From the NCBI RefSeq assembly GCF_013426975.1, contig NZ_JACCPY010000015.1, positions 1 to 64,000 on the forward strand: 64,000 nucleotides of DNA, written 5' to 3'. A model generated the notes under the pieces. It saw only the letters and a list, made by a program, of their open reading frames with translations, ran no database searches and was not told where the DNA came from. Positions 1 to 64,000 of the stretch are shown here, one piece after another (within the stretch, counting starts at the first letter, position 1; every line of letters begins with the position of its first letter). The position numbers and the translations under genes were made by a program. The DNA comes from Sphaerotilus sulfidivorans. Its GTDB lineage: Bacteria; Pseudomonadota; Gammaproteobacteria; Burkholderiales; Burkholderiaceae_C.

Positions 1-1505
<1,505 letters not shown>

Positions 1506-1527
1506 CGTCGGGGGGCCTTGCTTGGAT

Positions 1528-1572
1528 TCATGAAACGCCGGCGGGCCGCGGCTGCGCCAGATCATGAAACGC
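1528..1572 (+). repeat. Direct repeat TCATGAAACGC x2, candidate enhancer (UAS) for the sigma54 activator
   Basis: The 11-bp word TCATGAAACGC occurs at 1528-1538 and again at 1562-1572, a 34-bp period (just over three helical turns). The flanking bases are also alike (both are followed by GC-rich CCGG/CGGCC runs). The repeats lie in the divergent regulator/oxygenase gap, 72-116 bp upstream of the -24/-12 promoter at 1644, where enhancer sites of sigma54 activators usually sit. The sequence is not the XylR/DmpR consensus that I know, so the role as binding site is inference from position and repetition. Confidence 0.45.
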
Positions 1573-1643
1573 GGCCGGCGCCGCGGCCATCCGCACTGCT
1601 CCTCATGTCCGGAAATCGACAGCGGCGGCCCGGCTCGCCCCGC

Positions 1644-1659
1644 TGGCCCGCGGCTTGCA
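1644..1659 (+). promoter_or_regulatory. Sigma54 (-24/-12) promoter for the Rieske oxygenase pair
   Basis: TGGCCCGCGGCTTGCA matches the sigma54 consensus TGGCACG-N4-TTGCW at all conserved positions except one (C for A at position 5). The GG and GC dinucleotides have the required spacing, and a TTGCA -12 element is intact. It lies 49 bp before the reductase ATG at 1708 and downstream of the divergent DmpR-type activator, which makes the assignment strong. Confidence 0.8.
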
Positions 1660-1707
1660 GAAGAACGGACACACCGGAACACCGGGACCCCTGACGGAGA
1701 CAAGCCC

Positions 1708-2742
1708 ATGCCCCTCGATCCAGCGCAGACGCTGACGCTGCGCGTCAGCCGGCGCGAGCCGCTCTGCGACGGCATCGTCGCCTTCGAGCTGCGCGCGACC
1801 GACGACCGGCCGCTGCCCGCCTTCGACGCCGGCGCGCACATCGACCTGCACCTGCCACCGGCCCGGCCGGGCGAGGCGCCACGCCGGCGCAGCTACTCGC
1901 TGTGCAACCCGCCGGACGAGCGCGACCGCTACCTGATCGCGGTGCAGCACGAACACGCCGGCCGCGGCGGCTCGGCCTGGCTGCACGCGCAGCTGCAGCC
2001 GGGCGACCGCATCGACGCCAGCGCGCCGCGCAACCTCTTCGCGCTGCAGCCCGCGCCCCACACCCTGCTGCTGGCCGGCGGCATCGGACTGACACCGCTG
2101 CTGGCGATGGCCGAGACGCTGTGGGCGCAGGACCGCAGCTTCACGCTGCAGGTGCGGGTGCGCAGCCGCGCCCGGCTGCCCTTCGCGCGCCGGCTGCAGG
2201 AAGCGCCCTGGGCGCAGGCGGTGCAGGTGCTGGCCGACGACGAGGCACAGGCCGACACGGAGACGCTCGACCGGCTGATCGCCGCGCAGCCGGCCGGCAC
2301 CCGGATCTGGACCTGCGGCCCGGCCGGCTTCATGGCGGCGGTGCGCGCGGCCGCGACACGCGCCGGCTGGAGCGCCGACCGGGTCGTCACCGAGCATTTC
2401 GCTGCACCGGCACCGGTGCCGGCGCTGGAGCCGCGCGACCGGATCGCGCCCGGCGGCTTCGAGATCGACTGGGCGCCGAGCGGCCAGCGCCTGGCGGTGG
2501 CCCCTCACCAGAGCGTCGCACGGGTGCTGCAGGCCGCCGGCATCGCGGTGGCGCTGAGCTGCGAGCAGGGCATCTGCGGCCAGTGCTGCGTGCAGCACCT
2601 CGACGGCCCGGCCGATCACCGCGACCTGGTCTACGGCGCGCACGAGCACCAGGTCGAGCGCCGCTTCACGCCCTGCTGCTCACGCGCGCCCGCCGCCAGC
2701 CGGCTGGTACTGGCGCCGCTCGGCTGGACCCCGGCCACCTGA
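1708..2742 (+). CDS. Rieske oxygenase reductase, VanB/phthalate dioxygenase reductase family
   Basis: This 344-residue protein is a class IA-type reductase that passes electrons from NAD(P)H through FMN and a 2Fe-2S centre to a Rieske oxygenase. The flavin-binding motif RRSYSLCN is in the first quarter, GGIGLTPLL marks the nucleotide-binding start, and a C-terminal plant-type ferredoxin domain has C285-x4-C290-x2-C293 and a fourth Cys near 323. The start at 1708 (MPLDPAQTLT) is preceded by an ACGGAGA ribosome site; the frame is open further upstream, but that part covers the sigma54 promoter. The next gene is its oxygenase partner, 54 bp downstream. VanB and other O-demethylase reductases share this order of domains; the exact substrate is not decided by sequence. 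Confidence 0.88.
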   Translation: MPLDPAQTLTLRVSRREPLCDGIVAFELRATDDRPLPAFDAGAHIDLHLPPARPGEAPRRRSYSLCNPPDERDRYLIAVQHEHAGRGGSAWLHAQLQPGDRIDASAPRNLFALQPAPHTLLLAGGIGLTPLLAMAETLWAQDRSFTLQVRVRSRARLPFARRLQEAPWAQAVQVLADDEAQADTETLDRLIAAQPAGTRIWTCGPAGFMAAVRAAATRAGWSADRVVTEHFAAPAPVPALEPRDRIAPGGFEIDWAPSGQRLAVAPHQSVARVLQAAGIAVALSCEQGICGQCCVQHLDGPADHRDLVYGAHEHQVERRFTPCCSRAPAASRLVLAPLGWTPAT

Positions 2743-2796
2743 ATTTTCTCACCCCGATGTCCAGGAAGACATCACCCATCACGAAGGAGACAGACG

Positions 2797-3918
2797 ATGA
2801 CGACCCCCACCGATGCCGGCACCGCCACGGCGCGCATCCTGCTGCACCCCTCGGGCAGCCCGGTCGGCAAGCCGGACACGCCTTATCTGCTGAACTGCTG
2901 GTATGCGGCGGCGCTGTCGCGCGAGATTCCGGCTGAAGGCCTGCTCTCGCGTCAGCTGCTCGACACCGGCGTGCTGCTCTACCGCCGCGCCGACGGCACG
3001 CCGGTGGCGCTGCACGACCGCTGCCCGCACCGCTTCGTGCCGCTGTCGATGGGCCGACGCGAGGGCGACGAGGTGGTCTGCCGCTACCACGCGCTGCGCT
3101 TCGACTGCAGCGGCGCCTGCACCCACAACCCGCACGGCCATGGCCGCATCCCGGCCGCGGCCCGGGTGCGCAGCTTCCCGCTGCTCGAGCGCTGGGGCTT
3201 CGTGTGGATCTGGATGGGCGACGCGCCGGCCGATCCGGCGAAGCTGCCGGACTTCAGCCCGCTCGACGACGGACCGGCCAGCGGCATCGGCCACACCAGC
3301 ATGTCGATGAAGGCGAACTACGAGCTGATCATCGACAACGTCATGGACCTCAGCCATGTCGACCATGTGCACGGCGAGATCATCTCCACCCGCGGCCAGC
3401 TTACGCCGCAGATCCCGGCGGTGAAGGAGGAGAACGGCAGCGTCAGCGTGCGCTGGGAATGGCAGCAGACGCCGCCGATCCTGATCCTGGCGAACTTCCT
3501 GCCGGAGCCGGCCGCCGCGGCGCGCCACTTCGTCACCGTGACCTGGCATGCGCCGGCGACCATCCAGCTCAGCATCGGTGCCACCCAGGACGCCGACGCT
3601 CCGCTCGACCTGGCCCACACCCAGGGCCAGTACGACCTGCACACCTGCACCCCGGCCAGCGCCACCGAGACGCACTACTTCTTCGCCACCCGGCGCAACC
3701 ATCTGGTCGACGACGAGGCCTACAACCAGATGAAGATCGAGGCGATGCACGGCGCCTTCGTCGGCGAGGACGGCCCGATCATCGAGGCCGCCCAGCGCGA
3801 GATGAACACCCGCGACTTCTTCGCGCTCGACCCGGTGCTGATCACCAGCGATGTCGCGCCGGTGCGGGTGCGCCGGCTGCTGGCGCGCCTGATCGAGCAG
3901 GAGGGGCGCCACGCCTGA
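2797..3918 (+). CDS. Rieske non-heme iron oxygenase, VanA-like (aromatic O-demethylase type)
   Basis: 373 residues. The Rieske 2Fe-2S ligands are C76-P-H78 and C95-x2-H98; the mononuclear iron site is N181-x2-D184-x2-H187-x4-H192 (DNVMDLSHVDHVHG). This is the single-subunit alpha-only architecture of vanillate O-demethylase, toluenesulfonate methyl monooxygenase and related enzymes. A strong AAGGAGA site precedes the ATG. It pairs with the VanB-like reductase just upstream and shares its sigma54 promoter, in front of the phenol hydroxylase operon. Context suggests a methoxylated phenol (guaiacol- or vanillate-like) as substrate, with formaldehyde as by-product; frmRAB lie 7 kb downstream. An aromatic hydroxylase acting on another phenol is the main alternative. 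Confidence 0.87.
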   Translation: MTTPTDAGTATARILLHPSGSPVGKPDTPYLLNCWYAAALSREIPAEGLLSRQLLDTGVLLYRRADGTPVALHDRCPHRFVPLSMGRREGDEVVCRYHALRFDCSGACTHNPHGHGRIPAAARVRSFPLLERWGFVWIWMGDAPADPAKLPDFSPLDDGPASGIGHTSMSMKANYELIIDNVMDLSHVDHVHGEIISTRGQLTPQIPAVKEENGSVSVRWEWQQTPPILILANFLPEPAAAARHFVTVTWHAPATIQLSIGATQDADAPLDLAHTQGQYDLHTCTPASATETHYFFATRRNHLVDDEAYNQMKIEAMHGAFVGEDGPIIEAAQREMNTRDFFALDPVLITSDVAPVRVRRLLARLIEQEGRHA

Positions 3919-4126
3919 CGGCGGCGCTCGCGCATCGCCGGGAGCAGGCCGCACGGCCGCGCAGGAATCCACAGCCGCCGCCCCCGGAACTGGCGGATTC
4001 CAGACACCCCGCCCTCGCTGCCGTGCCGCACACCGACGCCAGGGCGCCCACGCGCGGCCGCCACAGGCCGCCTGACTCGGGATCTACCCTGATCTCTGCC
4101 CGATTGGCGGCCTTCTCGCCACGTTC

Positions 4127-4142
4127 TGGCACGGCCTTCGCA
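4127..4142 (+). promoter_or_regulatory. Sigma54 (-24/-12) promoter of the phenol hydroxylase operon
   Basis: TGGCACGGCCTTCGCA has a perfect TGGCACG -24 half and a -12 half TCGCA with one mismatch to TTGCW. It lies 92 bp before dmpK in an otherwise gene-free gap (3919-4233). About 130 bp upstream, an inverted pair GGAATCC (3964-3970) and GGATTCC (3995-4001) might be an activator site; the TCATGAAACGC word of the other promoter is not present here. Confidence 0.82.
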
Positions 4143-4233
4143 CAGGAAGGCCTTGCCGGGCGCGCTGCATCAGCTTCGACAGCCCCCCCGCCCGGCGTCC
4201 GAGACGACACGACCGGAACCCTGGAGACCCCCG

Positions 4234-4443
4234 ATGCCTGACCCGATCGCCCCCGACCTGACCCGCTGGGTGCGGGTGATTGAGCGCCGACCCGACGGCT
4301 TCGTCGAGTTCGCGTTCTCGATCGGCGACCCGGCGCTGGCCGTCGAGCTGATCCTGCCCGAACCGGCCTTCACCGCGTTCTGCGCCGAGCAGCGCGTCCG
4401 GACCTGGAACCTGAACGACCACCGCGAGGAGACACGCCCATGA
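4234..4443 (+). CDS. dmpK: Phenol hydroxylase assembly/accessory subunit (P0)
   Basis: A 69-residue protein (MPDPIAPDLTRWVRVIERRP at the start) matching the small DmpK/PhK subunits that open phenol hydroxylase operons and help assemble the iron centre of the oxygenase; it is not part of the catalytic cycle. The ATG at 4234 follows a CTGGAGA ribosome site; a longer frame upstream (from 4153) would begin at about the transcription start and is unlikely. Its stop overlaps the start of dmpL (ATGA), indicating translational coupling. It is the first gene after the sigma54 promoter. Confidence 0.85.
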   Translation: MPDPIAPDLTRWVRVIERRPDGFVEFAFSIGDPALAVELILPEPAFTAFCAEQRVRTWNLNDHREETRP

Positions 4444-5453
4444 CCGTCGAGATCCGGGTGCAGAGCGTCAAGCCGCTGCGCCACACCTTCGGCCACATCG
4501 CCCGCCGCTTCGGCGACAAGCCGGCCAGCCGCTACCAGGAGGGCACCTACGACCTCCAGTCGGAGGTCAACCACCACTACAAGCCGCTCTGGGATCCGGA
4601 GCGCGAGATCTACGACACCCGCCGCACCGCCATCGTGATGCGCGACTGGTACGCGCTGAAGGATCCGCGCCAGCACTACTACGGCAGCTGGACCATCGCA
4701 CGCGCACGCCAGCAGGAATCGGCCGAGCGCCAGATCGAGCTGGTGCGCGAGCACGACTGGCTGCGCCGGCTCGGCGACGAGGCGCGCCAGGGCGTGATCC
4801 TGGGGCTGCTGCCGCTGCGCCATGTCGAGTGGGGCGCCAACACCAGCCTCGGGCTGGTCGCCGCCTACGGCTACGGCACCGCGCTGACCCAGGCCGCGGC
4901 CATGGGCATGATGGACCGGCTCGGGCTGGCGCAGCATCTCTCGCGCATCGGCCTGCTGCTCGACGGCCAGACCGGCGCCAGCCTGAAGGCCGCGCGCACC
5001 GCCTGGCTGGAGGACGCGGCCTGGCAGGACCTGCGCCGCGAGGTCGAGAACCTGTTCGTGCGCCGCGACCCGATCGAGGTGCTGGTGGCGCAGTCGCTGG
5101 TGCAGGACGCGCTGGTCGACGCGCTGGTGCTGCGCCGCTTCGAGCCGGCCTGGAGCGGCGCGGGCGGCGACGCCGCGGTGATGGCGATGCTGCTGGACTT
5201 CCCGCTGCGCTGGCACGAGGAATCGGCGCGCTGGGTCGACGCGGTCGTCAAGGTGATGGCCGCCGAGAGCGAGTCCAACCGCGCCCTGCTGCGCGGCTGG
5301 GCCGACGCCTGGCGCCGCGCCTTCGCCGCCGCGCTGCGCCCGCTGGCGCGCCGGGTGCTGGGCGAGGCGGCCGGAGATGCGGCACTGCGCCAGGCCGAAG
5401 ACGCCCTGCAGACCCGGCTGGTCCGCCTGGGCTTGGCGCCGGGCGCCCGCTGA
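4440..5453 (+). CDS. dmpL: Phenol hydroxylase oxygenase beta subunit (P1)
   Basis: 337 residues, the usual length for DmpL/PhL/TomA1. It belongs to the ferritin-like fold of bacterial multicomponent monooxygenases but, like other beta subunits, has no full diiron ligand set. Regions such as YDTRRTAIVMRDWYALKDPR and GANTSLGLVAAYGYGTALTQ are typical of the family. It forms the hydroxylase core with DmpN and DmpO. Its start overlaps the dmpK stop; dmpM follows after 19 bp. Confidence 0.92.
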   Translation: MTVEIRVQSVKPLRHTFGHIARRFGDKPASRYQEGTYDLQSEVNHHYKPLWDPEREIYDTRRTAIVMRDWYALKDPRQHYYGSWTIARARQQESAERQIELVREHDWLRRLGDEARQGVILGLLPLRHVEWGANTSLGLVAAYGYGTALTQAAAMGMMDRLGLAQHLSRIGLLLDGQTGASLKAARTAWLEDAAWQDLRREVENLFVRRDPIEVLVAQSLVQDALVDALVLRRFEPAWSGAGGDAAVMAMLLDFPLRWHEESARWVDAVVKVMAAESESNRALLRGWADAWRRAFAAALRPLARRVLGEAAGDAALRQAEDALQTRLVRLGLAPGAR

Positions 5454-5472
5454 GCCGTTTCGAGGAGCCCTG

Positions 5473-5790
5473 ATGGACACGCTCGCCCACCCCACCACCC
5501 CCGCACCCGACACCCCCCGCGCCCCGGTCTTCATCGCGCTGCAGGCCAACCACGACACGCTGCCGATCGTCGAGGCGATCCGCGCCGACAACCCGCACGC
5601 CGAGGTGCTCGAGTACCCCGGTATGGTCAAGATCAACGCGCCCGGCGTGCTGGTGATCCGGCGCGAGTCGATCGAGGAACAGATCGGCCGCGACTACGAC
5701 CTGCGCGAGATGCAGCTCAACCTGATTTCCCTCTCCGGCGAGGTCGACGAGACCGAGGACCGCTTCACGCTCGAATGGAAGAACGCATGA
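5473..5790 (+). CDS. dmpM: Phenol hydroxylase regulatory (coupling) protein P2
   Basis: 105 residues, a cofactor-free effector protein of the MmoB/DmpM family that docks on the hydroxylase and couples electron transfer to substrate oxidation. Family features include FIALQANHDTLPIVEAIRAD and KINAPGVLVIRRESIEE. The ATG at 5473 follows a GAGGAGC ribosome site within six to seven bases. The N-terminal 17 residues are rich in Pro and Thr and look like a flexible tail. Its stop codon overlaps the start of dmpN. Confidence 0.92.
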   Translation: MDTLAHPTTPAPDTPRAPVFIALQANHDTLPIVEAIRADNPHAEVLEYPGMVKINAPGVLVIRRESIEEQIGRDYDLREMQLNLISLSGEVDETEDRFTLEWKNA

Positions 5791-7385
5791 CCGCCACCGT
5801 CGCCCCCACCGCCCAGGCCACCCCGGCCGCCGCCCCCACCCGCAAGCTCGGCCTGAAGGAAAGCCACGCGCTGCTGACCCAGGACCTGGGCTGGACGCCG
5901 AGCTACCAGCCGCCCGAGGCGGTCTACCCGCTGACCGCCTTCGAGGGCATCCGCATCCACGACTGGAGCGGCTGGGAAGACCCGTTCCGGCTGACGATGG
6001 ACGCCTACTGGAAATACCAGGGCGAGAAGGAGCGCAAGCTCTACGCCATCATCGACGCCTTCCAGCAGAACAACGGCCAGTTCAACGTCAGCGACGCGCG
6101 CTACATCCAGGCGCTCAAGCTCTTCGTCAACGGCGTCATCGGGCTGGAATACACCGCGCACCGCGGCTTCGCGATGATCGGGCGCGAGCTGCCGGGCACC
6201 GGCGCGCGCATCGCCGCGCAGATGCAGTCGATCGACGAGCTGCGCCATGCGCAGACCCAGATCCATGCGCTGTCGCACTACAACCGCTTCTTCACCGGGA
6301 TGGCGGAGTTCCCGCACCAGTTCGACCGCACCTGGTACCTGTCGATCCCGAAGTCCTTCTTCGAGGACGCGATCAGCGCCGGGCCGTTCGAGTTCATCGT
6401 CGCGATCAGCTTCTCCTTCGAGTACGTGCTGACCAATCTGGTGTTCATGCCGTGGATGTCGGGCGCGGCCTACAACGGCGACCTCTCGACGGTGAGCTTC
6501 GGCTTCAGCGCGCAGAGCGACGAGGCGCGCCACATGACGCTGGGCATCGAGGTGATCAAGTTCCTGCTCGAGCAGGATCCGGCCAACGTGCCGATCGTGC
6601 AGGGCTGGATCGACAAGTGGTTCTGGCGCGGCTACCGGCTGCTGACGCTGGTGGCGGCGATGATGGACTACATGCTCCCGAAGCGCGTGATGAGCTGGCA
6701 CGAGGCCTGGGAGATCTACTTCGAGCAGAACGGCGGCGCGCTCTTCAAGGACCTGGCGCGCTACGGCATCCGCATGCCGGTGCACTGGGAGGTCACCGTC
6801 GAGGAGAAGACGCACGCCAGCCACCAGCTCTGGAGCACCTTCTACCAGTACCGCCACGCGGCGGGCTTCCCGGTGTGGCTGCCTTCGGCCGAAGAGATGG
6901 ACTGGCTGTCGGCCAAGTACCCGGACAGCTTCGACCGCCTCTACCGGCCGCGCTACGAGCACTGGGCGCGCATGGCCGCCGAGGGCCGGCCCTTCGTCAA
7001 CGGCACGCTGCCGCAGCTCTGCCAGGTCTGCCAGTGGCCGATGCTGTTCACCGAGCCGGGCGACCCGACGCAGATCTGCCACCGCGAGGAGAAGTACCTC
7101 GGCGAGACCTTCCACTGCTGCTCCGACGGCTGCCGCGACATCTTCCGCCACGAGCCGGAAAAGTATGTGCATGCGCATCTGCCGGTGCACCAGATCTACC
7201 AGGGCACGCAGTTCCATCCGGACAGCGACCCCGGCGCACCCGACTTCAACCCGCATGTGGCGGCACTGCGCTACATGGGCATCGAGCCGGGCGTGGACGG
7301 CGGCGACTTCGACACCCACGCCGACGCGCGCCACTGGACCGAATGGACCGGCCGCCCGGCCAGCCTGCACGGACCGGCCGCCTGA
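5787..7385 (+). CDS. dmpN: Phenol hydroxylase oxygenase alpha subunit (P3), diiron catalytic subunit
   Basis: 532 residues. Carboxylate-bridged diiron ligands are recognisable: E121 (LEYTAHRG), E151/H154 (DELRH) and E246/H249 (DEARH), the two E-x2-H pairs of the family. The C-terminal region carries a Cys-rich element (CQVCQWPM ... CHREEKYLGETFHCCSDGC) corresponding to the YHS/zinc segment of DmpN. The enzyme hydroxylates phenol to catechol in a complex with DmpL and DmpO, taking electrons from DmpP. The start at 5787 (MTATVAP) overlaps the dmpM stop as ATGA; a start four codons upstream (5775) is also open but less likely. Confidence 0.95.
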   Translation: MTATVAPTAQATPAAAPTRKLGLKESHALLTQDLGWTPSYQPPEAVYPLTAFEGIRIHDWSGWEDPFRLTMDAYWKYQGEKERKLYAIIDAFQQNNGQFNVSDARYIQALKLFVNGVIGLEYTAHRGFAMIGRELPGTGARIAAQMQSIDELRHAQTQIHALSHYNRFFTGMAEFPHQFDRTWYLSIPKSFFEDAISAGPFEFIVAISFSFEYVLTNLVFMPWMSGAAYNGDLSTVSFGFSAQSDEARHMTLGIEVIKFLLEQDPANVPIVQGWIDKWFWRGYRLLTLVAAMMDYMLPKRVMSWHEAWEIYFEQNGGALFKDLARYGIRMPVHWEVTVEEKTHASHQLWSTFYQYRHAAGFPVWLPSAEEMDWLSAKYPDSFDRLYRPRYEHWARMAAEGRPFVNGTLPQLCQVCQWPMLFTEPGDPTQICHREEKYLGETFHCCSDGCRDIFRHEPEKYVHAHLPVHQIYQGTQFHPDSDPGAPDFNPHVAALRYMGIEPGVDGGDFDTHADARHWTEWTGRPASLHGPAA

Positions 7386-7432
7386 GCGCCGCCCCGAACG
7401 ACACGCCACCGACACGCCAGAAGGAGACACGA

Positions 7433-7795
7433 ATGAGCGTCAAGGCGATCCGCCCCGACTACCACGGCGACATGAAGGACAGCGCCGACCACTACCGCGG
7501 CCAGCAGCTGCTCTACATCGGCTGGGACCGGCATCTGATGTTCGCCGCGCCGCTGTGCATTCCGGTGCCGCCCGAGATGCCCTTCGGCGCGCTGCAGGAG
7601 GCGGTGCTGCCGGGCCTCTACGGCCAGCACCCCGACTTCGCGCGCATCGACTGGGGCCGGGTGGAATGGCTGCGCGGCGGCCAGCCCTTCATGCCGGACC
7701 CGGCGGCCAGCCTGGCGGCCAACGGCATCGGCCACAAGACCTCGCTGCGCCTGCGCACGCCGCAGCTGCCGGGCCTGGCCGGCGCGGCCTTCTGA
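7433..7795 (+). CDS. dmpO: Phenol hydroxylase oxygenase gamma subunit (P4)
   Basis: 120 residues (MSVKAIRPDYHGDMKDSADH at the start), the expected size and sequence style of DmpO/PhO, the third subunit of the (alpha-beta-gamma)2 hydroxylase. An AAGGAGA ribosome site sits seven bases before the ATG. It follows dmpN by 47 bp and precedes the reductase gene by 21 bp within the same operon. Confidence 0.9.
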   Translation: MSVKAIRPDYHGDMKDSADHYRGQQLLYIGWDRHLMFAAPLCIPVPPEMPFGALQEAVLPGLYGQHPDFARIDWGRVEWLRGGQPFMPDPAASLAANGIGHKTSLRLRTPQLPGLAGAAF

Positions 7796-7816
7796 GCACG
7801 CGCAGGAGCCTGATCC

Positions 7817-8884
7817 ATGAGCTTCGAGCTGCGCATCGAACCGACCGGCCAGACCCTCGAGGTCGCGCCGGACCAGACCGTGCTGGACGCCTGCCTGCGC
7901 GCCGGCCTCTGGCTGCCCCACGCCTGCTGCCACGGGCTGTGCGCCACCTGCAAGGTGCGCGTGCTCGACGGCGAGGTCGACCACGGCGAGGCCTCACCCT
8001 TCGCGCTGATGGACTTCGAGCGCGAGGAGGGCCGGACGCTGGCCTGCTGCGCGACGCTGCAGTCCGACGCGGTGATCGAGGCCGATCTGGAGGTCGACGC
8101 CGACGCGCGCGTCATCCCGGTCGAGGACTTCCGCGCCACCGTGCTGGCCCGCCAGGCGCTGACGCCCACCATCCTGGGCCTGACGCTGCAGCTGGACCGG
8201 CCGATCGACTTCCAGGCCGGCCAGTACATCAACCTGGCGATCCCGGAGCTGGCGTCGCGTCGCGCCTTCTCGATCGCGTCGCCGCCGTCGCTCTCGCGCG
8301 ACGGGGCGCGCATCGCGCTGCAGGTGCGCCGCGTGCCCGGCGGCGCGGGCACCGGCTGGCTGCACGACACGCTGCGCCCGGGCATGGCGCTCGATCTCGC
8401 CGGCCCCTACGGCCGCTTCTTCGTGCGCACCTCGGCGGCACGGCCGATGCTCTTCATCGCCGGCGGCTCCGGCCTGGCCAGCCCGCGCAGCATGATCCTG
8501 GATCTGCTCGAACAGGGCGACGGCCCGCCGATCACGCTGGTGGTCGGCCAGCGCTGCCGCGAGGAGCTCTACGAGCACGAGGACTGGATCGCGCGCGCCG
8601 AGGCCGATCCGGCGCGGCTGCGCTACCTGCCGGTGCTCTCGCACGAGCCCGAGGGCAGCGCCTGGCGCGGCCTGCGCGGCTGGGCGCACGAGGCCGCGCG
8701 CGACCTGTTCGACGGCGACTTCCGCGGCCTGAAGGCCTATCTCTGCGGCCCGCCGGCGATGGTGGAGGCGGCGGTGTCGACGCTGATGCAGGGCCGGCTG
8801 TTCGAGCGCGACATCCACACCGAGCAGTTCCTGTCGGCCGCCGATGCCCAGCGGGTGCGCAGCCCGCTGTTCCGCTCGGTCTGA
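7817..8884 (+). CDS. dmpP: Phenol hydroxylase NADH reductase (P5)
   Basis: 355 residues. An N-terminal plant-type 2Fe-2S domain has C37-x4-C42-x2-C45 and C77; it is followed by an FAD domain with the RAFSIASPP motif and an NAD domain with FIAGGSGLASPRSMI and a CGPPAMVEAAV region near the end. The protein passes electrons from NADH via FAD and the iron-sulfur centre to the diiron hydroxylase. It is the last core gene of the dmpKLMNOP set; the set is complete and shows no break in frame. Confidence 0.94.
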   Translation: MSFELRIEPTGQTLEVAPDQTVLDACLRAGLWLPHACCHGLCATCKVRVLDGEVDHGEASPFALMDFEREEGRTLACCATLQSDAVIEADLEVDADARVIPVEDFRATVLARQALTPTILGLTLQLDRPIDFQAGQYINLAIPELASRRAFSIASPPSLSRDGARIALQVRRVPGGAGTGWLHDTLRPGMALDLAGPYGRFFVRTSAARPMLFIAGGSGLASPRSMILDLLEQGDGPPITLVVGQRCREELYEHEDWIARAEADPARLRYLPVLSHEPEGSAWRGLRGWAHEAARDLFDGDFRGLKAYLCGPPAMVEAAVSTLMQGRLFERDIHTEQFLSAADAQRVRSPLFRSV

Positions 8885-8945
8885 GCGGCATACCCGCCGG
8901 GCATCGCGGCGGACCTTTTCGGTATTGGACAGCCGGGAACGGATC

Positions 8946-8961
8946 TGGCTATCTTCCCGCA
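8946..8961 (+). promoter_or_regulatory. Degenerate -24/-12-like element before the ferredoxin gene
   Basis: TGGCTATCTTCCCGCA keeps the GG and GC dinucleotides at sigma54 spacing but matches the consensus poorly between them. It lies 44 bp before the ferredoxin ATG. Weak support; the ferredoxin may simply be read through from dmpP. Confidence 0.25.
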
Positions 8962-8968
8962 AGAAAAA

Positions 8969-8988
8969 CAGACAGACAGACAGACAGA
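8969..8988 (+). repeat. Tetranucleotide repeat (CAGA)5 in a 5' leader
   Basis: Five perfect tandem CAGA units follow an AAGAAAAA run and end 16 bp before the ferredoxin ATG, directly abutting its AGGAGA ribosome site. Such repeats change copy number by replication slippage. Here a change would alter promoter-to-ribosome-site spacing rather than the reading frame. Confidence 0.8.
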
Positions 8989-9004
8989 GACAGGAGACAA
9001 GCGC

Positions 9005-9403
9005 ATGGCGATGAGCACGCCCGCGACCGCGCGCTTCGCGGTACGCATCGAAGACACCGGCGAGACCTACCGCTGCGCCGACACCCGCTCGCTGCTGGAA
9101 GGCATGGAGGCCCTGGGCCGCAAGGGCATTCCGGTGGGCTGCCGCAATGGCGGCTGCGGGGTCTGCAAGGTGCAGATCCGCGACGGCCGCTATGCCTCGC
9201 GCGTCATGAGCCGCGACCATGTCAGCGAGGAGGACGAGCGCTGCGGCCGGGTGCTGGCCTGCCGGGTCCGGCCCTGCAGCGATCTGAGCCTCAGCGTGAT
9301 CGGGCTGATGCGCAAGAGCGTCTGCCGCAGCGATGCCGGCTCGGGCCGAGCGGCAGAATCGCCTCATGAACACCCTGCCGCCCGACCCGACTGCCCCCGC
9401 TGA
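9005..9403 (+). CDS. dmpQ: Plant-type 2Fe-2S ferredoxin, XylT/DmpQ family
   Basis: 132 residues with ligands C46-x4-C51-x2-C54 and C86. XylT/DmpQ ferredoxins re-reduce the oxidised iron of catechol 2,3-dioxygenase during meta-cleavage and are normally followed by that dioxygenase gene. No such dioxygenase is present in this window; dsdA follows instead. The family is usually about 110 residues, and the last 20 or so residues here (after [12 protein letters not shown]) are non-conserved and overlap the dsdA start by 38 bp, so the original stop may have been lost. Start supported by AGGAGA six to ten bases upstream. Confidence 0.85.
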
Positions 9404-10754
9404 TCCGACCGATGCGACCGATGCGACCGATGCAGTCGATGCGATCGACCCGCTCGATCTGATCGACCGTCATCCCGAACTTCGGACCCTCCAGGCCCGC
9501 CAGCCGCTGCTCTGGGCCAACCCGCGCCAGGCGCCGGCCGCCCGGGCGCTGGCCGATGTCGGCCTGGGGCCGCAGGATGTGGCTGCCGCCAGCGCGCGCT
9601 TCAGGCGCTTCGCGCCGCTGATCGCCGAGCTGTTTCCGGCCACCGCCGCGGCCGGCGGCCTGATCGAGTCGCCGCTGCGCGAGGTGCCGCGGCTGCAGGC
9701 GGCGATGGCGCGCCGGCTCGGGCGTGCAGCCCTGCCCGGCCGGCTGTGGATGAAGCTCGACAGCCACCTGCCGGTGTCGGGCTCGATCAAGGCGCGCGGC
9801 GGCATTCACGAGGTGCTGCAGCATGCCGAGGCCCTGGCGCTGGCGGCCGGGCTGCTGCGGCTGGACGACGACTACCGCCGACTGCTGGCGCCCGACGCAC
9901 GCGCGCTGCTCGGCCGCCACCGGCTGGCGGTGGGCTCGACCGGCAACCTCGGGCTGTCGATCGGGCTGATGGGCGCGGCGCTGGGCCTGCAGGTCACGGT
10001 GCACATGTCGGCCGATGCGCGCCAGTGGAAGAAGGACCGGCTGCGCGCCGGCGGCGTCACCGTGGTCGAGCACCGCGCAGACTACGGCGCCGCGGTCGCC
10101 GAGGGCCGCCGCCAGGCCGAGGCCGATCCGCAGTGCCATTTCATCGACGACGAGAACTCGCGCCATCTCTTCCTGGGCTACGCGGTCGCGGCCGAGCGGC
10201 TGCTGCCGCAGCTGACCGCTGCCGGCATCCCGGTGGACGCCGCACATCCGCTGCATGTGCATCTGCCCTGCGGCGTCGGCGGCGGGCCCGGCGGCGTGGC
10301 CTTCGGGCTGAAGCTGCTGCTGGGCGACGCGGTGCACTGCTGGTTCGCCGAGCCGGTGGCCGCGCCCTGCATGCTGCTCGGGCTGATCACCGACCGGCAC
10401 GAGGCGGTCTCGGTGCACGACATCGGCCTGGACAACCGCACCGCCGCCGACGGCCTGGCGGTGGCGCGCGCCTCCGGCTTCGTCGGCCGGGCCTTGCGAC
10501 GGCTGGTCGCGGGCGGCTTCACCGTGCCCGATGACGAGCTGTTCGCGCTCCTGGCCCTGGCCGAGCGCGAGGAAGGGCTGCGGCTGGAGCCTTCCGCGCT
10601 GGCCGGCGTGCCCGGCATCGCCTGGCTGGCCGGGCATCCGCCGCCCGCGCAGGCCGCGGGCGCGACCCACATCGCCTGGGCCACCGGCGGCAGCATGGTG
10701 CCGGACGAGGAAATGGCAGGCTATCTGGCGCGCGGACGGGCACACGGACGGTGA
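9366..10754 (+). CDS. dsdA: D-serine ammonia-lyase (D-serine dehydratase)
   Basis: 462 residues. A PLP enzyme converting D-serine to pyruvate and ammonia. The Schiff-base lysine is K142 in GSIKARGG; the phosphate-binding loop CGVGGGPGG and the C-terminal WATGGSMVP motif are present. The N-terminus contains a low-complexity run of Thr-Asp-Ala units coded by 9-bp near-repeats (9408-9446). The start at 9366 (MNTLPPDPT) overlaps the ferredoxin end; an in-frame ATG at 9333 is possible but would lengthen the overlap. No dsdC regulator or DsdX transporter is adjacent. Confidence 0.93.
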
Positions 10755-10775
10755 CAGCCGGGCCGCCGGCCCATA

Positions 10776-10790
10776 TACTGCCCGGGAGTA
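10776..10790 (+). promoter_or_regulatory. Candidate FrmR operator
   Basis: TACTGCCCGGGAGTA is an imperfect dyad with TACT/AGTA ends and a G/C-rich core, the form of CsoR/RcnR/FrmR-family operators. It lies just 12 bp upstream of the frmR start, together with an AT-containing CATATACT that could be part of a -10 region. Autoregulation by FrmR is inference. Confidence 0.5.
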
Positions 10791-10802
10791 CAGGAGAGCC
10801 CC

Positions 10803-11066
10803 ATGCCCAACTCGCCGGAAGACCGTCGCAAGGCCGTGGCCCGGGTGCGCCGCATCCGTGGCCAGGCCGATGCGCTCGAGCGCGCGCTCGAGGCCGGCGA
10901 GGACTGCGCGCCGATCCTGCAGCAGCTCGCGGCGATGCGCGGCGCGGTCAACGGCCTGATGGCCGAGGTGATGGCCGCGCACATCCGCGACGAGCTGGCC
11001 GCGCCCGACGACCCCGAGGCGCTGGCGCGCGACCTCACCGCGCTGGTGCGCTCCTACCTGCGCTGA
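10803..11066 (+). CDS. frmR: Formaldehyde-responsive repressor, CsoR/RcnR family
   Basis: 87 residues, all-helical CsoR-fold repressor. It has Pro2, Cys35 and His60, the residues that in characterised FrmR proteins allow formaldehyde to crosslink the Pro2 amine to Cys35; the metal-sensing relatives differ at these positions. The gene directly precedes frmA and frmB on the same strand, the classic frmRAB order. Ribosome site AGGAGAG upstream of the ATG. Confidence 0.9.
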
Positions 11067-12215
<1,149 letters not shown>

Positions 12216-12232
12216 GCCCGGGGGAGCAGGCC

Positions 12233-13084
12233 ATGGAACGCATCGAGCAGCACGCCAGCTTCGGCGGCCGCCAGGAAGTCTGGACCCACCCGTCGGAGGC
12301 GCTGGGCGGGCCGACGCGCTTCGGCGTCTACCTGCCGCCGGCGGCGCTGGCCGGCGAGCGCTGCCCGGTGCTGTACTGGCTCTCGGGCCTGACCTGCACC
12401 GAGCAGAACTTCATCACCAAGGCCGGCATTCAGCAGCACGCCGCCGCGCACGGCCTGATCGTGGTCGCGCCCGACACCAGCCCGCGCGGGACCGAGGTGC
12501 CCGACGATCCGGCCTACGACCTGGGCCAGGGTGCCGGCTTCTACCTGGATGCCACGCAGGCGCCATGGTCGACGCACTTCCGCATGGAAACCCATGTGGT
12601 TCATGAGCTGCCGGCCTGGATCGAGGCGCATTTCCCGGCCAGCGACCGGCGCGCGATCAGCGGCCACTCGATGGGCGGCCACGGTGCGCTGAGCCTGGCG
12701 CTGCGCCATCCGGGCCGCTACGCCAGCGTCTCGGCCTTCGCGCCGATCGTCGCGCCCAGCCAGGTGCCGTGGGGGCAGAAGGCCTTCGCCGCCTACCTGG
12801 GCGACGACCCCGCCGCCTGGGCCGCGCACGACACGGTGGCGCTGATCGCGCAGGCCGCCGAACGCCTGCCGCTGCTGGTCGACCAGGGCGAGGCCGACGA
12901 CTTCCTGAGCGGCCAGCTGCGCCCGGAGCTGCTGCAGGCCGCCTGCGCCGACGCCGGCCACCCGCTGACGCTGCGCCTCCATCCCGGCCACGACCACAGC
13001 TACTACTTCATCGCCAGCTTCATCGGCGAGCATGTGGCCTGGCATGCGCAGGCGCTGGGCGCGGCTTCCAGGCAGCGAGTTTGA
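12233..13084 (+). CDS. frmB: S-formylglutathione hydrolase
   Basis: 283 residues, alpha/beta-hydrolase of the esterase D family. The nucleophile elbow GHSMGGHGAL and the oxyanion region LSGLTCTEQNF are conserved, and the C-terminal HPGHDHSYYF supplies the histidine. It splits S-formylglutathione into formate and glutathione, completing formaldehyde oxidation. The ATG is 17 bp after the frmA stop, following a GGGGGAGCAGG ribosome site. Confidence 0.94.
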   Translation: MERIEQHASFGGRQEVWTHPSEALGGPTRFGVYLPPAALAGERCPVLYWLSGLTCTEQNFITKAGIQQHAAAHGLIVVAPDTSPRGTEVPDDPAYDLGQGAGFYLDATQAPWSTHFRMETHVVHELPAWIEAHFPASDRRAISGHSMGGHGALSLALRHPGRYASVSAFAPIVAPSQVPWGQKAFAAYLGDDPAAWAAHDTVALIAQAAERLPLLVDQGEADDFLSGQLRPELLQAACADAGHPLTLRLHPGHDHSYYFIASFIGEHVAWHAQALGAASRQRV

Positions 13085-13088
13085 ACGT

Positions 13089-14591
13089 TCAAACCGGTCG
13101 ACCCTGACGCCCGACCAGCCAGGCCGGCGCGTCCTGCAGGCACACCGGGCGCAGGAAACGTGCGAGGGCCGCATCACCCACTGAGGTGCTCTCGGGGCGG
13201 GTGCTGCTCGGCCACGGGCCGCCGTGCTGCTGCGCGGCGGTCACCGCCACGCCGGTGGGCACGCCCGCGAACAGCACCCGCCCGGCGATGGCCATCGCGC
13301 CGCGCACCAGGGCGCGCGAGCGGTCGCCGTCCTGCTCGACGCCCCACAGCGTCACCGTCAGGCTGCCGCCCACCGCCTGCAGCACCTGCAGTGCCTGACT
13401 CAAGGACGCCGCGCGCACGATCAGGCTGCTCGGGCCGAAGACTTCTTCCCGCAGCGCCGCACGGGCGATGAACTCGGTGGCGCTGACCTGCGCCAGCACC
13501 GGGCGCGGCGGCTGGCCGGCCTCGGCGGTCTCGCGCAGCAGCAGCTCGGCGCCGGCCTCTTCCCAGTGCGCGACGCCGGCCTCGAAGGCACCACGCATCG
13601 AGCGGGTCAGCATCGCGTGCGGCTGCTGGCCGCCCAGCGCCTCGCGCAGCTGGGCGACGAAGCGGTCGTTCACCGTCTTGGCGGCCACGCCCGGCTGCAG
13701 CTCGTCGATCAGCACGATCAGGCCGGGATTGGTGCAGAACTGGCCGCAGCCCAGCGCGATCGAGCCCGCCAGCGTGGTCGCCAGCGCCGCGCCGTCGGTC
13801 GCGAGCCGGTCCGGCAGCGCGATCACCGGGTTGACCGAGCCCAGCTCGCCGAAGAAGGGAATCGGGCGCGGCCGGCTGGCGGCCTCGGCGGCCAGCGCCG
13901 CGCCGCCCTGGGTCGAGCCGGTGAAGGCGCCGGCGGCGATCGCCGGATGGCGGATCAGCCGCACGCCGATGTCGCGCCCGCCGCCCTGCACCAGCGCGAT
14001 CAGGCCGGACGGCAGGCCCAGCTCGGCCAGCGCGTCCTGCACCAGGCCGAAGACGCGGTTGGAGAGCTGCAGGTGGCCGGTGTGCGCCTTGACGACCACC
14101 GGACAGCCGGCGGCCAGCGCCGAGGCGGTGTCGCCGCCCAGCACCGAGAAGGCGAAGGGGAAGTTCGAGGCCGAGAACATCGCCACCGGGCCCAGCGGCA
14201 CCGACCAGCGCTGCATCGCCGGATGCCCGGCCGGCGGCGCACCGGCCACCGCCGGATCGTCGATGAAGGCGAAGGGCTCGCCCCGTTCCGCGATGTCCGC
14301 GAAGCGGCGCAGCTGGAAGGCGGTGCGGTCGAGCTCGCCGTTCAGGCGCACCGGGCCCAGCGCGGTCTCCTGGTCGGCCAGCGCCACCAGGGCCTCGCGG
14401 TCGGCCTCCAGCGCCGAGGCCAGCGCACGCAGCAGCGCGGCGCGCTCGGCGCCGGTGGCGGCCTGCCACAGCGGGAAGGCCGCCGCGGCCGCCTCGCAGG
14501 CGGCGTCGAGCTGGGCGGGCGAGGTCGCCGGCAGCTCGGCCAGCAGCGCGCCGGTGCGGGCGCAGAAGGAGGAAAGCAGGGTCGTCATCAT
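13089..14591 (-). CDS. Alpha-ketoglutaric semialdehyde dehydrogenase (NADP-type ALDH)
   Basis: 500 residues, aldehyde dehydrogenase superfamily. The catalytic Cys lies in GCGQFCTNPG and the general-base Glu in FFGELGSVNP; the ASNFPFAFSVLGGDTASALAAG stretch (given here in part) is typical of the 2,5-dioxovalerate dehydrogenases that end sugar-acid pathways. It would oxidise ketoglutarate semialdehyde, the product of KdgD, to 2-oxoglutarate. It is the last gene of the gudD operon and converges on frmB with a 4-bp gap. A second Met at 14588 is better spaced from the AAGGA ribosome site and may be the real start. Confidence 0.88.
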   Translation of the reverse strand: MMTTLLSSFCARTGALLAELPATSPAQLDAACEAAAAAFPLWQAATGAERAALLRALASALEADREALVALADQETALGPVRLNGELDRTAFQLRRFADIAERGEPFAFIDDPAVAGAPPAGHPAMQRWSVPLGPVAMFSASNFPFAFSVLGGDTASALAAGCPVVVKAHTGHLQLSNRVFGLVQDALAELGLPSGLIALVQGGGRDIGVRLIRHPAIAAGAFTGSTQGGAALAAEAASRPRPIPFFGELGSVNPVIALPDRLATDGAALATTLAGSIALGCGQFCTNPGLIVLIDELQPGVAAKTVNDRFVAQLREALGGQQPHAMLTRSMRGAFEAGVAHWEEAGAELLLRETAEAGQPPRPVLAQVSATEFIARAALREEVFGPSSLIVRAASLSQALQVLQAVGGSLTVTLWGVEQDGDRSRALVRGAMAIAGRVLFAGVPTGVAVTAAQQHGGPWPSSTRPESTSVGDAALARFLRPVCLQDAPAWLVGRQGRPV

Positions 14592-14613
14592 GGGTCCTTG
14601 GGGAATCCGGAGA

Positions 14614-15966
14614 TCAGCGCACCAGGCAGGGCCGCTTGTTGTCGAAGGTCCAGCCCGGGATCAGGTACTGCATCGCGATGGCATCGTCGCGCGCGCCCAG
14701 GCCGTGCTGCAGGTAGAGCTGATGCGCCTTCTCGACCTCGACCATGTCGAGCTCGACGCCCAGGCCCGGCTTCTTCGGCACCTGCACATGGCCGCCGACG
14801 ATCTGCAGCGGCTCCTTCGTCAGGCGCTGGCCGTCCTGCCAGATCCAGTGGGTGTCGATGGCGGTGACCTTGCCCGGCGCGGCGGCGCCGACATGGGTGA
14901 ACATCGCCAGGCTGACGTCGAAGTGGTTGTTGGAGTGGCTGCCCCAGGTCAGGCCCCAGTCGCGGCAGGTCTGGGCGACACGCACCGAGCCGGCCATCGT
15001 CCAGAAATGCGGGTCGGCCAGCGGGATGTCGACCGACTGCAGGCTCAGCGCGTGGGTGAACTGGCGCCAGTCGGTGGCGATCATGTTGGTGGCGGTCGGC
15101 AGGCCGGTGGCGCGGCGGAACTCGGCCATCACCTCGCGGCCGGAGAAGCCGCCCTCGGCGCCGCACGGGTCTTCGGCATAGGCGACCACGCCGCGCATGC
15201 GCTGGCCCAGACGGATCGCGTCCTTCAGAAGCCAGCCGCCGTTGGGGTCGAGCGTGACACGCGCCTCGGGGAAGCGCTCGTGGATCGCGGTGACCGCATC
15301 CACCTCGGCGTCGCCGGCCAGCACGCCGCCCTTGAGCTTGAAGTCGTTGAAGCCATACCTGGCGCGGGTGGCCTCGGCCAGGCGCACGACGGCCTCCGGG
15401 GTCATCGCCGCCTCGTGGCGCAGACGGAACCAGTCGTCCTCCGAGTCCGGCTCGCTGGCGTAGGGCAGATTGGTCTTCGTGCGGTCGCCGACGAAGAACA
15501 GATAGCCCAGCATCTCGACCGCATCGCGCTGGCGGCCTTCGCCCAGCAGGTCGCACACCGGCAGATCGAGGTGCTGGCCGAGCAGGTCGAGCATCGCCGA
15601 TTCGACCGCGGTCACCGCGTGGATGGTGGTGCGCAGGTCGAAGGTCTGCAGGCCGCGCCCGCCGCTGTCGCGGTCGGCGAAGGCCTGCTGCACCTCGCGC
15701 AGCACCCGCAGATGGTCGCCCACCGCCTGGCCGACGACCAGCGCCCGCGCATCCTCCAGCGTCTGGCGGATCTTCTCGCCGCCGGGCACCTCGCCGACGC
15801 CGGTCCGGCCCGCGCTGTCAGTCAGGATCAGCAGGTTGCGGGTGAAGAAGGGCGCATGCGCGCCGCTCAGGTTCAGCAGCATGCCGTCGCGGCCGGCGAC
15901 GGGCACGACGCGCAGCGAGGCGATGCGCGGCAGCGCGGACAGGCCGGAGGTCGAGGTGGGGGTCAT
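14614..15966 (-). CDS. gudD: Glucarate dehydratase
   Basis: 450 residues, enolase superfamily. The active-site elements are present in order: the FKLKGG Lys pair, the metal-binding DPNGGW and AEDPCG acidic residues, ATNMIATDW with its Asn, and the general-base His of SHSNNHFD. It dehydrates D-glucarate to 5-dehydro-4-deoxyglucarate. It lies between the semialdehyde dehydrogenase and a Bug-type binding protein on the same strand, forming the glucarate operon with kdgD. Confidence 0.94.
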
Positions 15967-15997
15967 CGTGAGGCGAGGAGTGGAAGTCGAAGAGAAA

Positions 15998-16966
15998 TCA
16001 GTCGGCCGTGATCTTGCGGGTCTCGATCAGCTGCTTCCAGCGCGCGCTCTCGCGCTGCTGGTAGGCGGCGAACTGCTCGGGCGTGCTGGCGACGATCTCG
16101 AAGCCCAGCACGGTGAACTGCTGGCGGATCTTCGGGTCGTTCATCGTCGCGACCAGGGCCTCGTGCATCCTGGCGCGGATGTCGGCCGGCAGGCCCTTCG
16201 GCGCCGAGACCGCCTGCCAGGACTGCACGTCGGCGCCCTTGACGCCGGACTCCGACAGCGTCGGCACGTTCGGCAGCACCGGCGAGCGCTTCTCCCCGGT
16301 GATCGCCAGCACCTTGAGCTTGCCGGCGTTGATGTGGCTGAGCACCGAGTTGATGTTCATGAAGCCCGCATCCACCTGGCCGCCGAGCAGATCGGAGATC
16401 GCCGGGCCGCCGCCCTTGTAGGGCACATGGGTGCCGCTGGTGCCGGTCTGCAGCCAGAACAGCTCGGCCGTCAGGTGGTCGGACGAACCGTTGCCCGAGG
16501 AGGCGAAGGTCATCCTGTCCGGATGGGCCTTCAGGAAGCTCAGCACGTCGGCGAGCGACTTGTGCGGCGAGTTCGCCGGCACCACCAGCACATTGGGCGC
16601 CTGCACCAGCACCGAGATGTGGTCGAAGTCCTTGGCGGCGTCGTAGGGCACTGCCTTCATCAGATGCGGCGCGATCACCAGCGGGCCCAGCGAGGTCACC
16701 AGGAAGGTCTGGCCGTCCGGCGCGGCGCGCTTGACCTGCGCCGCGCCGATCGTGCCGGTCGCGCCGGCCCGGTTGTCGACCATGAAGGTCTGGTTGAAGC
16801 GCTCCTGCAGCTTGGTGCCGAGCGTGCGCGCCACCATGTCGGAGGCGCCGCCCGGCGGGAAGGGCACCAGCAGCGTGACCGGCTTGGCGGGCCAGGCCTG
16901 GGCCTGGGCGGCGGCGGCCAGCAGCGTCAGGGCGCAGGCCGCAAGGAGCTTCTTCGCGATCTTCAT
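15998..16966 (-). CDS. Bug-type periplasmic substrate-binding protein (tripartite tricarboxylate transport family)
   Basis: 322 residues. A signal peptide [20 protein letters not shown] ends at about AQAQA; the mature part has the family's [19 protein letters not shown] and [12 protein letters not shown]. Bug proteins bind organic acids for TctAB-type transporters; placement inside the glucarate operon suggests glucarate or galactarate as ligand. No TctA/TctB membrane genes occur in the window, so the protein must rely on distant ones or serve as a sensor. Confidence 0.9.
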
Positions 16967-17045
16967 GGTCGGGTGTCTCCGGCAGGGTTCTTTGTGGTGG
17001 TTGAAGTGGTGGCAGGACGGAGGGAAGGATCAGCCGATCACGGCA

Positions 17046-17957
17046 TCACTGCGCGCCCAGCGGGGCCATCAGCGCGCGCAGATCTTCCACCTCGGCGGGC
17101 AGCATGTCCGACAGCGGCGGGCGCACCGGGCCGGCCGAATGGCCGGCGATCGCGGCACCGGCCTTGACGATCGACACTGCATAGCCTTCGCCCTTGTTGC
17201 GCAGCGCGATGTAGGGCAGGAAGAAGTCGCGGATCAGGCGGTCGCAGGTGGCGGTGTCGTTCGCGGCGTGGGCGTTGTAGAACGCCATCGCGGTCTTCGG
17301 GATGAAGTTGAAGACCGCCGACGAGTAGACCGGGCAGCCCATCGCCTTGTAGGCGCCGGCGAAGACTTCCGCCGTGGGCAGGCCGCCCAGATAGGCGAAA
17401 CGCTCGCCCAGGGTCTGGCGGATGGCGACGAACTTCTCGATGTCGCCCAGCCCGTCCTTGAAGCCGATCAGGTTCGGGCAGGTCTCGGCCAGCACCAGCA
17501 GGCTCTTCGGGGTCAGGCGGCAGGCGCCGCGGTTGTAGACCACCACGCCGAACTTCACGCTGCGGCACACGGCCTGAACGTGGGCGATCAGGCCTTCCTG
17601 GCTGGCTTCGGTCAGGTAGTGCGGCAGCAGCAGGATGCCCTGCGCACCCAGGCGCTCGGCTTCCTGGGCGTACTGGATCGCCACGCGGGTCGGGCCGCCG
17701 GCGCCGGCCAGGATGGGCGTGCGGCCGCGGCAGGTGTCCAGCGCCACCCGGATGACGTCGCTGTACTCGCCCGGCTCCAGCGAGAAGAACTCGCCGGTGC
17801 CACCGGCAGCGAACAGCGCCGAGGCGCCGTAGGGCTGCAGCCACTCCAGACGCTCGGCATAGCCCTTGGGCTCGAAGTTCAGCTCGGCATCGAAGTCGGT
17901 CAGCGGGAAGGACAGCAGGCCCGATTCGAGGACAAGCTTGAGCTCTTGAGGCGACAT
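17046..17957 (-). CDS. kdgD: 5-dehydro-4-deoxyglucarate dehydratase
   Basis: 303 residues, DHDPS/NAL superfamily TIM barrel. Schiff-base lysine K167 in IGFKDG and the catalytic tyrosine Y141 in VVYNRGA are visible; the phosphate-like GGTGEFFSL loop is at 52-60. It converts 5-dehydro-4-deoxyglucarate to ketoglutarate semialdehyde with loss of CO2. It is the first gene of the minus-strand operon, downstream of an operator-like word at 18011, and its product is the substrate of the aldehyde dehydrogenase at the operon's end. Confidence 0.93.
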
Positions 17958-18010
17958 GGTGGTTGGCTCCGTGTGGGGGTGAGAGGAATCGCTGTCGATC
18001 AGCGTTGACA

Positions 18011-18023
18011 GTCATCGTACAAC
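18011..18023. promoter_or_regulatory. Operator-like word GTCATCGTACAAC (kdgD side)
   Basis: GTCATCGTACAAC stands 54 bp upstream of kdgD. The same 13 bp recurs 120 bp away before garD. On the kdgD strand it reads GTTGTACGATGAC, similar in form to sites of FadR-type GntR regulators of sugar-acid genes. No regulator gene is present in the window. Confidence 0.6.
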
Positions 18024-18130
18024 CAAGCCAGAAGAACCCCCTAGCAGTGGAAACCCTTATCCCCATGAATTCACGGCTCTTTCAGAGCTTTTGAGGCTTT
18101 CGCGAGGATTCGATGTCGAATCAATTGCAT

Positions 18131-18143
18131 GTCATCGTACAAC
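18131..18143. promoter_or_regulatory. Operator-like word GTCATCGTACAAC (garD side)
   Basis: Second identical copy of the 13-bp word, 43 bp upstream of the chosen garD start. It overlaps an in-frame ATG at 18129, which argues that this upstream ATG is not the start of garD. The two copies point the same way and probably bind one regulator controlling both divergent units. Confidence 0.6.
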
Positions 18144-18185
18144 AAGGAACAATTCGGCATTCTCTCTTTCCCCTCCTGCCTGGCC

Positions 18186-19778
18186 ATGAACGACAACGCC
18201 GACTCTTCCTCCCGGCCCGCGGCCCGCGCGCCGCTGACGCTGCGCATGCATCCCGATGACAACGTGGCCATCGTCGCCAACGACGGCGGCCTACCCGCCG
18301 GCACCGTGCTGGCCGACGGCCTGGTGCTGCGCGAGGCGGTGCCGCAGGGCCACAAGGTCGCGCTGCGCGATCTGGCCGAGGGCGAGACGGTGCTGCGCTA
18401 CGGCGTACCGATCGGCTACGCGCTGCAGCCGCTGCCCGCCGGCTCCTGGGTGAACGAGCGCCGCCTGCGGATGCCGGCCGCGCGCGCGCTCGAGGGCCTG
18501 CCGATGGCCACCGTGCGGCCCGCGCCGCTCGAGCCGCTGGAGGGCTTCACCTTCGAGGGCTACCGCAACGCCGACGGCTCGGTGGGCACGCGCAACCTGC
18601 TGGCGATCACCACCACGGTGCAGTGCGTGGCCGGCGTGGTCGACCAGGCGGCGCGGCGCATCCGCGAGGAGCTGCTGCCGCTCTACCCCAACGTCGACGG
18701 CGTGGTCGCGCTGGAGCACGGCTACGGCTGCGGCGTGGCGATCGATGCGCCCGACGCGATCATCCCGATCCGCACGGTGCGCAACCTGGCGCTGAACCCC
18801 AACTTCGGCGGCGAGGTGCTGGTGGTCAGCCTGGGCTGCGAGAAGCTGCAGCCCGCGCGGCTGCTGCCGCCGGGATCCTTCCCGATCCACGACGGACGCG
18901 ACCCGCAGGGCGGCCCCGACACGGTGTGCCTGCAGGACGAGGCCCATGTCGGCTTCATGTCGATGATCGACGGCATCGTCGAGCGGGCGAAGCCGCATCT
19001 GGCGCGGCTGAACGCGCGCCGGCGCGAGACGGTGCCGGCCAGCGCGCTGGTGGTGGGCGTGCAGTGCGGCGGCTCGGACGCCTTCTCGGGCGTGACCGCC
19101 AACCCGGCGGTGGGCTTCGCCGCCGACCTGCTGGTGCGCGCCGGCGCCACCGTGATGTTCAGCGAGAACACCGAAGTGCGCGACGCGGTCGACCAGCTCA
19201 CCGCACGCGCGGCCACGCCCGAAGTGGCCGAGGCCATTCAGCGCGAGCTGGGCTGGTACGACCGCTATCTGGACCGCGGGCGCGTCGACCGCTCGGCCAA
19301 CACCACGCCGGGCAACAAGGCCGGCGGCCTGTCCAACATCACCGAGAAGGCGATGGGCTCGATCATCAAGAGCGGCTCGTCGGCCATCTCGCACGTGCTC
19401 TCGCCGGGCGAGAAGCTGCGCGCCGACCAGCGCGGCCTGGTCTTCGCCGCCACCCCGGCCAGCGACTTCATCTGCGGCACGCTGCAGCTGGCCGCCGGCA
19501 TGAACCTGCATGTCTTCACCACCGGCCGCGGCACGCCCTACGGCCTGGCGCAGTGCCCGGTCATCAAGGTCGCGACCCGCTCGGACCTGGCGCGGCGCTG
19601 GCACGACCTGATGGATGTCAACGCCGGCCGCATCGCCGACGGCGAGCAGACCCTCGAGGAGGCCGGCTGGGCGATGTTCCGCCTGATGCTGGAGGTCGCC
19701 AGCGGCAGGAAGACCTGGGCCGAGCACTGGAAGCTGCACAACGCGCTGGTGCTGTTCAATCCGGCGCCGGTGACCTGA
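18186..19778 (+). CDS. garD: Galactarate dehydratase
   Basis: 530 residues, close to the usual 520-525. UxaA/GarD family: an N-terminal SAF-like domain ([14 protein letters not shown]) followed by a large dehydratase domain with [23 protein letters not shown] and [13 protein letters not shown]. It converts galactarate to 5-dehydro-4-deoxyglucarate and so feeds KdgD. The start at 18186 (MNDNADSS) is preferred over 18129 because the latter lies inside the operator-like word. Divergent from the kdgD-gudD operon. Confidence 0.93.
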
Positions 19779-19803
19779 GAAGGCGACCCGGCCTGCTCCG
19801 ACC

Positions 19804-20565
19804 TCAGCCGCCGGCCAGCCAGCCGGCCGGCGGCTCGAAGCGGTAGCCCACGCCGTAGATCGAGCGGATCGGCTCCACGCCCGGGCTGACCTGCTCGAGC
19901 TTGCGGCGCAGGTTCTTGACATGGCTGTCGACGGTGCGGTCGCTGAGCGCGCGCTGGTCGTCGTGCAGCCGGTCGAGCAGCTGGTCGCGCGAGAACACCC
20001 GCCCCGGCGCGGCGGCCAGCGCCGCCAGCAGCCGCAGCTCCACCGGCGTCAGATCCAGCGCCTGGCCGTCGAAGCGCGCCCGGTGGCTGTCGAGATCGAT
20101 CTGCAGCCGCGCGGCGGGCAGTGCCGCCGCCGGCTCCTCGAGCAGCGCAGCAGGCAGGGCAGCACCGCCGGCAGACGGCGGCACCGCCCGCCAGCGCCTG
20201 AGCACGGTGCGCACCCGCGCCACCACCTCGCGCGGGCTGAAGGGCTTGCAGATGTAGTCGTCGGCGCCGCTCTCCAGCCCGATCAGCCGGTCGACCTCCT
20301 CGACGCGCGCGGTCAGCATGATGACCGGCGTGTCGCCGTGCGCACGCAGCTCGCGGCACACCGCCAGCCCGTCCTGGCCGGGCAGCATCAGGTCCAGCAG
20401 CACCAGCGCGGGCGCGCGCTCGCGCACCGCCGGCATCACCTCTAGGCCGTTGTCGACGATGCGCGTGTCATAGCCGGCCGCGGCCAGATAGTCGGCCACC
20501 AGACGGGCCAGGCGGGGTTCGTCCTCGACGACGAGGATGAGGTCGGGGGAAGAAGACATCAGCAT
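19804..20565 (-). CDS. OmpR-family response regulator (BaeR-like)
   Basis: 253 residues. The receiver domain has EDEPRLARL, phospho-acceptor Asp in LVLLDLMLPGQDG and Lys in DDYICKPFSPREV; the C-terminal winged helix has LTPVELRLLAALAAAPGRVF and TVDSHVKNLRRKL. A longer linker (about 30 residues, Ala/Pro-rich) joins them. It lies 13 bp after the histidine kinase stop, in one minus-strand operon, near an RND efflux operon on the opposite strand. In E. coli BaeR controls RND pumps, so control of the 23.6-29.5 kb pump is a reasonable guess. The Met at 20559 is an alternative start. Confidence 0.9.
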   Translation of the reverse strand: MLMSSSPDLILVVEDEPRLARLVADYLAAAGYDTRIVDNGLEVMPAVRERAPALVLLDLMLPGQDGLAVCRELRAHGDTPVIMLTARVEEVDRLIGLESGADDYICKPFSPREVVARVRTVLRRWRAVPPSAGGAALPAALLEEPAAALPAARLQIDLDSHRARFDGQALDLTPVELRLLAALAAAPGRVFSRDQLLDRLHDDQRALSDRTVDSHVKNLRRKLEQVSPGVEPIRSIYGVGYRFEPPAGWLAGG

Positions 20566-20578
20566 CGCGGTGAGGGGA

Positions 20579-22060
20579 TCAACGGGTCGGGGTCGGGGTC
20601 GGGATCGGCGCCAGAGGCAGCACCACCCGGATCTTCAGCCCGCCCAGCGGCGAGGCCTCGGCCTGGATGCGGCCGCCGTGGGCCTCGACGAGGCTGCGGC
20701 AGATGGACAGGCCCAGGCCGGAGCCGCCGCCGGCGCGCCCGCGCGAGGACTCGACGCGGAAGAAGCGCTCGAACAGGCGCGGCAGCAGCTCGGGCGCGAC
20801 GCCGGGGGCGGAGTCCTCCACCGTCAGCAGCAGCTGCGCAGCAGCCGGCTCATGGGCCAGGGCCACCCGCAGCTCGCCGCCGGCATCGGTGTAGCGCACC
20901 GCGTTGTCGAGCAGGTTGTGCAGCAGCTGGCCGAGGCGGTCGGCGTCGGCCAGCAGCGGCGGCAGCGGCGTGGTGGCCGCATCGGGCAGGTCGACGGTCA
21001 GCCGCAGCCGGCGCTCGGCACAGCGCGCCGCAAAGGCCTCGACCTGGGCGCGCACCAGCGCCGCCGCGTCCAGCGCATCGCGGCGCAGCCGCAGCGCGCC
21101 GACATCGGCCAGCGCGAGCTGGTGCAGATCGTCGACCAGCCGGGTCAGGGCACTGACCTCGCCATGCAGCAGGCCGAGCGCCTGCAGCGTCAGCGGGTGA
21201 ATGCCGTCCTGCATCGCCTCGATCTCGCCACGCAGCACCGCCAGCGGCGTGCGCAGCTCGTGCGAGATGTCGGCCATGGACTCGCGGCGCATACGCTCGT
21301 TGCGCTCGAGCGTCTGCGCGAGCTGGTTGAAGTCCTGCGCCAGGCGGCCCACCTCGTCCTGGCCGCGCACCTCGACACGGGTGTCGTGGTGGCCGGCGGC
21401 CAGCCGGTGCGTGGCCTGCGCCACCTCACGCACCGGGGCCAGCAGCGCGCGCGCCACCCACCAGGCCACCAGCGCAGCCAGCAGCAGGGTCAGCACGCCG
21501 GCGGCCAGCGTGGCGCGCAGCTGCTCGGACTGGAAGCGCAGCGCGGCGGCATCGGTCACCGACTGCACCGGCGCCAGCACGATCCAGCCCAGCGTGCGCC
21601 CCTGCGCGTCGACGATCTCGCGCTCCTCCGAGTTGGCCAGGATGCGCGGGAATCCGATCACATGCTGACGCTGCGCGTCCAGCAGCGTCAGCCGCCGGCC
21701 GTAGCCCAGCAGGCTGGGCGCGAGCTGGGCGGTGTCGATGGCCACCGGATCCTGATGCGGATCGCCCCGCGGCAGATCGTTCTCCACCAGCCGGAACCAG
21801 GCCCCGGGCCGGCCGGCGACGAAGTCCCAGCTGCCATGCTCGGCATGGGCCTGACGCAGCCGGGGCACCGCCGCTTCCATGCGCTCGACCGCCTGGCGGT
21901 TCAGGTAGCCGAGAAAGCCGCGGTGAAAGCCCAGCTGCGCCGCCAGCCCGATCATCACCGCCACCAGCACCGCCACCGCCAGCACTGCAAAGAACAGCCG
22001 CACCGTCAGGCCGGGCCGGGGCCAGGGCGGGCGCAGGCGGGAGAGATTCAGCTTCATCAT
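20579..22060 (-). CDS. Membrane sensor histidine kinase (BaeS-like)
   Basis: About 493 residues. One N-terminal transmembrane helix (LFFAVLAVAVLVAVMIGLAA), a periplasmic sensor of about 130 residues, a second helix (LAAGVLTLLLAALVAWWVAR), HAMP, the phospho-acceptor motif DISHELRTPLAVLRGE, and an ATPase domain with LLHNLLDNAVRYT and GGSGLGLSICRSLV. The start MMKLNLSRL at 22060 is chosen because the longer open frame would run into the divergent membrane oxidoreductase gene. Pairs with the response regulator just downstream. Confidence 0.88.
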   Translation of the reverse strand: MMKLNLSRLRPPWPRPGLTVRLFFAVLAVAVLVAVMIGLAAQLGFHRGFLGYLNRQAVERMEAAVPRLRQAHAEHGSWDFVAGRPGAWFRLVENDLPRGDPHQDPVAIDTAQLAPSLLGYGRRLTLLDAQRQHVIGFPRILANSEEREIVDAQGRTLGWIVLAPVQSVTDAAALRFQSEQLRATLAAGVLTLLLAALVAWWVARALLAPVREVAQATHRLAAGHHDTRVEVRGQDEVGRLAQDFNQLAQTLERNERMRRESMADISHELRTPLAVLRGEIEAMQDGIHPLTLQALGLLHGEVSALTRLVDDLHQLALADVGALRLRRDALDAAALVRAQVEAFAARCAERRLRLTVDLPDAATTPLPPLLADADRLGQLLHNLLDNAVRYTDAGGELRVALAHEPAAAQLLLTVEDSAPGVAPELLPRLFERFFRVESSRGRAGGGSGLGLSICRSLVEAHGGRIQAEASPLGGLKIRVVLPLAPIPTPTPTR

Positions 22061-22160
22061 GACCCGACAAGGGTCGCACCGGACGCACACGAAGGCAAGC
22101 CGGCGCCGCCGCTCCGGCCCTGGGCGCGGGACTTCCAAATTTCCTGCACATTCGGGCGCG

Positions 22161-23537
22161 ATGCTGCACGCCATCATGCCGACACGTCGAATACACCATG
22201 CCCTCGTCGCCCTGCTGGCGGCGCTCACCCTGCTGTGGCTGCTGGCCGAGCCGAAGCCCTGGCCGCAGCCGCTGACCTGGTTCTCCTTCCGCGCGGTGTT
22301 CGTGCAGTACAGCGGCGTCATCGCCATCGGCGCGATGAGCGTGGCGATGCTGCTCGCGCTGCGCCCGCGCCGGCTCGAGCCGCACCTGGACGGCCTGGAC
22401 AAGATGTACCGCCTGCACAAGTGGCTGGGCATCGCCGCGCTGAGCACCTCGGTGCTGCACTGGTGGTTCGCCAAGGGCACGAAGTGGATGGTGGGCTGGG
22501 GCTGGCTGGAGCGCCCGGTGCGCGGGCCTCGCCCGGCCGGCGAGCAGCGCGGCTACCTCGAGGCGCTGCTGGGCAGCCAGCGCGGCCTGGCCGAGACGGT
22601 GGGCGAGTGGGTGTTCTACGCCGCGGCGATCCTGATGATCCTGGCGCTGGTCAGGCGATTCCCCTATCACCTGTTCGCCAGGACCCACAAGTGGCTGGCC
22701 GCGACCTATCTGGCGCTGGTCTTCCACTCGGTGGTGCTGGTGAAGTTCTCCTACTGGACGCAGCCGGTCGGGGTGGTCCTGGCGCTGCTGATGGCCGGCG
22801 GCACGGTCGCGGCGGCCCTGGTGCTGGCCGGCCGGGTCGGCGCGCGCCGCAAGGTGCGCGGCACCGTGGTCGAGACGAAGCGCTATCCCGGCGTCGACTC
22901 GCTGGAGACGGTGATCGAGATGGCCCCGGGCTGGCCGGGCCATGCCGCAGGCCAGTTCGCCTTCGTGACGGTCGACGTGAAGGACGGTGCGAAGGACGGC
23001 GCGCACCCCTACACCATCGCCAGCGCCTGGGACCCGCAGTCGCCGCGCCTGAGCTTCATCACCAAGGCGCTGGGCGACCACACCCGCGCGCTGCCCGAGC
23101 TGCTGCGCCCGGGGCGAGAGGTGACGGTCGAAGGCCCCTACGGCCGCTTCGACTTCGAGGATGGCCGCGAGCGCCAGATCTGGGTCGGCGCGGGCATCGG
23201 CATCACGCCCTTCGTCGCGCGGATGCAGCAGCTCGCCCGCCGCGGCGGCCCGCGCGCGCAGGTCGATCTCTTCCATGCCACCGCGCAGCGCGACGAGGCG
23301 GCGCTGGCGCGGCTGCGCGCCGACGCCGCCGCCGCCGGCATCCGCCTGCATGTGCTGGTCGATGCCGAGGACGGCCGGCTCGACGGCGAGCGCATCCGCC
23401 GCCTGGTGCCCGACTGGGCCCAGGCCAGCCTGTGGTTCTGCGGCCCCGGCGGCTTCGGCCGTGCGCTGCATGCCGACTTCGCCGCCCAGGGCCTGCCGGC
23501 CCGGGCCTTCCACCAGGAACTGTTCCAGATGCGCTGA
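22161..23537 (+). CDS. Ferric-reductase-like membrane flavocytochrome
   Basis: About 458 residues. Around five or six transmembrane helices in the first half with paired His (LHKWLGIAALSTSVLHWW and RTHKWLAATYLALVFHS) suited to bind two hemes, then an FAD-binding region (GQFAFVTV ... HPYTIASAW) and an NAD(P) region (WVGAGIGITPFVARM, CGPGGFGRAL). This is the ferric reductase / NADPH-oxidase fold, moving electrons from cytosolic NAD(P)H across the membrane to iron or another acceptor. Starts at 22161 and 22176 are both possible and neither has a strong ribosome site. Divergent from the histidine kinase. Confidence 0.82.
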   Translation: MLHAIMPTRRIHHALVALLAALTLLWLLAEPKPWPQPLTWFSFRAVFVQYSGVIAIGAMSVAMLLALRPRRLEPHLDGLDKMYRLHKWLGIAALSTSVLHWWFAKGTKWMVGWGWLERPVRGPRPAGEQRGYLEALLGSQRGLAETVGEWVFYAAAILMILALVRRFPYHLFARTHKWLAATYLALVFHSVVLVKFSYWTQPVGVVLALLMAGGTVAAALVLAGRVGARRKVRGTVVETKRYPGVDSLETVIEMAPGWPGHAAGQFAFVTVDVKDGAKDGAHPYTIASAWDPQSPRLSFITKALGDHTRALPELLRPGREVTVEGPYGRFDFEDGRERQIWVGAGIGITPFVARMQQLARRGGPRAQVDLFHATAQRDEAALARLRADAAAAGIRLHVLVDAEDGRLDGERIRRLVPDWAQASLWFCGPGGFGRALHADFAAQGLPARAFHQELFQMR

Positions 23538-23597
23538 GCCGGCCGCAGCCCGACCTTCGCCCCTCCTGCATCCGACGCTCTCCGGAGTTCCCGACCG

Positions 23598-24869
23598 ATG
23601 ATTCCCCACAAGAAGCCCTCCCGCCGCCCTGCCACGGCCCTGGCCGCCAGCCTGCTGGCGGCCGCACTGGGCAGCAGCCTGCTGGCCGGCTGCCAGAAGA
23701 ACGATGCCCCGGCCGCTGCGCCCGCAGGCGCTGCTGCCGCAGGCGGTGCAGGCAATGCAGGCGGCGCGGGGGGCGCGAAGCCGAGTGCCGGTCCGACCGC
23801 GGTCGGGGTGGTGGTGCTGCAGACCGGCCGCGCCAGCCTGTCGACCGAACTGCCGGGCCGGGTCAGCGCCGCTCGGGTGGCCGAGGTGCGCCCGCAGGTG
23901 CGCGGCCTGATCCGCGAGGTCAGCTTCACCGAGGGCGCGATGGTGCGCGCCGGCCAGCCGCTCTACCAGATCGAGCCCGACAGCTACCGCATCGCGCTCG
24001 ACAGCGCCCGCGCCAGCGTGGCGAAGTCGCAGGCGGCGGTCGAGACCGCCCGGCTCACCGTGCAGCGCCGCGCCGAGCTGCTGAAGATCGATGCGGTCAG
24101 CCAGCAGGATCTGCAGGATGCGCAGGCCACGCTGAAGCAGGCCGAGGCCGATCTGGCCAGCGCCCAGGCCGCGCAGGCCGCCGCCCAGCTCAACCTGAGC
24201 CGCACCACGGTCACCGCGCCGATCTCCGGCCGGGTCGATCTGTCGGCGGTCACGCCGGGCGCGCTGGTCACCGCCGACCAGACCGCCGCGCTGACCACCG
24301 TGCGCCAGCTCGACCCGATCCAGGTCGACATCAGCCAGTCCAGCGCCGAGCTGCTGCGGCTGCGGCGCGACCTGGCCGCCGGACGCTTCCAGAAGATCGG
24401 CAGCAACGAGGCCCGCCTGCGGCTGCTGCTGGAGGACGGCAGCAGCTATCCGCTGCCCGGGCGCATCGGCTTCTCGGGCGTCTCGGTCAACACCGCCACC
24501 GGCGGGGTGACGCTGCGCGCGCGCTTCGACAATCCCGAGGGCGTGCTGATGCCGGGCATGTATGTGCGCGCGGTGCTGGAGACCGGCACCGTCGAGCAGG
24601 CGCTGCAGGTGCCGCAGCAGGCGCTGCAGCGCGATGCGCGCGGCGCCGCCAGCGTGATGGTGGTCGACGCCCAGGACAAGGTCGAGCGCCGCGCGGTGGT
24701 CGCCACCCGCGCCTTCGGCAACGCCTGGCTGATCGGCGAGGGCCTGAAGGCCGGCGAGCGGGTCATCGTCGAGGGCCTGCAGAAGGTGCGCCCGGGCGAC
24801 ACCGTCAAGCCGCATGAGGTCGACCTGGCCGCGCCGGCGGCTTCCGCGCCCTCGGGCCCGGCCCGCTGA
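23598..24869 (+). CDS. RND efflux periplasmic adaptor (AcrA/MexA family lipoprotein)
   Basis: 423 residues. Lipoprotein signal with lipobox LLAGC (Cys32), then an Ala/Gly-rich linker, the biotinyl-lipoyl halves (EVRPQVRGLIREVSFTEGA and TVTAPISGRVDLSAVTPG), an alpha-helical hairpin rich in Ala/Gln between them, and a beta-barrel/membrane-proximal domain ending in PQQALQRDARG. It bridges inner-membrane pump and outer-membrane channel. First gene of the three-gene efflux operon. Confidence 0.93.
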   Translation: MIPHKKPSRRPATALAASLLAAALGSSLLAGCQKNDAPAAAPAGAAAAGGAGNAGGAGGAKPSAGPTAVGVVVLQTGRASLSTELPGRVSAARVAEVRPQVRGLIREVSFTEGAMVRAGQPLYQIEPDSYRIALDSARASVAKSQAAVETARLTVQRRAELLKIDAVSQQDLQDAQATLKQAEADLASAQAAQAAAQLNLSRTTVTAPISGRVDLSAVTPGALVTADQTAALTTVRQLDPIQVDISQSSAELLRLRRDLAAGRFQKIGSNEARLRLLLEDGSSYPLPGRIGFSGVSVNTATGGVTLRARFDNPEGVLMPGMYVRAVLETGTVEQALQVPQQALQRDARGAASVMVVDAQDKVERRAVVATRAFGNAWLIGEGLKAGERVIVEGLQKVRPGDTVKPHEVDLAAPAASAPSGPAR

Positions 24870-24885
24870 GCAGGAGCGCAACGCC

Positions 24886-27800
24886 ATGGCCCGCTTCTTC
24901 ATCGACCGCCCCATCTTCGCGTGGGTGCTGTCCATCATCGTGATGCTGGCCGGCGCGCTGGCGATCACCACGCTGCCGCTGGAGCAGTATCCGAACATCG
25001 CGCCGCCGCGCATCTCGGTCAGCACCACCTATCCCGGCGCCTCGGCCAGGACGCTGGAAGACTCGGTCACCCAGGTCATCGAGCAGCGCATGAAGGGCCT
25101 CGACGGCCTGCAGGCGATGTCCTCGACCAGCGCCTCGTCCGGCCAGGCCAGCGTCTCGCTGACCTTCAATGCCGGCACCAATGTCGATGTCGCGCTGATG
25201 CAGGTGCAGAGCAAGGTGCAGCAGGCGCTGTCGCAGCTGCCCCAGGCGGTGCAGAACCAGGGCGTCACCGTCACCAAGACCGGCACCGACTACCTGATGA
25301 TCGTCGCGCTGTACTCGGCCGACGACAGCGCCACCAACATCCAGATCGGCGACTACATCACCTCCAGCCTGGCCGATGTCATCAGCCGCATCGACGGCGT
25401 GGGCGATGTGCAGACCCTGGGCACCGGCCATGCGATGCGGCTGTGGCTCGACCCGGCGAAGCTGGCCGCCTACGGGCTGATGCCCTCGGACATCGCCAGC
25501 GCGGTCAACGCGCAGAACGCGCAGATCTCCGCCGGCCAGGTCGGTGGCCTGCCGGCGCCGCCGGGCCAGCAGCTCAACGTGACCATCACCGCGCGCAGCA
25601 AGCTGCAGTCGGTGCGCGAGTTCCGCGAGATCGTGCTGAAGACCGCCAGCGACGGCAGCGCGGTGCGCCTGGGCGATGTCGCGCGGGTCGAGCTGGGCGG
25701 CGAGAACTACAACGTCGTGACCCGCTTCAAGGGCCGGCCCTCGGCGGCGATGGGCGTGCGCCTGGCCGAGGGAGCCAACGCGATCGCGGTGGCCGATGCG
25801 GTCAAGGCCCGGCTCGCCGAGCTGCAGCCGGGCTTCCCCCATCAGCTGCAGACCGCACTGACCTACGACACCAGCCCCTTCGTGAAGGTGTCGATCGAGG
25901 GCGTGGCCCACACCCTGCTCGAGGCGGTGGTGCTGGTGGTGCTGATCATGTATCTGTTCATGCAGAGCTGGCGCGCCACCCTGATCCCGGCGATCACCGT
26001 GCCCGTGGTGCTGCTGGGCACCTTCGGGGTGCTGGCGGTCTTCGGCTACTCGATCAACAGCCTGACGATGTTCGGCCTGGTGCTGGCCATCGGCCTGCTG
26101 GTGGACGACGCGATCGTGGTGGTCGAGAACGTCGAGCGCGTGATGGCCGAGGAAGGCCTGTCGCCGCGCGAGGCCACCCGACGCTCGATGCAGGAGATCA
26201 CCGGCGCGCTGGTGGGCATCGCGCTGGTGCTGTCGGCGGTGTTCGTGCCGATGGCCTTCTTCGGCGGCTCGACCGGGGTGATCTACCGCCAGTTCTCGAT
26301 CACCGTGGTCTCGGCGATGCTGCTGTCGGTCGCGGTGGCGATGAGCCTGACGCCGGCGCTGTGCGCCACGCTGCTCAGGCCGCTGCCGCCGGGCGCGCAT
26401 CATGCGCCGCACCGCGGCCTGCTCGGGCGCTTCTTCGGCGGCTTCAACCGGGGCTTCGACCGCGGCACCCGCGGCCTGACCGCGCTGACCGGCACGCTGG
26501 TGCGCCGGGGCGGACGCATGATGCTGCTGTACGCGCTGATCGTCGCGGCGATGGCCTTCATGTACCGCCAGCTGCCGACCTCCTTCCTGCCGGCGGAGGA
26601 CCAGGGCGTGCTGATGGTGGAGGTGCGCCTGCCCTCGGGCGCCACCAGCGAGCGGCTGATGAAGTCGATGAACGCGCTCGAGAACTGGCTGGGCCGCCAG
26701 GACGACATCGAGGGCTACACCACCATCCGGGGCTTCTCCGGCGACCAGGCCACCGGCCGCGCCTTCGTCCGGCTGAAGGACTGGAGCGAGCGCACCGGCG
26801 AGAACCAGAGCGCCGCGGCGATCGCGCGGCGTGCCAACCGCGAGCTCGCCAGCCTGCGCGACGCGCGGGTGATCGTGATGCAGCCGCCGACGGTGCGCGG
26901 CCTGGGCTCGAGCGGCGGCTTCACGCTGCAGCTGCAGGACCGTGCCGGCCAGGGCCACGACGCGCTGGTGCGCGCCCGCGACCAGCTGCTGCAGGCCGCG
27001 CGCCAGCGCCCGGAGCTGGCCCAGGTGCGCTCCAGCGGCCTGGACGACGCCGCGCAGCTCGGCATCCGCATCGATGACCGCAAGGCCGGCGCGCTCGGCC
27101 TGTCCACCGCCGACATCAACAGCACGCTGTCGGCGGCGCTGGGCGGCCAGTATGTCAACGACTTCATCGACCAGGGCCGGGTCAAGCGGGTCTACATGCA
27201 GGGCGACGCGCCCTTCCGCAGTGCGCCGGACAGCATCCTGCAGTGGCAGGTGCGCAGCAGCAGCGGCGCGATGGTGCCCTTCTCGGCCTTCGCCACCACC
27301 GACTGGACCTTCGGCGCGCCGCGCCTGGAGCGCTACAACGGCATGTCCTCCTACGAGATCGTCGGCGAGGCCGCCGCCGGCGTCAGCTCCGGCGCCGCGA
27401 TGGCGGTGCTCGAGGAGCTGGTGGCCGCGCTGCCGGCGGGCTACGGCATCGAATGGGCCGGCCAGTCCTATCAGGAGCGGCTGTCGGGCGCGCAGGCACC
27501 GATCCTCTATGCGGTGTCGGTGCTGTTCGTGTTCCTGTGCCTGGCCGCCCTCTACGAGAGCTGGTCGGTGCCCTTCTCGGTGATGCTGGTGGTGCCGCTG
27601 GGCGTGATCGGCGCGCTCGGGCTGACCCAGCTCGCCGGGCTGTCCAACGATGTCTATTTCCAGGTCGGTCTGCTGACCACCGTGGGCCTGTCGGCGAAGA
27701 ACGCGATCCTGATCGTCGAGTTCGCCAAGCATCTCCAGGACCAGGGCATGGACCTGATCGAGGCGACGAAGCAGGCGATGCGGCTGCGGCTGCGGCCGAT

Positions 27801-28005
27801 CCTGATGACCTCGCTGGCCTTCATGTTCGGCGTGCTGCCGCTGGCCCTGAGCACCGGGCCCGGTGCCGGCAGCCAGCGCGCCATCGGCACCGGCGTGCTC
27901 GGCGGCATGGCCAGCGCCACCGTGCTGGGCCTGCTGTTCGTGCCGGTCTTCTTCGTGGTGGTGCGCCGTCTGATGGCGCGCCGCGCCGCGCCGGAGGTGC
28001 AGTGA
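24886..28005 (+). CDS. RND efflux pump, hydrophobic/amphiphilic exporter type (AcrB/MexB family)
   Basis: 1039 residues, typical HAE-1 length. The start MARFFIDRPIFAWVLSI is the family signature; a longer frame from 24814 is not needed. Transmembrane segment 4 contains the proton-relay pair Asp-Asp in AIGLLVDDAIVVVENVER, and GFSGDQATGRAFVRLKDW and GLSAKNAILIVEFAK are conserved. It exports drugs, detergents or aromatic solvents using the proton gradient. Sixteen bases separate it from the adaptor gene; the outer-membrane factor overlaps its stop. Aromatic catabolism nearby makes solvent or aromatic export plausible. Confidence 0.95.
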   Translation: MARFFIDRPIFAWVLSIIVMLAGALAITTLPLEQYPNIAPPRISVSTTYPGASARTLEDSVTQVIEQRMKGLDGLQAMSSTSASSGQASVSLTFNAGTNVDVALMQVQSKVQQALSQLPQAVQNQGVTVTKTGTDYLMIVALYSADDSATNIQIGDYITSSLADVISRIDGVGDVQTLGTGHAMRLWLDPAKLAAYGLMPSDIASAVNAQNAQISAGQVGGLPAPPGQQLNVTITARSKLQSVREFREIVLKTASDGSAVRLGDVARVELGGENYNVVTRFKGRPSAAMGVRLAEGANAIAVADAVKARLAELQPGFPHQLQTALTYDTSPFVKVSIEGVAHTLLEAVVLVVLIMYLFMQSWRATLIPAITVPVVLLGTFGVLAVFGYSINSLTMFGLVLAIGLLVDDAIVVVENVERVMAEEGLSPREATRRSMQEITGALVGIALVLSAVFVPMAFFGGSTGVIYRQFSITVVSAMLLSVAVAMSLTPALCATLLRPLPPGAHHAPHRGLLGRFFGGFNRGFDRGTRGLTALTGTLVRRGGRMMLLYALIVAAMAFMYRQLPTSFLPAEDQGVLMVEVRLPSGATSERLMKSMNALENWLGRQDDIEGYTTIRGFSGDQATGRAFVRLKDWSERTGENQSAAAIARRANRELASLRDARVIVMQPPTVRGLGSSGGFTLQLQDRAGQGHDALVRARDQLLQAARQRPELAQVRSSGLDDAAQLGIRIDDRKAGALGLSTADINSTLSAALGGQYVNDFIDQGRVKRVYMQGDAPFRSAPDSILQWQVRSSSGAMVPFSAFATTDWTFGAPRLERYNGMSSYEIVGEAAAGVSSGAAMAVLEELVAALPAGYGIEWAGQSYQERLSGAQAPILYAVSVLFVFLCLAALYESWSVPFSVMLVVPLGVIGALGLTQLAGLSNDVYFQVGLLTTVGLSAKNAILIVEFAKHLQDQGMDLIEATKQAMRLRLRPILMTSLAFMFGVLPLALSTGPGAGSQRAIGTGVLGGMASATVLGLLFVPVFFVVVRRLMARRAAPEVQ

Positions 28006-29492
28006 TGATCTCCATGACCTTGAACCCGACACCTCCGACATCTCCGACACCTTCGACTCGCATGCGCATGAAGACGATCCGCCCGGGTCTGCGGCCCTTC
28101 GCGCTCGCCGCCGGCGTGCTGCTGCTGGCAGGCTGCGCCTCCGCACCGCCGCGCGCCGAGCCCCCGGCGCTGGAGCTGCCCGCCGCACGCTGGAGCGATG
28201 CCGCGGCCGTGCCGGCCGACAGCGCAGCCGCCCTGCCCGCCTGGCGCGATCTGGTGCGCGATGCCCGGCTGCGCGAGGTGATCGCGCTGGCACTCGAGAA
28301 CAACCGCGACCTGCGGGTGGCGCTGCTCGGCGTCGAGCAGGCCCGCGCCACCTACCAGGTGCAGGACGCCACCCGGCGCCCGACGCTCAATGCCACCGGC
28401 AGCTCCAGCACCTCCTTCACGCCGGCCGAGGCCAGCAGCTCGGGTCGCGACACGCTCAACCGCAGCTACAGCGTCGGCGTCGGCATCAGCGCCTGGGAGC
28501 TGGACCTGTTCGGCCGGGTCGCCAGCCTGCGCGACGCAGCGCTGCAGAGCTATCTCAACACCGAGGCGGCGCAGCGCGCCACCCGGCTGACGCTGATCGG
28601 CGATGTCGCCACCGCCTGGCTGACGCTGGGCACCGACCGCCGCCTGCTCGCGCTGGCGCGGCGCACCCTGGCCAGCCAGCAGGACACGCTGCGCCTGACC
28701 GAGCGCCGCCAGGCGCTGGGCGCCGCCTCCGGCCTGACGCTGGAGCAGACCCGCACCACGGTCGAGACCGCACGCGGCCAGGTGGCCGCGCTCGAGAGCC
28801 AGGTGCAGCGCGACCGCCATGCGCTGGAGCTGCTGGTCGGCCGCGCGGTGCCCGAGGCGCTGCTGCCGACCGACGCCGACACCGGTACCGACGAGGCTGC
28901 CGGGCTGGTCGGCCTGCCCGACGCGCTGGCCTCCACCGTGCTGCAACGCCGCCCGGACGTGATCGCCGCAGAGCACCTGCTGCAGGGCTCGCGCGCCGAT
29001 CTGGAGGCCGCGCGGGCGGCGCGCTTTCCGCGCATCAGCCTGACCGCCTCGGCCGGCACCGCCAGCCGCCAGCTCGGCGATCTGTTCGCCGGCGGCGCCT
29101 GGAGCTTCGTGCCCTCGGTGAGCTGGCCGATTCTCGACGGCGGCACGATCGAGGCCGGCGTGGCCCGTGCCGAGGCCACCCGCGACCTGCGCCGCGCCAG
29201 CTACGACAAGACGGTGCAGACCGCCTTCCGCGAGGTGGCCGATGCGCTGTCGGTGCGCGCCTCGCTGGCCGAGCGGCTCGATGCGCAGCGCGCGCTGGTG
29301 CAGGCCTGGACACGCAGCCTGACGCTGGCCGAGGCCCGCTTTCGCGCCGGCGCCGACAGCTGGCTGACGGTGCTGGACGCGCAGCGCTCGCTCCACGCCG
29401 CGCAGCAGGCGCTGATCACGCTGGAGCTGACCGAGCAGAGCAACCGGATCACGCTCTACAAGGTGCTCGGCGGCGGGAACGCGGACCGCTGA
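28005..29492 (+). CDS. Outer-membrane efflux lipoprotein (NodT/OprM family)
   Basis: About 495 residues from the ATG that overlaps the pump stop (TGATG); an internal Met at 28062 fits a normal lipoprotein signal better (RPFALAAGVLLLAGC), leaving the first 19 Thr/Pro-rich residues doubtful. The two OEP repeats are visible (NNRDLRVALLGVEQARATY; RRPDVIAAEHLLQGSRADLE) with SWPILDGGTIEAGVARAEA near the end. It forms the TolC-like exit duct for the RND system. Confidence 0.92.
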   Translation: MISMTLNPTPPTSPTPSTRMRMKTIRPGLRPFALAAGVLLLAGCASAPPRAEPPALELPAARWSDAAAVPADSAAALPAWRDLVRDARLREVIALALENNRDLRVALLGVEQARATYQVQDATRRPTLNATGSSSTSFTPAEASSSGRDTLNRSYSVGVGISAWELDLFGRVASLRDAALQSYLNTEAAQRATRLTLIGDVATAWLTLGTDRRLLALARRTLASQQDTLRLTERRQALGAASGLTLEQTRTTVETARGQVAALESQVQRDRHALELLVGRAVPEALLPTDADTGTDEAAGLVGLPDALASTVLQRRPDVIAAEHLLQGSRADLEAARAARFPRISLTASAGTASRQLGDLFAGGAWSFVPSVSWPILDGGTIEAGVARAEATRDLRRASYDKTVQTAFREVADALSVRASLAERLDAQRALVQAWTRSLTLAEARFRAGADSWLTVLDAQRSLHAAQQALITLELTEQSNRITLYKVLGGGNADR

Positions 29493-29585
29493 GGCGCCGG
29501 ACCGTGAAGGCATCGGCGCGCTACCGAACCCGCTCGATCCCGGACGTGGCGCAGCGCCCGGCGACGCAGTACAGCATGCACGTCT

Positions 29586-29950
29586 TTGGCCAGCCCCTGC
29601 GGCCAGTTCCACGGGCAGCTGATCAAGCTGGAGCAGGACGGCGTGCACACCGACGGCCAAGCTGCGCAACTTCGAGGACCTCGCCGACCACCTGCACGGC
29701 GACAAGATCGACGTCGCCAAGCAGATGATCCTGATGGCGCGCCAGCTCGACGCCAGGGTGCTGCTGACCTGCTCGTCGACCTCGGTGCACGCCAGCGCCG
29801 CCCCACGGCCTCCGCGTCGCCTCAGAGGCGCTGTCCTGGGGCCGCCTCATCAACGAGCACCTGCAGTCCTGGGAAGTCGTCGAGATGGCCGACTGCCCCA
29901 ACCGCGGCATCGGCATCGACTCGCACCAAATCTTCGCCACCGACACCTAG
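29586..29950 (+). pseudogene. Remnant of a sugar-phosphate isomerase/3-dehydroshikimate dehydratase-like gene
   Basis: The 594-bp gap between the efflux operon and aroQ is not empty. Three frames carry consecutive pieces of one TIM-barrel (AP-endonuclease family 2) protein: [19 protein letters not shown], then [20 protein letters not shown] and [18 protein letters not shown], then [20 protein letters not shown] and [20 protein letters not shown] before a TAG at 29948. About 15-20 residues seem missing before PHGLRV, and neither the true N-terminus nor the C-terminal half remains. QuiC-type 3-dehydroshikimate dehydratases belong to this family and sit beside dehydroquinase genes in quinate pathways; the next gene is a dehydroquinase. 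Family assignment is fairly sure, the QuiC function is inference. Confidence 0.72.
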
Positions 29951-30086
29951 GTCACTTCCGGGTCTTTCCTGGCGAGGGCGTGCTGCGCCGCTCGGTGCCG
30001 CTGCCCGGCACCATGCGACTGCGCCCGCGTGCGCAGGGATAATCCGCGCCGATCCGACGTCCTCTCACCAAGAAAGTGCTTCCGCG

Positions 30087-30521
30087 ATGAAGAAGATCCT
30101 CGTCCTGAACGGCCCGAACCTGAACCTGCTGGGCACCCGCGAGCCGCAGATCTACGGCGCCGACACCTTGGCCGACGTCGAGCGCGGCCTCGTCGAGCAG
30201 GGCGCCCGCCAGGGCGCCGAGGTCAGCTGCTTCCAGAGCAACCACGAAGGCGCGCTGATCGACCGCATCCACGCCGCGCGCCTGGACGGCACGCACTGGA
30301 TCATCATCAACCCGGGCGGCCTGACCCACACCAGCGTGGCGCTGCGCGACGCGCTGGCCGGCGTGGCCATCCCGGTGGTGGAAGTGCACATCAGCAACAT
30401 CCACAAGCGCGAGGAGTTCCGCCACCACTCCTTCATCACCGCGATCGCCGAGGGCATGATCTGCGGCCTGGGCGTGAAGGGCTACAAGGCGGCGTTGCAC
30501 TGGATTCTCGAGCGCGGCTGA
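30087..30521 (+). CDS. aroQ: Type II 3-dehydroquinate dehydratase
   Basis: 144 residues. Contains the family's [17 protein letters not shown] with the catalytic Tyr, [29 protein letters not shown] and [17 protein letters not shown]. It interconverts 3-dehydroquinate and 3-dehydroshikimate. The setting, between an isomerase/dehydroshikimate-dehydratase remnant and the protocatechuate operon, suggests a catabolic (quinate, QuiB-like) role rather than the biosynthetic one, but sequence alone does not tell. No strong Shine-Dalgarno; AGAAAGTG lies upstream. Confidence 0.92.
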
Positions 30522-30558
30522 TCGGAGGAGACCTGCAGCGCCGCACGGATCGACCATG

Positions 30559-30598
30559 AAAAAAGGCCGCCGGTCGCAGGACTGGCGGCCAATCCTTT
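30559..30598. terminator. Bidirectional terminator between aroQ and ligC
   Basis: A perfect 7-bp stem GGCCGCC (30565-30571) / GGCGGCC (30584-30590) with a 12-base loop, preceded by an A-run (AAAAAA) and followed by AATCCTTTT. The convergent genes on both sides (aroQ ends 30521, ligC ends 30661) and A/T runs on both flanks indicate termination in both directions. Confidence 0.75.
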
Positions 30599-30660
30599 TC
30601 CAGGGAGCAACGAAAAGGAATCCGGCCGAGGCCGGATCAGCGAATCAGGCGTTCGGAAGT

Positions 30661-31617
30661 TCAGGCGTTCAGCTGCTGCTCGAGCTGGTGCAGCACCTGG
30701 TAGCACGGCAGCACCTGGGCCAGGCTGCTGTTGGGCTGGCGGCCTTCGCGGATGGCGGCGAAGAACTCGCGGTCCTGCAGCTCGATGCCGTTCATCGACA
30801 CGTCGACCTGGGACACGTCGATCTTCTCTTCCTTGCCGTTGACCAGATCGTCATAGCGGGCAATGAAGGTGCCGGTGTCGCCGATGTAGCGGAAGAAGGT
30901 GCCGAGCGGGCCGTCGTTGTTGAACGACAGGCTCAGCGTGCAGATCGCGCCGTTGGCGGCCTTGAGCTGGATGCTCATGTCCATCGCGATGCCCAGCGTC
31001 GGATGGATCGGGCCCTGGATGGCGTTGGCCTTGACGATCGGCGAGCCGCACTGGTAGGCGAACAGATCGACCGTGTGCGCGGCGTGGTGCCACAGCAGAT
31101 GGTCGGTCCACGAGCGCGGCTGGCCCAGCGCGTTCATGTTGGTGCGACGGAAGAAGTAGGTCTGCACATCCATCTGCTGGATGTTGAACTCGCCGGCCTC
31201 GATCTTCTTGTGCACCCACTGGTGGCTGGGGTTGAAGCGACGGGTGTGGCCGCACATCGCCACCAGGCCGCTCTTCTCGGCCAGCGCCACCGCTTCCTCG
31301 CCGTCGGCCAGCACGTCGCACAGCGGGATCTCGACCTGCACATGCTTGCCGGCCTTCAGGCAGGCCAGCGTCTGGCTGGCATGCATCTGGGTCGGGGTGC
31401 ACAGGATGACCGCATCGACCTCCGGCATCGACAGGCTGTCGGCCAGGTCGGTGGTGACGTGGCCAATGCCGTACTTGGCGGCGACCTCGCGGGTCTTCTC
31501 CAGGTCACGGCCGATCAGCGAGACGACCTCGACGCCGTCGATGTTGCGGATGCCGTCCAGGTGCTTGATGCCGAAGGCGCCGGCGCCGGCCAGCGCCACC
31601 TTGATGGTCTTGCTCAT
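30661..31617 (-). CDS. ligC: 4-carboxy-2-hydroxymuconate-6-semialdehyde dehydrogenase
   Basis: 318 residues, Gfo/Idh/MocA fold. The N-terminal dinucleotide-binding motif is GAGAFGIKHLDG; EIPLCDVLADGEEAVALAEK and MCGHTRRFNPSHQWVHKKI follow the family pattern, here LigC/PmdC. It oxidises the ring-cleavage product of protocatechuate 4,5-dioxygenase (hemiacetal form) to 2-pyrone-4,6-dicarboxylate. It is the last gene of the operon, just after ligB. Confidence 0.92.
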   Translation of the reverse strand: MSKTIKVALAGAGAFGIKHLDGIRNIDGVEVVSLIGRDLEKTREVAAKYGIGHVTTDLADSLSMPEVDAVILCTPTQMHASQTLACLKAGKHVQVEIPLCDVLADGEEAVALAEKSGLVAMCGHTRRFNPSHQWVHKKIEAGEFNIQQMDVQTYFFRRTNMNALGQPRSWTDHLLWHHAAHTVDLFAYQCGSPIVKANAIQGPIHPTLGIAMDMSIQLKAANGAICTLSLSFNNDGPLGTFFRYIGDTGTFIARYDDLVNGKEEKIDVSQVDVSMNGIELQDREFFAAIREGRQPNSSLAQVLPCYQVLHQLEQQLNA

Positions 31618-31656
31618 GAGGAAAAGTCCTGTGCTGTGGAGGGCGAGCCGCGCGGC

Positions 31657-33932
<2,276 letters not shown>

Positions 33933-33969
33933 GGGAATCAGTCCTTGGATTGATCTGCAGGCTTCGCGC

Positions 33970-34995
33970 TCAGTCCAGCGAGGCCTTGGCGCGCTGGATC
34001 ACGCCGGCCCACTTGGTCGATTCCGACTGGATGAAGCTGCCGAACTGCTCGCGTGTCGTCGGGAAGAGGTCATAGCCGAAGGTGGCATAGCGCTGGGCGA
34101 TCTCCGGATCGGCCAGCGCCTTCTCGAGGTCGCGCTGGATGCGATCGGCCACCGCCTTGGGCAGGCCCTTCGGCGTGGCGATGGTCGTCCAGCCCGAGAC
34201 CTCGTAGCCGGCCGGGCCGCCCGACTCGGCCACCGTCGGCACGTCCGGGAAGGCCGGGTGGCGCTTCAGGCCGGTGGTGCCGATGAACTTGATCTTGCCG
34301 GCGCGCTGCAACGGCCCGGCGGTGGCCATCGTGCCCAGCGCGAAGTTCAGCTCGCCGTTGGCCACGCCGGTGTAGAGCTGCGAGGTCTCCTTGTAGACCA
34401 CATGCTGCATCTCGGTGTTCGTCATCGCCTCCAGCAGCGCGGTGCCCAGATGCACCGGATTGCCGACCGACCAGGAGCCGTAGTTCAGCTTGCCGGGATT
34501 GGCACGGGCCTCGGCCAGGATGTCGCCGACATTGCGGTACTTGCTGTTCGCCGCGGTGGTCAGGAAGAAGTTGGCGCGGAACAGCGGCAGCACCGGCTCG
34601 AAGTCCTTCGGGTCGTAGGGCAGCTTCTTGAACAGGTGCGGATAGGCGACCAGATGCACATTGTCCAGATGCATCAGGTCATGGCCGTCCTTGGCCCCCT
34701 GGCGGAAGGCATCGATCGCGATGAAGCCGTTCGCACCGGGCCGGTTCTCGACGATGACCGGCTTGCCCCAGGTCTTCTGCAGCTTCTCGGCCAGCAGGCG
34801 CACCACGCCTTCCGGGCCGGAGCCGACCGGAAAGGGCGTGATGATGCGCACCGGCTTGGTCGGCCAGTCGGTGGCCGCGGCCGCCGAGGCGGCGGTCTGG
34901 GCCTGCGTCGGCAGCGCAAAGGCGGCAGCCACGCCAGCGGCGGCGGCCAGCTTCAGGAAGGCCTTGCGGCTCGGGCGGGTGAATCGGTCGGTCAT
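33970..34995 (-). CDS. Bug-type substrate-binding protein of the protocatechuate operon
   Basis: 341 residues. The N-terminus has a twin-arginine-free but Arg/Lys-rich start (MTDRFTRPSRKAFLKLAAAA) and a hydrophobic signal ending near PTQAQTA; the mature part shows PVRIITPFPVGSGPEGVVR and ENRPGANGFIAIDAF of the tripartite tricarboxylate family. Inserted between ligK and ligI, so an aromatic acid (protocatechuate or a precursor) is the probable ligand. No membrane partner genes nearby. Confidence 0.88.
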   Translation of the reverse strand: MTDRFTRPSRKAFLKLAAAAGVAAAFALPTQAQTAASAAAATDWPTKPVRIITPFPVGSGPEGVVRLLAEKLQKTWGKPVIVENRPGANGFIAIDAFRQGAKDGHDLMHLDNVHLVAYPHLFKKLPYDPKDFEPVLPLFRANFFLTTAANSKYRNVGDILAEARANPGKLNYGSWSVGNPVHLGTALLEAMTNTEMQHVVYKETSQLYTGVANGELNFALGTMATAGPLQRAGKIKFIGTTGLKRHPAFPDVPTVAESGGPAGYEVSGWTTIATPKGLPKAVADRIQRDLEKALADPEIAQRYATFGYDLFPTTREQFGSFIQSESTKWAGVIQRAKASLD

Positions 34996-35039
34996 CGTTG
35001 TCTCCTGGGAAAAGGCGGATCGCGCGTCGGGGCGCGATC

Positions 35040-35723
35040 TCAGTCGATGTAGCGCAGGCCGGCCTTGGCCAGCGGCTCGCGCATCTTGTACATGTCCAGC
35101 CCCAGCACGCCGCTGGCGAGCAGGTCGCGCTTCTCGCCCTCGAAGCTCTCGCGCCTGGCGGCGGCGGCGGCCACCTCGACCACGCGGGCGGCCGGCACGC
35201 AGCACACGCCGTCGTCGTCGGCGACGATCGCGTCGCCCGGGTTGACCATCATGCCGGCGCACACCACCGGAATGTTCACCGAGCCCAGCGTGGCCTTGAT
35301 CGTGCCCTTGGCGCTGATCGCCCGGGACCAGACCGGGAAGCCCATCTCCTTGAGCGTCTTCACGTCGCGCACGCCGGCGTCGATGATCAGGGCGCGCGCG
35401 CCGCGGGCCATGAAGCTGGTGGCGAGCAGGTCGCCGAAGTAGCCATCGGTGCACTCGGCGGTGACCGCGGCCACGACGATGTCGCCCGGCTGGATCTGCT
35501 CGGCAGCCACATGCATCATCCAGTTGTCGCCCGGGTGCAGCAGCACGGTGACCACGGTGCCCGAGACCTGGGTGCCGACCTGGATCGGGCGCATATAGGG
35601 CTTGAGCAGGCCGACGCGGCCCATCGCCTCGTGCACGGTGGCCGAGCCCAGGGCCGCCAGACGGTCGGTGGCCTCGCGGTCGGCACGAGTGATGTTGCGG
35701 TAGACGACGCCGAGTTCGTACAT
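35040..35723 (-). CDS. ligK: 4-carboxy-4-hydroxy-2-oxoadipate aldolase / oxaloacetate decarboxylase
   Basis: 227 residues, RraA-like fold (LigK/PmdF/ProA family). Metal- and substrate-binding stretches are [17 protein letters not shown] and [20 protein letters not shown]. It cleaves the last pathway intermediate to pyruvate and oxaloacetate. The start [10 protein letters not shown] at 35723 is chosen; the frame is open further upstream but has no family residues. First gene of the operon; the upstream region holds a word shared with another Bug gene (35806-35828). The two steps before it, 4-oxalomesaconate tautomerase and hydratase, are not encoded in the window. Confidence 0.92.
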
Positions 35724-35805
35724 GACGGAAAAGCTCCTGGGGTGATGAGGCTGCGCCGGATTCTGGCGGCGCCCGGCCATGCCGTACAGGCAGAGAATCG
35801 ACTAT

Positions 35806-35828
35806 CAGCTATCGCACAGCAGCATCAC
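35806..35828 (-). promoter_or_regulatory. Putative operator shared with the 62.3-63.3 kb Bug gene
   Basis: CAGCTATCGCA followed by a partly matching 12 bases (..CNGCATNAC) lies 83 bp upstream of ligK. The same 11-bp core and 18 of 23 positions recur at 63372-63394, 84 bp upstream of another minus-strand transcription unit. In the gene's sense the site reads ATGC-N7-GCGAT, similar to LysR-type T-N11-A boxes. The intervening region to icd (35724-36027) holds nothing else that I recognise. Confidence 0.45.
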
Positions 35829-36027
35829 TCATGCGGGAATTTCCCGAGATCATCCGGCCTGCACAGCCAGCGTCCTGACAGGAAGACATGCGACATTGCG
35901 CGCCACGGAGACACTTCCCGCACTGTGAGAGACAATTTCACCCGGGAAAGAAAGACCCCGACAGAACTCGACCCGTGCAGAGCGCGGGTCGCGCTTCATC
36001 CGAAGCCCCCACAACGGAGATAGTTGA

Positions 36028-38265
<2,238 letters not shown>

Positions 38266-38300
38266 GCCCGGCACTGAGCGGCGGACACGCAGCCGCCGAG

Positions 38301-38362
38301 GCCTGCGCACCTTCGCGGCGCAGGCCGCCTGACCGCCCCGCCCGGGAGATCCCGGCCGGGGC
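38301..38362 (+). terminator. Two GC-rich hairpins after icd
   Basis: A first stem GCCTGCGC/GCGCAGGC (38301-38308 with 38318-38325) and a second GCCCCG/CGGGGC (38335-38340 with 38357-38362), the latter followed by TTCTCGTCGT. They lie 36-97 bp after the icd stop. Terminator function is likely but the T-run is weak. The remainder of this 230-bp gap should contain the promoter of the next gene; I see no clear box. Confidence 0.5.
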
Positions 38363-38495
38363 TTCTCGTCGTGGGGCCACGATTCCTGACAGCGCTGTAA
38401 GCTGACAGGGTTAGGCTGGCGCCAGCCCAGGTGGCCCGACCTGATGCCGTGCAGGAGCAGCGGCAAGCCACCGCTGACCCACGGAGAAGACGACC

Positions 38496-39758
38496 ATGAA
38501 ATACGTCCTGATCGGCGCCGGCCCGGCCGGCGTGCGCGCTGCCGAGACCCTTCGCAAGGAAGACCCCACCAGCGAGATCACGCTGGTCGGCGGCGAGCCG
38601 GGCGCGCCCTATGCGCGCATGGCCATTCCCTATGTCCTGAACAAGTCGATCACCGAGTCGGGTGCGCTGCAGCGCAAGGCCGATCTGCACTACGACCTCC
38701 AGGGCATCCGCTACCTGAACCGCAAGGCGCTGAAGGTCCATGCACGCGCCGATGGCGGCACGGTCGACCTCGACGACGGCAGCACGCTCGACTACGACCG
38801 TCTGCTGGTGGCGACCGGCTCGTCGCCGTCGCTGCCGCCGATTCCCGGCACCGACCTGCCCGGCGTGGTCACCTGCTGGACGCTGGAGGACGCCCGCGCC
38901 ATCGCCGAGAAGCTCCAGCCCGGCAACCGCGTCGTGATGGTGGGCGCGGGCTTCGTCGCCGGCGTGTGCATGAAGTCGCTGGTGGGCACCGGCGTCAAGC
39001 TGTCGGTCATCGCCGGCCGCGCCGGCCAGATCCTGCGCACGATGATGGCGCCGACCGGCAGCAGCATGATGCAGCGCTGGCTGGAGGAGCGCGGCGTCGA
39101 CGTCATCACCCAGGGCCGCACCGAGCGCATCGAGCCCGGCCCGCGCCTGGTGATGGACACCCGCGTGATCGAGGCCGACCTGATCATCCTGGCCACCGGC
39201 GTGAAGCCGAACCTCTCCTTCCTGGAAGGCACCGGCGCGCAGATCGACCAGGGCGTCGTCGTCGACCACTTCATGCGCACCACCGTGCCGCATGTCTACG
39301 CCGCCGGCGACGTGGCCCAGGGCCGCGACTTCTCCACCGGCGAATGGGTGGTGCACGCGCTGCAGCCCACCGCCACCGAGCACGGCCGCATCGCCGCGCT
39401 GAACATGGCCGGCAGGACCATGCCCTACCGCGGCAGCCTGAGCATGAACGTGCTCGACATCGGCGGCCTGATCTCGCACACCTTCGGCCAGTGGCAGGGC
39501 GTCGAGGGCGGAGAGATGGTCGAAGAGGTCGACGAGGAGAACTTCCTCTACACCCGCCTGTGCTTCAAGGGCGAGCGCATGGTGGGCGCGATCACCATCG
39601 GCAACTGCAACCATGTCGGCGCGATCCGCGGCCTGATCCAGACCCGCCGCCAGCTCGGCGAGTGGAAGGACAAGCTGATGCACAACCCGCACCAGGTGAT
39701 GGCGGCCTTCGTCGACCTGGGCCAGCACCGGGCGCTGCCCTCGGCCATGCCCGCATGA
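38496..39758 (+). CDS. FAD/NAD(P)-dependent pyridine nucleotide-disulfide-type oxidoreductase
   Basis: 420 residues with two Rossmann motifs: GAGPAGVRAAETLRKE at the N-terminus (FAD) and VMVGAGFVAGVCMKSL in the middle (NAD), plus YAAGDVAQGRDF for the flavin ribityl site. This resembles rubredoxin/nitrite-reductase-type NAD(P)H:FAD reductases without the redox-active Cys pair of glutathione reductase. Substrate unknown. An ACGGAGA ribosome site precedes the ATG. It stands alone between icd and the convergent glpK, so context does not help; electron supply to a ferredoxin is a possibility. Confidence 0.75.
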   Translation: MKYVLIGAGPAGVRAAETLRKEDPTSEITLVGGEPGAPYARMAIPYVLNKSITESGALQRKADLHYDLQGIRYLNRKALKVHARADGGTVDLDDGSTLDYDRLLVATGSSPSLPPIPGTDLPGVVTCWTLEDARAIAEKLQPGNRVVMVGAGFVAGVCMKSLVGTGVKLSVIAGRAGQILRTMMAPTGSSMMQRWLEERGVDVITQGRTERIEPGPRLVMDTRVIEADLIILATGVKPNLSFLEGTGAQIDQGVVVDHFMRTTVPHVYAAGDVAQGRDFSTGEWVVHALQPTATEHGRIAALNMAGRTMPYRGSLSMNVLDIGGLISHTFGQWQGVEGGEMVEEVDEENFLYTRLCFKGERMVGAITIGNCNHVGAIRGLIQTRRQLGEWKDKLMHNPHQVMAAFVDLGQHRALPSAMPA

Positions 39759-39797
39759 TCGACGCGCGGGCCTGAGCGCTGGCGCCGGGCGGAGACG

Positions 39798-41297
39798 TCA
39801 GCGTGCGCAGGCCTGGCGCACCGCGCGCTCCCACTGCGCCATGCGCTCCTCGGCGCGCTCGCGCGGCAGTGTCGGGTGGAAGACGCGCTCGGCCTGCCAC
39901 AGCGCCGCCAGCTCGGCCGGGTCGCGCCAGACGCCGGCCGACAGCCCGGCCAGGAAGGCCGCGCCCAGCGCGGTCGTCTCGATCACCTTCGGGCGCAGCA
40001 CCGGAATGCCGAGCAGGTCGGCCTGGAACTGCATCAGCAGGTCGTTGACGCAGGCGCCGCCGTCGACCCGCAGCTCGCTGACCGGCTCGCCGCCGGCGGC
40101 CACCGCATCACGGCTCATCGCCTGCAGCAGCGCGGCGCTCTGGAAGGCGATGCTCTCCAGCGCGGCGCGGGCGATGTGGGCCATCGTCGTGCCGCGCGTC
40201 AGGCCGACGATGGCGCCGCGCGCGTCCGCATCCCAATAGGGCGCGCCCAGCCCGGTGAAGGCGGGCACCATCAGCACGCCGCCTGCGTCGGGCACGCTGG
40301 CGGCCAGCGCCTGCACCTCGTGGCTGGACTCGATGGCGCGCAGACCGTCGCGCAGCCACTGCACCACCGCGCCGCCGATGAAGACGCTGCCCTCCAGCGC
40401 GAACTCCGGCGCCGGCACCCCGCCGGTGCGGCAGGCGCTGGTGGTCACCAGGCCGTTCTCGCTGGCGCGGAAGCGCTCGCCGGCGTGCATCAGCATGAAG
40501 CAGCCGGTGCCATAGGTGTTCTTGGCCTGGCCCGGCGACAGGCAGGCCTGGCCGAAGAGCGCGCTCTGCTGGTCGCCAGCCATGCCGCCGACCGGAACCG
40601 ACGCACCCAGCAGCTCCGGCAGCGTCTCGCCGAACACATGGCTGCTGGGGCGGACCTCGGGCAGCAGGCTGGCCGGAATGTCGAACAGGGCCAGCAGCTC
40701 CGCATCCCAGCGCTGGGTGCGCACGTCGAGCAGCAGGGTGCGCGCGGCATTGCTGACATCGGTGGCGTGCACCCGCCCGCCGGTGAGCTGCCACAGCAGC
40801 CAGCTGTCGACCGTGCCGAAGGCCAGCTCGCCGCGCTCGGCCGCCGCCCGCGCGCCCGGCACCTGGTCGAGCAGCCAGCGGATCTTGGTCGCCGAGAAAT
40901 AGGCGTCGATCACCAGCCCGGTGCGCTCGCGCACCCAGTCGCCGTGGCCGGCCTCGCGCAGCTGCGCGCACAGCGGCTCGGCGCGGCGGTCCTGCCAGAC
41001 GATGGCCGGATGGATCGGCCGGCCGCTGCGCCGCTCCCACACCAGCGTGGTCTCGCGCTGGTTGGTGATGCCGATGCTGCGGATGTCGCCGGCCTGCAGC
41101 CCGGCGCGCTGCAGGGCCTCGCGTGCGGTCTCGAGCTGGCTGTGCCAGATCTCCATCGGATCGTGCTCGACCCAGCCCGGGCGCGGGTAGTGCTGGCGGA
41201 ACTCGCGCTGCGCCATCGCGCGGATGCGGCCGTGCTCGTCGAAGACGATGCTGCGCGAGCTCGACGTGCCCTGGTCCAGGGCCAGCAGATAGGTCAT
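39798..41297 (-). CDS. glpK: Glycerol kinase
   Basis: 499 residues, FGGY family. The start [20 protein letters not shown] contains the phosphate-1 motif; [16 protein letters not shown] and [17 protein letters not shown] are conserved. It phosphorylates glycerol to sn-glycerol-3-phosphate for GlpD. It follows glpR on the minus strand (43-bp gap) and is divergent from glpD and the transporter genes. Confidence 0.95.
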
Positions 41298-41340
41298 GGG
41301 AAAGTCTCCTCGGACGGTCGTTGTTGTGGGGTCGCGGCCC

Positions 41341-42105
41341 TCAGCGCGCGATGTCGAGCTGCACGCCGGCCTCGGCCAGCAGCGCCGCGTAGGGCGAGGG
41401 CGGCTCGACGTCGGTGAACAGGCGGTCGAGCTGCTGCATGCGCGCCATCTCGACCATCGCCGGGCGGTTGAACTTGGAATGGTCGGTGGCCAGCCAGACC
41501 TCGCGGCTCTGCCGGATGATGGCCTGCGCGACCTTGACCTCGCGGTAGTCGTAGTCGCGCAGCGTGCCGTCGGGCTCGATGCCGGAGATGCCGATGATGC
41601 CGATGTCGACCCGGAACTGATTGATGAAGTCCACCGCCGCCTCGCCGACGATGCCGCGGTCGCGATGGCGCACCACGCCGCCGGCGACGATGACCTCGCA
41701 GTCGGGGTTGTCCGCCAGGATGGCCGCGACGTTCAGGTTGTTGGTGATGACCCGCAGGCCGCGGTGGCGCAGCAGCTCGCGCGCCACCGCCTCGGTGGTC
41801 GTGCCCAGGTTGATCAGCAGCGAGCAGCCCTCGGGCACCGCCGCGGCCACCGCGCGCGCGATGCGCTGCTTGGCCTCGGCATGCAGGTCCTGGCGCTGGC
41901 GGTAGGCGATGTTCTCGGTGGTCGACATCGGCAGGCGCACGCCGCCGTGGAAGCGAGCGAGCAGGCCGGCCTCGGCCAGCAGCTTCACGTCGCGGCGCAC
42001 CGTCTGCAGCGTCACGCCGAAGCGCTCGGCCAGCGCCTCGACCGTCATCACGCCGCGGGCGCGGACCTCGTCGAGCAGTTCGGATTGGCGGGGGTTCGGA
42101 GTCAT
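41341..42105 (-). CDS. glpR: Glycerol-3-phosphate regulon repressor, DeoR family
   Basis: 254 residues. N-terminal DeoR helix-turn-helix ([35 protein letters not shown]), then the sugar-phosphate sensor domain with [13 protein letters not shown] and [17 protein letters not shown]. The start [10 protein letters not shown] at 42105 is chosen over an upstream in-frame ATG at 42147. It sits between glpK and the glpD promoter and probably controls both directions. Confidence 0.9.
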
Positions 42106-42336
42106 GCGCGGGATTGTCGCGGCGCGGTGCCGGGCCGCGGCTGACACCGCGGCACGCTTCGCGGGATGATCAGAAGCGAACGTGGCCGAACTCTATTCGC
42201 ATCAAAAACGAAATCAAACGATGGGAAACCATCTTGCAAACGAACTTCCAATCGCATAAAAAAGAAAAAGAACACCGCAGAACCAGAACGCGGCCACCGC
42301 CCGACGACCGGCGACGGCCCGCCCGAGGAGACCTTC
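42106..42336. promoter_or_regulatory. Divergent glp control region, locally AT-rich
   Basis: This 231-bp gap has the lowest GC of the window (about 42160-42270). It holds a TTCG-N9-CGAA dyad at 42196-42212 and three AAACGA-like words between 42205 and 42245, comparable in form to DeoR/GlpR operators. It ends with GAGGAG at 42325-42330, the ribosome site of glpD. Exact promoter positions are not clear. Confidence 0.5.
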
Positions 42337-43923
42337 TTGAATCCATCATCGCCAGCGCGCACGGCTCCGGCCGGCGCGACCGCGGACACCTTCGACGTGC
42401 TGGTCGTCGGCGGCGGCATCAATGGCGCCGGCATCGCCCGCGACCTCGCCGGCCGGGGCTGGCGGGTGCTGCTGGCCGAGGCCGAGGACCTGGCGCAGCA
42501 CACCTCGTCGTCGTCGACCAAGCTGATTCACGGCGGCCTGCGCTATCTCGAACACCGGGAATTCGGCCTGGTGCGCAAGGCGCTGCAAGAGCGCGAGGTG
42601 CTGCTGCGCAGCGCGCCGCACATCATGTGGCCGCTGCGCTTCGTGATGCCGCACGACCCGTCGATGCGCCCGGCCTGGATGATCCGCATCGGCCTGTTCC
42701 TCTATGACCATCTGGCGCGGCGCGAGGTGCTGCCGGGCTCGCACGCGATCGACCTGCGCACGCATGCGGCCGGCGCGCCGCTGAAGGCGGGCTACACCCG
42801 CGGCTTCGTCTACTCCGACGGCTGGGTGGACGACGCGCGCCTGGTGCTGCTCAACGCGCTGGACGCCCGCGAGCGCGGCGCCGAGGTGCTGACGCGCACC
42901 CGGGTGGTGTCGGCCCAGCGCGGCGCGCAGGGCTGGCGCGCGGTGCTGCAGCCGGCCGACGGCGGCACGGCACGCACGGTCGAGGCGCGCCTGCTGGTCA
43001 ATGCCGCCGGCCCCTGGGCGGAGAGCTTCCTGCGCAGCACCGCCCGTCCGGCCGCTGGCGAGACGCTGGCGACCAAGAGCCTGCGCCTGGTCAAGGGCTC
43101 GCACATCGTCGTGCCGCGCTGCTTCGAGCACGACCACGCCTACATCTTCCAGAACCCCGACCGGCGCATCATCTTCGCGATCCCCTACGAGCGCGACTTC
43201 ACGCTGATCGGCACCACCGATCAGGAGATCGAGGGCGACCCGGCGCAGGCGCGCATCGACGCGGGCGAGATCGCCTACCTGTGCGAGCAGGCCAGCCGCT
43301 ACTTCACCCGCGCGGTCGCGCCGTCCGACGTGGTCTGGCACTACGCCGGCGTGCGCCCGCTGCTCGACGACGACTCGGGCGATCCGTCGGCCGTCACCCG
43401 CGACTACCTGCTGGAGAACAACTCGGACGGCGGCGCGCCGCTGCTGAGCGTCTGGGGTGGCAAGATCACCACCTTCCGCAAGCTCGCCGAGGACGCCGCC
43501 AGCGAGATCGGCCGGCTGCTCGGCCAGAGTCGCCCGGCCTGGACCGCCACGGCGCATCTGCCGGGCGGCGATCTGAGCGCCTGGATCGGCCCGCCGCAGC
43601 GCCCCGACACCGACTTCGAGCGCTTCGTCGTGCAGCTGCGCGCGCGCCACGCCTGGCTGGAGGCGCCGCTGGCACGCCGGCTCGCACGCGCCTACGGCAG
43701 CCGGGTCGACGGCGTGCTGGGCACGGCCACCTCGCTCGCCGGCCTGGGCGCGGAGATCGCGCCCGGCCTGCACGAGGCCGAGCTGGACTTCCTGATCCGC
43801 CACGAGTGGGCGCGCAGCGCCGAGGACGTGCTGTGGCGCCGCAGCAAGCTCGGGCTGCACTTCAGTGCGGCCGAGCGCGAGGCGGTGGGGCGGTGGATGG
43901 CGGCGCGCGGCCTCGATCACTGA
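42337..43923 (+). CDS. glpD: Aerobic glycerol-3-phosphate dehydrogenase
   Basis: 528 residues from a TTG start at 42337, chosen because GAGGAG lies six bases upstream and the family N-terminus follows (TFDVLVVGGGINGAGIARDL). The open frame from an ATG at 42166 runs through the AT-rich control region and has non-family, Lys-rich residues. FAD motif GGGINGAG, then HTSSSSTKLIHGGLRYLEHR and the C-terminal GKITTFRKLAEDAASEIG. The membrane-bound enzyme oxidises glycerol-3-phosphate to dihydroxyacetone phosphate and feeds quinone. Confidence 0.93.
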   Translation: MNPSSPARTAPAGATADTFDVLVVGGGINGAGIARDLAGRGWRVLLAEAEDLAQHTSSSSTKLIHGGLRYLEHREFGLVRKALQEREVLLRSAPHIMWPLRFVMPHDPSMRPAWMIRIGLFLYDHLARREVLPGSHAIDLRTHAAGAPLKAGYTRGFVYSDGWVDDARLVLLNALDARERGAEVLTRTRVVSAQRGAQGWRAVLQPADGGTARTVEARLLVNAAGPWAESFLRSTARPAAGETLATKSLRLVKGSHIVVPRCFEHDHAYIFQNPDRRIIFAIPYERDFTLIGTTDQEIEGDPAQARIDAGEIAYLCEQASRYFTRAVAPSDVVWHYAGVRPLLDDDSGDPSAVTRDYLLENNSDGGAPLLSVWGGKITTFRKLAEDAASEIGRLLGQSRPAWTATAHLPGGDLSAWIGPPQRPDTDFERFVVQLRARHAWLEAPLARRLARAYGSRVDGVLGTATSLAGLGAEIAPGLHEAELDFLIRHEWARSAEDVLWRRSKLGLHFSAAEREAVGRWMAARGLDH

Positions 43924-43977
43924 CTTCCCTGACAACGACGACGAGAGAGACAACGCCATCATGAAGAAGGTGAACCC

Positions 43978-45057
43978 ATGGAGCTGAGGCTCGAAGGCAT
44001 CGGCCGCACCGTCGGCGCCGAGACCTGGCTGCATCCGATGGACCTGGCGCTGCGCCCGGGCACGGTCACGGTGCTGCTGGGCGCGACCCAGGCCGGCAAG
44101 ACCAGCCTGATGCGCATCATGGCCGGGCTCGACCGACCTGACCGAGGCCGCGTCCGCGTCGACGGCCAGGACGTCACCGGCCTGCCGGTGCGCGATCGCA
44201 ACGTCGCGATGGTCTACCAGCAGTTCATCAACTACCCGTCGATGACAGTGCGCGACAACATCGCCTCGCCGCTGAAGCTGCATCGCACGCCGAAAGCCAC
44301 CATCGACAAGAAGGTGCGCGAGCTGGCCGAGCGGCTGCACATCGACATCTTTCTCGACCGCCTGCCCGCCGAGCTGTCGGGCGGTCAGCAGCAGCGGGTG
44401 GCGCTGGCACGCGCGCTGGCCAAGAACGCGCCGCTGATGCTGCTCGACGAGCCGCTGGTCAATCTCGACTACAAATTGCGCGAGGAACTGCGCGAGGAGC
44501 TCTCGGCGCTGTTTTCGACCGGCGACTCCACCGTCGTCTACGCCACCACCGAGCCCGGCGAGGCGCTGCTGCTGGGCGGCTGGACCGCGGTGATGGACCA
44601 GGGCGAGCTGCTGCAGTACGGCCCGACCGCCGAGGTCTTCCACCGCCCGGCCTCGCTGCGGGTGGCACGCGCCTTCTCCGACCCGCCGATGAATCTGCTG
44701 GCCGCCGAGGTGGCCGAAGGCGGCGCGCGCCTGCGGGACGGGGCGGTGGTCGCGGTGGATCTGCCCCGCCAGACGTCCCGCGCGCTGACGCTGGGCATTC
44801 GCGCCAGCGTGCTGCGGCCGGAGGCCCGGCCGGGCGATCTGGCGCTGCCCGGTCGAGTGGAGCTGGCGGAGATCTCCGGCTCCGACACCTTCGTGCATGT
44901 GCACACCGCAGTGGGCGAGCTGGTCGCGCAGCTCACCGGTGTGCATGAGTTCGAGCTGGGTACCGCGCTGACGCTGCATGTGCAGCCGACCCAGGTCCAC
45001 GTCTTCGACGCGTCAGGTGCGCTGCTGGTGGCGCCGCAGCGCCGGGAGGTGCACTGA
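43978..45057 (+). CDS. glpS: Glycerol ABC transporter ATP-binding protein GlpS
   Basis: 359 residues. Walker A GATQAGKTS, Q-loop region VYQQFINYPSMTVRDN, signature LSGGQQQRVALARAL, Walker B LMLLDEPLVNLD, but the switch region reads VYATTEP, with Thr where His is normal; this is a known trait of the GlpS subunit. A C-terminal TOBE-like regulatory domain follows. First gene of the glpSTPQUV transporter set; the second ATPase gene starts at the stop codon (ACTGACATGG). Confidence 0.92.
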   Translation: MELRLEGIGRTVGAETWLHPMDLALRPGTVTVLLGATQAGKTSLMRIMAGLDRPDRGRVRVDGQDVTGLPVRDRNVAMVYQQFINYPSMTVRDNIASPLKLHRTPKATIDKKVRELAERLHIDIFLDRLPAELSGGQQQRVALARALAKNAPLMLLDEPLVNLDYKLREELREELSALFSTGDSTVVYATTEPGEALLLGGWTAVMDQGELLQYGPTAEVFHRPASLRVARAFSDPPMNLLAAEVAEGGARLRDGAVVAVDLPRQTSRALTLGIRASVLRPEARPGDLALPGRVELAEISGSDTFVHVHTAVGELVAQLTGVHEFELGTALTLHVQPTQVHVFDASGALLVAPQRREVH

Positions 45058-45058
45058 C

Positions 45059-46131
45059 ATGGCCCGCATCGATCTCGACCTCGCCCATTCCTACCGCCCG
45101 AATCCGGCGCAGGACAGCGACTATGCGCTGCTGCCGTTGAAGATGAGCTTCGAGGACGGCGGCGCCTATGCGCTGCTCGGCCCTTCCGGCTGCGGCAAGA
45201 GCACCATGCTCAACATCATGTCGGGCCTGCTGGTGCCCTCGCACGGCAGCGTGAAGTTCGACGGCACCGACATGACCCGCGCCACGCCGCAGGAGCGCAA
45301 CATCGCGCAGGTCTTCCAGTTCCCGGTGATCTACGACACGATGACCGTGGCCGAGAACCTGGCCTTCCCGCTGAAGAACCGGCGCGTGCCGAGGGAGACC
45401 ATCCGCCAGCGTGTCGGCCAGATCGCCGAAATGCTGGAGATGAGCCACCAGCTCGACCAGCGCGCCGCCGGCCTCTCGGCCGACCAGAAGCAGAAGATCT
45501 CGCTGGGCCGCGGGCTGGTGCGGCCTGACGTGGCGGCGGTGCTGTTCGACGAGCCGCTGACCGTGATCGACCCGCACCTGAAGTGGCAGCTGCGGCGCAA
45601 GCTCAAGCAGATCCATCACGAACTCAAGCTCACGCTGATCTACGTCACCCACGACCAGGTGGAGGCGCTGACCTTCGCCGACCAGGTGGTGGTGATGACA
45701 CGCGGCCGGGTGGTGCAGCAGGGCACGCCCGACGCGCTGTTCGAGCGCCCGGCGCACACCTTCGTCGGCCACTTCATCGGCTCGCCGGGCATGAACTTCC
45801 TGCCCGCGACGCTGCAGGGCGAGGTGCTGAGCGTGGCCGGCCAGGTGCTGGGCCGCGCACCACGCGCGCTGCCGGCCGGCGCCGATCTGCGCCTGGGCAT
45901 CCGCCCTGAATACCTGGCGCTGGACGCACCCGGCACCGCCGGCAGCCTGCCCGCCACCGTGCGCCAGGTGCAGGACATCGGCACCTATTTCCTGGTGACA
46001 CTGGACCTGGCCGGCCAGCGCCTGAAGTCCCGCCTGCCGGCCGATGCCGTGCCGCCTGCGGCCGGCAGCCCCGTCGGTGCCCGGCTGCTGGGCGCCCACA
46101 CCTGCTTCTATGCCAACGAGGAGCTGGTCGC

Positions 46132-46135
<4 letters not shown>
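45059..46135 (+). CDS. glpT: Glycerol ABC transporter ATP-binding protein GlpT
   Basis: 358 residues. Walker A GPSGCGKST is normal, and the switch region VTHDQVEALTFADQ has the His, but the signature is LSADQKQKISLGRGL instead of LSGGQ. GlpS and GlpT thus complement each other: one lacks the canonical switch, the other the canonical signature, as expected for a heterodimer with one functional ATP site. Not to be confused with the E. coli GlpT permease. Confidence 0.92.
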
Positions 46136-47020
<885 letters not shown>

Positions 47021-47028
<8 letters not shown>

Positions 47029-47833
47029 GCACCGTTTCCACAAGCGCTCGCTGTTCCTCGTCGCCTATCTGGTCTTCGCGCTGCTGCCCATCTACTGGAT
47101 GGTCAACATGAGCTTCAAGACCAACGAGGAGATTCTCTCGAGCTTCAGCCTCTGGCCGCAGCACTTCACCTGGGACAACTACCGGCTGATCTTCACCGAC
47201 CCGAGCTGGTATTCGGGCTACATCAACAGCCTGATCTATGTCGGCATCAACACGGTGATCTCGATCAGCGTGGCGCTGCCGGCCGCCTACGCCTTCAGCC
47301 GCTACAGCTTCCTGGGCGACAAGCATGTCTTCTTCTGGCTGCTGACCAACCGCATGACACCGCCAGCGGTGTTCCTGCTGCCCTTCTTCCAGCTCTACAC
47401 CACCGTCGGGCTGATGGACACGCACATCGCGGTGGCGCTGGCGCACCTGCTGTTCAACGTGCCGCTGGCGGTCTGGATCCTGGAAGGCTTCATGTCGGGC
47501 ATTCCGCGCGAGATCGACGAGACCGCCTACATCGACGGCTACAGCTTCCCGCGCTTCTTCATGACGATCTTCCTGCCGCTGATCAAGGCCGGCGTGGGCG
47601 TGGCGGCCTTCTTCTGCTTCATGTTCTCGTGGGTCGAGCTGCTGCTGGCGCGCACGCTCACCAGCGTCAACGCCAAGCCGATCGTCGCGACGATGACCCG
47701 CACCGTGTCGGCTTCCGGCATGGACTGGGCCACGCTGGCGGCCGCCGGCGTGCTGACGATCGTGCCTGGCGCGATCGTGATCTGGTTCGTGCGCCACTAC
47801 ATCGCGAAGGGCTTCGCGATGGGCCGCGTCTGA
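47021..47833 (+). CDS. glpQ: Glycerol ABC transporter permease GlpQ
   Basis: 270 residues, six transmembrane segments; the EAA loop is TAYIDGYSFPRFFMTIFLPL, of the MalG/UgpE kind. The ATG at 47021 has AAGGAGG nine bases upstream and overlaps the end of glpP by 8 bp; a GTG three codons earlier is less well placed. It pairs with GlpP to form the channel. Confidence 0.92.
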
Positions 47834-47876
47834 GCCCCCCGCAACGGCCAAGGCGCCAGGCGCAAGGAGACAAGAG

Positions 47877-48185
47877 ATGTTCGATTGGATGGTCTGGACA
47901 ACGCCGGTGGCGGTGTTCTTCGGCTGCATCGTGCTGATGCTGGCGGGCATGACGATGTGGGAGATCCGCTCCCCCACCCGACTGCGCAAGGGCTTTCTGC
48001 CGATCGCCACCACCCGCGGCGACCGGCTCTTCATCGGCCTGCTGAGCGCGGCCTACATCAACCTGGCCTGGGTGGGCCTGGCCGGTCAGATCGCGCAATG
48101 GCTGTCGCTGGAGAACGAGCCCAGCATCTGGATCAGCTTCGTCGCGTCGATGGGCGTGCTCGGGCTGGTGATGCGCAAGGGCTGA
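47877..48185 (+). CDS. glpU: Small membrane protein GlpU (DUF2160)
   Basis: 102 residues with about three hydrophobic segments (WTTPVAVFFGCIVLMLAGM, LFIGLLSAAYINLAWVGLAG, ISFVASMGVLGLVM). DUF2160 proteins occur only in this glycerol transporter operon and their role is unknown. AAGGAGA ribosome site upstream of the ATG. Confidence 0.88.
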   Translation: MFDWMVWTTPVAVFFGCIVLMLAGMTMWEIRSPTRLRKGFLPIATTRGDRLFIGLLSAAYINLAWVGLAGQIAQWLSLENEPSIWISFVASMGVLGLVMRKG

Positions 48186-48289
48186 GCGAGCACACGGCGA
48201 ACACGACGACGAGGAATCCGGCCCGGGTGCTGCCCCGGGGCCGAGGGCCTCCACAAGAGAACGGGGCAGCGCCCATGAGGAGACAAGCG

Positions 48290-50023
<1,734 letters not shown>

Positions 50024-50063
50024 GTGCAGCGGCTCGCCAGCGCCGGCACCCACTGGACTCAGG

Positions 50064-50092
50064 CCGGGCATCATCCATGGGATGATGCCCGG
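50064..50092 (+). terminator. Perfect 13-bp hairpin between glpV and the helicase gene
   Basis: CCGGGCATCATCC (50064-50076), loop ATG, GGATGATGCCCGG (50080-50092): a perfect stem with a three-base loop. It ends two bases before the ATG of the following helicase gene and covers its ribosome-binding region. No T-run follows. It may terminate the glp operon, or act as an operator or translation-blocking structure for the helicase. Confidence 0.5.
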
Positions 50093-50094
50093 GC

Positions 50095-52149
50095 ATGAGC
50101 GCCGCCCCACGATCCCCCGACGACCTGGCCCCTGACGACGATCTCGCCGACCGCGCCGATCTGACCCGTCTCGCGCAGGTCGAGCAGGCGCTGCACGCGC
50201 TGCTGGACTCGGGCGATGCGGTGCTGGCGGCCGCGCTGCACGAACCGGCCCGCGCGCTGCGGCAGGCGCTGCAGCAGCTGCGCGACCGGGACCTGCTGCC
50301 GGGATCGGCCACCCACCGGGCGCTGCACCAGCACCTGCTCGAGCCGCTGACGCCGGTGCAGCGCGCGCTGGTCTGCGCGCCGGACCGCGGCCACCAGCTG
50401 GTGCTGGCCGGGCCGGGATCGGGCAAGACGCGGGTGATCGCGCACCGCATCGCCTGGCTGCTGCAGGCGCGGCAGGTGCAGGCGCGGCAGATCGTCGCGC
50501 TGGCCTTCAACCGGGGCGCCGCCGCCGAGCTGCGCCAGCGCCTGCACGCGCTGGCCGGCGAGCCCGCGCGCGGCGTGACCGTGCTGACCCACCATGCGAT
50601 GGCGCTGCGGCTGATCGGCCGAGCGCTGGCCGGCAGCGAGCAGGAGGACGTGCCGCTCGACTTCGCCCGCATGCTCGACGAGGCGGTGGCGCTGCTGCAG
50701 GCCGAACCCGAGCGGCCGCGCCCGACGCATCTCTTCGTCGACGAGTACCAGGACATGAGCCCGGCGCAGTACGCGCTGGTGGGCGCACTGGCCGGACCGC
50801 ACACCCAGCTGATGGCGGTCGGCGACGACGACCAGACCATCTACGGCTTCGGCGGCGCCAGCATCGAGTTCATCCGGCGCTTTCGCGACGACTACGCGCC
50901 GGTGCGCACCACGCTGCTGCTGGAGAACTTCCGCTCGACCCCGCCCATCCTGGCGGTGGCCGAACGGCTGATCGCGCCGGTGGCCGAGCGCATGAAGGGC
51001 GCGGACGCGCCGGTGCACCGGGCCGCCTCGCGTCGGGACGAGCCGCCGGGCGCGCCGGTGCGGCTGATCGACGCGCCGGCCGAGGTCGGCCTGCAGGCGG
51101 CGCTGGTGCTGGACGCGGTGCGCCGATGCCTGGCCGAGGATGCCGCGCTGCGCCCGGGCGAGATCGCGGTGCTGGCGCGCACCCGGCGCAGCCTGGCGGC
51201 GCTGCAGGCGCTGTGCCTGCTCGAGGGCCTGCGCTGCGAGATCGCGCCGCGCCCGCAGGCCACCAGCCGCCTGACCGTGCTGCACACACGCGAGGGCCGG
51301 CGGCTGCTCGACCTTCTGGGGTGTCCGGCCCGACCGCACCGCCGCGGCGCCGCACCGATGCGCTGGGCCAGTCTGCAGGCGCGACGCCGCCCGGCCCATC
51401 CGGTCTGGCAGGACCTGCTGCTGCTGGCCAACGAGCTGGCCCAGGTCGCGCCGGTGCGTGCGTCTGCGCCCGAGCTGGTCGAACAGCTGCACGCGCTGGC
51501 CCGCGAACCGCGCCGCGCCGGCAGCCCCCAGGCCCTGCGCCTGATGACCGCGCACGCCGCCAAGGGGCTGGAGTTCCGCCATGTCATCGTCATGGACTGC
51601 AACGACTGGCTGCCCGGCGACGACGAGCGCCGCCTGCTCTATGTCGCCGCCACCCGCGCGGTCGAGACGCTGACGCTGATGCGCGCACGCCCCTCGCGCC
51701 ACGGCCTGCTCGATGACATCGGGCTGGAGGCGCTGCAGGAAGCCGGCCTGCTGGAGCCCCTGGCCGCGCCGACACCGGCAGAGCCGCCGGACGCACCGGT
51801 CTCGCACCGGCGCATGCTGCCGGTCAGCCCGGCCGACATCGACCTGGGACATGCCGGGCGCATGCCGCCGGGCCATGTGCTGCACGCGCGGCTGGCGCGG
51901 CTGGAGGCGGGCGACCCGGTGCGGCTGATCGGCCGGCGCATCGAGAACCTGCGCGGCGAGCCGATCGGCCAGCTCTCGCGCCGGGCCGGGGCGCTGGAGC
52001 GGCTGGCGCGTTCACCCGGCCTGCCCGGCCGGATCACCGCGATCCTGGTGCGCCAGCGCGCGCAGGCCGGCGAGGCCTTCCGCGCCGACCTGCACTGCGA
52101 GCGCTGGGAAGTGCCGCTGATCGAGGTGGTGGTGGACGCGCCGGACTGA
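50095..52149 (+). CDS. UvrD/Rep-like superfamily 1 DNA helicase
   Basis: 684 residues. Walker A GPGSGKT at 106-112, motif Ia VALAFNRGAAAELRQRL, Walker B VDEYQD at 215-220, motif III VGDDDQTIYGFGGA, motif IV LLENFRSTPPILAVAERL, motif V LMTAHAAKGLEFRHVIVMDC and motif VI YVAATRAVETLTLM. It is shorter than UvrD/PcrA and has an unusual N-terminal 90 residues (acidic, then helical) and a C-terminal tail of about 120 residues. A 3'-5' DNA helicase in repair or recombination is likely; the precise role is not known. Confidence 0.87.
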   Translation: MSAAPRSPDDLAPDDDLADRADLTRLAQVEQALHALLDSGDAVLAAALHEPARALRQALQQLRDRDLLPGSATHRALHQHLLEPLTPVQRALVCAPDRGHQLVLAGPGSGKTRVIAHRIAWLLQARQVQARQIVALAFNRGAAAELRQRLHALAGEPARGVTVLTHHAMALRLIGRALAGSEQEDVPLDFARMLDEAVALLQAEPERPRPTHLFVDEYQDMSPAQYALVGALAGPHTQLMAVGDDDQTIYGFGGASIEFIRRFRDDYAPVRTTLLLENFRSTPPILAVAERLIAPVAERMKGADAPVHRAASRRDEPPGAPVRLIDAPAEVGLQAALVLDAVRRCLAEDAALRPGEIAVLARTRRSLAALQALCLLEGLRCEIAPRPQATSRLTVLHTREGRRLLDLLGCPARPHRRGAAPMRWASLQARRRPAHPVWQDLLLLANELAQVAPVRASAPELVEQLHALAREPRRAGSPQALRLMTAHAAKGLEFRHVIVMDCNDWLPGDDERRLLYVAATRAVETLTLMRARPSRHGLLDDIGLEALQEAGLLEPLAAPTPAEPPDAPVSHRRMLPVSPADIDLGHAGRMPPGHVLHARLARLEAGDPVRLIGRRIENLRGEPIGQLSRRAGALERLARSPGLPGRITAILVRQRAQAGEAFRADLHCERWEVPLIEVVVDAPD

Positions 52150-52178
52150 GTCGCACGCCGCACCCCGCCGCGCTCATC

Positions 52179-53615
52179 TCAGAGCTGGCGCACCTTCACC
52201 GAGCGGCCCTTGACCTTGCCCGCGCTCAGGCCGCGCAGGGCCTGGGGCGCGATCTCGCGGGCCACCGCCACATAGGTGCTGAACTCGTTGATGCTGATCT
52301 TGCCGATCTGCGCGCCATCCAGGCCCAAGTCCTTGGTCAGGGCGCCCAGCACGTCGCCGGCGCGGATCTTCTCCTTGCGCCCGCCCAGGATCTGCAGCGT
52401 CACCATCGGCGGCAGCGGCGGCGGCGCGTCCTCGGCGGCCTGCAGCGCGGCCAGCGGCAGCCACTCGAAGGCGCGGCCCTGGGCATGCTCGATGTTGCCC
52501 ACGCGGCCCATCTCGTCCATGCTGGCCAGGCTCACGGCCAGGCCACTCTCGCCGGCGCGGCCGGTGCGCCCCACCCGGTGGGTGTGCACCTCCACCTCGG
52601 GGCTGATGTCCACATTGATCACCGCTTCGAGCTGGGCGATGTCCAGGCCGCGCGCGGCCACGTCGGTGGCCACCAGCACGCTGCAGCTGCGGTTGGCGAA
52701 GCGCACCAGCACCTGGTCGCGGTCGCGCTGGTCCAGGTCGCCGTGCAGCTCCAGCGCCGAGATGCCCTGGGCCTGCAGCACCGCCACCAGATCGCGGCAC
52801 TGCTGCTTGGTGTTGCAGAACGCCAGCGTGCTGACCGGGCGGTGGTGCTTGAGCAGCAGGCTCACCGCATGCAGGCGCTGGGTCTCGGTGACCTCGATGA
52901 ACAGCTGCCGGATCTGCTCGGGCGCATGCGCCTCCTTGATCGTGACGGTCTGCGGCTGGCGCATGAAGCGCGTGGCCAGCGCCTGCACGCCCTCGGGATA
53001 GGTGGCCGAGAACATCAGCGTCTGGCGCTGCGCCGGACAGTGCTTGAGCACCTGCTTGATCTCGTCGGCGAAGCCCATGTCGAGCATGCGGTCGGCCTCG
53101 TCCAGCACCAGGGTGGCCAGCGCGTCCAGCGCCAGGCTGGCGCGGTCGAGGTGATCGAGCACCCGGCCGGGCGTGCCCACCACGATGTGCGCGCCGTGCG
53201 AGAGGCTCACCAGCTGCGGCTGCACCGGCGAGCCGCCGCACAGCGTCAGCACCTTGATGTTGTCCTCGGCCCGGGCCAGACGGCGCACCTCGCCGGCCAC
53301 CTGGTCGGCCAGTTCGCGGGTGGGGCACAGCACCAGCGCCTGCACCGCGAAGCGGCGCGGGTTCAGGTTGGCCAGCAGCGGCAGCGTGAAGGCAGCCGTC
53401 TTGCCGCTGCCGGTCTTGGCCTGGGCGATCAGGTCGCGCCCGGCCAGGCTCAGCGGCAGGCTGGCGGCCTGGATGGGCGTCATCCGCTCATAGCCCAGGG
53501 CCTGCAGATTGGCCAGCGCGGTCGGCGACAGCGGCAGCTGGGCAAAGTCGCGGGCAGCGGGGGAGGTCGAGGAGGAGGCAGAAGGCGCAGCGGAGGCGGT
53601 GTTCGGTTCGGTCAT
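52179..53615 (-). CDS. dbpA: DEAD-box RNA helicase DbpA
   Basis: 478 residues. DEAD-box motifs AKTGSGKTAAF, PTRELADQV, TPGRVLDHL, LDEADRMLDMGF, SATYP, ARGLDIAQL and HRVGRTGRAG, and a C-terminal RNA-binding domain (TLQILGGRKEKIRAGDVLGA) that in DbpA docks on hairpin 92 of 23S rRNA. It acts in 50S ribosome assembly. The start is the ATG at 53615; the longer open frame belongs to the antisense of the peptidase gene. Confidence 0.93.
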   Translation of the reverse strand: MTEPNTASAAPSASSSTSPAARDFAQLPLSPTALANLQALGYERMTPIQAASLPLSLAGRDLIAQAKTGSGKTAAFTLPLLANLNPRRFAVQALVLCPTRELADQVAGEVRRLARAEDNIKVLTLCGGSPVQPQLVSLSHGAHIVVGTPGRVLDHLDRASLALDALATLVLDEADRMLDMGFADEIKQVLKHCPAQRQTLMFSATYPEGVQALATRFMRQPQTVTIKEAHAPEQIRQLFIEVTETQRLHAVSLLLKHHRPVSTLAFCNTKQQCRDLVAVLQAQGISALELHGDLDQRDRDQVLVRFANRSCSVLVATDVAARGLDIAQLEAVINVDISPEVEVHTHRVGRTGRAGESGLAVSLASMDEMGRVGNIEHAQGRAFEWLPLAALQAAEDAPPPLPPMVTLQILGGRKEKIRAGDVLGALTKDLGLDGAQIGKISINEFSTYVAVAREIAPQALRGLSAGKVKGRSVKVRQL

Positions 53616-53641
53616 GCCCGATTGTCGGTGCAGATGCGGCT

Positions 53642-55669
53642 TCAGCCCCCTGGACCGAGATGCTCGGCCAGGAAAGCCTCCTGCAGCGCCAGGAACTGGC
53701 GCATCGGCCGACCCGCCACCCACCGGTGACCGACCCCCGACTGCTCGACATGCTGCACCCGGCCGCCGGCGGCGCGCAGCGCCTCGGCCATGTCGCGGCT
53801 CTGGGACGCCGGCACGACCAGATCGTCGCTGCCGTGCACCAGCAGCACCGGCTTGCGGATGCGCTCGGCCTGCCGCAGCGGCGAGGCCTGGCGCAGTGCC
53901 TCGCGGTCGCCCCAGTAGCGGCCGATCATGCGTTCGGCGGCGGCCTGCCCGCCGAGAAAGCGGCTGGCGTGCAGGATGATCCCCGGCAGATCGAACACGC
54001 CCGCAAAGCTGATGGCGCAGCAGTAGCGCTGCGGCTCCTGCACCAGGCCCATCAGCGCGGCATAGCCGCCGTAGCTGGCGCCGGCGATGGCGATGCGGCG
54101 CGAGTCGGCCAGGCCCTGGGCCACCGCCCAGGCGGCCGCATCGCTCAGATCGTCCTGCATCTCGCGCCCCCAGCGGCGCAGGCCCGCCAGCAGAAAGCTG
54201 CGCCCGCGCCCGGTGGAGCCGCGGAAGTTGACCTCCAGCACCGCATGGCCGCGGCTGGCCAGGAACTCGCTCCACAGGTCGACCTCGTCGCCGCTCTCGG
54301 CCTGCGGGCCGCCGTGGGGCATCAGCACCAGCGAGCCCGCTCCGGTGCGGCCGGGCGGGCGTGTCAGCAGGGCCTCGATGCGCAGGCCGTCGCGGGCGAC
54401 GAACTCGACCGGTCGCTTGCCCGCCAGCCGGTCGGTCAGCCGGGTCGGATACTGCTGCAGCAGCAGCGTCAGCGCAGGCGCGTCGCCGCGCTCGCCCAGG
54501 TAGTACTCGCCAGGCTGGGTGCCGCCGCTGCTGTGCACCAGATAGCGCAGGCCGTCGGCGCTGAAGGAGGTCAGCCGGTTGAACCGATCCGGCAGGGCCG
54601 CGTCCACCTCGCGGGCCAGCGCCTGCAGCGGCGCGTCCCACACGCCGGCCGCAGCCCCCAGCCGGCGGGCACGCCCGGCCGGCAGCACCCCGCCCAGCGC
54701 GCTGCGGCCCGGACGGCGCAGCGGCTCGGCTCCGAGATCGAAGCCGGACTGCGCCCGCAGCAGGCGCGGCTTCGGCGTCTCGTCATGCAGATCGACGCCG
54801 AAGACCGCCATGTGGTCCTGATGCTCGGCCAGCACCAGCAGCGTCCAGGGATCGTCGTCGAAGCCCAGCGGCTGCACCGCATCGACCTCGGTGCCCTCCA
54901 GCGACCACAGCGTGCGCCAGCGCCCGCCATCCGGATCGCAGCCCAGGATCTCCAGGCGCTCGTCGACCTGGCGCCAGCCGATGCGAACCCGGTGCTGCGC
55001 ATCGGTCATCCAGCGCCGCACCTGGCGCTGGGCCGGATGGACCTCGACGAAGCCGCCCTCGACCACATCCAGCCGCACCACCGCCGGCTCGGACCGGCCC
55101 GGCACCGGCGGCCGCTCGACCAGCACATGGCGATCGTCTTCGGGCAGCAGATCGATGATGCGGCCCTGCATCTGCGCGTCGCTGCCGCCCTGACTGGCCG
55201 GTGGCGTCAGCAGCTTCAGGCCGCTGCCGTCCGGACGCACCGACAGCAGACGCCATTCGTCCAGCAGCAGGCCCTGGCGAGGCCGTGCCACCCGGGTGTG
55301 CACCAGCAGCCGGTCGGATCCGGACCAGACGATCCGCTCCATCGCCACGCCGGGCAGCTGGCGCAGCACCAGCACCGGGCGGTCACCGTCGACCGGCCGC
55401 GACACCAGCGCATTGATGCCGTCCAGATGCACCAGCCCGGCGAGCTGGCGGCCATCGGGCGACAGCTCGAGCTGGCTCATGCGCGGCGGCTCGGCGAAGG
55501 CGTCCAGCGGCAGCGGCTGCATGGCACCGGCCGCATCGGCAGCCACCGCCCGGGCCGGCCACAGGCCCGGCGGCAGCATCGCCGCGACACCCAGCACGAC
55601 CATCCGGGCCAGGCCACGGCGGCGCCCCGGATCGGTGACAGAACAGGAGGGCAGATCAGACGAAGTCAC
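53642..55669 (-). CDS. Exported prolyl-oligopeptidase-family (S9) peptidase
   Basis: 675 residues. An Arg-rich N-terminus with RRRGLARMVVLGVAAML is a likely signal peptide (possibly Tat) ending near AVAADA. The first 380 residues are the beta-propeller part; the C-terminal alpha/beta-hydrolase domain has the nucleophile in AGASYGGYAAL, Asp in HGSDDLVVP and His in SGVGHRW. It would trim short peptides outside the cytoplasm. Its ATG overlaps the stop of the small gene before it, tying it to the heme operon. Confidence 0.87.
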   Translation of the reverse strand: MTSSDLPSCSVTDPGRRRGLARMVVLGVAAMLPPGLWPARAVAADAAGAMQPLPLDAFAEPPRMSQLELSPDGRQLAGLVHLDGINALVSRPVDGDRPVLVLRQLPGVAMERIVWSGSDRLLVHTRVARPRQGLLLDEWRLLSVRPDGSGLKLLTPPASQGGSDAQMQGRIIDLLPEDDRHVLVERPPVPGRSEPAVVRLDVVEGGFVEVHPAQRQVRRWMTDAQHRVRIGWRQVDERLEILGCDPDGGRWRTLWSLEGTEVDAVQPLGFDDDPWTLLVLAEHQDHMAVFGVDLHDETPKPRLLRAQSGFDLGAEPLRRPGRSALGGVLPAGRARRLGAAAGVWDAPLQALAREVDAALPDRFNRLTSFSADGLRYLVHSSGGTQPGEYYLGERGDAPALTLLLQQYPTRLTDRLAGKRPVEFVARDGLRIEALLTRPPGRTGAGSLVLMPHGGPQAESGDEVDLWSEFLASRGHAVLEVNFRGSTGRGRSFLLAGLRRWGREMQDDLSDAAAWAVAQGLADSRRIAIAGASYGGYAALMGLVQEPQRYCCAISFAGVFDLPGIILHASRFLGGQAAAERMIGRYWGDREALRQASPLRQAERIRKPVLLVHGSDDLVVPASQSRDMAEALRAAGGRVQHVEQSGVGHRWVAGRPMRQFLALQEAFLAEHLGPGG

Positions 55670-56055
55670 GGCATGAAACGCAGAGGAGAGTCGGAGAACG
55701 CAGCCAGCCGGCGCGACAGCGTCTGCAGCCGCGCCGCGCTCGCATCATCGCCGACCAGGCTGCCCAGCCGGCTCATCGGACGGCTGCAGGAGGCCAGGCA
55801 GCTCATGCGCCAGGCCACCGGCAGCATCACGTCGTCGGCGCTGTCGAGCAGCAGACTCAGACAGCGATCATGCACATGCCAGGCGCGGCAGGCATCACGG
55901 GCGGCGAGCTGGTCGGCCAGATCCAGATGAATGCGGATCAGGCCCGGATCATCCGGATACAGGCCGAGCCGGATGCACATGCCCAGGCGCAGCCAGGGAT
56001 CGGTCAGCGCAGCCCAGCGCGCCGGGCTGGGACGGGAGAAGGGCGAGCGGCTCAT
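55666..56055 (-). CDS. Unknown small protein in the heme operon
   Basis: 129 residues (MSRSPFSRPSPARWAALTDP at the start), not recognised. Several Cys, His and Trp residues occur (MCIRLGLYPDD, CRAWHVHDRCL, WRMSCLASCS), with no signal peptide or transmembrane segment. It starts 4 bp after the hmuV remnant and overlaps the peptidase start (TCATGA on the coding strand's end), so it is translated as part of the heme operon. The frame is open further upstream through hmuV but with non-coding-like composition. Confidence 0.65.
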   Translation of the reverse strand: MSRSPFSRPSPARWAALTDPWLRLGMCIRLGLYPDDPGLIRIHLDLADQLAARDACRAWHVHDRCLSLLLDSADDVMLPVAWRMSCLASCSRPMSRLGSLVGDDASAARLQTLSRRLAAFSDSPLRFMP

Positions 56056-56059
56056 CAGA

Positions 56060-56794
56060 TCAGGAACTCCAGCGATGGCGGGCCGGTACCAGCGCCGGCC
56101 CGTCGGGCGTGTCGACCCGGTGGAAATCGATGCGGTAGAGCGACTGCAGCGCCTGGCGCACCCGCTCGTCGCCCGCATCGGCCGGCAGGTCGAGCATGCG
56201 GCCGTCCGGCCCGAGCAGCCACAGCCGCCCGAAGTGACCGAGCGCGAGCTGCACGTCATGCAGCACCGCCAGCAGCGCATGACCGCGCCTGCGGGCGAAA
56301 TCGGTGATCGCCGCCATCAGCTCGAGCTGCAGGCCGGGATCGAGCGCGGCCAGCGGCTCGTCGACCAGCAGCAGCCCGGCCTCGACATCCCAGAGCTGGG
56401 CGAAGACCCGCGCCAGCTGCACCCGCGCCTGCTCGCCGCCCGACAGCGTGTCGAAGCGCCGGCCGCACAGGCCGCGCCGCTGCTGACGCCCAGCAGCCCG
56501 GGATCGGCCAGCGGATTGCGGAACAGCGCCTGCGTCAGCGCGCCGCCCAGCCCCAGGCCCGCGCCGACCAGCAGCGCGAAGACGATGCGCGGCAGCCGCA
56601 GATGCCACAGCACATGGGCACCCGCGCCTGGGGTCTCGGTGCCCGGCGGCGCCAGCCAGTCGTCCAGCCCCACCGGCACCGCACCGAAGCGAGAGGCCAG
56701 CAGCACCGCCAGCACCAGCGCAGCCGCCACCGCGCCGGGCAGCCAGGCCGGGCGCGAACGCCCCTGCCGATCGAGGCGCGGGCAGCGCGCTCAT
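56060..56794 (-). pseudogene. Collapsed hmuU/hmuV: N-terminus of the heme permease joined to the C-terminus of its ATPase
   Basis: From about 56787 to 56471 the sequence codes the first helices of a FecCD-type permease (PAWLPGAVAAALVLAVLLA, VLWHLRLPRIVFALLVGAG, FRNPLADPGLLGVSSGAA). At about 56470 it passes, in another frame, into the second half of a HmuV ATPase: DTLSGGEQARVQLARV, LLLVDEPLAALDPG, LLAVLHDVQLALG, to the stop at 56060. The C-terminal two-thirds of the permease and the Walker A half of the ATPase (about 1 kb) are gone. The permease part also needs a frameshift near 56775 to join the ATG at 56794 (MSALPA), which overlaps the hmuT stop. The importer cannot work from this copy, unless the join is an assembly error. 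Confidence 0.85.
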
Positions 56795-57657
56795 GCCAGC
56801 GACCGCTGCAGCGCGGCATCGAGCTGGCGCAGCGCCTCGGGCAGGCGCGGGCCGAAGCCCAGCAGCAGCATCGTCTCCATCGCCACCACCCGGCCGGCGC
56901 GGGCCGCCGGCGTGTCGGCCAGACCGGGCTGGCGCAGCAGCCCGGCCGCGCCACCGGCGGCCTTCAGGGCCGGCTCGGTGGTCAGGATCAGGTCCGGCCG
57001 GGCCAGCAGCGCGCCCTCCGGCGTCAGCGGCTTGTAGCCGGAAAAGCCGTCGATCGCGTTGCTGACGCCGGCATAGTCCAGCATCGCCTGCGCGGCGGTG
57101 TCACGCCCGGCCACCATCGTGCTGGCATGCGACATCAGGAACAGCACCCGCGGCGGCGGCGCCTTCGGCCGCGCGACGATGGCGCCGCGCACCTGGGTCC
57201 AGTCGCGCTGCAGCCGCTCCGCCAGCGCGGCGGCGCGTGCGGGCTGACCCAGCAGGGAGCCGACCTGGCGCACCCGCTCGACCACACCCTCGAAGCGATG
57301 GCGCGACGGCAGCAGCTCCACCGCCACGCCGGCGGCCGCGATCTGGCGCAGCACCGCCGGCGGACCCGCCTCGTCGGTGGCCAGCAGCCGGGTCGGCGCC
57401 AGCGACAGGATGCCCTCGGCCGACAGCGCGCGCGCATAGCCGATCGACGGCAGCCGGCCCAGCGCGGCCGGGAAGGTCGAAGTGGTGTCGACACCGACCA
57501 GCAGCGACTGCAGGCCCAGCGCGCAGACCGTCTCGCTGAGCGCGCCGCCGGCGCAGACCACCCGCTCGGCCGGCCGGGCCGCACCCGCCCGGCCGGGCCA
57601 CAGCGAAACCGCAGCCGCAGCAGCCGTCAGCCCCAGCCACTGGCGACGCGCGTTCAT
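56791..57657 (-). CDS. hmuT: Periplasmic heme-binding protein
   Basis: 288 residues, class III (BtuF-like) periplasmic binding protein. Signal peptide MNARRQWLGLTAAAAAVSLW with cleavage near GRAGA; the mature protein starts ERVVCAGGALSETVCALGLQ and has SIGYARALSAEGILSLAPT and VAMETMLLLGFGPRLPEAL. It carries heme to the HmuUV importer, which is broken here. The start overlaps the hmuS stop (ATGA). Confidence 0.9.
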   Translation of the reverse strand: MNARRQWLGLTAAAAAVSLWPGRAGAARPAERVVCAGGALSETVCALGLQSLLVGVDTTSTFPAALGRLPSIGYARALSAEGILSLAPTRLLATDEAGPPAVLRQIAAAGVAVELLPSRHRFEGVVERVRQVGSLLGQPARAAALAERLQRDWTQVRGAIVARPKAPPPRVLFLMSHASTMVAGRDTAAQAMLDYAGVSNAIDGFSGYKPLTPEGALLARPDLILTTEPALKAAGGAAGLLRQPGLADTPAARAGRVVAMETMLLLGFGPRLPEALRQLDAALQRSLA

Positions 57658-58751
57658 GCCAGCGCCTCGACCGCAGCCAGCGGCGGCAGGGCCTCGACCA
57701 GCGCCTGCCAGTCGGTGCGCTCCGGGCGTCCCGGCTTGCGCTCGCCGAAGAACATCGCCACGGTGTCGCCAGCGGCATCGAAGAGTTCGAGCGAATGCAC
57801 CGGGCCGTCCTCGGTCGGCTTGAGCACCCGCCAGGCGCTGGCGATGTGATCCTCGCGCAGATGCAGGTTGAAGCCGGCATCGAGCACATTCAGCCACGGC
57901 CCCATGACCGCGACGCGGCGCACCGGGCCGGTGTGGATCTGGATCATGCCGGGATTGCCGACGAAGACCATGATCGGCACCCCGCCGGCGGCGGCCTGCT
58001 CGAGCAGCTGGCGCGCCGCGCCCGGCTCGACCGGTCGGGCCAACGCCGGCCCGGCCAGGCGCAGCGCCTGGGTGCGCTGCAGCTGGAAGCGCCGCAGCAG
58101 GCCGAAGAACTCATGGGTGTCGCGCATGCCGGCCCAGGCCTGACGCCAGGCGGCGACATCGACCTGTGCATCCTCCAGCACCGGCTCAGGAGCGACCGGC
58201 GGCAGCGGCTGCAGCGCCGCCGCGGCCTGCGCGTCGGCATGGCGCTCGACCAGCGCGGCGAAGGCCTCGCGATCACTCTGCGGCTTCAGGAAGATCTTGT
58301 GGATCGCCACGCCCTGCGCATCGAAGAACTGCAGGCTCTGCTGCAGCATGCCGTCGGCCTGCGTCTCCTCGACCGCGAAGCCGTGGGCCCAGCGGCCGTA
58401 GAACACCCGCAGGTCGATCTCGCCGCCCAGCACCAGGCCGACATGGCCCTGGCCCTGCACGCTGGCGTGGCGGTAGACGCCCAGCTTCTCGTGCACGCAG
58501 GAGGCGTTGCGCGTCAGCGCCATCACCTCGCCCAGCGGCTCCAGTGCAGCCACCAGCGCCGGCCAGTCGGGTCGCAGCCGGCGCGCGCGCATCGGCGACT
58601 CGGCCGGATCGAAGGCCTCGGCATGCGCAGCCACCAGGCAGCCTTCGGGCAGACCCAGGCGATCGCCGATGTCGCGGTGGCGCGCCGGCCGGGGCGCGCG
58701 CCGGGCCTCGGCAAAGGCCTGGCGGATGGACGGAAGATCGGTCGGGTTCAT
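57654..58751 (-). CDS. hmuS: Cytoplasmic hemin-degrading/handling factor
   Basis: 365 residues with the duplicated HemS/ChuX-type domain: LTRNASCVHEKLGVYRHASV in the first half and FVGNPGMIQIHTGPVRRVAV in the second, each with its conserved His region. It binds heme in the cytoplasm and in some species releases its iron. Lies between the receptor and hmuT genes; all intact. Confidence 0.92.
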   Translation of the reverse strand: MNPTDLPSIRQAFAEARRAPRPARHRDIGDRLGLPEGCLVAAHAEAFDPAESPMRARRLRPDWPALVAALEPLGEVMALTRNASCVHEKLGVYRHASVQGQGHVGLVLGGEIDLRVFYGRWAHGFAVEETQADGMLQQSLQFFDAQGVAIHKIFLKPQSDREAFAALVERHADAQAAAALQPLPPVAPEPVLEDAQVDVAAWRQAWAGMRDTHEFFGLLRRFQLQRTQALRLAGPALARPVEPGAARQLLEQAAAGGVPIMVFVGNPGMIQIHTGPVRRVAVMGPWLNVLDAGFNLHLREDHIASAWRVLKPTEDGPVHSLELFDAAGDTVAMFFGERKPGRPERTDWQALVEALPPLAAVEALA

Positions 58752-58772
58752 GGTGGGAGGCCTCAGGAAGGT

Positions 58773-61007
58773 TCAGAAGTCCGCCTGCAGCGCGAGCTGC
58801 GCGCTGCGGCCCGGGGCGGTGTAGCCGTCGATCACGCTGCTGCTGGCGGCCAGCCCGCGCACATCGGACCAGCGCCAGTAGGTCCGGTCGGTCAGGTTCA
58901 GCACCGCGGCCTGCAGGCGCAGCGCCGGGCTGATCTGCCAGTGCCCGCGCAGGTCGAGCACCTCGGCGCGGCCCGGCGCGAACAGCGTCGCGCCATCGAT
59001 GCGGCTGCGCGACTTGGCCGCCAGATGCGTCCAGTGCAGCCCGGCGCTCCAGCGGCCGGCGTCATATTCGGCCGAGGCCTTGAGCTGCCAGGGATCGACC
59101 GAGTTCAGCGCCGCGCGGGTGCCCGTGCGGATCTTGCTGCCTCGGGCGCCGGCCGCAGCGGCCTGCAGCTTCCACGGGCCCGCCGGATCCCAGCTCGCGC
59201 GCGCCTCGAGGCCGCGAATGCGGGCCCGGTCGAGGTTGATCGACTGGAACACCGTCGGATCGGCCACCGTGCCGCTGCCGCTGACCGCGACCTGCTCGAT
59301 GAAGTCGCGGTAGCGGTTGTCGAAGGCCGCCAGCTGCCAGCCCAGCGCCTGCTCACGGACCTTGCCGCGCAGGCCCAGCTCGATGCCGCGCGAGCGCTCC
59401 GGCCGCAGCGCCGCATTGCCCACCGTGGTGTAGCCCGAGGCCACATTGCTGAAGCCGCTGTTGACCTGATCCGGCTCGGGCGAGCGAAAGCCGGTGGCCC
59501 ACTGCGCATAGGGCTGCAGCGCCGCGTCCAGGCGCCAGACCGCGCCCAGGCGCAGCGACCAGGCGCTGCCGCTCAGCGCCGTCACGCTGCCGCTGTAGCC
59601 CTCGGTGGACGGGTCGAGCCGGTAGCGGTCATGGCGCAGGCCCGGCATCCAGGTGATGTCGCCGGTCTCGATCTCGCTCTGGACAAAGGCGCCCAGCAGG
59701 GTGTGATCGGTGTCGGGAAACGGCCGGGCCGGGAAGGTTTCGCCGACGGGCGGCACGGTGCCGTCGCGCAGCGCGGTGATGCGGTTGCGGCTGAGATCGA
59801 CGCCGAAGCTGATGCGCTGCGGCAGCGCCCCGCCGGTCTGGATGCGGCCCTCGCTGCTCAGGCCCAGCGCCCGCTCGCGGTAGCGGTTGTCGCGGGTGCG
59901 GTCGGCCAGCGTGGCGCGGTCCTCGGCGCTGTGCTGGCGGGTCTCGGCCTGCTGCAGATGGACACGGGTGTCGAGTTCCGTCAGGCCGGTGGTCGCGCCG
60001 GTGCGCAGCTGGTGGCCCAGGCTCAGGCGGTCGCGGTCGGTGTGGTCGCGGGTGGCGGTCGACAGCGAGCTGCTGCTGACCGCGCTGAGCACCTGGGTGT
60101 CGACCTGGCGCCGGCGCGACTCCAGCGCCGCCTCCCAGCGCTGGCCGGCGACCAGATCGCCATCCATCTTCAGCAGCGCGGTGGTGCTGCGCACATCCGC
60201 CGGATTCGGCGTGGTGCGGTTGACCGACATGCCGTCGTTGCGACCCTGGTTGTCGAGTTCGTGACCCCGGCGATGGGTCAGCGCCGCCAGGCCGCGCAGC
60301 TGCGACGTGCCGGCAGCCACCGCGGCGGTCAGCACGCCGGACGCGTCGGCGCTGTCGCCCCCCAGGCGCACGAAGCCGCCCAGGCCGCGGGCACCGCGCT
60401 CGCCGCGCAGCAGATCCTGCGGCGCCAGCGTGCGCAACACCAGCGCGCCGGCCAGGCCGTCGCTGCCGAGCTGCGCGGAGGTCGGCCCGCGCAGGATCTC
60501 GGCCGAGGCCAGCAGCTCCGGCTCGATGAAGTCGCCCCGGCCGGTCACGAAGGGGCCGAAGCTGAAGCTCTGCGGCAGCCGCACGCCGTCGAGCAGCATC
60601 AGCACCTGATTGCCCTCCAGACCGCGGATGTTGATGCCGGCGTTGCCGGCGCGACCGGTGCCCGAGCCCGCGGCGGTGAAACGCGCCGGCTGCTGCTGCA
60701 CCGACACCCCGACCTCGTCGGCGACCAGGTCCTTGAGCTCGCGGGCCTGGCGGCGCGCGATCGCCTCGGCATCCTGCGCGGTGGCGGTGAAGGGCAGCTC
60801 GTCGGCCTCCAGATCGGTGCGGCTGCCGGTGATGGTGATCTTCGGCAGCGTCGCGGCGGCCGCGGCCTCGGCGCTCACCGTGACGCCAGCGGCGACGGAC
60901 TGGGCCACGCCGGGCAGCGGCAGCGCCAGGGCCAGACTCAGCGCGAGCAGCCGGGGCTCGCACACGCCGTTGCGGTCGGTCGAGGTCGTGGTCTTGTCGG
61001 AATGCAT
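58773..61007 (-). CDS. hmuR: TonB-dependent heme/hemoprotein receptor
   Basis: 744 residues. Signal peptide ends near PGVAQSVAAG; TonB-box-like LPKITITGSRTDLEADEL; plug domain with NAGINIRGLEGNQVLMLLDG; a 22-strand-type barrel finishing in Phe (ALQADF). A stretch FRSPEPDQVNSGFSNVASGY resembles the FRAP/NPNL region of heme receptors. It is the outer-membrane entry of the operon. Start ATG at 61007; the divergent-strand long frame across it is a shadow. Confidence 0.92.
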   Translation of the reverse strand: MHSDKTTTSTDRNGVCEPRLLALSLALALPLPGVAQSVAAGVTVSAEAAAAATLPKITITGSRTDLEADELPFTATAQDAEAIARRQARELKDLVADEVGVSVQQQPARFTAAGSGTGRAGNAGINIRGLEGNQVLMLLDGVRLPQSFSFGPFVTGRGDFIEPELLASAEILRGPTSAQLGSDGLAGALVLRTLAPQDLLRGERGARGLGGFVRLGGDSADASGVLTAAVAAGTSQLRGLAALTHRRGHELDNQGRNDGMSVNRTTPNPADVRSTTALLKMDGDLVAGQRWEAALESRRRQVDTQVLSAVSSSSLSTATRDHTDRDRLSLGHQLRTGATTGLTELDTRVHLQQAETRQHSAEDRATLADRTRDNRYRERALGLSSEGRIQTGGALPQRISFGVDLSRNRITALRDGTVPPVGETFPARPFPDTDHTLLGAFVQSEIETGDITWMPGLRHDRYRLDPSTEGYSGSVTALSGSAWSLRLGAVWRLDAALQPYAQWATGFRSPEPDQVNSGFSNVASGYTTVGNAALRPERSRGIELGLRGKVREQALGWQLAAFDNRYRDFIEQVAVSGSGTVADPTVFQSINLDRARIRGLEARASWDPAGPWKLQAAAAGARGSKIRTGTRAALNSVDPWQLKASAEYDAGRWSAGLHWTHLAAKSRSRIDGATLFAPGRAEVLDLRGHWQISPALRLQAAVLNLTDRTYWRWSDVRGLAASSSVIDGYTAPGRSAQLALQADF

Positions 61008-61130
61008 CGTTCGTCAGGACAGGATGGAGGTCGTCAGGACCGGCATCTGGCGGGCGAGCGATGTCTGGCTGGCTCGATGCGAGGGCAGAGGAAAAGGGCA
61101 GAAAGGGCGCCGAAGCGGCGCGCGGACCGA

Positions 61131-61469
61131 TCAGTGCATCGCGTCGCGCGGCGGCTGCTCGGCCAGCGCATGCGCCAGGTCGGCCTGCTGCAGCGCATCC
61201 GCCGAGAGCCACTGCCAGCGCTCGTGGCAGGTCGACAGCAGCCGCGACAGGCCATCGCCGACCTGCGGATGGTGGATCAGGAAAAACAGGTTCGAGACCA
61301 CCTTGCGCGCGATCAGCGCACGACAGCGGGTGCAGCCGTCCTCGGCCGACTGGGTCGCCCAGGACGACATCAGCGCGAAGGTCGCGCCCATCAGCACCTG
61401 GACATCAGGCAGCGCAGCGGCGTCGGAAACGTCAGCGACGTCGGACGCATCGATCGAATCGGTTGTCAT
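61131..61469 (-). CDS. Unknown small protein, first gene of the heme operon
   Basis: 112 residues, not recognised. An acidic, Asp/Ala-rich N-terminus (MTTDSIDASDVADVSDAAAL), then a more conserved-looking core with CTRCRALIARKVVSNLFFLI and HPQVGDGLSRLLSTCHERWQ. The C-x2-C and a further Cys/His could bind metal or heme. It starts 12 bp downstream of a Fur-box-like site and 123 bp before hmuR, so iron control is likely. The in-frame ATG upstream (61502) lies inside the operator. Confidence 0.6.
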   Translation of the reverse strand: MTTDSIDASDVADVSDAAALPDVQVLMGATFALMSSWATQSAEDGCTRCRALIARKVVSNLFFLIHHPQVGDGLSRLLSTCHERWQWLSADALQQADLAHALAEQPPRDAMH

Positions 61470-61481
61470 GCGCAGAACTTT

Positions 61482-61500
61482 AATGCGAATTGATCTCATT
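61482..61500 (-). promoter_or_regulatory. Fur-box-like site
   Basis: On the operon strand the 19 bases read AATGAGATCAATTCGCATT, close to the Fur consensus form AATGATAATCATTATCATT (AATGA and CATT ends at the right distance). It stands 13 bp before the first gene of the heme operon and could also serve the divergent AraC remnant. Confidence 0.65.
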
Positions 61501-61584
61501 AGCAAGTCAGTCGCAAGTCGGTCGGTCGATCGATGCGACCTGCCGGGCAGATCCCGATGGTCATGCCGCCGACACCGGCCCGGC

Positions 61585-62286
61585 ATGACGACCACCTGGA
61601 ACGGCGCGGTCCGGCGCGGCCTGCCATTTGCTTGCCTGCGGACACCGCCCGCGCCCACGCGCCTTCTCCCTGCCCTGATGCACCGCCAGCCAGCCGGTGC
61701 GCCAGCGCGGCACGCTGATGCCTTCCACGCTCGGCTTCGCCTTCGTCGATGCCGAGGGCGAGATCGGCAGCGGCGCCCATGACGGCCACCCGATCGGCCC
61801 GGAAGAACTGCTGTGCAGCCATGACGGCGACATCGACATCGACCTGCGCACGCCGCCGGACTGCCGCCTCACCGGCCTGGTCGTCGACGCGGCGGTGCTG
61901 CGCGCGCAGCTGGGCGACAGCGCCGATGCGTCCGGGTGGAGCTGGTCAACCGCACCTGTGCGCTGATGCTCGATCAGCTGCATGCCGCCGACCCGCAGGA
62001 CGCCCCGACGCTGGAGACGCTGGCCCGGCAGGCCGGCACCAGCGCGCGCACGCTGGGCTATGCCTTCCAGTCGGTGCTCGGCCTGTCGCCGATGCAGTAT
62101 CTGCGCACGCTGCGCTTCAACCTGGTGCGCGGCGAGCTGCGCCGCAGCCGCCAGCGCGACAGCATCCACGACATCGCCACCCGGCACGGCTTCTGGCACT
62201 TCGGCCATTTCTCGGTCGACTATCGGCGCCAGTTCGGCGAGCGGCCCTCGGACACGCTGGTACGGGTCAGGCCGACGGACGCCTGA
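61585..62286 (+). pseudogene. Decayed AraC-family regulator
   Basis: Pieces of one AraC-type protein appear in different frames. 61697-61925 codes the cupin-like sensor part (VRQRGTLMPSTLGFAFVDAE, PEELLCSHDG, DLRTPPDCRLTGLVVDAAVL); from about 61936 another frame carries the end of the linker and a full AraC DNA-binding domain (LETLARQAGTSARTLGYAFQ, GLSPMQYLRTLRFNLVRGEL, DIATRHGFWHFGHFSVDYRR) to 62286. The linker of roughly 40-80 residues between them is missing, and the N-terminus before VRQRGT is also out of frame. Position opposite the heme operon suggests an iron- or heme-linked regulator. The C-terminal piece could still be made as a 116-residue DNA-binding protein from the in-frame ATG at 61936. 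Confidence 0.75.
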
Positions 62287-62316
62287 GCCGCATCGGCCGG
62301 TGGGCACGGATCAGGT

Positions 62317-63288
62317 TCACTCCGGCTCGATCTTCGCCGCACGCACCACCCGGCCCCAGTGCTGGATCTCGTCGGCCAGCAGCCTGGCCTGCTCGGCCGG
62401 CTGGCTGGCACGGGCCTTGACGCCGAGTTCCCTCAGCCGCTCGACCACCGCCGGCTGCGCCAGCGCCTGGGTGGCCGCGGCGCGGATGCGCTCGATCGCG
62501 GCGGCGGGCGTTCCCGCCGGCGCGGCCAGCGCGTTCCAGCTGTCGACGCTGTAGTCGGCCACGCCCTGCTCCATGACGGTGGGCACCTCGGGCAGGCTGG
62601 CGAAACGCTGCGTGCCGGTCACCGCCAGCAGCCGGATCGTGCCGGCCTTGAGCTGCGGCAGCAGCGGGCTGAGGATCTCGAAGGCCACATCGATCTCGCC
62701 GGTGCGCAGTGCGTTGATCACCGCCGGCGAGCCCTTGTAGGGCACCACCACCGCGTCGATGCCGGTGCGGGCCTTGAACAGCTCGGCGCTCAGGTGCTGG
62801 GTGCTGCCCACCGCGATCGTGCCGATGGTGAGCCTGCCCGGCTGGCTGCGTGCCTGGGCCAGCAGATCCTTCAGCGTGCCCAGGCGCGAGTTCGCCGGCA
62901 CCGCCAGCCCCAGCTCGAAGAAGCCCAGCGTGGTGATCGGCAGCAGCTGACGCTGCACGTCGTAGGGCAGCTTGCGCACCAGGTGCACGCTCACCGCGGT
63001 GGCGTTGCTCATCAGCAGCAGCGTGTGGCCGTCGGGCGGTGCGCCCAGCACCGCCTGGGTGGCGACGATGCCGCCGGCGCCGGGGCGGTTGTCGATCACC
63101 ACCGGCTGACCCAGCAGCGGCGCCATCGCCTGCCCGACGGTGCGCGCGGTGATGTCGGCCACGCCGCCGGGCGCGAAGGGCAGGATCAGCGTGACCGGGC
63201 GCGAGGGAAAGTCGCTGGCGAGGGCGGCGGGCAGCCACGGCGCGAGTGCGCCGGCGGCCAGGATCTGGCGACGGGAAAGGCGGTTCAA
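62317..63288 (-). CDS. Bug-type periplasmic substrate-binding protein
   Basis: 323 residues from a TTG start at 63288 with GGAGA six bases upstream; the open frame extends upstream but without family residues. The signal MNRLSRRQILAAGALAPWLP is Tat-like (SRRQI) and ends near AALAS; then PVTLILPFAPGGVADITART and DNRPGAGGIVATQAVL. Third such protein in the window; no TctAB genes beside it. Ligand unknown. The upstream region has the word shared with the ligK operon. Confidence 0.88.
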   Translation of the reverse strand: MNRLSRRQILAAGALAPWLPAALASDFPSRPVTLILPFAPGGVADITARTVGQAMAPLLGQPVVIDNRPGAGGIVATQAVLGAPPDGHTLLLMSNATAVSVHLVRKLPYDVQRQLLPITTLGFFELGLAVPANSRLGTLKDLLAQARSQPGRLTIGTIAVGSTQHLSAELFKARTGIDAVVVPYKGSPAVINALRTGEIDVAFEILSPLLPQLKAGTIRLLAVTGTQRFASLPEVPTVMEQGVADYSVDSWNALAAPAGTPAAAIERIRAAATQALAQPAVVERLRELGVKARASQPAEQARLLADEIQHWGRVVRAAKIEPE

Positions 63289-63371
63289 GGTCTGTCTCCG
63301 AAGAAGGAATGTTCTGTGCGGACCGATTGTCACCAGCCGCGCCCAGGCGGGCCAGCCGCACCGCGCACAGC

Positions 63372-63394
63372 CAGCTATCGCATTCCGGCATGAC
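63372..63394 (-). promoter_or_regulatory. Putative operator shared with the ligK operon
   Basis: CAGCTATCGCA plus matching downstream bases (18 of 23 identical with 35806-35828), 84 bp upstream of the Bug gene start. Same strand and nearly same distance as at ligK. The rest of the gap 63289-63552 contains nothing I can identify. Confidence 0.45.
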
Positions 63395-63552
63395 CGGACC
63401 GATTCGCCAAGGGAAACACCCAGGTCTTGTCCATCGCGAAGACACGCGATGTCGCGGATCCGCAGGTGCGGCGGCGCTTGCAAGAACGGGATAACGCGCC
63501 GGGCAGGCGCTCCCCAGCATCGACCTCGTCGGGCTGCAAGCCTGCCCAGGAG

Positions 63553-63943
63553 ATGATCCATGACCCTCGTCAGACCCCTCGCAAGAAGTCCGGCCGCTGC
63601 GCGGCGGCCAGCGTCGGCGCGCTGCTGCTGACCGGCGCGCTGGCCAAGCTGCGTGACATGGCGCTGTTCCGTGCCACGCTCGACAACTACCGGCTGCTGC
63701 CCGAGGCGGCGCTGGGCGCGCCGGCCTGGGTGCCTTCCCGTATGTGCTCTCGGCCGAGCTGGGCATGAGCTGGCGCATCAGCAAGCTGCTCTACGCGGTG
63801 CTGATCGACGAGCGCGGCATCGTGCGCGGCAAGGGCCTGGTCAATTCCCGCGAACAGATCGAGAGCCTGCTGACCACCCGCGACCTAGCCTGGTCTCGGT
63901 GCAGGACTACATGGACCGCAAGATCGCCAAGGAGATCGCATGA
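63553..63943 (+). pseudogene. Collapsed mauE/mauD (amine dehydrogenase maturation genes)
   Basis: 63553-63730 codes the first part of a MauE-type membrane protein (GALLLTGALAKLRDMALFRA, LDNYRLLPEAALGAPAWV). At about 63730 a different frame continues with the C-terminal part of a MauD thioredoxin-like protein (FPYVLSAELGMSWRISKLLY, AVLIDERGIVRGKGLVNSRE, QIESLLTTRDL); after 63885 the frame changes again to SVQDYMDRKIAKEIA and a stop overlapping the next ATG. Full MauE and MauD would need about 1.2 kb together, of which only 390 bp remain. MauE and MauD mature the disulfides and cofactor of the small dehydrogenase subunit. Confidence 0.78.
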
Positions 63944-64000
63944 CATCGCTCTGGAACTGGCTGGACCGCACCGGCCAGGCGCTGGCCGCCGGCGCCCACG
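63940..64000 (+). CDS. Start of a methylamine/aromatic-amine dehydrogenase small subunit (partial)
   Basis: Only 20 residues are in the window (MTSLWNWLDRTGQALAAGAH). The W-x-D-R start and the position directly after mauD, with an ATGA overlap, fit the small (TTQ-bearing) subunit gene mauA/aauA. Nothing diagnostic, such as the modified Trp pair or Cys cluster, is yet visible, so the call rests on context. Confidence 0.5.
   Translation, partial: MTSLWNWLDRTGQALAAGAH

Follow-up and report, generated by a model that had tools for sequence, protein, structure and literature searches.

Sphaerotilus is a filamentous bacterium, and in Sphaerotilus sulfidivorans the genes for a reductase and a Rieske oxygenase separate a DmpR-family regulator gene from a phenol hydroxylase (PH) operon. 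This arrangement raises two questions, namely which aromatic compound the pair attacks and whether one phenol-sensing activator switches on both blocks, as a preliminary description of this DNA had proposed. We analyzed a window of 64,000 nucleotides (bases 1–64000 of contig C37, from a 4.39-Mb draft genome of S. sulfidivorans). The proteins of the region are identical to those of S. sulfidivorans plasmid pSna507_unt10 (locus L015), which also covers the DNA to the left of the window.

The gene order given in that description is correct. The window opens with a DmpR/XylR-family sigma54 activator on the reverse strand (1–1505), for which we propose our own name, GdmR. Its C-terminus lies past the contig edge, and the full-length protein (588 residues) was taken from the plasmid, where the overlap with the window copy is identical. 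An intergenic region of 202 bp separates it from the forward-strand genes gdmB (1708–2742) and gdmA (2797–3918), followed on the same strand by the PH operon dmpKLMNOP with a dmpQ-type ferredoxin gene (4234–9403) and by frmR-frmA-fghA, for glutathione-dependent formaldehyde detoxification (10803–13084). A D-serine ammonia-lyase is annotated between the ferredoxin and frm genes. To the left, the plasmid carries, in order, a LysR gene, a catechol 2,3-dioxygenase gene with a meta-cleavage operon, a transporter gene and a second DmpR-family regulator (9210–10982 of L015, forward strand), just beyond the window's edge and next to GdmR (10943–12709 of L015, reverse strand). Both the meta operon and the second regulator are also present in the window's own genome, where they occupy the end of contig C3. 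An Rfam search of positions 1–14000 gave no match.

Identity and substrate of the reductase–oxygenase pair

Domain profiles assign the gdmB product to the VanB kind of flavin/[2Fe-2S] reductase (Fer2, 34.8 bits; DmmA-like_N and FAD_binding_6 fall slightly under their Pfam cut-offs) and the gdmA product to the Rieske oxygenases (Rieske, 67.9 bits; VanA_C, 185.5 bits). None of the open reading frames called between the oxygenase gene and dmpK encodes a beta subunit, in keeping with the alpha-only enzyme described earlier. The best match of the oxygenase in the Protein Data Bank is 7QWT (520 bits; 221 of 353 aligned positions identical, 63%), followed by the dicamba demethylase DdmC (196 bits). 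In a table of PMC12445004, 7QWT is entered as GdmA from Rhizorhabdus wittichii RW1, and the accessible text of further papers describes demethylation of guaiacol to catechol by GdmA (PMC11837543) and growth of P. putida on guaiacol when given GdmAB of Cupriavidus necator N-1 (PMC12997858); this guaiacol O-demethylase is also covered in PMC13288931. On plasmid pBB1 of C. necator N-1, to which that search was confined, the best GdmA match is 61% identical, and we infer that it is the characterized N-1 enzyme. The GdmAB guaiacol O-demethylase family is reportedly the subject of a 2022 paper by Bleem et al. in Chem Catal.

The phylogeny agrees with this assignment. In a tree of 24 oxygenase rows, the window enzyme falls within a 19-row group that includes 7QWT, a demethylase group lying apart from DdmC and the VanA-type paralogs; support for it is moderate (84/95, with recovery in 82% of bootstrap trees and long-branched outgroups). 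Eight positions, which we take to be the Cys/His ligands of the Rieske cluster and the His/Asp ligands of the mononuclear iron, are all kept in 24 of 24 rows. The sole VanA-type paralog found in the window's genome (L002) is 30% identical to the oxygenase. A structure model of GdmA (pLDDT 52.9) was too poor for use. The oxygenase is an ordinary member of an already known enzyme family, and the earlier reading of the pair as an O-demethylase for guaiacol-like aromatic compounds is well supported by these sequence comparisons; guaiacol itself is a well-supported candidate substrate in view of the 63% identity to 7QWT.

The natural substrate might instead be another methoxyarene, such as creosol, syringol, veratrole or a methoxycatechol made by PH, with guaiacol secondary. 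The window enzyme belongs to a sister group of 7QWT, its nearest named GdmA at 63% identity, and the neighboring PH could conceivably make methoxycatechols. We nonetheless consider this unlikely, given that relatives studied for guaiacol, about 60% identical, share its group and that the loci feed meta-cleavage of catechol, the direct product of guaiacol.

Linkage of the regulator to gdmBA

We compared 17 GdmA loci with usable flanks, leaving out L012 and L035 (cut at the contig start and taken as one genome with L034), L013 (35%), L014 (partial, 50%), L031 (taken as one record with L008), L020–L028 (short loci of the same places as L029–L035) and H4 (A. lwoffii). A GdmR-like regulator with Arg at MopR position 106 (R106) lies less than 3 kb from gdmBA in 12 of the 17 (L004, L005, L006, L007, L009, L011, L015, L029, L030, L032, L033 and L034) and about 7 kb from gdmB in L008. 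The Novosphingobium loci L010 and L018 have an adjoining regulator of the H106 type. No DmpR-family gene was found within 3 kb of GdmA in L016 (C. necator N-1), where the fetched stretch holds neither an R106 nor an H106 regulator, or in L017 (Acinetobacter), where a LysR gene is nearer and a MobR gene lies about 10 kb off. Because these four loci have GdmA without an R106 regulator, GdmA does not require GdmR.

Across 299 genomes of the family, GdmA occurs in 7 and a regulator match at E 1e-140 in 63 (at most the best four candidates per genome scored). Among the matches listed, those of at least 63% identity come from six genomes, all within the seven GdmA-positive ones; in the seventh, G584 (L033), an R106 copy that is 51.6% identical and not among the matches listed adjoins gdmB. 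Order-wide samples were too sparse to judge linkage because only 1 of 399 genomes, the window's own, scored for GdmA (best four candidates per genome at most) and for the regulator (best three at most).

PH genes lie in the fetched flank of 8 of the 17 GdmA loci (L004, L005, L008, L010, L015, L017, L029 and L030), so the earlier remark that the grouping is not a standard one is not quite right. This proximity would suit joint induction of gdmBA and PH by a broadly acting phenol sensor, with guaiacol degradation as an accessory of a phenol regulon. Against such a shared activator, the R106 regulator stays beside gdmBA at seven loci with no PH in the fetched flank (L006, L007, L009, L011, L032, L033 and L034).

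We rejected the idea that the regulator occurs in genomes devoid of PH: all seven genomes tested have DmpN (63–86% identical) elsewhere. An eighth record, plasmid pBB1, gave just a 28% toluene-monooxygenase-like match in the DmpN search, and C23O was found in seven of these eight records, pBB1 being the exception. For three of these genomes the regulator and PH searches both gave coordinates, and there a DmpR-family gene lies about 2 kb from 5 of 5 such PHs (63–81% identity). Because the hosts carry PH elsewhere, the gdm genes resemble an add-on module in hosts already running a route from phenol to catechol.

Promoters and candidate activator sites

We scored sigma54 promoters with our own weighting of the –24/–12 consensus. 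The predicted –24/–12 promoters of gdmBA (TGGCCCGCGGCTTGCA, 1644–1659, forward strand) and of the PH operon (TGGCACGGCCTTCGCA, 4127–4142, forward strand) tie at 19.2, the top score in the window, and rank first and second when both strands are scanned (about 128,000 positions). When the upstream regions were simulated with an order-1 Markov model, this value was reached in 0 of 500 cases for gdm and 1 of 500 for PH. Each block thus has its own good promoter, as the preliminary description had noted, a feature that would equally fit joint induction by a phenol sensor. The –24 GG/–12 GC element upstream of gdmB recurs in other genomes: a site scoring 18.9–20.4 is present in 11 of 11 divergent regulator–gdmB intergenic regions (0–2 of 500 simulations each), and gdmB upstream regions elsewhere score 20.4 (L009), 19.7 (L010) and 18.6 (L018). 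Sites of that quality are missing upstream of gdmB in L008 (best 15.6), L016 (16.9) and L017 (14.5). All six PH upstream regions score 17.7–19.2; support is weak for two, whose scores were reached in 9 and 15 of 500 simulations.

Between GdmR and gdmB, two copies of a repeat, WTC[ACT][CT]GAA, mark candidate activator sites on the forward strand: site 1, an imperfect palindrome (GATTCATGAAAC, 1525–1536), and site 2 (AGATCATGAAAC, 1559–1570), whose core lies 34 bp from that of site 1. At least one copy is found in 8 of 11 gdm regions and two copies in 6 of 11, spaced by 34 bp in 5 of the 11 and by 55 in L006; L032, L033 and L034 lack the repeat. The 34-bp spacing fits the geometry of XylR/DmpR sites, given as 29–42 nt in the accessible text of PMC6449761. 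These sites are suggestive only, because the pattern was derived from the same gdm regions and L004, L005 and L015 are near-copies; over the window, both strands together hold 26 occurrences. Classical DmpR half-sites (TGATC/GATCA) form no consistent pair in the gdm or PH regions.

The gdm repeat occurs in 0 of 7 PH upstream regions, which further argues against a shared activator. A second line of evidence comes from L076 (G430). Here dmpKL diverges from the gene of a 70% relative of the second regulator, and the window's PH promoter recurs ahead of dmpK with 16 of 16 bases identical; this genome gave no GdmA match at E 1e-90 with at most the best six candidates scored. The PH block from 4127 is most likely a separate module controlled by the second regulator. 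Because PH follows gdmA closely in Sphaerotilus, read-through or cross-activation is possible there. The PH regions yielded no common upstream activating site for the second regulator. Most short words common to these regions belong to the promoter or come from near-copies.

The sensor pocket of GdmR and a model for the gdm module

GdmR has the architecture of the DmpR/XylR family, with a V4R sensor retaining all four zinc ligands, an AAA+ domain and a C-terminal Fis-type helix-turn-helix. The modeled sensor (pLDDT 73.5, adequate solely for confirming the fold) gives PoxR, MopR and DmpR as its best Foldseek matches. In the pockets of MopR, PoxR and DmpR, a His-Trp dyad anchors the phenol hydroxyl, according to the accessible text of PMC10715001 and PMC7264223. 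GdmR keeps Trp134 of this dyad, as well as Pro103, Tyr161 and Ala162, and it differs from these sensors in having Arg for His106, His for Val114 and Trp for Tyr/Phe176 (MopR numbering). Arg106 is found in 13 of 13 loci. The combination of Arg106, Trp176 and His or Asn at 114 is seen in 15 of 55 distinct sensor-bearing homolog rows, which represent these 13 loci, all of them gdm loci; the Arg106/Trp176 pair is confined to them, and the remaining rows have His at 106 (39 rows) or, in XylR, Tyr. In a tree of 52 of these rows (L042, L031 and L041 were dropped as partial or duplicate), the 13 regulators are split from all other rows by a branch supported at 100/100. The clade also differs from other homologs in its recognition helix: directly ahead of the helix Arg, 13 of 13 members carry Gly or Arg, and the remaining full-length rows aligned there carry Ser or Thr.

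Judged by these residues, GdmR is not a plain phenol sensor, and the proposal of one phenol-sensing activator for gdm and PH is not supported. Its conserved architecture, Trp134, Pro103, zinc ligands and fold matches are what a joint phenol sensor would have; the loss of the phenol-anchoring His, the changes at 114 and 176, the altered recognition helix and the existence of a second regulator that retains the normal H106 make such a sensor quite improbable. Comparably doubtful is an anionic ligand (a vanillate-like carboxylate, a ring-cleavage product or a phenolate) whose charge pairs with Arg106, which the polar change to an invariant Arg and His/Asn114 on the anchoring side of the pocket might suggest, given that the substrate of the linked enzyme group is an uncharged phenol and that the pocket retains Trp134 and most of its aromatic residues.

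The reading we favor, with a probability of about two in three, is that positions 1–3918 form a self-contained gdm module in which GdmR, a dedicated and probably guaiacol-sensing activator, drives gdmBA, while the second regulator drives PH and frmRA-fghA removes formaldehyde. The rebuilt aromatic pocket of GdmR would sense a methoxyphenol, most likely guaiacol; GdmR would then bind the candidate site pair in the intergenic region and activate sigma54 RNA polymerase at 1644. The sequences themselves show the GdmA membership, the conserved linkage, the pocket substitutions, the promoters and the neighboring pathway genes; the ligand, the DNA sites, the regulator of PH and all activities are predictions drawn from them. 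A broader proposal, which we regard as evenly balanced, is that the R106/W176 regulators make up a DmpR-type activator branch not described before, which arose by replacement of the phenol anchor, is specific for guaiacol-type methoxyphenols and recognizes a DNA site of its own; it would be a naturally occurring sigma54 sensor of guaiacol that travels with gdmBA among catechol-degrading hosts. In the accessible parts of the open PMC papers searched, we found no description of a regulator branch with a replaced phenol anchor, and the only dedicated guaiacol regulator was the AraC-type GuaR of actinobacteria; the founding GdmA paper may describe a regulator.

By comparison with known systems, any novelty appears to lie in the regulator. 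The pair resembles GdmAB in its oxygenase, the checked ligands, its VanB-type reductase and a downstream catechol route; unlike GdmAB, it is linked to a distinct DmpR-family regulator and PH, and it is known here from sequence alone. Kinship with VanAB is at the domain level, both being two-component systems with Rieske and VanA_C domains, whereas the window oxygenase groups with GdmA. GdmR shares a sigma54 promoter with upstream repeats with DmpR, MopR and PoxR, in addition to their domains. GuaR is a guaiacol-dependent activator in actinobacteria, according to the accessible text of PMC9582017. Like the proposed GdmR system, GcoAB/GuaR is a guaiacol-to-catechol route governed by a regulator of its own for guaiacol, but it combines a P450 with an AraC-type protein, both unrelated to GdmAB and GdmR. 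Because the enzyme family is already known, the linked regulator branch is the part worth attention. It would show how the well-studied DmpR sensor family shifts specificity and, with its changed ligand anchor and tie to GdmAB, would serve as a sigma54-based biosensor for guaiacol, one of the main phenols derived from lignin and smoke. The gdm locus would supply a ready regulator–enzyme–promoter module for lignin conversion.

In the favored model, electrons would pass from NAD(P)H through GdmB to GdmA, which would oxidatively demethylate guaiacol to catechol and formaldehyde. The catechol would be consumed by the meta-cleavage operon lying immediately beyond the window, and FrmA and FghA would remove the formaldehyde. 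The frmR-frmA-fghA genes lie 6.9 kb downstream of the oxygenase gene, with FrmA (718 bits) and FghA (396 bits) passing their NCBIfam cut-offs and FrmR (107 bits) below its cut-off of 133. The position of these genes near gdmBA fits O-demethylation independently: they lie beyond the PH operon in Sphaerotilus (the window and L005), and in C. necator N-1, frmA and fghA come immediately after gdmBA. The N-1 gdmBA genes are themselves downstream of toluene-monooxygenase-type genes and a TodX-type porin gene, near a hybrid histidine kinase.

Sphingomonad regulators

The first zinc cysteine of the sensor domain (C155 in the phenol sensor MopR) is replaced by glycine in the sphingomonad DmpR-type regulators of loci L010, L018 and L038, two of which (those of the Novosphingobium loci L010 and L018) adjoin GdmA genes. 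This substitution, together with the position of the two regulators beside GdmA genes, suggests that they represent a separate recruitment.

Formaldehyde and protocatechuate genes

Downstream of the phenol hydroxylase operon, the window carries the formaldehyde detoxification genes frmR-frmA-fghA (10803-13084), and in Cupriavidus necator N-1 (locus L016) gdmBA is directly followed by frmA-fghA. The neighbors of the N-1 gdm genes (L016 220-10747) also include an operon of the toluene-monooxygenase type, a porin of the TodX/FadL type and a hybrid histidine kinase that contains two kinase modules. A stretch of protocatechuate 4,5-cleavage genes occupies 30661-35723 of the window, with LigB (31657-32541) and LigK (35040-35723) assigned by NCBIfam and the remaining lig names presumptive.

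Additional oxygenase genes

Fragmentary matches to an additional gdmA copy, degenerate or frameshifted, lie beside intact-looking modules at L034 (7865-9309) and L008 (11094-12342); in genome G456 (locus L032), two full gdmA copies flank the regulator. The window's own genome encodes a second VanA-type oxygenase (30% identity; another contig, C3:768-1790), as well as a VanB-type reductase.
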